Source: a virus
Virus record (IMG/VR): IMGVR_UViG_3300021406_000167
Location: 1 to 24,988 of that record
Length of the DNA stretch: 24,988 nt
Reading direction: 5' to 3' (one strand)
This document shows, piece after piece, positions 1 to 24,988 of the stretch. Positions within the stretch are counted from its first letter, which is position 1, and the number at the start of each line of letters is the position of its first letter. Below the pieces are notes generated by a model, which saw only the letters and a list, made by a program, of their open reading frames with translations, was not told where the DNA came from and ran no database searches. The position numbers were made by a program, and so were the translations under genes.

Positions 1-497
1 AGCTCCACTGCGCAGACGGGCCGGCCCTCGTCTACCCCGACGGATGGGGATTCTGGGCCTGGCACGGCCGCCGCGTACCCCAGTGGGTCATCGAGCAGCC
101 CACCGTCGACCGCATCGCCGGCGAGGCCAACATCGAGATCCGCCGGTGCGCCATCGAAGCGCTCGGCTGGGACCGGTTCACCGAGGAAGCCGGCCTGAAA
201 GCCGTGATCCCGTCCAAACTCCTGCCGAAGAAGAGCCAGCTGGTCGGCGCCGATGCCGGGGCGGTGCCAGACCCGGGCAACCCCGGTCAGCACCTCGTCC
301 TCTACGACGTCCCCGAGCGGCTGTGGGGTTCCCGGATCCGGCTGCTCATGTGCACCAACGGCAGCACCGAACGGGACGGCACCAGGCGCCGCTACGGGCT
401 CACCGTCCCCGCCGAGCTCGGCGACCCGGTAGAGGCCGCGGCATGGACCGCCGGCCTCACCAAAGACCAGTACGCGCTCATGCAAAGGCGTACCTGA
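1..497 (+). CDS. DUF6745-like protein, 5'-truncated by window edge
   Basis: The reading frame is open from base 3 to the TGA at 495-497, so only the C-terminal ~164 residues are present. The visible part begins LHCADGPALVYPDGW and continues with a WAWHGRRVPQWVIEQP stretch, then IEIRRCAIEALGWDRF. This Trp/Gly-rich pattern matches what I remember of the actinobacterial DUF6745 family, whose biochemical role is not known. The C-terminal half has the usual short strand-rich segment ending in KDQYALMQRRT. The next gene follows 51 bases later with its own Shine-Dalgarno and is probably co-transcribed. Family recognition is from memory of the motif; the N-terminus and true start cannot be seen. Confidence 0.7.
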   Translation, partial: LHCADGPALVYPDGWGFWAWHGRRVPQWVIEQPTVDRIAGEANIEIRRCAIEALGWDRFTEEAGLKAVIPSKLLPKKSQLVGADAGAVPDPGNPGQHLVLYDVPERLWGSRIRLLMCTNGSTERDGTRRRYGLTVPAELGDPVEAAAWTAGLTKDQYALMQRRT

Positions 498-548
498 CCA
501 GCGGCATCACGCCGCCGCCTAACACCAACCCGGAAGGAAACACGCGCA

Positions 549-968
549 GTGAATAAGACGCTCGCTGAAATCACCACCGAGCACGGATTCGCCGTCCTCG
601 AGCACCTCGAAGCCGAAGCTCAGGTGCCGGTGCTGCCGGGCCTGCAAGCCCAGGGCGACCTGTTCGTCATCCCGCAGGCCACCCGCGGCCGCCACGCCAC
701 CGACCACGCCAAGGAAGTCCCGCCAGCCGGGATCCCCGTGATCGAAGCCGTCGGCACCGGCCACGAGCACCGCCTGTTCGCCGGCCAGCCCGGCACCGCC
801 TGGTGGACCCCCGCCGCCAGCAGCACCCAGGACATCGGCGTCCTCGAATGCGCCGAACCTGCCTACCTGCTGCACCCCGAGCATGGCGCCACCGGCATCG
901 CGCCCGGCGCGTACGTGCTGCGCCGCCAGCGTGAGCAGGCCGACGAAGAGCGCCTCGTCGCCGACTAG
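549..968 (+). CDS. hypothetical protein, partner of the DUF6745-like gene
   Basis: This 139-residue protein starts at GTG 549, preceded by GGAAGGAAA at 532-540, which fixes the start. It is acidic and soluble with no membrane segment. A central stretch (about residues 54-112) reads as a small beta-rich domain: VPPAGIPVIEAVGTGHEHRL, then TAWWTP and ECAEPAYLLHPEHG. The repeated His and Glu residues (GHEH, HPEHG) could bind a metal, but that is speculation. I recall similar proteins beside DUF6745 genes in actinobacteria, which would make the pair a functional unit, but I cannot name its activity. A strong hairpin follows the stop codon, so transcription may be reduced before the ParB-like gene. 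Confidence 0.65.
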   Translation: MNKTLAEITTEHGFAVLEHLEAEAQVPVLPGLQAQGDLFVIPQATRGRHATDHAKEVPPAGIPVIEAVGTGHEHRLFAGQPGTAWWTPAASSTQDIGVLECAEPAYLLHPEHGATGIAPGAYVLRRQREQADEERLVAD

Positions 969-980
969 GCAGCCGCCGAT

Positions 981-1015
981 GCGCCCCTTGGCCCAGCCCG
1001 CCGGCCAAGGGGCGC
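981..1015 (+). terminator. perfect 13-bp stem-loop, terminator or processing hairpin
   Basis: Bases 981-993 (GCGCCCCTTGGCC) are the exact reverse complement of 1003-1015, with a 9-base loop. It starts 12 bases after the stop at 968 and lies 34 bases before the next start. No T-run follows, as is common in high-GC actinobacteria, so it may terminate, attenuate or stabilise an mRNA end. Confidence 0.7.
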
Positions 1016-1049
1016 CCGAAGGGATGGAAGGACAGAGAGAACCAACGCC

Positions 1050-2567
1050 ATGACCGAAACCACCCAGACGGCCCCGCTGGCCGTGGAGTACTACGACCCG
1101 CACGACCTGCTCACCGACAAGAACGCCCGCCTCGACCCGAAGGTAGACGCCGACTTCAAGGCCTCGATCAAAGAACACGGCGTCCTGCAGCCCGTGATCG
1201 CGCTGCGCACCTCCGACGGGAGGATCCGCGTCCGGATGGGCCACCGGCGCACGCTGGCCGCGGCCGCGGCGAAGATCAAGGTGCCGGTCCTAGTCGTCGG
1301 CGACGAAGACGACGGCAAAGCCGAGGACGCCGCCCGGATCATCGCCCAGTACGCGGAGAACACCTACCGGGCCGCGCTCACCACCCGGGAAACGGCGGCC
1401 ATGGTGCAGGACCTCCTCGACCTGGGCGTGACGGACACCCAGTTGCGCCGCAAAACGGGCCTCACCAAAGAGCAGGTAACAGCCGCGAAGAGCGCCGCCA
1501 GGTCCCGGGCGGCGCTGGAATTCGCCGACACGTGGCAGTCCCTCACGCTCGAGCAAGCAGCCGTCATCGCCGAGTTCGACAGCGACCCCGAAGCGCTGGC
1601 CGCGCTGGCCGACGCGTCCGGCCGCGGCCAGGTCGACCACGTCGCGCAGCAGCTCCGCGACTCAGCCGAGGAGCGAGCCCAGAAGAAGCAACTCCTCGAG
1701 GAGCTGGCCGCCGCCGGGGTCGCGCTCCTAGACGGGCCGCTATACAGCAACCAGCTGAGCTACTGGCTGGACGAGGCCGGGGAGACACTTACCGCCGAGA
1801 ACCACGTCGGCTGCCCGGGACATGCCGCATGGCTGGCGTGGCAGCGCGTCCGCGCCGTAGTCGCCGAGAAGCTCGGCAGCGGCATCGGAGTTACGGACGA
1901 TGACCTCGACGAGGACGACTACGCCGACGACGAGGACGACCAAGACGATGGCGAGAGCACCGCTGAGCCTGAGCCGACCTGGCGCAACGTGTGGCTCCCG
2001 ACCTACGCGTGCACCGACCCCGCAGGGAACGGCCACAAGGACCGCTGGCGCAGCGGCACCGGCGCGAAGAAGCCGGCCACCGGCGAGGAGAAGGAAGCCG
2101 CGTCAGCCGAACGCCGGAAGGTCCTGGACGGCAACAAGCAGTGGCGTGCTGCGGAGAAGGTACGGCGCCGGTGGCTGAAGGAATTCCTGACCCGGAACAC
2201 CCCGCCGGATGGCGCGCTCAGGATCATCCTGCCGGCGCTCGCCGCTGCAGACTCCGAAATGCACCACGCGATCGAGCACGGCCACCAGCTCGCCGCCGAA
2301 CTGTTCGACCTCAAGCCCCACGGCTACGGCGGGAACCGCGCCGAGCTCGGCGCGATGATCGAGGAAGCACCTGACGGCCGCGCGCAGGTGATCGCCCTGG
2401 CCCTCGTCCTAGCCGCGTACGAGGCGAGTCTGAGCGTACAGACGTGGCGGTACCCGGCGGCGGCCAGCGCCGCGGCCAGGTACCTGAACATGCTGGCCGT
2501 CTGGGGATACGGGCTGTCCGACATCGAGAGCAAGGTCGCCGCGGCCGTAGTGGAGAAGACCTCATGA
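1050..2567 (+). CDS. ParB/RepB-like DNA-binding protein
   Basis: The 505-residue product has a ParB N-terminal nuclease/CTPase-like fold followed by a helix-turn-helix region. Visible marks are the substrate loop region GVLQPVIALR (44-53), the GxRR box as GHRR (64-67), and ENTYRAALTTRETA (103-116), which matches the ENxxRxxLxxxE element of ParB proteins. The HTH lies around 112-150 (TDTQLRRKTGLTKEQVTAAK). Residues about 283-305 form a very acidic Asp/Glu run, and the C-terminal ~200 residues are helical and not recognised. Such large ParB-like proteins occur in actinophages without a ParA partner, and none is present here. It may act in plasmid-like maintenance, replication or regulation. ATG 1050 fits the domain start; GGAAGGA lies somewhat far upstream. 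It overlaps the next gene by four bases (ATGA). Confidence 0.8.
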   Translation: MTETTQTAPLAVEYYDPHDLLTDKNARLDPKVDADFKASIKEHGVLQPVIALRTSDGRIRVRMGHRRTLAAAAAKIKVPVLVVGDEDDGKAEDAARIIAQYAENTYRAALTTRETAAMVQDLLDLGVTDTQLRRKTGLTKEQVTAAKSAARSRAALEFADTWQSLTLEQAAVIAEFDSDPEALAALADASGRGQVDHVAQQLRDSAEERAQKKQLLEELAAAGVALLDGPLYSNQLSYWLDEAGETLTAENHVGCPGHAAWLAWQRVRAVVAEKLGSGIGVTDDDLDEDDYADDEDDQDDGESTAEPEPTWRNVWLPTYACTDPAGNGHKDRWRSGTGAKKPATGEEKEAASAERRKVLDGNKQWRAAEKVRRRWLKEFLTRNTPPDGALRIILPALAAADSEMHHAIEHGHQLAAELFDLKPHGYGGNRAELGAMIEEAPDGRAQVIALALVLAAYEASLSVQTWRYPAAASAAARYLNMLAVWGYGLSDIESKVAAAVVEKTS

Positions 2568-3352
2568 CCCGGATCGACATGACCGCCCGCGAATGGCACG
2601 GGCTGATCAAACCCGTCCTCCCGCACGCCAGCACCGACAAGGAATTCCCCGCCCTCGGAGTCGTACGCCTCGAGCTCGCCGAGCACGCCGTCTACGCCGT
2701 AGCCACCGACCGGTACACCATCGGCGCCGAACGCTGGACCGACGACACGTACACCGCGCTCACCCAGACGAGGGTGCACCTCAGCCTGCAGGACGCCAAA
2801 GCATCGCTGCAGCTGTTCCCGTTCAGCAAGGACCACGACCCGCTCCTGCGGGTCATCGTGGACACCGCGCTTCGCCAGGTCACCGTCGTCGGGCAGTCCC
2901 GCGGCGTCCCCCAGCTCACGGTCACCATCGAAGCGGACGACGGCACCCGCGCCGTGTTCCGCGACGTCAGGGATCCCAGCAGGGATCCGCTCGCAGGCTG
3001 GCGGAAAAGCATCCACGAAGCCATGACGCGCCCCGACGGATGCGAGCTCGACGGCCTGGACGTCCTCGGCGGCGCGATGGCCCGGTTCGCCGCCGCGTGC
3101 CGTAAAGGCGAACGCCTCACCGCCTACACCGGCCCGAAGCCGGGCGACTCGATCCTGTTCTGCGTCGAGCACCACTTCGCCGGGCTGCTCGCCGTCCAGC
3201 AGTACCTCGACGGCCCCGGCCGCCGCCGCGACGACCTCCCATGGCGCCACGAGTTCGTCACAGGCCTCACCGCCGACGACGCCCGCGCCGGCCGGATCGA
3301 CCTCACGACCGGCGAACTACACGACGACGACGACAGGGAAGAGGACACATGA
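2564..3352 (+). CDS. sliding-clamp (DnaN-like) protein, short form
   Basis: The start is ATG 2564, overlapping the previous stop as ATGA, which argues for translational coupling. The 262-residue product has the strand pattern of bacterial DNA polymerase III beta clamps: VVRLELAEHAVYAVATDRYT near residue 28 resembles the clamp segment in which a conserved ATDxY/R motif ends a beta strand. A normal beta clamp is about 370 residues with three repeats, so this would be a shortened or divergent version. An acidic tail (HDDDDREEDT) ends the protein. Clamp-like proteins tether polymerases or repair factors to DNA; placed next to ParB-like and replication genes, a replication role is plausible. The fold assignment rests on one recognisable motif and overall length, so it is moderate. 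Confidence 0.6.
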   Translation: MTRIDMTAREWHGLIKPVLPHASTDKEFPALGVVRLELAEHAVYAVATDRYTIGAERWTDDTYTALTQTRVHLSLQDAKASLQLFPFSKDHDPLLRVIVDTALRQVTVVGQSRGVPQLTVTIEADDGTRAVFRDVRDPSRDPLAGWRKSIHEAMTRPDGCELDGLDVLGGAMARFAAACRKGERLTAYTGPKPGDSILFCVEHHFAGLLAVQQYLDGPGRRRDDLPWRHEFVTGLTADDARAGRIDLTTGELHDDDDREEDT

Positions 3353-3588
3353 CCATCGACACGACAGGCCGTCACCCGTCGACACAGCAGATCGCCCGCT
3401 GGTTCGACTACGGCCACCTCCCGGCCGAGTCGCTAGCCCGGAAAGCATCAGCCACATGCGGCGAAACGGCCCGGAAGATGATCGAGAACCTGCCGGACAG
3501 CCCCGAACTCGTCGCCGGGCTGCGGAAGCTCCTCGAGGCGAAGGACTGCCTCGTCCGGGCCGCGATCGCCGCCGCGGAGGGCACCTGA
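3349..3588 (+). CDS. small helical protein, candidate Acb2/Tad1-like sponge
   Basis: The start is ATG 3349 in an ATGA overlap with the clamp-like gene. The 79-residue product has an N-terminal WFDYGHLP motif, then two predicted helices separated by LPDSPE, ending LRKLLEAKDCLVRAAIAA. Small actinophage proteins of this plan (an F-x-Y/F-H-x-P start, a helix, an LP..(E) turn, then a helix ending AAIA) include members I remember being placed in the Acb2/Tad1 hairpin family. Those proteins bind cyclic nucleotide signals and block CBASS or Thoeris defence. The resemblance here is to the layout rather than to proven ligand residues. It may equally be an unrelated small phage protein with the recurrent LRKLLEAKD tail. 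It is the last gene before a strong terminator-like hairpin. Confidence 0.55.
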   Translation: MTIDTTGRHPSTQQIARWFDYGHLPAESLARKASATCGETARKMIENLPDSPELVAGLRKLLEAKDCLVRAAIAAAEGT

Positions 3589-3598
3589 CCATCCCGAG

Positions 3599-3620
3599 CC
3601 TCCTGGCCCCCGACAGGAGG
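3599..3620 (+). terminator. 7-bp stem-loop after the clamp/Acb2-like operon
   Basis: CCTCCTG (3599-3605) pairs with CAGGAGG (3614-3620) around an 8-base loop, 11 bases after the stop at 3588. It stands just before the larger hairpin at 3629-3675 and probably contributes to ending the transcript. Confidence 0.45.
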
Positions 3621-3628
3621 CATACAAA

Positions 3629-3675
3629 GGGCCGCGCGGCCGCCGGGAATCCCCGTGCCCGGCGCCGCGCGGCCC
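3629..3675. terminator. large GC-rich bidirectional terminator-like hairpin
   Basis: GGGCCGCGCGGC (3629-3640) is the exact reverse complement of 3664-3675. The stem continues inward with one bulged base, 3642-3647 pairing with 3658-3663, for about 18 pairs in all. It sits between two genes that end facing each other (stop at 3588 on plus, 3692 on minus), as expected of a shared terminator. Confidence 0.75.
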
Positions 3676-3691
3676 GCAGCCATGTCCGCGA

Positions 3692-3895
3692 TCAGTCCTG
3701 CCCGTCGACCGCCCGGCCATGGTCACGCGCCCACGCCTCGACAGCGGCACGCTGCCAGACCTTGCCCATGGCCAGCGTCACCTCTGGCTCCGGGAAGTCA
3801 TCGCGGGCGGCCAGTTGCTGCACCCGCTGCCTGCTCACGCCGAGCATGGCGCCGATCTCCTGGGCGCCGACGAGGTGATGCACAGCAGCGAACAT
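3692..3895 (-). CDS. AlpA/MerR-like small HTH regulator
   Basis: Taking ATG at 3895 as the start gives 67 residues. The sequence LVGAQEIGAMLGVSRQRVQQ (8-27) is a clear helix-turn-helix, followed by DFPEPEV, a short strand pair and GKVWQRAAVEAWARDHGR. This is the layout of the short winged-helix family that includes AlpA and phage excisionases; many actinobacterial genomes carry close look-alikes. GTG and TTG codons at 3916, 3904 and 3901 could extend the N-terminus by a few residues, but the domain begins after the ATG. No good Shine-Dalgarno is visible, so translation may be leaderless. The gene is the only minus-strand one in the left half and diverges from the HTH gene at 4000 across CTAG-containing palindromes. 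This suggests a repressor or control role, with excisionase as an alternative. Confidence 0.75.
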   Translation of the reverse strand: MFAAVHHLVGAQEIGAMLGVSRQRVQQLAARDDFPEPEVTLAMGKVWQRAAVEAWARDHGRAVDGQD

Positions 3896-3907
3896 AGTCA
3901 ACACGCT

Positions 3908-3925
3908 ACTAGACACTTGACTAGT
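3908..3925. promoter_or_regulatory. candidate operator, CTAG palindrome 1
   Basis: ACTAGACACTTGACTAGT is an 18-bp near-perfect palindrome (5-bp outer arms ACTAG/CTAGT plus an inner C/G pair). It lies 13 bases upstream of the minus-strand HTH start and shares its core with the site at 3960-3975. CTAG is generally scarce in high-GC actinobacterial DNA, so its clustering here suggests a selected protein-binding site. Confidence 0.6.
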
Positions 3926-3959
3926 GGGCAACGGAACAGGAAGCTATCCGCTGAGACAC

Positions 3960-3975
3960 CTAGTCACTCGACTAG
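3960..3975. promoter_or_regulatory. candidate operator, CTAG palindrome 2
   Basis: CTAGTCACTCGACTAG has perfect 6-bp arms (CTAGTC/GACTAG) with a 4-base centre. It lies 51 bases from the first palindrome and 24 bases before the GTG at 4000. It is followed at once by a short tandem CTAGAC repeat (3972-3983). Both divergent HTH genes are candidates to bind it. Confidence 0.6.
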
Positions 3976-3999
3976 ACCTAGACCTGAAGGGAGCGGAAG

Positions 4000-4290
4000 G
4001 TGAGGAAGTACAAGCGCAAGGGCAAGACGCCCTGGCCCGACAAGGACAAGCGGATGGCCGCCGCCGCGCGCAAGCGAGCCGAGGGCAAGAGCTTCCCCGT
4101 GATCGCGAAGGAGCTTGGTGTCGCTGTCTCGACGGCCTTTGAAGACGTCCGAAAGTGGGAGCGGCTGCATCCCAATGTTGTCCCCCTGCCTTTCGATCGG
4201 GGCTTTCGGAACTACCCCCCTGGGGGCGAAATCGAAAGCCCCGATCGAAAGGCAGATGACCCCGCTCCGAGACTCAGGAGGGTTCAGTAG
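4000..4290 (+). CDS. small HTH protein, divergent regulator
   Basis: GTG 4000 is preceded by GAAGGGAG at 3986-3993. The 96-residue product starts with a basic tail (MRKYKRKGK) and contains a helix-turn-helix: RAEGKSFPVIAKELGVAVST followed by AFEDVRKWERLHP (about residues 27-59). This resembles the recognition HTH of homeodomain-like regulators and of some small phage DNA-binding proteins. The remaining ~37 residues are Pro/Asp/Arg rich and are encoded by a large perfect inverted repeat, so this tail may be a by-product of the DNA structure. The gene diverges from the AlpA-like gene over two palindromes, which suggests a regulatory pair. It ends one base before the next start, so the downstream block is probably its operon. 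Confidence 0.65.
   Translation: MRKYKRKGKTPWPDKDKRMAAAARKRAEGKSFPVIAKELGVAVSTAFEDVRKWERLHPNVVPLPFDRGFRNYPPGGEIESPDRKADDPAPRLRRVQ
4186..4255. repeat. 23-bp perfect inverted repeat with nested hairpin
   Basis: Bases 4186-4208 are the exact reverse complement of 4233-4255 (core CTTTCGATCGGGGCTTTCG on the left arm). Between them, CCCCC (4215-4219) can pair with GGGGG (4222-4226). The structure lies inside the last third of the small HTH gene, about 35 bases before the next start codon. It could be an attenuator, an mRNA-processing site, or a protein-binding or element-end sequence. Confidence 0.85.
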
Positions 4291-4812
4291 ATGTTCAAGG
4301 ACAAGCTTTGGGCGGCCGAGGTCGGCACCGTCTTCGGGATGCACCTGGAAGGTATCCCCATAAGCGACGCGTACGAGCTGCTCGCCGACTGGATCGAGGA
4401 TCATCCCGACGTCCAGCGCCAGATGGAAGTCGCCCTCGCGATCAAGGACTTCACTCAGCTCCGCAAGGAGCGCGAGAGGGAAGCACAGGAGAAGGCTGAC
4501 CTTGAGGTGGCCACCGGCTGGATGCAAAACGCGCTTCCCGACATGGCTGAGATCCTGCCGAAGCTCCCGCGAGCAGTTGAGGTCGCTCCCAATCGGCACA
4601 AGGACCTTCCGCAACTGCGCCATTCCGACGTGGTGAAGCTCCTCAACATCGTCGACAACCGCGGGAAAGGGATGATCGAGGGCGGCGAGGAGTACCTGAA
4701 GGATCAGCATCGCAAGTGGGATCCGATCCTTGCGGCCCTCCCGGCCGACGACTCCAAGACGATCGCTGAGGTCATTGACAACCGGCCTGACGAGGAATAC
4801 GGCACTCAGTGA
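4291..4812 (+). CDS. hypothetical protein, helical, replication-region
   Basis: I do not recognise this 173-residue protein. It starts at ATG 4291 directly after the previous TAG, with AGGAGG at 4277-4282 supporting the start. Residues about 49-70 (AIKDFTQLRKEREREAQEKA) are a charged amphipathic helix likely to form a coiled coil. Around it are mostly helical segments such as DAYELLADWIEDHPDVQRQM. There is no signal peptide or membrane span. Third-position GC is visibly lower than in the neighbours on either side, with more CTT, CAA and GTT codons. The stop overlaps the next start by four bases, so it is likely translated with the VRR-NUC protein and may assist replication or DNA processing. 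Confidence 0.6.
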   Translation: MFKDKLWAAEVGTVFGMHLEGIPISDAYELLADWIEDHPDVQRQMEVALAIKDFTQLRKEREREAQEKADLEVATGWMQNALPDMAEILPKLPRAVEVAPNRHKDLPQLRHSDVVKLLNIVDNRGKGMIEGGEEYLKDQHRKWDPILAALPADDSKTIAEVIDNRPDEEYGTQ

Positions 4813-5099
4813 CCGAAGCGCAGTTCCAGGACGCGGTGATCGCCATGTGCAAGCTGCTGGGCATCGCCTGGTATCACCCGTTCTTCTCACGGCGCTCGGC
4901 GGCCGGGTGGCCAGACCTCGCGCTCTGCGGCGCACACGGCTTCATCACGCGCGAGCTGAAGACCGAGCGCGGCAAGCTCACGGCCGACCAGCAGCGGTGG
5001 GGGTCGATGCTACGCCACGCAGGCGTGAGCTGGGATGTGTGGCGGCCGGATGATCTCCAGTCCGGCCGCATTCAGCGCGAGCTAGAAGCGATCAGGTAG
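4809..5099 (+). CDS. VRR-NUC domain nuclease
   Basis: GTG 4809 overlaps the upstream stop as GTGA. The 96-residue protein is essentially one VRR-NUC domain (PD-(D/E)xK superfamily). GWPDL (33-37) gives the catalytic Asp36, and RELKTERGKL (48-57) gives the Glu49-x-Lys51 pair and the downstream basic residues. DQQRW (60-64) carries the conserved Gln61, and VSWDVWRPDDL (73-83) is the closing strand. Family members are structure-specific DNA nucleases. In phages they are usually near replication and recombination genes and may resolve branched DNA. All expected catalytic residues are present, so it should be active. Confidence 0.88.
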   Translation: MTEAQFQDAVIAMCKLLGIAWYHPFFSRRSAAGWPDLALCGAHGFITRELKTERGKLTADQQRWGSMLRHAGVSWDVWRPDDLQSGRIQRELEAIR

Positions 5100-5141
5100 C
5101 CGCGCCTCAATAGCCACCTACCAGGGAGACGGGACACGTGA

Positions 5142-5465
5142 GTGCCTTGGTTCAAAGTAGACGACTCGTTTCATTCCCACCCGAAGGTGATCGCGGCGGG
5201 AAATGAAGCGGCCGGGCTATACGTCCGCTGCGGCTCGTACGCCGCCCAGCATCTGACTGACGGGTTCATCCCGGAAGAGGTAGCGCTGCTTTACGGCAGC
5301 CGTGAACTCGCCGATGCGCTCGTCAGGACGAAGCTGTGGCGCCGGACAAGAGGCGGCTGGCGGATGCCCGACTACCTCGACTACAACCCGTCGAAAGAGG
5401 CTGTGGAAAACGAAAGGAGAGTGAACGCTGAGAGACAAAAGCGCTGGCGGAAGGCCCATCCGTAA
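5142..5465 (+). CDS. phage replication initiation-like protein, 3' end possibly frameshifted
   Basis: GTG 5142 gives MPWFKVDDSFHSHPKV, the typical opening of a widespread actinophage replication protein with a winged-helix N-terminal domain (residues 1-85, through RMPDYLDYNPSKE). It is followed by a basic charged helix rich in Arg/Glu (ENERRVNAERQKRWRK). The frame stops at 5463-5465 after 107 residues. Immediately downstream the +1 frame reads RNAVTNAVTNGPVTAAPTRP and ends at TAA 5530-5532. That kind of Asn/Val/Thr-rich tail is usual in these proteins. One extra C near 5460 would explain this. The product probably helps load replication proteins at the origin. The truncation could be a real mutation, a sequencing error or a programmed shift. 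Confidence 0.72.
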   Translation: MPWFKVDDSFHSHPKVIAAGNEAAGLYVRCGSYAAQHLTDGFIPEEVALLYGSRELADALVRTKLWRRTRGGWRMPDYLDYNPSKEAVENERRVNAERQKRWRKAHP

Positions 5466-5492
5466 CGCCGTTACTAACGCCGTGACTAACGG
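5463..5492. repeat. 12-bp tandem repeats, iteron-like
   Basis: TAACGCCGTTAC (5463-5474) is followed directly by TAACGCCGTGAC (5475-5486) and a third partial copy TAACGG (5487-5492). They lie at the end of the replication gene. They would encode the NAVT repeats in the +1 frame, so they could be coding, iteron-like, or both. Confidence 0.6.
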
Positions 5493-5578
5493 GCCTGTCA
5501 CAGCCGCCCCGACCCGTCCCCAACCCCAATAACCATCTGCGCTTGATCTACGTACGCCCCGTACAGGTCCATAGGTGC

Positions 5579-5595
5579 TGTGGAAATGTGGATAA
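5579..5595. other. candidate DnaA boxes / replication origin region
   Basis: TGTGGATAA (5587-5595) is the exact reverse complement of the DnaA box TTATCCACA. TGTGGAAAT (5579-5587) overlaps it and matches at seven of nine positions. The region 5533-5614 holds no convincing gene and is less GC-rich than its surroundings. It lies just after the replication gene and the tandem repeats, a typical origin setting. Confidence 0.4.
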
Positions 5596-5614
5596 CCCGA
5601 AAGGAGCGAAGGAA

Positions 5615-5737
5615 GTGGCCGACGAACGCGACGTCCCGCCTAAGCCCTTGCAGCAATGGCAGCGCTGGATGATCATGCACGCCACGAATAGCGACGGGCA
5701 GGAAGGCGAGTTCACGAACGGCGGCGCGCGACAATGA
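5615..5737 (+). CDS. small hypothetical protein (40 aa)
   Basis: GTG 5615 follows AAAGGAGCGAAGGAA, a strong Shine-Dalgarno. The frame is open further upstream to an ATG at 5543, but that lacks a ribosome site and would run through the DnaA-box region. The 40-residue product contains PPKPLQQWQRWMIMHATNS, a Trp/Met-rich amphipathic helix that could contact a partner protein. I do not recognise it. Its stop overlaps the next start as ATGA, so it belongs to the small-gene operon. Confidence 0.55.
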   Translation: MADERDVPPKPLQQWQRWMIMHATNSDGQEGEFTNGGARQ

Positions 5738-6165
5738 CCGAAACCATCTTCGGCGAGCTCGTCCGCGACTGGCGGCGCGCTACCAGTCACCTGCACCACC
5801 ACGAAGTTACGATGACCGCGAATCCAGCGGTCCACACCCCCGAAGGAGCACCCGAAATGAGCCTCACCGACGTCGTAGCCGCCTTCAAAACCCACCTCGA
5901 AAACGGCGAAGCCGAGCTCCGCACCGTCCTCGACGAGCACGTGCCCGGCCTCGTCGCCCTCGCCGAGAAAGTCGAGAACGACCCCCTCATCCAGGCCGCC
6001 GAAGCCGCCGCGCTCCCGCCCGGCGCCAAGCAGCTCGTCGCCGACTTCATCACCAAGCTCGCCGAGACGTTCCCGCAGCAGGCAGACACCCCAGTCGCGC
6101 CGGAAGCACCCGCAGAGCCCGTACAGCCGGAACAGCCCGCCGAGCCCGCGCCACAGCCCGCGTGA
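5734..6165 (+). CDS. hypothetical protein with Pro/Ala/Glu-rich tail
   Basis: Two starts are possible. ATG 5734 overlaps the previous stop as ATGA and gives 143 residues. ATG 5857 has GAAGGAG at 5842-5848 and gives 102 residues beginning MSLTDVVAAFKTHLENGEAE. The second may be the main start, with the first 41 residues (Arg/His-rich, including HLHHHE) being optional or a separate short product. The core (about 45-110 in the long form) is helical and acidic, with ELRTVLDEHVPGLVALAEKV. The C-terminal ~30 residues are a low-complexity PAEP/QPE repeat likely to be disordered. The function is unknown. Confidence 0.6.
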   Translation: MTETIFGELVRDWRRATSHLHHHEVTMTANPAVHTPEGAPEMSLTDVVAAFKTHLENGEAELRTVLDEHVPGLVALAEKVENDPLIQAAEAAALPPGAKQLVADFITKLAETFPQQADTPVAPEAPAEPVQPEQPAEPAPQPA

Positions 6166-6461
6166 GCCAGCACGACACGACGGAGGGCCGCGCTGGCAAC
6201 GGCGCGGCCCCTCCGGCTGACTGCCGGCTCCCGTGCGACGACGACTGCGAGATCGGCCGCCGTCACTGCGAGAACTGGCACCGGCCGAACCACAAGCCCG
6301 ACTGGCACGACCCGGAAGCATGCGACCGCAACTGCCGGCCACCGCTCACCGAAGCCGAATACGCCGCCACGCTGCCCGGGCGCATGAACGCTGTCGCGGC
6401 CGAGCTGAACGAGCGCCTGGCCGACGTCCTGCCAGACGGCATGAGATTCGAGTGGCGATGA
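6162..6461 (+). CDS. hypothetical Cys/His-rich protein
   Basis: GTG 6162 overlaps the preceding stop as GTGA. The 99-residue product has a Cys/His-rich centre (about 21-60): CRLPCDDDCE, RRHCENWHRPNHKPDWHDP and CDRNC. Six cysteines and several histidines within 40 residues suggest metal binding or a disulfide-linked fold, though the spacing does not match a zinc-finger type I know. The C-terminal half is an amphipathic helix (MNAVAAELNERLADVLPDGM). It overlaps the next gene by four bases. Confidence 0.6.
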   Translation: MSQHDTTEGRAGNGAAPPADCRLPCDDDCEIGRRHCENWHRPNHKPDWHDPEACDRNCRPPLTEAEYAATLPGRMNAVAAELNERLADVLPDGMRFEWR

Positions 6462-6688
6462 CGCCGGAACAGTTCGAGGCGCTCGTACGACGCGAACTGA
6501 AAACGCGCGACGCGCAACGGCGCACGCGGCTAGGCGACCAGATCGCCCAAGCCGCAGCCGACGGCGCGTTCATCAACGCGGTGATGACCGCAGCCGGATT
6601 CGGTGCCTCAGCAGACGCCGAAGAAGCCGTGCGGAAAGGCGCGCGGATGCGGCAGCTGAACGAAGCCGCCGCATTCGGCGACGAATGA
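6458..6688 (+). CDS. hypothetical small helical protein
   Basis: ATG 6458 overlaps the preceding TGA. The 76-residue protein is nearly all helix and highly charged (MTPEQFEALVRRELKTRDAQ), with a short nonpolar section AAADGAFINAVMTAAGFGA. I do not recognise it. There is no membrane span long enough to be convincing. It ends 15 bases before the next start, which has its own ribosome site. Confidence 0.6.
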   Translation: MTPEQFEALVRRELKTRDAQRRTRLGDQIAQAAADGAFINAVMTAAGFGASADAEEAVRKGARMRQLNEAAAFGDE

Positions 6689-6703
6689 AATCGGAGGAAC
6701 CAC

Positions 6704-6988
6704 ATGACCATCCCGCAGCCAGCACCGGTCCCTGCCTGGGACGAAGGCAACCACCTGCTCGGCGGAGGACCCGCCCAGCTCTCCACCAAGCTCACCGACA
6801 CCCCGTTCGGGCAGATGCTCGCCATGACCGTCCGCACCACCTCAGCCACCGTCACCGTGTTCCTCGCCGGACCCGACGCCAAAACATGGGCAGCGCAGCT
6901 AACCAGGGACTCAGCGCTCATGTCCGGAGCCGGGCTTGTCGTGGCGAACGGAGTGGTGCCGAAGGCAAAAGGCGGCGACGGCTCGTGA
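6704..6988 (+). CDS. hypothetical protein, small-gene operon
   Basis: ATG 6704 follows CGGAGGAACCAC, a clear Shine-Dalgarno. The 94-residue product has a Pro-rich start and then an alternating strand-like section (about 42-66, MTVRTTSATVTVFLAGPDA), a short helix (KTWAAQLTRDSALMSG) and a final strand (AGLVVANGVVPKAK). This looks like a small alpha/beta domain. Proteins of this type are common among actinophage early genes and remain without function. The stop overlaps the next start as GTGA. Confidence 0.62.
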   Translation: MTIPQPAPVPAWDEGNHLLGGGPAQLSTKLTDTPFGQMLAMTVRTTSATVTVFLAGPDAKTWAAQLTRDSALMSGAGLVVANGVVPKAKGGDGS

Positions 6989-7215
6989 ACCGTCAGCAAC
7001 TCGACCAGCGCAACGCCGACACCATCCGCAAGCACTACCGCGCCCTCACCGACAACAGCGGCCAGCCATCACAGCAGCTGCTCGACGACCTCGCCGCGAT
7101 CGCCGACGAACACCGCGGTGAACATGCTCCGGTCGAGATCATCCCCGTCGAGCCGAAGACGGTGCTGCCGAAGTCTGCGCCGCGGCGCACGCCAGCACGC
7201 AGGACCGTGAAATGA
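6985..7215 (+). CDS. hypothetical small basic protein
   Basis: GTG 6985 sits in a GTGA overlap with the previous stop. The 76-residue protein has two predicted helices (NRQQLDQRNADTIRKHYRAL and QQLLDDLAAIADEHRG) and a basic, Pro-rich tail (PKSAPRRTPARRTVK) that could bind nucleic acid. I do not recognise it. The stop overlaps the next ATG, continuing the coupled series. Confidence 0.6.
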   Translation: MNRQQLDQRNADTIRKHYRALTDNSGQPSQQLLDDLAAIADEHRGEHAPVEIIPVEPKTVLPKSAPRRTPARRTVK

Positions 7216-7463
7216 GCGCCCGCTACTGGGTCCTGGTCACCGACCAGCTCATGGCCAGCGACCCGCAATGGCCCGAAGGCCTCCGCATCGTCGAGCCTGA
7301 CGACTGCGACACGTACTGCGAGCGCGACGCGCCGCCCGGCACCAGCTGGGAGCTGTTCGAAGATGACGGCGCGCCTGCCAGCCTGGCCGGCGAGTACGTC
7401 GAGCTCGCATTCAGTCGCAGCGCCGACAAGGTCATGATCGCCAGCAGGACTCCCTCGATCTGA
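7212..7463 (+). CDS. hypothetical acidic protein
   Basis: ATG 7212 overlaps the preceding stop as ATGA. The 83-residue acidic product reads as a compact alpha/beta fold: YWVLVTDQLMAS, then RIVEPDDCDTYCERDAPPGT, then SWELFEDDG and YVELAFSR. The two cysteines four residues apart (DCDTYCE) are notable, but no known motif fits. The stop and the HNH start overlap as TGATG. Confidence 0.6.
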   Translation: MSARYWVLVTDQLMASDPQWPEGLRIVEPDDCDTYCERDAPPGTSWELFEDDGAPASLAGEYVELAFSRSADKVMIASRTPSI

Positions 7464-7756
7464 TGCCCTGGGAGACCGCGCGGAAAGACCCCGCCTACGG
7501 CACAGCCGCCTGGCGGCGCGCCCGCGACGCCTGCCTCCGCCGCGCCAACTGGCGATGCGAGATCCAGATCCCAGGCACCTGCACCGGCGCCGCCAGCGAA
7601 GCCGACCACATCGACGGCCTAGCCAACGACCCAGACCACAAGCGGCTCCGCGCCGCCTGCACCCCATGCCACCGCTCCGTCACCGCCCAGCAAGGCGGCG
7701 GCGCACGAGGCAAGCAGGCAGCAGACCCAGAACCACACCCGCGGACAGCATGGTAA
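7463..7756 (+). CDS. HNH endonuclease
   Basis: The 97-residue protein is one HNH nuclease domain. The pattern is WRRARDACLRRANWRCEI (17-34) with Cys32, then Cys40, the SEADHIDGL segment (45-53) with catalytic His49, Asn55, and CTPCH (66-70) giving the second zinc Cys pair and the final His70. HNH proteins beside the terminase genes are needed for DNA packaging in HK97-like phages, where they assist the terminase in cutting at cos. Its position just before the small terminase gene and the structured gap fits that role. ATG 7463 is coupled to the upstream stop (TGATG). Confidence 0.92.
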   Translation: MPWETARKDPAYGTAAWRRARDACLRRANWRCEIQIPGTCTGAASEADHIDGLANDPDHKRLRAACTPCHRSVTAQQGGGARGKQAADPEPHPRTAW

Positions 7757-7808
7757 AGCGGATCATCTGGAAGCCGAGAAATCCGGCGCGCGTGCACGAT
7801 GAGTTATC

Positions 7809-7860
7809 GCAGATCAGAGCGATGTCGCATGTATTCAAATACATCACGCATCTGACCTGC
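7809..7860. repeat. 52-bp imperfect inverted repeat
   Basis: Bases 7809-7818 (GCAGATCAGA) pair with 7851-7860 with one mismatch, and the stem extends by three more pairs past a single bulge. At the centre, ATGTATT (7829-7835) is the exact complement of AATACAT (7838-7844) around CA. The AT-rich centre is unusual for this window. It may be a terminator, a packaging signal or an operator. Confidence 0.65.
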
Positions 7861-7941
7861 GGAAATATGCGAAAAGTCCAGTGAGATCGGCCCCTCACCA
7901 GAGCCGCCCGCCCTATTCTCCCCCCCTTGAATCATCAAGCA

Positions 7942-8016
7942 GCGTGACGCGTGACGCCTTGACCGTTCGAATACCCGCTCTGACCGCGCCGGATGGTGAC
8001 CGCTCCCGGCGTGACG
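7942..8016. repeat. GCGTGACG / TGACCG short direct repeats
   Basis: GCGTGACG occurs at 7942-7949, 7949-7956 and 8009-8016. TGACCG occurs at 7960-7965, 7981-7986 and 7997-8002. They lie within 110 bases upstream of the small terminase start and could be terminase-binding repeats, but short GC-rich words recur easily by chance. Confidence 0.3.
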
Positions 8017-8056
8017 GTACCCCTCCGCTCGCGTCCAGGCGCGTAAATTCGTGTCC

Positions 8057-8434
8057 ATGAGCACGTCAGCGGAGCGGATGAGGGCCCTCCGGGCCCGGCG
8101 GGCCGCATCGGCTGAGCCGCGCGATGACGCGCCGCCCCTCGACCCGGTAGGGCCCGCCGTTGAGGCCTCGATCGCGGCGCTCGAGCTCGGCGACCGGGAC
8201 CAAGCGGCCGCGGCGCTGGCCCGCCGGTACGCGGAGGTCATGGACAACGCGAAGGACCCGGTGTGGGCGACCCGGTGGATCGGGCCGCTGCTGCTGCGGT
8301 CCCTCGAGGAGCTCGGCGCGACGCCGAAATCCCGTCCAGCGGCCAGGAAGAACCCCGGCCCGGCCCGGGAGAACCGGGTGGCGCAGCTGCGCACCGCCCA
8401 CGCGTCGGCGAAGGCGAAGAGGACGGCTAGCTGA
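8057..8434 (+). CDS. terminase small subunit-like protein
   Basis: ATG 8057 is chosen over the in-frame GTG 8051. The product of 125 residues is basic at both ends (MSTSAERMRALRARRA and a Lys/Ala/Arg tail). A central helical part (about 32-90) contains VGPAVEASIAALELGDRDQA and DPVWATRWIGPLLLRSLEEL. Short actinophage small terminases placed before the large subunit have this size and layout; the HTH is not obvious. Small terminase recognises the packaging site and hands DNA to the motor. The gene ends overlapping by eight bases with the convergent large-terminase gene, so both 3' ends are shared. The role is inferred mainly from position and shape. Confidence 0.6.
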   Translation: MSTSAERMRALRARRAASAEPRDDAPPLDPVGPAVEASIAALELGDRDQAAAALARRYAEVMDNAKDPVWATRWIGPLLLRSLEELGATPKSRPAARKNPGPARENRVAQLRTAHASAKAKRTAS

Positions 8435-9953
8435 CCATCCGGATGCCGGCGCGCTTCGGTTCGGGCAGGATCAGCGCGGTGGAGAGCGCCGCGGCCGCGG
8501 CGTAGGCGGCGTCGACGTGCCCGGCGCCGCGGCGGGTGAACCGCCAGCCGTCCGCCGCGTTCAGTTTGGCCGCCCCCTTGATGTGCGCGTCGAGGAGCGG
8601 GTCGCCGGGCTGGACGATCCGGCGGCCGCGGGTGAGCCCGGCGAGCTCCATGCACACCTCGGCTACCCGCGTCCCGGTCAGCTCGACGTACGCGGGTCGG
8701 CCGGGCCGGGCCCGCTCGAGCGGGACGGCCTGGACGCCGGGCGCTGGACGGAGGATGCCCGCGAGCTCGGCGGCGGGCCCGGTGGGGTACCAGGCGACGG
8801 CGCACGGCCGGATCCGGGCGATCTTCGCGGCGAGCTCGGCCCGGGCCGCGGTGGCGGAGTCCCATGCGGCGGCGATTTCGAGGCGGCCGCGGCCGTCGGG
8901 CATGCGGGCGGCGACAGCGAGGGTGGCGTGCTCGCCGTCGGGGGCGACGTCGAAGCCGACGGCGAGCCGCTTGCGGTAGGGGTCCATGTTCCCGGCCGCG
9001 TCGGTGCAGTCTTTCCAGGCGGCGAAGTTGACGGCGCCGTCGAGCTGCTCGACGCGCTGGCAGAGGACTTCGGTCCTGTAGATGGCTGGCGGGTCGGTGG
9101 TGAGCGCGGTCCGGATCGCGGCTTCGGAGACGGTGTGGCCGAGGCCGGGGTTGGCTTGGCGGATCTGGTCCCAGTCGTCGAGCGCGCAGTCGTCTTCGCC
9201 GGACCATTCGAACAGGCCGATGGACGGGTCGCGGCCGGACAGGGCGGCGTCGCGGAGCTGGTTGAGGACGACGGAGCCGTCGTCTCCGGCGTTGGACATG
9301 CACCAGATCTGGCTGTCGGGCCTGGCCATGGTGGTTTTGGAGAGGGCGGCCCACGCGTTCCAGTTCCGCTGTTCGCGGAGCTCGTCGATGTTGAGCTCGT
9401 CGATTGACAGGCCGCGGCCGGCTTTCCTGTTGCTGGCGGCGATCTTGTACCGGCCGCCGCCGGCCAGCGTCAGCGACTCGTCGTATTCGTCGTCGTCGTA
9501 GTCGAGCTCGCGGCCGTGGTCGATGTCGAGGCGGAACCATTCGTCGCCGTTGACGCGGCGGACCTGGGCGAGGTCCTCGCGGAGGTCGGGGCTGGCCTCG
9601 ATGGTTTCCAGGGCCATGGACCATTGCTCGCGGGCGAGGCTGACGTCCTGGGCGACGCCGAGGACCAGGCGGGCGCCGTCGATGTGGAGCCGCCACAGCG
9701 ACACGGTCCGCTTGACCGAGCTTTTCCCGTTCTGGCGGGCGACTAGGACGATGATCACGCGGAACCGGTAGAAGCCGTCCGGCTGCAGTTCCATCGCGTG
9801 GATGACGAGCCACCGCTGCCAGGGCAGCAGCGGTTCTCCGACGGTGTCGGCGAAGTCGGCGATCGCGTACCCGTGGGAGGTGCGCCGGTTCAGGGGCCGC
9901 AGCGGGGGTGTCCATAGCCGCGGCTGGGTCCGGCCGAGCAGCCTGGAAGCCAT
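8427..9953 (-). CDS. terminase large subunit
   Basis: The 508-residue protein is the packaging ATPase and nuclease. PLLPWQRWLVIHAMEL (41-56) is the usual entry motif. VARQNGKS (71-78) is the Walker A variant typical of this actinophage branch. NIDEL (188-192) is the Walker B acidic pair, and SNAGDDGSVVL (220-230) is the coupling C-motif region. The C-terminal nuclease begins at AVGFDVAPDGEHATL (about residue 326), with the catalytic Asp in GFD, and ends near GHVDAAYAAAAAL. It makes staggered or headful cuts and pumps DNA into the prohead with portal. Unlike every other head gene here it is on the minus strand, ending tail to tail with the small subunit and starting next to a divergent control region. 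Confidence 0.95.
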   Translation of the reverse strand: MASRLLGRTQPRLWTPPLRPLNRRTSHGYAIADFADTVGEPLLPWQRWLVIHAMELQPDGFYRFRVIIVLVARQNGKSSVKRTVSLWRLHIDGARLVLGVAQDVSLAREQWSMALETIEASPDLREDLAQVRRVNGDEWFRLDIDHGRELDYDDDEYDESLTLAGGGRYKIAASNRKAGRGLSIDELNIDELREQRNWNAWAALSKTTMARPDSQIWCMSNAGDDGSVVLNQLRDAALSGRDPSIGLFEWSGEDDCALDDWDQIRQANPGLGHTVSEAAIRTALTTDPPAIYRTEVLCQRVEQLDGAVNFAAWKDCTDAAGNMDPYRKRLAVGFDVAPDGEHATLAVAARMPDGRGRLEIAAAWDSATAARAELAAKIARIRPCAVAWYPTGPAAELAGILRPAPGVQAVPLERARPGRPAYVELTGTRVAEVCMELAGLTRGRRIVQPGDPLLDAHIKGAAKLNAADGWRFTRRGAGHVDAAYAAAAALSTALILPEPKRAGIRMVS

Positions 9954-10018
9954 CTTTTGGTGGTTTCAGACAATCCGGCGCGCCGTACGGCGCGATCTTT
10001 TGTAGGTTTCCACAATCC
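9952..10018. promoter_or_regulatory. paired repeat motif in divergent terminase/late-gene control region
   Basis: ATCTTTTGGTGGTTTCAGAC followed by AATCC (9952-9976) and ATCTTTTGTAGGTTTCCACA followed by ATCC (9995-10018) are two copies of one ~24-bp motif, 43 bases apart. The motif is itself a rough palindrome (TTGTaGG...CCaCAA). A related pair occurs at 19334-19396. They lie between the leftward large terminase and the rightward portal operon and are likely regulator-binding sites or promoter elements. TTGTAG (10000-10005) with GTTAAT (10023-10028) is a weak -35/-10 fit at 17-bp spacing. Confidence 0.6.
9979..9994. promoter_or_regulatory. 16-bp perfect palindrome between the paired motifs
   Basis: CGCGCCGTACGGCGCG reads the same on both strands and fills the gap between the two repeat motifs. 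It may be a second operator in the divergent control region or a small hairpin in the leftward leader. Confidence 0.6.
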
Positions 10019-10065
10019 CGATGTTAATGTTGCTGCCGTGACCTGCCTGGACATCCGGGGCTGAC

Positions 10066-10323
10066 ATGACGGCGGTGCCGCTGCGCCGCCTGTCGTACCG
10101 TCACGCCCGGACCCGGCTGCGGCCGGTGTTCCGTCGCGCCGCCCAGCTGGCAAAGCCGGTCCGGCCAGCCGCCGCGAACCTCGCCGCGATGCCTCTGCAT
10201 GTCGCTGGCCTCGCGTGCGCCGACTTCGCCGCGTTCCATCTGCCCGACCCTCACTTCTGGGGCTGGCTGCTGACCGGCGTGTCGCTGATCTGGCTCGAGC
10301 ACGTGATCGCGGACGAGTCATGA
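10066..10323 (+). CDS. small membrane-associated protein
   Basis: The 85-residue product has a very basic N-terminus (RRLSYRHARTRLRPVFRRAA) followed by two hydrophobic stretches: LAAMPLHVAGLACADFAAFH (about 39-58) and HFWGWLLTGVSLIWLEHVIA (about 63-82). This looks like a small protein with two membrane segments or a hairpin, cytoplasmic side basic. Similar short proteins often sit between terminase and portal in actinophages; no function is established. ATG 10066 is the first start of the rightward late operon. The stop overlaps the next ATG. Confidence 0.7.
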   Translation: MTAVPLRRLSYRHARTRLRPVFRRAAQLAKPVRPAAANLAAMPLHVAGLACADFAAFHLPDPHFWGWLLTGVSLIWLEHVIADES

Positions 10324-10634
10324 CCGGCATCCCGCTGCGTGTCATCGACTGCCCGCCTCCGGCCTACGCGCCGCTGATCGCTGACGGCACGATCCAGCCG
10401 GGCGACTGCTGGCGCGACCCGGACTGGGATGCGGACGGCCGCGAGTGCTGGACTGTCGTGCTGCCGAACCGGCGCGCCTGGCGTACGACACTCCATGCGT
10501 CCGACGGTGACCGGGGCATGTGGGCTGTCACCGGTACCGCGCCGGATCTCACGGTCAGCCCGTCGATCTTCGATCACTCGCCCGGCAATGAGTGGCATGG
10601 CTGGATCCGCAACGGCGAGCTGGTGCCTGCATGA
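10320..10634 (+). CDS. DUF6527-like protein
   Basis: ATG 10320 overlaps the previous stop as ATGA. The 104-residue protein has WTVVLPNRRAWRTTLHASDG in the middle and then GTAPDLTVSPSIFDH and EWHGWIRNGELVPA near the end. The order of a Trp-rich strand, PSI motif and HGWxxxGE end is what I remember from the DUF6527 family, often found near phage structural or lysis genes, with unknown function. There is no membrane segment. It is coupled to portal by an ATGA overlap. Confidence 0.6.
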   Translation: MTGIPLRVIDCPPPAYAPLIADGTIQPGDCWRDPDWDADGRECWTVVLPNRRAWRTTLHASDGDRGMWAVTGTAPDLTVSPSIFDHSPGNEWHGWIRNGELVPA

Positions 10635-12091
10635 AGTCGGGGCTGCGGCGGGCGTTCCGCAATGTGGGGCCGGTGCCGATGGGTGGCGGCGGCGGGATGA
10701 TGCTGCTGCCGGGCCAGGCGGCGGGCCAGAACACGGACCTGACGCTGATCCGCGCGTACAAGAGCAACGGCACGGTCCAGAGCAATGTGAGCCTGCTGGC
10801 GAGCGCGACGGCGGCGCAGGACTGGCAGTTGTTCCGCGCTCAGCCGAAGGATGGCCGGGTCCGGTACACGACGTCGGAGCGCGGCAGTGACCAGCGCACC
10901 GAGGTTGTGCAGCATGCGGCGCTGAACGTGCTGCTGAACCCGTCGATGCTGAACGTGGGCGGGATCAAGATCCCGTTCTGGGACCGGATGGGCCTGTTCG
11001 AGATCAGCCAGATCTACATGGAGCAGACCGGCAAGGCCTACTGGGTCGTGGACCGGGGCCCGATGGAGTCGTCGATTCCGCTGGGTTTGTGGCCGGTGCG
11101 GCCGGACCGGATGACGCCGGTGCCGGACCGGGACAAGGTCCTGGCGGGCTGGGTGTACACCGCCCCGGATGGGCGTGAGCGGGTGCCGTTGCTGCCGACG
11201 GACGTGATCTGGAACCGCTACCCGGACCCGGAGGACATCTACGGCGGCTGCGGTCCCATTCAGTCGGTCCTGACCGATATCGAGGCCGCTAGGTATGCCA
11301 GCGAGTGGAACCGGAATTACTTTGTCAACAGCGCTGAGCCGGGCGGCGTGATCCAGGCGGATCACGCGATGGACGACGAGGAATTCAACCAGTTCATTAA
11401 CCGGTGGCGGGACACGCACCGGGGCGTGGCGCGGGCGCACCGGATCGCGCTGCTTGAGGCGGGCATGACGTGGGTGCCGAACCCGCACAGCCTGAAGGAC
11501 ATGGACTTCGCCACTTTGCGCGGGACGATGCGGGACATCATCCGCGAGGCCCTCGGAATGCACAAAGTAATGACGGGCGTGGTCGAGGATGTCAATAGGG
11601 CGAATGCGCAGACGGGTGAAGAGATCTTCTCGTCATGGAAAATCGACCCGCGTCTTAAGCGGTGGAAGAACGTTCTCAATTCTCAGTTCCTGCCGCTTTT
11701 CGGTACGGCTGGCACCGGCGTGGAATTCGATTATGTGTATCCGACGGTCGCGAACCGCGAGCAGGATAACGCCGAGCTGACGACCAAGACCGCCGCGGTT
11801 GCCGTCCTGGTAGGGGCCGGGTTCGACCCGGATGACGCGTGCCAGGTTGTCGGCCTGCCGCCGATGAAGATCGCGGAGAAGGCGACGCAGCAGCCCGCGT
11901 TGCCGCCCGGCTGGGTGCCCGCGGCGCCTGCAGGCGGCGACGGCGCGGCCGCCCCGGCCGGACCGGCCGGACCGGGCCGGGGCGCGAACGCTGAGGACGT
12001 GCTGCAGGCGCGGGCCGGATGGGACTCGCCCGCGTGGCAGGCGCTCATGCGGGAGCGGGCGGCATTCAACCGGATGGCGGGGGTGCGATGA
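10631..12091 (+). CDS. portal protein (HK97 family)
   Basis: ATG 10631 overlaps the preceding TGA and gives 486 residues, close to the family norm. The fold's marks are an N-terminal LIRAYKSNGTVQSNVSLLAS, then HAALNVLLNPSM, the wing region with YMEQTGKAYWVVDR, and LWPVRPDRMTPVPD. Next come VIWNRYPDPEDIYGGCGPIQ, the helix ASEWNRNYFVNSAEPGGVIQ, and REALGMHKVMTGVVEDVNRA near the crown. A low-complexity Ala/Gly/Pro stretch (about 425-455) precedes the C-terminal helix. Portal forms the dodecameric DNA gate, docks the terminase motor and later the head-tail connectors. It is the first large gene of the rightward head operon. Confidence 0.94.
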   Translation: MKSGLRRAFRNVGPVPMGGGGGMMLLPGQAAGQNTDLTLIRAYKSNGTVQSNVSLLASATAAQDWQLFRAQPKDGRVRYTTSERGSDQRTEVVQHAALNVLLNPSMLNVGGIKIPFWDRMGLFEISQIYMEQTGKAYWVVDRGPMESSIPLGLWPVRPDRMTPVPDRDKVLAGWVYTAPDGRERVPLLPTDVIWNRYPDPEDIYGGCGPIQSVLTDIEAARYASEWNRNYFVNSAEPGGVIQADHAMDDEEFNQFINRWRDTHRGVARAHRIALLEAGMTWVPNPHSLKDMDFATLRGTMRDIIREALGMHKVMTGVVEDVNRANAQTGEEIFSSWKIDPRLKRWKNVLNSQFLPLFGTAGTGVEFDYVYPTVANREQDNAELTTKTAAVAVLVGAGFDPDDACQVVGLPPMKIAEKATQQPALPPGWVPAAPAGGDGAAAPAGPAGPGRGANAEDVLQARAGWDSPAWQALMRERAAFNRMAGVR

Positions 12092-12159
12092 CGACCACCC
12101 TGACCGCAATGGCGTGCGCCGCGTACCTCATCGGTCACGGAAAGGGGACGGCCGGATGA
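12088..12159 (+). CDS. possible 23-residue micro-protein between portal and protease
   Basis: An ATG at 12088 overlaps the portal stop (ATGA), and its TGA at 12157-12159 overlaps the protease start (ATGA). The peptide MTTTLTAMACAAYLIGHGKG plus three residues is mildly hydrophobic. It may be real, or a coupling device that brings ribosomes to the protease start, which also has AAAGGGG upstream. No homology can be judged at this length. Confidence 0.4.
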   Translation: MTTTLTAMACAAYLIGHGKGTAG

Positions 12160-13496
12160 GCGCTCAGGTTTACCCGCTGAAGTGCCGGATCCGCAACGAG
12201 GACACCGGGATTACCCGAATTGACGTCTATGACGATATCGGGGAAGGCGGCTGGTTCTCCGAGGGGCTGACCGCCAAGGCGTTCACGTCGACGATGGCCA
12301 GCGTCAAAGGGCCGCTGGAAGTGCACATTAACTCCGGCGGCGGCGAGGTCTTCGACGGCATCGCGATCGGCAACGCGATCCGCGCGCACAAGGGACCGGT
12401 GACCACGGTCGTCGACGGCATCGCCGCCTCGATCGCGTCGGTGATCACGCAGGCCGGCCAGGAGCGCGTGATGCAGCGCGGCTCGATGCTGATGATCCAC
12501 GACGCCAGCGGGTTCGAGTACGGCAATGCCGACGAGATGGCGAAGATGGCGCAGACGCTGGACCAGGTGTCGGGCAACCTCGCGGACATCTACGCGGAGC
12601 GGTGCGGCGGCACGGCGGACGAGTGGCGTACCGCGATGAAGGCGGAGAGCTGGTACACCGCGGAGCAGGCTGTGGCTGCGGGCCTGGCCGACCGGGTGAG
12701 CGACGACCAGGCCGAGCTGCCCGCGGGCATGGACATCGCGGCGTTCCGGCAGGTGCCCGGCCGGATCGCGGCGCGCCTGCGGAAGATGCCGCAGGCCTCG
12801 GCGCCGCGTGCCGCCGGCCCGGTGATCGTGGCCGCGGACGGCAACCACGCGCCGATGACGGGTTCTCACAGCCACGGCCATCCCGCGTACGGAAGCCAGG
12901 GCGGCGACTCGACCCACGCCCATGACCATTCTCACGACGACGACGCCAGTCACCAGCACTCGCATGATGACGGCGGGGACGAAGGCGACGGCGCCAGCGC
13001 GGACGACCGCACCCCGCGCGAGGTTCGCGGCCGCGACGGCCGCATCCTCGGCGTCGAGTCGATGCCGCTGCTGGACAAGGCGATCGCCGTTCATCACACG
13101 GCGACCGTCGATACCGCGTGGGACGGCCCTGCGGCCGTCGCCGCGATGCCCGCCGAGTACGCGGCCCTGCACTACTGCCATGCCTGGCAGAGCGCCGACG
13201 CCGACGCGAGCTCGCATACCCCGGGCGATGACGACGCGGACGACACGAAGGGCAACTTCAAGTTCCCGCACCACGTCAAGGAGGGCGGCCCGGCCAACCT
13301 CGCGGCGTGCCGGAACGGGCTGGCCAGGCTGTCCTCGGCGGACATCCCGGCGGGCGACGACGCCGGGGTGAAGGCGCACCTGCAGGCGCACCTGGACGAC
13401 GGCGGCGACGCCGATGACCACGCAGACCTACACCTAGACCTCTCCGGGATCGACCTGGAGCAACTCGGTAACGCTCTGAAAGGGGCACTGGCATGA
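12156..13496 (+). CDS. ClpP-type prohead protease with His-rich linker and extra C-terminal domain
   Basis: Residues 1-200 are a ClpP/S49-like head-maturation protease: EVHINSGGGEVFDGIAIGNA (55-74), nucleophile Ser92 in DGIAASIAS, and His115 in MLMIHDAS. The expected acidic third residue lies near Glu164 in MKAESWYTAEQAVAAGLADR. The protease trims the capsid scaffold domain during prohead maturation. Residues ~235-275 are a His/Asp-rich linker (SHSHGHP, HAHDHSHDDD, HQHSHDD). Residues ~288-415 form a second domain with WDGPAAVAAMPAEY and KGNFKFPHHV, a domain seen in other phage protein tails. At 446 residues it is about twice the length of a simple protease, and the tail may act as scaffold. 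ATG 12156; it overlaps the capsid gene by four bases. Confidence 0.88.
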   Translation: MSAQVYPLKCRIRNEDTGITRIDVYDDIGEGGWFSEGLTAKAFTSTMASVKGPLEVHINSGGGEVFDGIAIGNAIRAHKGPVTTVVDGIAASIASVITQAGQERVMQRGSMLMIHDASGFEYGNADEMAKMAQTLDQVSGNLADIYAERCGGTADEWRTAMKAESWYTAEQAVAAGLADRVSDDQAELPAGMDIAAFRQVPGRIAARLRKMPQASAPRAAGPVIVAADGNHAPMTGSHSHGHPAYGSQGGDSTHAHDHSHDDDASHQHSHDDGGDEGDGASADDRTPREVRGRDGRILGVESMPLLDKAIAVHHTATVDTAWDGPAAVAAMPAEYAALHYCHAWQSADADASSHTPGDDDADDTKGNFKFPHHVKEGGPANLAACRNGLARLSSADIPAGDDAGVKAHLQAHLDDGGDADDHADLHLDLSGIDLEQLGNALKGALA

Positions 13497-15013
13497 CAGC
13501 AGGCACCGCGGTCCCGCAGACGGCCGAGGAGTTCGAGGAACTGATCAGCGACGTCCCGCGGCTTGGTGCCGCGCTGAAGGACGGCACGTTCCCGGGGCTG
13601 GTCAAGGATTACGTGGCCAAGTTCTCCGCGAAGAACGAGGAGACGGTCGCGCAGTTCCGCGAGCAGCTGCAGCTGGGAATGCAGAGCTTCCTGCAGGACC
13701 AGGCCGCGCAGGGCTTCGGGCCGCAGGCCGGCTGGCGGCCGGGCAGCGGGCCCGCGCTGACGGGCCGGGACGCGCGCCGGGCCCGGGCGGTCGCGAACTC
13801 GGCGCTGCCCGACGCGGCACGGCAGGCCGCAAAGCAGGGCCTGTTCAGCCCGCGGGCGATGGGCGCGGCCGTCGACGACGAGCCGTACGCGGAGTCGTTC
13901 GGCAAGTTCCTGTACACCTGCCACAAGGCGGAGAAGGCCGCGTCCAAGCGCGGCGACACCGAGGAAGTCACCCGGATCCAGGACTTCAAGGCCCGGCTCG
14001 ACGCGGCCCGGCTGCAGAACGCCATGGCCGAGCGGATCCCGTCCGAGGGCGGCTTCCTGGTGCCGGAGTCGCTCCGCAGCGAGATCCTCATGGTGGCGCT
14101 GGAGACCGCGGTGGTGCGGCCGCGGGCCCGGGTGATCCCGATGGACTCGCTGCGGGTGCCGTTGCCTGCCATCGACGACGTTAGCCACGCCAGCAGCGTG
14201 TACGGCGGGGTGCAGGCATTCTGGACGGAGGAAGGCGCGGCGCTGAGCCAGAGCGCGCCGAGCTGGGGCCGGGTGGTCCTCGAAGCCAAGAAGCTGACCG
14301 CCTACACCGCGATCCCGAACGAGCTGCTGCAGGACAGCATCACGCCACTGGATGCCTGGTTCAATCAGTTCTACCCGACAGCGATTTCCTGGTTCGAGGA
14401 CGTGGCTTTCCTCACCGGCACAGGGGTGGGCGAGCCGGAAGGCGTTCTCAACGCGCCGTCCGCCGTGCGCGTCCCGGTCCAGACCGACAACGCGATCACG
14501 TTCACCGACATCGCGACCGCCTACACCCGGATGTGGCCGGCGTCGCTGAACAACGCGGTGTGGATCTGCGCTCCGGACGTGCTGCTGCAGCTGCTGCAGC
14601 TGGCGGTCACTCCCGTCTCGCACGGCACCACGCAGTCCGTCGCGCCGCCCGGCTGGCTGATGTCCGGCCAGGCAATGGGCCACCCCGGAGGCGGGAACGG
14701 CGACGGCACGAACTACCAGCTCCTGGGCCGCCCGCTGATCGTCTCGGAGAAGATGCCGTCTTCGGGCAGCGGGAACACCACCGTTCCGGGCGCTCTGACC
14801 TTCGTTGACCTGAGCTACTACTTGCTCGGGGATAGGCAGTCGATGCAGGTCGCTTCGTCCGATGAGTACCTGTTCGGCCAGGACATGGTGGCCTACCGCG
14901 TGATCGAGCGGCTCGACGGGCGCACCTGGCTGCGCAGCGCGATCACCCCGGAAAACGGCAGCACCAACACACTGAGCCCCGTCGTCAAGATCGACACCAC
15001 GGCCACGAGCTGA
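13493..15013 (+). CDS. major capsid protein (HK97 fold) with N-terminal scaffold domain
   Basis: The 506-residue product has a helical N-terminal ~185 residues rich in Glu/Gln/Ala (QTAEEFEELISDVPRLGAAL, EETVAQFREQLQLGMQSFLQ), matching the HK97-type delta/scaffold domain removed by the protease. The capsid core starts near ERIPSEGGFLVPESLRSEIL (182-201). It continues with VVRPRARVIPMDSLRVPLPA, the E-loop region FWTEEGAALSQSAPSWGRV, LTAYTAIPNELLQDS, FLTGTGVGEPEGVLN and a C-terminal MVAYRVIERLDGRTW. All fold marks are present. It forms the icosahedral shell. ATG 13493 overlaps the protease stop, placing protease and substrate in one coupled unit. A related gene lies at 16125. Confidence 0.95.
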   Translation: MTAGTAVPQTAEEFEELISDVPRLGAALKDGTFPGLVKDYVAKFSAKNEETVAQFREQLQLGMQSFLQDQAAQGFGPQAGWRPGSGPALTGRDARRARAVANSALPDAARQAAKQGLFSPRAMGAAVDDEPYAESFGKFLYTCHKAEKAASKRGDTEEVTRIQDFKARLDAARLQNAMAERIPSEGGFLVPESLRSEILMVALETAVVRPRARVIPMDSLRVPLPAIDDVSHASSVYGGVQAFWTEEGAALSQSAPSWGRVVLEAKKLTAYTAIPNELLQDSITPLDAWFNQFYPTAISWFEDVAFLTGTGVGEPEGVLNAPSAVRVPVQTDNAITFTDIATAYTRMWPASLNNAVWICAPDVLLQLLQLAVTPVSHGTTQSVAPPGWLMSGQAMGHPGGGNGDGTNYQLLGRPLIVSEKMPSSGSGNTTVPGALTFVDLSYYLLGDRQSMQVASSDEYLFGQDMVAYRVIERLDGRTWLRSAITPENGSTNTLSPVVKIDTTATS

Positions 15014-15046
15014 CCGCCCGGCCCTGATCACCTGAAGGAGACCTAG

Positions 15047-15469
15047 ATGGCAATGGAAGGCCTGGGGCGGCTGTTCAACGTCGTCCCGATCGCGGCTGGC
15101 AAGAAGATCAGCATGAAGGACTGCCAGGGCATCACGTTCGTGTGCACCGGCGATGACACGTTCACGCTGAACAACGGGGCGACCTACAACGGCGCCACCA
15201 CCACCCTCGCGACGATCACCGACTACTACACCTCCACCGCCACCGACGGCAGCGCGGCGTGGGTGTTCGCGACGCAGGCGGCGGCCGACAACGTGGCGAT
15301 CGCGTCGGGGTCGGTGGCGTTCTACGTGGACTCCGGTGACCTGGCGGCCTCGGACGAGTACGTCGAGGTGACGGTCGGCGGGTCCGGGCTTGTCATGGCC
15401 ATCCTGCATGACCTGCTGGTCCAGAGGGCGCCCGCGAACCTGCGGACCGTCTCCGGCTCGAGCTCGTAA
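15047..15469 (+). CDS. capsid-associated/decoration-like protein
   Basis: ATG 15047 follows GAAGGAGACCTAG, a strong Shine-Dalgarno, so it is translated independently at a high rate. The 140-residue protein is beta-rich with many Thr/Ala/Gly (VCTGDDTFTLNNGATYNGAT, TITDYYTSTA, SGSVAFYVDSGDL). It ends with a helix (VMAILHDLLVQRAPANLRTV). Its position directly after the major capsid gene and its compact beta composition fit a head decoration or stabilising protein. No signature motif proves this; a minor structural protein of other type is possible. Confidence 0.6.
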   Translation: MAMEGLGRLFNVVPIAAGKKISMKDCQGITFVCTGDDTFTLNNGATYNGATTTLATITDYYTSTATDGSAAWVFATQAAADNVAIASGSVAFYVDSGDLAASDEYVEVTVGGSGLVMAILHDLLVQRAPANLRTVSGSSS

Positions 15470-15480
15470 AGGGGGGCGTC

Positions 15481-16122
15481 ATGGCAGACCTGAAGATCAG
15501 CAAGGAAGCGGGCGAGACCGGCGGCACGGCGGAGACGGCGGGCCAGCTGGAGGACTTCCTCCGCAAGGACGGCCTGTACGCTGACCCGCTGTCGGGGTCG
15601 CTGCTGGACGGCGGTCCGGCGGCGAACGGCTACCTGGCGTGGACCGGTGACCCGCAGCTGGCGACGACCGCGTTCCAGGGCACGAGCACCGATGTCTACG
15701 TCCGGCGGCTCTTCGCGCCGCGCAGCACGACGACGACGTACGCGGACATGTGGTGCACCACCCTGAACTCGGGCACGGTCACGCACGCCTACGCGGGCTT
15801 GTACGACATGCTGGGGAACCAGCTGGCGGCCAGCTCCGACATCGAGTCGGCGTTCACCGGGACCGGGGTCCAGACGTTCACCTGGACGACGCCCTACGCG
15901 CTAGTAGCCGGGAACTACTACTACGTCGCCTATGCGATCGCCGACACCACGGCGGCGCCGTCGATGCTGGCCACGCCGACCGCGGCGGGCATCAACGCGA
16001 ACCTGCCGACGCACGTCTACCGGTACGCGACCTACTCGACGTCGACGACGATCCCGTCGTCGATCACGATCGCGTCGATGTCGGCGACGACGACGACCCC
16101 GGCGTGGATCGGCCTGCGCTGA
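15481..16122 (+). CDS. beta-sandwich structural protein, possible head fibre
   Basis: ATG 15481 lies after AAAGGGGGGCGTC. The 213-residue protein has an N-terminal charged ~50 residues that may anchor to the capsid. A jelly-roll type beta domain of ~160 residues follows: VYVRRLFAPRSTTTTYADMW, HAYAGLYDMLGNQLAASSDI, FTWTTPYALVAGNYYYVAYA, ending SMSATTTTPAWIGLR. The pattern of an outer strand, LY(D), then a Y-rich strand after VAGNYYYVA is what I have seen in phage fibre and appendage proteins that bind carbohydrate. Lying between two capsid-fold genes, it is more likely a head fibre than a tail fibre. Ligand and exact role are inferred. Confidence 0.55.
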   Translation: MADLKISKEAGETGGTAETAGQLEDFLRKDGLYADPLSGSLLDGGPAANGYLAWTGDPQLATTAFQGTSTDVYVRRLFAPRSTTTTYADMWCTTLNSGTVTHAYAGLYDMLGNQLAASSDIESAFTGTGVQTFTWTTPYALVAGNYYYVAYAIADTTAAPSMLATPTAAGINANLPTHVYRYATYSTSTTIPSSITIASMSATTTTPAWIGLR

Positions 16123-16124
16123 CC

Positions 16125-17297
16125 ATGACCGCCGAGCCGATCGAGGGGCAGCTGCTGAGGGCCGGGCCGTTCCCCGTCCCCGGCGGCTGGCGCTCGGCCC
16201 TGTACCGGGACGACGCGCCCGGCGCGGTGCTGGACTCGCAGCCGTGGGCCCGGGACTGGCGGTCGTTCATGCGGGCCGTGAATGACCCGAATGACGCCAC
16301 GGCCCGGCGTTTCATCGGCAACGCGATGAGCGAGCGCCTGCCCGGCGAGGGCGGCTTCCTCGTCCCGGAGGGTCTGCGGAGCGAGGTGTTCGCCTACCTG
16401 GCCCCGGCGATCATCCGCCCGCGGTCGGGGGCCGTGTACCCGATGTCGACGCTGCGGCTCGGCGTGCCCGTCCTGGACAACCTCTCGCAGGCCAGCGGCA
16501 AGCAGGCGCTGGGCGGCCTGACGTTCGCGGTCACGGAAGAGGGCGCGGGCATCACGCCGACGACCCCGGCACTCGGCCGCCTGGTCCTGGAGGCGCGCAA
16601 GATCGCGGCCTACCTGGAGTCGGTGCCTAACGAGTTCACCGATGACGCGGCGGGCGCGTTCAGCGACTTCCTGGCCCGCGTGATCGGCCTGGGCTACGCG
16701 TGGGAGGAAGACGACCTGTTCATCTCGGGGACGGGCATAGGCGAGCCGCAGGGGCTGACGAATGCCCCGTGCGCCGTGTCGGTGACCCGGGCGAACAGCG
16801 GCGACGCTCCGGTCGACGCGGACATCATCGCCATGTTCAAGGCGCTCGCGCCGCCGAGCAAGCAGCACGGCCTGACATCCGGTGTCACGGATGTGGCGTG
16901 GCTGGTGTCGTCGACCGTGATGGACGCGCTGCTGGAGCTGTATTACCTGCCTGCCGGGGCGTCCCCGACGTCGGGGACGCCGGTGTCGGTGCCGTCGTGG
17001 TTCAGCATGGGCGACGGCGACCGGATCGCGCCGAGCTTCATGGGGCTGCCCGCGTTCGTGACCGACCACCAGCCCGCCGCGGGGACGGCCGGGGATCTGA
17101 TCCTCGCCGATCTGCGGCATTACGCGATCGGCGACCGGATGGCCCTGACGATCGAGCGCTCCCAGAAGGGCGCCGGGTTCGTCACCGGTACGAGCAACTG
17201 GCGAGTCAAGAGCCGCGTCGACGGGCGGTACCAGGTCCTGAGCTCCTACACCACCGGGGCGAATCAGGTAGTCAGCCCGGTCGTAGTCCTGCACTGA
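16125..17297 (+). CDS. second HK97-fold capsid protein without scaffold domain
   Basis: ATG 16125 (two bases after the previous stop) gives 390 residues. The same capsid landmarks appear in the same order as in the protein of 13493: ERLPGEGGFLVPEGLRSEVF, IIRPRSGAVYPMSTLRLGVP, FAVTEEGAGITPTTPALGRL, KIAAYLESVPNEFTDD, FISGTGIGEPQGLTNAP, HYAIGDRMALTIERS and a closing strand set. It lacks the ~120-residue helical scaffold part, starting only about 65 residues before the EGGFLVP motif. So it is a clear paralogue, not a fragment: the core is complete and uninterrupted. It may form a minor shell component, a variant subunit (for example with different geometry), or be used under different conditions. 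Alternatively it replaces or competes with the first. Both are in one transcription direction. Confidence 0.9.
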   Translation: MTAEPIEGQLLRAGPFPVPGGWRSALYRDDAPGAVLDSQPWARDWRSFMRAVNDPNDATARRFIGNAMSERLPGEGGFLVPEGLRSEVFAYLAPAIIRPRSGAVYPMSTLRLGVPVLDNLSQASGKQALGGLTFAVTEEGAGITPTTPALGRLVLEARKIAAYLESVPNEFTDDAAGAFSDFLARVIGLGYAWEEDDLFISGTGIGEPQGLTNAPCAVSVTRANSGDAPVDADIIAMFKALAPPSKQHGLTSGVTDVAWLVSSTVMDALLELYYLPAGASPTSGTPVSVPSWFSMGDGDRIAPSFMGLPAFVTDHQPAAGTAGDLILADLRHYAIGDRMALTIERSQKGAGFVTGTSNWRVKSRVDGRYQVLSSYTTGANQVVSPVVVLH

Positions 17298-17306
17298 GGA
17301 GGCGGC

Positions 17307-17648
17307 ATGGCCTTGCGCAGGTGCCTGACCTGCACGGCCTTGTTCGCCGTCGGCCTGTTCCGCTGCCCGCAGTGCGGCGGCACTGATCACGAGGAGGACA
17401 GCGTGAGGATCACCAAGGCCGGCCCCTCTACCGGTCATCCCCCGGCGGACCGGGCCCGTGGCGGCGAGCCCTCCGCCGTCGTCCCGGCCGGGGACCTGGC
17501 GGCCAGCGAGCCGCCGGACCCTACGGCGGGCCCTGGCCAAGACCAGGGTTCGACGCCGCCGCCGAGCTCGCCCGCGTCTTCGGCCCCGAAAGCTAAGACG
17601 GCGGCCCCGACACTGTCCCGCGCGCCGAAGAAGGCCTCCGATGGGTGA
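17307..17648 (+). CDS. small zinc-ribbon protein with disordered tail
   Basis: ATG 17307 follows TGAGGAGGCGGC. Residues 6-23 carry a CxxC...CxxC zinc ribbon (CLTC, CPQC with the GG turn). The rest (about 35-113) is Pro/Ala/Ser/Lys-rich low complexity, probably disordered. Small zinc-ribbon proteins turn up repeatedly among actinophage structural genes; their role is not settled. It overlaps the next gene by eight bases. Confidence 0.65.
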   Translation: MALRRCLTCTALFAVGLFRCPQCGGTDHEEDSVRITKAGPSTGHPPADRARGGEPSAVVPAGDLAASEPPDPTAGPGQDQGSTPPPSSPASSAPKAKTAAPTLSRAPKKASDG

Positions 17649-17829
17649 GGGCCTGGTGGTGAAGCCGGAGATCACGGCGGTGGTCGAGCACCGGAAGGCG
17701 TCGAGTGACTGCTGCGGCGCGAAGCTGCGGGCGGCGGACGTGCCGCCGGAGGGGTTCGAGTGCACGGGGTGCGGGGAGCCGTGCCGCCGGGTTCTGGGTG
17801 AGCCGCAGGAGGTGACTGCACGTGGCTGA
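17641..17829 (+). CDS. small Cys-rich zinc-ribbon-like protein (62 aa)
   Basis: ATG 17641 is in an eight-base overlap with the previous gene's end. The product holds Cys24-Cys25 (SSDCCGAKLR) and Cys41, Cys44 and Cys48 (ECTGCGEPC), a knuckle pair typical of a metal-bound ribbon. The N-terminus VVKPEITAVVEHRKAS is a short strand-helix. The function is unknown; it probably works with the neighbouring ribbon protein and overlaps the following start by eight bases. Confidence 0.55.
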   Translation: MGEGLVVKPEITAVVEHRKASSDCCGAKLRAADVPPEGFECTGCGEPCRRVLGEPQEVTARG

Positions 17830-18196
17830 TGGCCTGTCGGTGGCGGTGGCGGATGCGGCGCTGGCCACGATCGTCGGGACGGACGCGAACAACATCCAGG
17901 CGCATACCGGGGCGCCGGGCGCGTCGGGTACCGCGAATGTGTCGAGCGTGACTACGAGGCCTGGGGTGACGTGGGCGTCGCCGTCGGGCGGGTCGGTGTC
18001 GAATAACGGGACTAACCCGGCGTGGACGAACTGGGCGGGCACGAACGGCGAGGTGGTGACGGACATCTCGGCGTGGTCCGGTGCGTCGGCGGGGACGTTC
18101 GGGTTCTCGATGCAGCTGAACTCCAGCGTGACGATGGACACGGGTGACTCGCTGACCGTGGGGCCGATCACGGTCACGCTCCCGACCGCGTCGTAG
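17822..18196 (+). CDS. phage fibre-like/structural protein
   Basis: GTG 17822 is preceded by AGGAGGTGACTGCAC, a very good Shine-Dalgarno, which fixes the start. The 124-residue product has a short N-terminal helix (GLSVAVADAALATIVG) then a Thr/Ser/Gly/Trp-rich beta section: IQAHTGAPGASGTANVSSVT, TWASPSGGSVSNNG, AWTNWAGTNGEVVTDISAWS and a final SLTVGPITVTLPTAS strand. This matches what I remember of short actinophage tail-fibre/minor structural proteins that carry the same W(A/T)NW-like core. The true location on the virion (head or tail) cannot be told. Confidence 0.6.
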   Translation: MADGLSVAVADAALATIVGTDANNIQAHTGAPGASGTANVSSVTTRPGVTWASPSGGSVSNNGTNPAWTNWAGTNGEVVTDISAWSGASAGTFGFSMQLNSSVTMDTGDSLTVGPITVTLPTAS

Positions 18197-18209
18197 CCGG
18201 GGCGGTCCG

Positions 18210-19322
18210 GTGACCACCCTCAGCCTCTTCGGCACCAACGGCAACGGCGCGAACGGCCCCGGCTTCTCCACCGGATTCAGCGGCAACTACATCGCCGGAA
18301 CCCTGTTCAAGGTCACCTCGGCCGGTTACCAGCTAACCGGGTACGGCTTCTGGCGGGCCGACAACAGCCAGTCCGCCTCGGCCAGCTTCGCGCTCTGGAA
18401 AGCGACCGGCACCGGCACCGGTACCTTGGTAGCCAGTTCGTCGGCATCGCTGAGCAGCATGACCGCCGGGGCGTGGAATTACGTCTCGCTGGGTACGCCC
18501 ATAGCGCTGACCAGCGGGCAGGTCTACAAGGTTCAGGTCGGGCTGGTTAACAACTTCCCGCTGACCGGCGGCCAGTTCGCGTCAGGCGGCACCTACGCGG
18601 CGGGGATCACCAACGGGGTCCTGACGGCGTTCTCCGACTCCAGCGGATCGGCGCCGGATTCCTTTAGTGACGTCCAATGCAGTTTCGCGACCAGTACCGC
18701 CGACCCGACCGCCGCCTACGCCACCAGCGCGGACGGAGGTTACAACGCCTGGATCGACGTGCAGATCACCCAGGCCGGCGGCACGAGCCACACCGCTACG
18801 GCGGCGCTGACGATCACCCCGGTGTTCTCGGCCGGCCGTACGCGCGGGAAGTTCCGCACGGGCGCGCTCACGGTGACGCCCTCGTTCAGCGCGGCCCGGG
18901 CCCGCGGCAAGTACCGTACCGGGTCGCTGACGGTCACCCCGTCGTTCTCCGCCGCCCGGCTGATCAACCACGGCCGTCACGCCAGCCTGCTGGTGGTCCC
19001 GTCGTTCTCCGCCGCCCGGACCGCCGCGCACGTCCGGACCGCTTCCCTGCTGGTGGTCCCGTCGTTCAGGGCGGTCCCGTCCGGCGGCGCGACCCCAGCC
19101 GTTCAGCAGGGTTCCTGGTGGGGCCTGGTGTCGGTCCTGAGGCAGTCCCGCGAGGAGTTCCAGGCCTACGTCTCCCGTCCGCCGATGGCGTGCCCGAACG
19201 ACGGCGAGCCGCTGACCAACGCCCCGGCCGTCCCGTCCGCGTCGGGTATCGAGCTGTTCTGCAAGTACTGCGGGTTCCAGTACCCGCGTGACTGGGTGCC
19301 GCCGTCGAGGCCGTGGTACTGA
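18210..19322 (+). CDS. appendage protein: DUF4082-like domain, 20-residue repeats, zinc ribbon
   Basis: GTG 18210 gives 370 residues with three parts. Residues 1-190 read as a DUF4082-like beta-sandwich (GTLFKVTSAGYQLTGYGFWR, SFALWKATGTGTGTLVASSS, GTPIALTSGQVYKVQVGLVN). Residues ~199-290 are five near-identical 20-residue repeats with core LTVTPSFSAAR or LLVVPSFSAAR. The last ~47 residues hold CPNDGEPL and CKYCGFQYPRDW, a zinc-ribbon-like end known from actinophage appendage proteins. A surface-exposed, ligand-binding role with a repeat stalk is likely; which structure carries it is unknown. Codon bias is like the other structural genes. Its stop is followed by the second copy of the paired control motif. 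Confidence 0.65.
   Translation: MTTLSLFGTNGNGANGPGFSTGFSGNYIAGTLFKVTSAGYQLTGYGFWRADNSQSASASFALWKATGTGTGTLVASSSASLSSMTAGAWNYVSLGTPIALTSGQVYKVQVGLVNNFPLTGGQFASGGTYAAGITNGVLTAFSDSSGSAPDSFSDVQCSFATSTADPTAAYATSADGGYNAWIDVQITQAGGTSHTATAALTITPVFSAGRTRGKFRTGALTVTPSFSAARARGKYRTGSLTVTPSFSAARLINHGRHASLLVVPSFSAARTAAHVRTASLLVVPSFRAVPSGGATPAVQQGSWWGLVSVLRQSREEFQAYVSRPPMACPNDGEPLTNAPAVPSASGIELFCKYCGFQYPRDWVPPSRPWY
18804..19088 (+). repeat. five 60-bp in-frame coding repeats
   Basis: Units begin at 18804, 18864, 18924, 18984 and 19044 (the last partial). Each encodes a 20-residue unit with core (A/S)L(T/L)(V/I)(T/V)P(S/V)FSA. Neighbouring units share long exact stretches such as GTCCCGTCGTTCTCCGCCGC, indicating recent duplication, and the number may vary between relatives. 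Confidence 0.85.
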
Positions 19323-19333
19323 TGGCGCGCCGT

Positions 19334-19396
19334 TCTTGTATAAATCCTCCAGTTTCTGGCCCTGTGGCATGCTTGATCTTTGTAGGAATCCACAAT
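19334..19396. promoter_or_regulatory. second copy of the paired repeat motif
   Basis: TTGTATAAATCCTCCAG (19336-19352) and TTGTAGGAATCCACAAT (19380-19396) start 44 bases apart, nearly the 43-bp spacing of the pair at 9952-10018. The second site shares its TTGTAGG, TCCACAAT and preceding ATCTTT with the copy at 9995-10018. The region lies between the gene ending at 19322 and the C39-like gene, so it probably controls the connector/tail block. Confidence 0.55.
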
Positions 19397-19417
19397 TGCG
19401 GAGGTGGTGAGCGGCTG

Positions 19418-20062
19418 GTGAAGGCGACGAAGTCCGCGGGCCACACCCGCAAGCACACCGCGACGAAGAAGCACCACAACACGAAGAAGCACACCGGGAC
19501 GAGCAAGCACCGGCCCGACGCGCACCAGCTCCACGAGGAGCACCTGCACCACGAGCATGAGGAGCACCTGGCCCACGAGGCTGTCCATGCGGTGGCTAAG
19601 CCCGCGTCGCACGCCAAGCCGCGGTCCCTGGCGCTGGCCGGGACGGGCTGCTGCGCGACGGAGGCCCTGGCGGCTTCCCTGCGGCTGGCCGGGGCCTCCG
19701 TCACCGGCGCCGATGTGCTGGCGCTGCACCGGCTGGCCGGGGCTGATGACGAGACGGGCGCGCCGATCGGGGTGCTGCTGGCGGCGGCGGCCGAGTACGG
19801 GCTAGCGGGATTCCGCCCGGCTTTTGCGCCAGCGCTTCCACAGCGTGGTTACGAAGCCGCCCGCGAAGCTGCCTGCAAGAAGAGCTCCTATGAGCCACCA
19901 GAACTCAGGCCAGGACATGCCCTGATCCTAGGCGTCGAGCTGCCCGGGCCGCACGCGGTCCTGGCCACTCCGGACGGCTGGTGGTCGTGGGGTGAGCTGT
20001 GGTGCCCGTGCGAGTTCCCTGACGCGATGATCGAAGAGGCGTGGGCGGTGGCCTGGTCATGA
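19418..20062 (+). CDS. C39-like papain-fold cysteine peptidase with His/Lys-rich N-terminus
   Basis: GTG 19418 with GGAGG at 19400-19404 is the best start; an in-frame ATG at 19313 would read through the control motif and overlap the previous gene. The 214-residue product has an N-terminal ~66 residues extraordinarily rich in His and Lys (KHTATKKHHNTKKHTGTSKH, EEHLHHEHEEHLAHE). Then comes TGCCATEALAASLRLAGASV (76-95) with the likely nucleophile Cys78 or Cys79, and PGPHAVLATPDGWWSWGELW (176-195) with the likely active-site His179. This Cys...His order and spacing fits a C39/NlpC-like papain fold. Substrate is unknown: it could cleave a virion protein or cell wall. It is coupled to the connector gene by an ATGA overlap. 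Confidence 0.6.
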   Translation: MKATKSAGHTRKHTATKKHHNTKKHTGTSKHRPDAHQLHEEHLHHEHEEHLAHEAVHAVAKPASHAKPRSLALAGTGCCATEALAASLRLAGASVTGADVLALHRLAGADDETGAPIGVLLAAAAEYGLAGFRPAFAPALPQRGYEAAREAACKKSSYEPPELRPGHALILGVELPGPHAVLATPDGWWSWGELWCPCEFPDAMIEEAWAVAWS

Positions 20063-21213
20063 CGATCAGCCGCGTCTGCTACAGCAACCGGTCCGAGGCG
20101 CAGCGGAGCCTGGACATGTCACCCGGCATCGACGTCAATGCCGCCCTGGACCGGGCGCTGACCACCGCGGCGGACAACATCGACGGCCAGATGCATCGCG
20201 TGTTCTTCCCGTCCGACGACACCCGCTTTTTCGACTGGCCCAACCAGGGCGGCAGCGGAGGCGGCCAGTATGCGCAGCCCTGGCGTTACTGGCTTGACGA
20301 CAACGACTGTGTCGTGCTGACGAGCATGGTCTCCGGCGGCGTCACGATCCCGCTGTCCGCCGTCTTCCTCGAGCCGGTGAACAACCCGCAGAAAGGCAAG
20401 CCGTACTACACCTACATCGAGCTCGACCGCAGCCAGTCGTATGCGTTCGGCAACAATGCGCAGACCCCGCAGCATTCGATCCAGATGGCGGGGACCTGGG
20501 GCTACGGGGCGGATGCGGACCCGGCGGGCCAGCTGGCCGCCAACGTCGGCGACGGCGACACGACGATCACCACGACGGATGGCAGTAAGGCCGGCCCGGG
20601 CGACCTGATCATCCTCGGCTACGGCCGCGGGTCGGCCCCGTTCCCGTCGGCAGCCGGGTACGCGGGCGCGCTGGCGCCGTACACCGGCGAGCGGATCCTG
20701 ATCACCGACGTCGCCGCGGTGGCCACGGGACTGACCCAGTCCGGCTCGGGTGTCACGACAGCTAGTGACGGCGACCAGGCGCTGAGCACGACGGGCAGCG
20801 GGTCGCTGAACGTAGGCGAGGTGGTCGTCCTGGATCAGGAGCAGATGCTCGTCGAGCAGGTCGTGAACGGGATCGCGACGGTGCGCCGGGCGTTCGGCGG
20901 CACCACCCTGGCCGCCCACTCCGATGCCGCGGTGTACGCGTTCCGCCAGTTCAGCGTCAACCGGGCGCAGCTCGGCACGCCGGCCAGCTCGTACAGCTCG
21001 GCCGCGGCGGTGTACCGGCACCGGGTGCCGCCGCTGATCCGGGACCTCGCTATCGCGGAGGAGACGGGCCAGCTGCTGCAGGAAGGCAGCGGGTACGCGC
21101 GGACGGTCGGCACCGGGGAGGCGGCCCGCCCGGCAAGCGGGATCGCGATAGCTGACAAGTGGGACGAGGCCAGGACCCGGCACGGCCGGAAGGGCAGGCA
21201 TCGTGGCGTCTGA
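20059..21213 (+). CDS. head-tail connector/adaptor protein, expanded
   Basis: ATG 20059 overlaps the previous stop. At 384 residues it is far longer than the usual ~100-150-residue gp6-like adaptor. The N-terminal helices (DVNAALDRALTTAADNIDGQ) and the C-terminal helices (VPPLIRDLAIAEETGQLLQE) match the adaptor helix bundle. Between them lies a large beta-rich insertion (~45-320) with GDTTITTTDGS, GERILITDVAAV, NVGEVVVLDQEQMLVEQVVN and TVRRAFGGTTLAAHSD. Adaptors attach under the portal and seal the head. The insertion may reach outward like a collar. Assignment rests on position and the helix ends, so an unrelated neck protein is possible. Confidence 0.65.
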   Translation: MTISRVCYSNRSEAQRSLDMSPGIDVNAALDRALTTAADNIDGQMHRVFFPSDDTRFFDWPNQGGSGGGQYAQPWRYWLDDNDCVVLTSMVSGGVTIPLSAVFLEPVNNPQKGKPYYTYIELDRSQSYAFGNNAQTPQHSIQMAGTWGYGADADPAGQLAANVGDGDTTITTTDGSKAGPGDLIILGYGRGSAPFPSAAGYAGALAPYTGERILITDVAAVATGLTQSGSGVTTASDGDQALSTTGSGSLNVGEVVVLDQEQMLVEQVVNGIATVRRAFGGTTLAAHSDAAVYAFRQFSVNRAQLGTPASSYSSAAAVYRHRVPPLIRDLAIAEETGQLLQEGSGYARTVGTGEAARPASGIAIADKWDEARTRHGRKGRHRGV

Positions 21214-21382
21214 GGGATGGATCTGCCCGCGCTGCCAGCTGGTGCTCGCGCCGCACGTGAACGAGCACCGGTGTGACCCGCCCGGGCCGGTTCCGGCTGT
21301 TGGCACCGGCGGCACCGGCGGCGGTGGCACCGGCGGGACGTTCGTCGCGGTCACCGAGGGCACCAGCTGGCGGGTGACCTGA
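21203..21382 (+). CDS. 59-residue zinc-ribbon protein
   Basis: GTG 21203 is inside the end of the connector gene (11-base overlap), and the TGA at 21380-21382 overlaps the next ATG (TGATG). The product starts ASEGWICPRCQLVLAPHVNE with Cys8, Cys11, His18, His22 and Cys24, a compact metal-binding site. A Gly/Thr-rich low-complexity linker (GTGGTGGGGTGGT) and a short strand end follow. Small zinc-ribbon proteins of this size are common in the connector region of actinophages; the role is unknown. Confidence 0.65.
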   Translation: MASEGWICPRCQLVLAPHVNEHRCDPPGPVPAVGTGGTGGGGTGGTFVAVTEGTSWRVT

Positions 21383-21789
21383 TGTCGTCGCTGAAGGTCA
21401 CTGCTGCTGTCGGGGTGTCCGGTCCGATCTCTGACGGGAAGGCCGGGGATGCGCTCGGCCGGTACGAGGCCGACGTCCGGAAGGCGCTGGCCAGGCGGGC
21501 TGATGAGCTGCTGCTCGCGTTCCCGATGAACAAGACCGGCCGGTCGGCGGGCGGTTTCCGGGAGAACCTGCAGACCCTGCACCAGGGCGCCACGATCCGC
21601 GTCCGGGCCGGCCTGCGGACCGGGGTCACCTGGGGTCCGTGGCTGGAAGGCACCAGCAAGAGGAACTCGGACACGTCGTTCAAGGGCTATCACCTGTTCC
21701 GCCGGACCAGGCAGCAGCTTGACCAGGAAGCTGGCGGCATCGCCGAGCAGGAACTGCAGAAGTACCTGCCCGATATGGGCGGTGAGTGA
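21382..21789 (+). CDS. HK97 gp10-like minor tail/head-completion protein
   Basis: ATG 21382 shares one base with the previous stop. The 135-residue product has the gp10-like order: an N-terminal helix (KAGDALGRYEADVRKALARR), then NKTGRSAGGFRENLQTLHQG, a strand set VRAGLRTGVTWGPWLEGTSK, and a C-terminal helix (HLFRRTRQQLDQEAGGIAEQ). The -WGPWLEGTSKRN- motif near the middle is the family mark. These proteins sit at the neck between connector and tail. The gene order connector, gp10-like, terminator and tail tube is the standard one. Confidence 0.75.
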   Translation: MSSLKVTAAVGVSGPISDGKAGDALGRYEADVRKALARRADELLLAFPMNKTGRSAGGFRENLQTLHQGATIRVRAGLRTGVTWGPWLEGTSKRNSDTSFKGYHLFRRTRQQLDQEAGGIAEQELQKYLPDMGGE

Positions 21790-22280
21790 TGGCCGGCCTC
21801 GACGTCGACGCGGTCGTCGCCCTGTACGACGCGGTGGTTTCCCATGCCATGGCCGTCGGCCTGTTCAGCAACCGGGTCACCGACCATGAGCCGCTGAACC
21901 CGCCGTCGACGGGGCTGTCGTGCGCGGTGCTCCTCGGCCCGCTCGTGCCGCTTCCCCGCGCGTCCGGACTGCGGAAGACATCAGGGCGGCTGGAGTTCCA
22001 TGTCCGCGTCTACTCGCCGGCGCCGCAGCTCCCGGCGGCCGGGATTGACCGGGGGATGCTGAAGGCCGTGGCCACGCTGATGGCCGCGTACTCGGCTGAC
22101 TTCAGCCTGGTCACCGGCAGCGTCGCGGAGGGGCTGGTCAACATGATCGACCTGCTCGGCGCGTACGGGACGCCGCTGTCCGCGCAGCCCGGGTGGCTGA
22201 CCCAGGACAGCGTCCCGTTCCGGGTCACCGACATCGTTCTGCCTCTGATCCTCAACGACATGTGGAGTCAGGCGTCATGA
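21789..22280 (+). CDS. tail terminator-like protein
   Basis: ATG 21789 overlaps the preceding stop as TGATG; an in-frame GTG three bases earlier would add one residue. The 163-residue protein has an N-terminal helix (DVDAVVALYDAVVSHAMAVG), a strand block with SCAVLLGPLVPLPRASGLRK, LEFHVRVYSP and a C-terminal strand-turn (VPFRVTDIVLPLILNDMW). This alpha/beta plan and its place just before the tail-tube gene match the tail terminator (gpU-like) that caps the growing tail and joins it to the neck. No catalytic residues are expected. It overlaps the tail gene by four bases. Confidence 0.7.
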   Translation: MAGLDVDAVVALYDAVVSHAMAVGLFSNRVTDHEPLNPPSTGLSCAVLLGPLVPLPRASGLRKTSGRLEFHVRVYSPAPQLPAAGIDRGMLKAVATLMAAYSADFSLVTGSVAEGLVNMIDLLGAYGTPLSAQPGWLTQDSVPFRVTDIVLPLILNDMWSQAS

Positions 22281-23035
22281 CCAGCACGAAGACTAGCGGC
22301 CTCGGCCATCATTTCGCGTTCGGCGGGTACCTGATCGGCGGCGACATCCAGTCGGCCGACATGCACGGCGGTATCGCGCCCCTGGACGTCACCGACATCA
22401 CCCAGTCCGCGCACAGCCGGATCGGGGGCCTGCGCGACGGCGAGATCAGCGTGGTCGCGTACATGAACCCGGCCGCGGCCCAGGAGCACGCGGCGTTCTC
22501 CCCGCTGACCCGCGCCGACGTTCTCACCATGTACGTGGCCGGGTCGACGGTCGGCGGCCCGGCGCTGTCGCAGAACAGCCTGCAGCTGAACTACGACCCG
22601 ACCAGGGCTCCCGATGGCTCGCTGACGGAAAAGGTCGACTGCCAGGCGGACCGGTACGGGCAGGAGTGGGGTGTCCTGCTGACGCCGGGCCCGCGGACCG
22701 ACACGGCGGCGACGAACGGCGCCAGCTACAACCAGGGCGCCGCCACCGCGTTCGGCGCGCAGGCCTACCTGCAGGCGATCGCGCTCACCGGCACCGACGT
22801 CACGGTCACGATCCAGCACTCGGCGAACAACTCCAGCTGGTCGACGCTGATGGCGTTCACCGAGATCGTCTCGGGCAACAGCAACCTGCCGCAGTCCGCG
22901 CAGCGCATCAGCATCAGCAACAGCTCGACGGTGGATCAGTACCTGCGGGCGATCACCACCACGTCGGGCGGGTTCACCAGCTTCAAGTTCATCGTCGCGA
23001 TCAACATCAACCCGATCGCAGGGGTGGTCTTCTGA
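22277..23035 (+). CDS. major tail protein
   Basis: ATG 22277 overlaps the previous stop as ATGA. The 252-residue product begins TKTSGLGHHFAFGGYLIGGD, moves through a tube-like core (ITQSAHSRIGGLRDGEISVV, then AYMNPAAAQEHAAFSPLTRA), and then has a C-terminal immunoglobulin-like domain (about 155-252). That domain contains YLQAIALTGTDVTVTIQHSA, FTEIVSGNSNLPQSAQRISI and VDQYLRAITTTSGGFTSFKF. A tube domain followed by a surface beta domain is typical of actinophage tail-tube proteins. It forms the stacked rings of the tail. The next gene starts in a TGATG overlap. Confidence 0.85.
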   Translation: MTSTKTSGLGHHFAFGGYLIGGDIQSADMHGGIAPLDVTDITQSAHSRIGGLRDGEISVVAYMNPAAAQEHAAFSPLTRADVLTMYVAGSTVGGPALSQNSLQLNYDPTRAPDGSLTEKVDCQADRYGQEWGVLLTPGPRTDTAATNGASYNQGAATAFGAQAYLQAIALTGTDVTVTIQHSANNSSWSTLMAFTEIVSGNSNLPQSAQRISISNSSTVDQYLRAITTTSGGFTSFKFIVAININPIAGVVF

Positions 23036-23496
23036 TGCCGCCGCGCCTGGTCCTGCCCGCCGCCGAGTACCGGAAGAACGTGCCGCCGCTGATGCCCGCG
23101 AGCGCGTACAAGTCGTTCGCGATCCGCTCGCCGCGGGACACCACCGTCGTGGCCGCCTGCAAGGACGTGGGCTGCCAGAAGTGGGCGCACGGCTGGGAGA
23201 CCGTCCTCGACGAGCGGGTACCCGCCCATGCCGAGGCGGCGGCGTGGATCCGGCTCCAGTCGGGCCGTACGTTCACGGAGAAACGCGACGCCAGCGGCCT
23301 GACCGTGCTCCGGTTCGAGGCGTTCCAGCGGTGCTTCGACAACCACCAGACCCGGCCCGAGAAGTACCTGGTCCGCGGCGGCGACTACCGCGGCAACCCG
23401 CGCCGCGAGAGGCGCGTGCACGCCCGCCCGGCCGACTGGGTGGAAGACATGGCCGGTCACCTCGACACCCTCAAGACAGCTCACGAAAGGGGCTAG
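23035..23496 (+). CDS. hypothetical tail-region protein
   Basis: ATG 23035 overlaps the major tail stop (TGATG). The 153-residue protein has PRDTTVVAACKDVGCQKWAH with cysteines 42 and 47, then WIRLQSGRTFTEKRDASGLT, FEAFQRCFDNHQTRPEKYLV and a basic segment RGNPRRERRVHARP. A Cys-containing strand set and a basic patch suggest a small DNA- or protein-binding fold. It resembles hypothetical proteins I have seen between the two tail-tube genes of actinophages, but I cannot name a function. Confidence 0.6.
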   Translation: MPPRLVLPAAEYRKNVPPLMPASAYKSFAIRSPRDTTVVAACKDVGCQKWAHGWETVLDERVPAHAEAAAWIRLQSGRTFTEKRDASGLTVLRFEAFQRCFDNHQTRPEKYLVRGGDYRGNPRRERRVHARPADWVEDMAGHLDTLKTAHERG

Positions 23497-23499
23497 CAG

Positions 23500-23910
23500 A
23501 TGGCCAAGGAAAACGGCCTCGGATGGACCACATTCACAGTGGCCGACGCATCCAGCGTGGCGCAGGATATCCGCGACGATGTCACCGAGCTGTCGTTCTC
23601 CACGCCCCGCGGCGTGCAGGACGTCACCGGTATCGGCGTCAGCGCGCACGAGCGGCTGCTGCTGCTCGCGGACCTGTCCTACGACATCTCCGCCGTGTTC
23701 GACCCCGGGTCGGACCTGATGCATGAGGTGTTCTCCACGATCCCGTCGACGAGCGTGAACCGGGCGATCGCCAACGTGGTGAACGGCAAGACGCTGGGGC
23801 CGTGCAACTGCCTGCTGACCGACTATGCGCTCACCCGGTCGGCGACCGGCGAGTTCACGGCCAAGGTCCCCGCGGTCCTGGCCGACGGCGCAGTACCGAC
23901 CTGGAGCTGA
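23500..23910 (+). CDS. second tail tube-like protein
   Basis: ATG 23500 follows AAAGGGGCTAGCAG. The 136-residue product reads DIRDDVTELSFSTPRGVQDV then TGIGVSAHERLLLLADLSYD and ISAVFDPGSDLMHEVFST, NCLLTDYALTRSATGEFTAK and ends with VLADGAVPTWS. This is the core of a compact tail-tube subunit, shorter than the protein at 22277 and without the Ig-like end. Such second tube-fold proteins are common before the chaperone gene in this phage type. It may form the main tube, with the larger one an ornamented ring, or the reverse. Confidence 0.72.
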   Translation: MAKENGLGWTTFTVADASSVAQDIRDDVTELSFSTPRGVQDVTGIGVSAHERLLLLADLSYDISAVFDPGSDLMHEVFSTIPSTSVNRAIANVVNGKTLGPCNCLLTDYALTRSATGEFTAKVPAVLADGAVPTWS

Positions 23911-23916
23911 CCGGCC

Positions 23917-24342
23917 ATGGGTTACGTTCCGCGCCGCACGCTGTACAAGCTCGACTTCTCCGAGACGGAGCACGCCGGGCTCGAGGTGGTCACGAAGTCG
24001 GCGAGCATGGCCGCGCTGCTGGACATCCTCAGCCTGGCTGACGTCGTGGAGGCGGCAGGGCTGAAGAACGCCGACCGGACGCAGATGGACCGGCTGTTCA
24101 GCCTGTTCGACGAGGTCCTCGTCTCCTGGAACGTCGAGGCCGAGGACGGCGGCGCGGTCCCGGCGACGAAGGACGGCCTGCTGTCGCAGGACCCGGAGTT
24201 CGTCATGGCCGTCATCAACGCCTGGGCGCAGGCGATGGCGAAGGCGCCGACGGACCTGGGAAAAGGATTGGGCTCTGGCGGGATCTCGGCGGAGGCGACG
24301 GCGGCTCTGACGTCGGCGTCGACGAGCCTGCCGAGCTCGTAA
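23917..24342 (+). CDS. tail assembly chaperone, gpG-like (zero frame)
   Basis: ATG 23917 gives 141 residues: YVPRRTLYKLDFSETEHAGL, EVVTKSASMAALLDILSLAD and a helical middle (TQMDRLFSLFDEVLVSWNVE), ending in FVMAVINAWAQAMAKAPTDL and a short Gly/Ser tail. Position between tail-tube and tape measure genes identifies it as the gpG chaperone that coats the tape measure. Near its end it carries a canonical slippery heptamer (24258-24264) giving the longer gpGT product. Zero-frame translation stops at TAA 24340-24342. Confidence 0.9.
   Translation: MGYVPRRTLYKLDFSETEHAGLEVVTKSASMAALLDILSLADVVEAAGLKNADRTQMDRLFSLFDEVLVSWNVEAEDGGAVPATKDGLLSQDPEFVMAVINAWAQAMAKAPTDLGKGLGSGGISAEATAALTSASTSLPSS
24258..24264 (+). 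other. -1 ribosomal frameshift slippery site
   Basis: G GGA AAA sits in register with the zero frame (CTG GGA AAA GGA), the exact X XXY YYZ form with X=G, Y=A and Z=A. It follows residue Leu114 of the chaperone. Shifting back one base opens a frame of 70 codons to TAG 24474-24476. Confidence 0.88.
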
Positions 24343-24476
24343 GGGCCGAGATCCTGATCGGCCTGGCGGACAGGTGGCACTGCCCGCCGTCGGTGGTGCT
24401 GGAGCAGGACGCCGCGGTGCTGCGGCTGCTGGACGTGTACCGGATCGCTCACCCGCCGGAGGGAGGTGACATCTAG
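24264..24476 (+). CDS. tail assembly chaperone gpT extension (made by -1 frameshift)
   Basis: This segment is only expected as a fusion to the first 116 residues of the gene at 23917, giving a 186-residue gpGT product. The added 70 residues are RIGLWRDLGGGDGGSDVGVD, then the recognisable T part ELVRAEILIGLADRWHCPPS, VVLEQDAAVLRLLDVYRIAH, PPEGGDI. The helix with W-H-C-P-P followed by LRLLDVY is what gpT-like ends look like. There is no ribosome site or start codon fitting an independent gene. The G/GT ratio normally controls tail assembly. It ends directly before the tape measure start. Confidence 0.85.
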   Translation, partial: RIGLWRDLGGGDGGSDVGVDEPAELVRAEILIGLADRWHCPPSVVLEQDAAVLRLLDVYRIAHPPEGGDI

Positions 24477-24988
24477 TTGGCCGACAACGTGGTGGAGGTG
24501 CTGGTCCAGTCCCGGGATCAGGCCAAGCCGGATATGGACGACCTGAAGGAGCGCCTCGCCGAGCTCGGCAGGCAGGTGGCCACCGCCCGGGCTGACGTCG
24601 ACGACGAGGCCGCGGCCGCGAAGCTCGACGACCTGCAGGCGAAGCTGATCGACCTGGGGAAGCGGGCCGCGAACCCGAAGATCACCATGTCGGGCGCGAT
24701 CAAGGCGGAGGCGCAGATCCACGCGGTCGAGGCGTCGCTGAAGAAGCTGGATGACACCGCGGCGGACGGCGGCCCGGGGATGAAGGCCCGGGCCCTGGGG
24801 TTCGCGGAGGCGGCCGCGTCGCTCACGGGCCTGGGTGACGCGATGGGTGTCGCCGACCCGGAAGCGTCGATGTTCCAGAAGGTGATGGCGGGGGCGGGGC
24901 TGGCGACGGGTCTGCTGGAACCGGTGGTGGCCGGGGTGACGGTGGCGGTGGGCGGCCTGGCGTCGGGCGTGGCGTCGGCGGGGATCGG
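24477..24988 (+). CDS. tape measure protein, 3'-truncated by window edge
   Basis: The start is TTG 24477, immediately after the gpT stop, chosen because GGAGGTGA (24462-24469) lies seven bases upstream; the first ATG (24534) has no such site. The visible 170 residues begin ADNVVEVLVQSRDQAKPDMD and form long heptad-like helices (LKERLAELGRQVATARADVD, KLDDLQAKLIDLGKRAANPK). Toward the end comes a Gly/Ala/Val-rich hydrophobic segment (GLATGLLEPVVAGVTVAVGG). This is the usual opening of a tape measure protein, which sets tail length and may help DNA entry. The frame is open to the window end. Confidence 0.88.
   Translation, partial: MADNVVEVLVQSRDQAKPDMDDLKERLAELGRQVATARADVDDEAAAAKLDDLQAKLIDLGKRAANPKITMSGAIKAEAQIHAVEASLKKLDDTAADGGPGMKARALGFAEAAASLTGLGDAMGVADPEASMFQKVMAGAGLATGLLEPVVAGVTVAVGGLASGVASAGI

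Follow-up and report, generated by a model that had tools for sequence, protein, structure and literature searches.

An anciently duplicated HK97-fold capsid gene, kept beside the major capsid gene in a phage lineage, and its probable role as a minor shell protein

The head module and its two capsid genes

The window analysed here is a virus record of 24,988 bases (IMGVR_UViG_3300021406_000167, positions 1 to 24,988), with a GC content of about 69%. It contains a normal head module, in the order terminase (minus strand), portal, ClpP-type protease, first capsid protein (CP1), two small genes, second capsid protein (CP2), and then head and tail genes. The genes are as follows, with E values after the profile names.

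8427 to 9953, minus strand: terminase large subunit (PHROG 9, 6.4e-59)
10592 to 12091, plus strand: portal protein (PF04860, 6.5e-43; PHROG 2662, 2.9e-55)
12114 to 13496, plus strand: ClpP-type head maturation protease (PF00574, 8.3e-28; PHROG 2976, 2.1e-72)
13493 to 15013, plus strand: CP1, major capsid protein of 506 amino acids, predicted HK97 fold with a fused N-terminal scaffold (delta) domain (PF05065, 8e-43; PHROG 10, 2.7e-45; AlphaFold2 model)
15047 to 15469, plus strand: head-operon gene of 140 amino acids between CP1 and CP2 (orthologues conserved in the family)
15481 to 16122, plus strand: DUF4082-like gene of 213 amino acids between the capsid genes (DUF4082, 0.0077, weak and below the cut-off)
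16125 to 17297, plus strand: CP2, second capsid protein of 390 amino acids, predicted HK97 fold without the coiled-coil scaffold part (PF05065, 2.7e-23; PHROG 10, 1.5e-21; AlphaFold2 model)
17822 to 18196, plus strand: head protein or head-fibre-like protein (PF23140 Gp80, 2e-10; PHROG 240 head protein, 3.2e-16)
18210 to 19322: gene with a weak resemblance to DUF4082 (8.7e-6, below the cut-off)
22193 to 23035, plus strand: major tail protein (PHROG 9522, 6e-23)

The terminase gene is oriented against the portal and head genes; in two relatives (L065 and L066) the portal is likewise inverted relative to the capsid gene. Another record of 37,237 bases (L003, IMGVR_UViG_3300050821_006032) encodes proteins 98-100% identical to those of the window from the middle of the 15047 gene onward, and so represents the same virus or a nearly identical one.

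Both capsid reading frames are intact, as had been proposed for the second copy; start codons were assigned by alignment and inspection. The two proteins align by BLASTP with 32% identity over 403 columns (182 bits, E 7e-57) and carry the capsid landmarks in the same order, in agreement with the original prediction that they are paralogues. Phage_capsid (PF05065) is the only Pfam domain in either protein, scoring 147.3 bits in CP1 and 83.2 bits in CP2 against a curated cut-off of 24.2. Both also match PHROG 10, major head protein, and CP2 additionally matches PHROG 617. A sequence search of the PDB with the two proteins returned distant capsids only, with no T4 capsid chain among the matches.

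Structures were predicted for CP1 (pLDDT 79.0, pTM 0.71) and CP2 (pLDDT 85.8, pTM 0.81) using AlphaFold2. Both models are HK97 folds, with Z near 19 against solved capsids of this fold. The best solved matches of both are gene transfer agent (GTA) capsids: against 6tb9, VIA-align gave Z 18.9 over 252 residues (rmsd 3.7) for CP1 and Z 18.8 over 248 residues (rmsd 3.4) for CP2. The CP2 model keeps the full fold, including the E-loop, spine helix and P domain. Profile, fold and the setting beside portal and protease genes thus place both proteins among the HK97-fold phage major capsid proteins. Domain-wise counts of the positions at which they have diverged gave no clear concentration in any domain.

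A single fibre-like gene had been described between the capsid genes. There are in fact two. The product of the first has no Pfam or PHROG match; its orthologues (31-86% identity) adjoin the capsid gene in most loci, including single-capsid loci, and it is possibly a decoration or cement protein. The second gene is variable within the family. The gene at 18210-19322 contains internal repeats (SLTVTPSFSAARxxGKYRTG), and the products of this gene and of 15481-16122 may be head-surface fibres or decoration proteins. The end of 18210-19322 (positions 19110-19322) encodes a short module at the C-terminal end that looks like a CxxC-like zinc ribbon (CPNDGEPLTNAP...FCKYCGFQYPRDW). This module recurs across the family and in single-capsid relatives, and is found directly upstream of CP2 in L011, L012 and L014; it is a shuffled tail module, perhaps a docking tag.

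Distribution, age and selection

IMG/VR was scanned with CP2 and with a CP2 alignment, and the matches were classified using two profiles. CP2 was found on 52 contigs, a few of them near-identical; the records of this lineage are metagenomic fragments. CP1 is present on 42 of these contigs, always upstream and on the same strand (41 genes, and an end fragment of CP1 in L031), and nine others start close to CP2 and are therefore cut off nearby. The one real exception is L184, which has a CP2-type capsid with an unusual N terminus and 6.8 kb of upstream sequence in which no CP1 was detected. Whole-record searches were made of 11 records spanning both genes, up to 71.8 kb in length, and each gave exactly two capsid matches.

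The exception has some further peculiarities. The CP2-type protein of L184 (6913-8496), the sole capsid found there, begins with a long extension of unrelated sequence, and shortly downstream of it there is a tape-measure-like gene. Its sister, L180 (262-1467), is cut at the contig start. CP1 was possibly lost in this lineage, or a prophage may have been rearranged. In L004 (3133-4506), CP2 continues past its usual end for about 64 residues of low-complexity, arginine-rich sequence, possibly because of a lost stop codon or an assembly frameshift.

Gene order within the pair varies: CP1 and CP2 may be adjacent, or separated by one to several genes, and in five loci (L015, L019, L020, L029 and L035) the CP2 start overlaps or abuts the CP1 stop. 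In four single-capsid relatives (L036, L039, L048 and L050), the sequence continues for about 8 kb beyond CP1 and contains no CP2. When 84,980 bacterial and archaeal genomes were scanned with the CP2 profile, no clear CP2 was found; the matches were single capsids only, mostly from Streptomyces, Kitasatospora, Actinomadura, Nonomuraea and other Actinomycetota. Among isolated phages, Streptomyces phage Dagobah is the sole noteworthy relative, and it has one capsid gene. Given these relatives, the hosts are probably soil actinomycetes.

In a mixture-model tree, CP2 forms one clade with support of 100/100, and CP2 together with the CP1 family forms one clade, again at 100/100, against the single-capsid actinobacterial prophages and phage Dagobah. 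The same three records (L034, L176 and L182) are basal in both the CP1 and the CP2 trees, and CP1 and CP2 have therefore travelled together since the duplication. The duplication probably followed the branching off of the four single-capsid relatives, a placement that an AU test leaves unrejected (p 0.38). CP1 and CP2 are 37.4% identical when compared within phages and 37.3% when compared between phages, so the split is old and shared. Gene conversion between the two genes was also considered, and was rejected since there is no excess identity within a phage. Distances among CP1s and among CP2s are correlated (r 0.58, Mantel p 0.0005), an agreement that is only broad and that linkage alone could give.

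CP2 evolves about twice as fast as CP1 (root-to-tip 2.04 vs 0.91). Close CP2 pairs have dN/dS values of 0.08-0.27, similar to CP1, which indicates purifying selection; only close pairs were used because the all-pairs synonymous estimate levels off at about 69% GC. These results bear on the suggestion that CP2 is a redundant, decaying duplicate or a recent capture, the latter being one of the options in the original prediction, which had also named decay of the gene in relatives, along with virions made of the first protein only, as evidence that would count against its proposal. Duplicates usually decay, which is all that speaks for this suggestion. Decay is contradicted by the dN/dS values, and CP2 is open in every contig that contains it at full length, with neither relaxed selection nor broken copies. 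Recent capture is contradicted by the tree, in which CP2 is a single clade inside the CP1 lineage's own family, and by the equality of the identities. We therefore regard this suggestion as very improbable. It is concluded that CP2 is a real, anciently duplicated capsid gene.

Scaffold, maturation junction, A-domain loop and translation signals

The features that distinguish or unite the two proteins are listed here, all on the plus strand.

13493 to 13822: CP1 residues 1 to about 110, a mostly helical scaffold part that CP2 lacks (CP1/CP2 alignments; model helices 11-72 and 92-114)
14018 to 14083: CP1 junction NAMAERIPSEGGFLVPESLRSE, putative maturation cleavage region (direct repeat with 16320-16385; conserved in alignments)
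14654 to 14728: CP1 A-domain loop W388-G412, containing a Gly/Asp-rich expansion of about 8 residues that is typical of CP1 in two-capsid phages (loop-length comparison across capsid sets)
16320 to 16385: CP2 junction NAMSERLPGEGGFLVPEGLRSE, counterpart of the putative CP1 cleavage region (same direct repeat; conserved in alignments)

In the joint alignment, CP2 begins at about CP1 residue 110. The scaffold part is absent from every CP2 aligned, including that of the basal L034. If a fused scaffold is taken to be about 100 or more helical residues ahead of the mature N-arm, CP1 has one and CP2, which has no coiled-coil part, does not. The claim that only CP1 has a scaffold domain holds for CP1 residues 1 to about 110, but not for the whole delta domain, the end of which CP2 retains: its residues from about 43 to 68 align structurally with HK97 prohead I from residue 79 onward.

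Both proteins have the sequence NA.SER.PSEGGFLVPE, which is preceded by about 180 residues in CP1 and about 68 in CP2. No other stretch is as well conserved between the two genes, even at the DNA level, where it forms part of a 66-nt direct repeat (14018-14083 and 16320-16385) that is 76% identical. The propeptide that HK97 removes is about 104 residues long (PMC9024508), and the junction is on this basis likely to be the processing region of both CP1 and CP2.

Conservation of this motif is relevant to the idea that CP2 acts outside the virion, as a separate compartment or as a decoy or interference factor. Without its scaffold part CP2 does resemble the encapsulins in architecture, and its model matches them with a VIA-align Z of about 15. 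However, phage and GTA capsids are its nearest structural matches, its gene always follows CP1 in the head operon, where CP1 is present, with start and stop overlapping or abutting in some loci, and no cargo gene was recognised nearby. Family 2B encapsulins are characterised by a ligand-binding domain and a cargo gene in the operon; neither was recognised here, and the surrounding genes encode portal, protease, head and tail proteins. A role outside the virion is accordingly improbable, and CP2 is much better regarded as a component of the shell: we consider it probably a minor protein that co-assembles with CP1.

The A-domain loop shows a strict difference between the capsid sets. It is 22-25 residues long in 53 of 53 CP1s of the two-capsid lineage (some of these being on contigs that end before CP2 could be seen), 16-17 in four of four single-capsid relatives, 13-15 in 45 of 45 CP2s, and 14-16 in 36 outgroup capsids, apart from three at 20. 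A single evolutionary split lies behind the co-occurrence of the expansion and CP2, which therefore count as one correlated event rather than as independent replicates. By topology, W388-G412 would be the loop that follows helix alpha-6 and, in HK97-type proteins, is directed towards the middle of the capsomer; in the model it lies between helix 361-368 and strand 413-417 with low pLDDT, and its placement at the capsomer axis comes from this topology rather than from coordinates. In SPP1, the A-loops close the opening at the centre of the hexon and behave differently in pentons (PMC6813328). In T4, the A-loop of gp23 is unusual and stabilises hexamers, and the mutations that allow gp23 to replace gp24 at the vertices map to the gp23 A domain (PMC9958956).

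A shell in which CP2 has no fixed positions would contain hexamers and pentamers of mixed and variable composition. There is a precedent in the Streptomyces lydicus Family 2B encapsulins Enc1 and Enc2, which co-assemble with irregular tiling (PMC12407261), and the N-arm core is to a large extent common to CP1 and CP2, with 12 of 25 positions conserved alike. Like CP1 and CP2, Enc1 and Enc2 are HK97-fold shell paralogues encoded together. However, the encapsulin partners are about 70% identical and the CP1-CP2 pair, at about 37%, is far more diverged; the encapsulins are moreover cellular, form small shells and have extra ligand-binding domains, whereas CP1 and CP2 have portal, protease and tail genes around them. 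A loop found only in CP1 and a scaffold lost from all CP2s suit separate roles better, and a mixed shell is in our view unlikely, although it is the strongest of the alternatives.

The CP1 genes have a strong and conserved Shine-Dalgarno sequence (CTGAAAGGGGC, CTGAAGGGAGC and the like), whereas most CP2 starts come close after a stop codon or have no Shine-Dalgarno sequence. The mean pairing energy is -8.9 kcal/mol for CP1 and -5.3 kcal/mol for CP2, against a background of -3.5 (p 5e-6), and the site is stronger at CP1 in 18 of 22 phages. Exceptions with a decent site at CP2 are L017, L018, L023 and L030. The weaker sites suggest that CP2 is produced in smaller amount than CP1. Together with the loop expansion confined to CP1, this asymmetry points to CP2 as a minor, specialised shell subunit.

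A few-copy role of a different kind would also suit weak translation signals and a missing scaffold: CP2 might cap or surround the portal vertex, or switch the size or shape of the head. Against this, the complete HK97 fold of CP2 is more than a cap needs, and there is no sign of two genome sizes among the records, none of which is shown to be complete. We consider this slightly less likely than a mixed shell. A place at the vertices has even or slightly better than even odds.

A candidate vertex protein and its parallel in T4

To our knowledge, in nearly all HK97-fold capsids one flexible protein makes both hexamers and pentamers. HK97 itself, the GTA capsid Rcc01687 and phage Dagobah are of this kind. 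They resemble the present system in the fold of CP1, the fused delta domain and the neighbouring ClpP-like protease and portal, but have one protein where there are two capsid genes here.

T4 is the only virus known to have two HK97-fold proteins in separate roles, according to a 2025 paper (PMC12407261), and in the open-access literature we found no phages beyond T4 with two HK97-type major capsid genes. T4 gp24 arose from gp23 by duplication, has about 20% identity to it, and forms eleven pentameric vertices (PMC9958956), gp23 forming the hexamers. The two systems are alike in having two HK97-fold paralogues from a duplication within one set of head genes, and in the shorter propeptide of the second paralogue: gp23 loses 65 residues and gp24 loses 10 (PMC9958956), to be compared with the 180 and 68 or so that precede the putative cleavage region here. 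They differ in that the T4 scaffold proteins are separate, whereas here CP1 carries the scaffold as a fused part and CP2 lacks it, and in that gp24 forms the vertices, a position that is proposed for CP2. CP2 is thus gp24-like in being a paralogue in the same genome with a shorter propeptide, but shows no sequence match to the gp23/gp24 family. CP1 and CP2 belong to PF05065 and to an actinophage-type capsid clade, with no Pfam match to the T4 capsid family and no T4 capsids among their sequence matches; the pair would therefore be a case independent of T4.

The explanation that we favour, with a probability of roughly 0.6 for the whole, is that CP2 is an old duplicate built into the shell together with CP1 as the minor protein of the two, most likely at the pentameric vertices. 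The major capsid gene would have been duplicated, probably after the single-capsid relatives split off. CP1 would have retained its fused scaffold and remained the main protein of the shell, and CP2 would have dropped the coiled-coil part, diverged at about twice the rate, and been kept ever since. The lattice of CP1 and scaffold would recruit CP2, which the same ClpP-type protease would probably process at the shared junction. CP2 would then fill a special class of positions, most likely 11 of the 12 pentameric vertices, the twelfth being the portal, and CP1 with its enlarged A-domain loop would have become specialised for hexamers. Of the readings offered in the original prediction, such a division of labour between penton and hexamer is the best supported, although unproven; its basis is the shortened propeptide, the weak translation signal, the loop found only in CP1, and the parallel with T4. 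It is about an even bet that this lineage, with its fused scaffold, made an independent second invention of a dedicated vertex protein while CP1 concurrently became hexamer-only by enlargement of the A-domain loop.

A second lineage, unrelated to T4, with a conserved pair of capsid proteins would make it possible to ask how a capsid protein is altered once it abandons one of two roles, and the close single-capsid relatives offer a natural before-and-after comparison. The A-domain loop provides a precise sequence marker, which changed at about the step of the duplication. A two-protein shell with the scaffold on one subunit only would be useful for studying how scaffold-less subunits are recruited.
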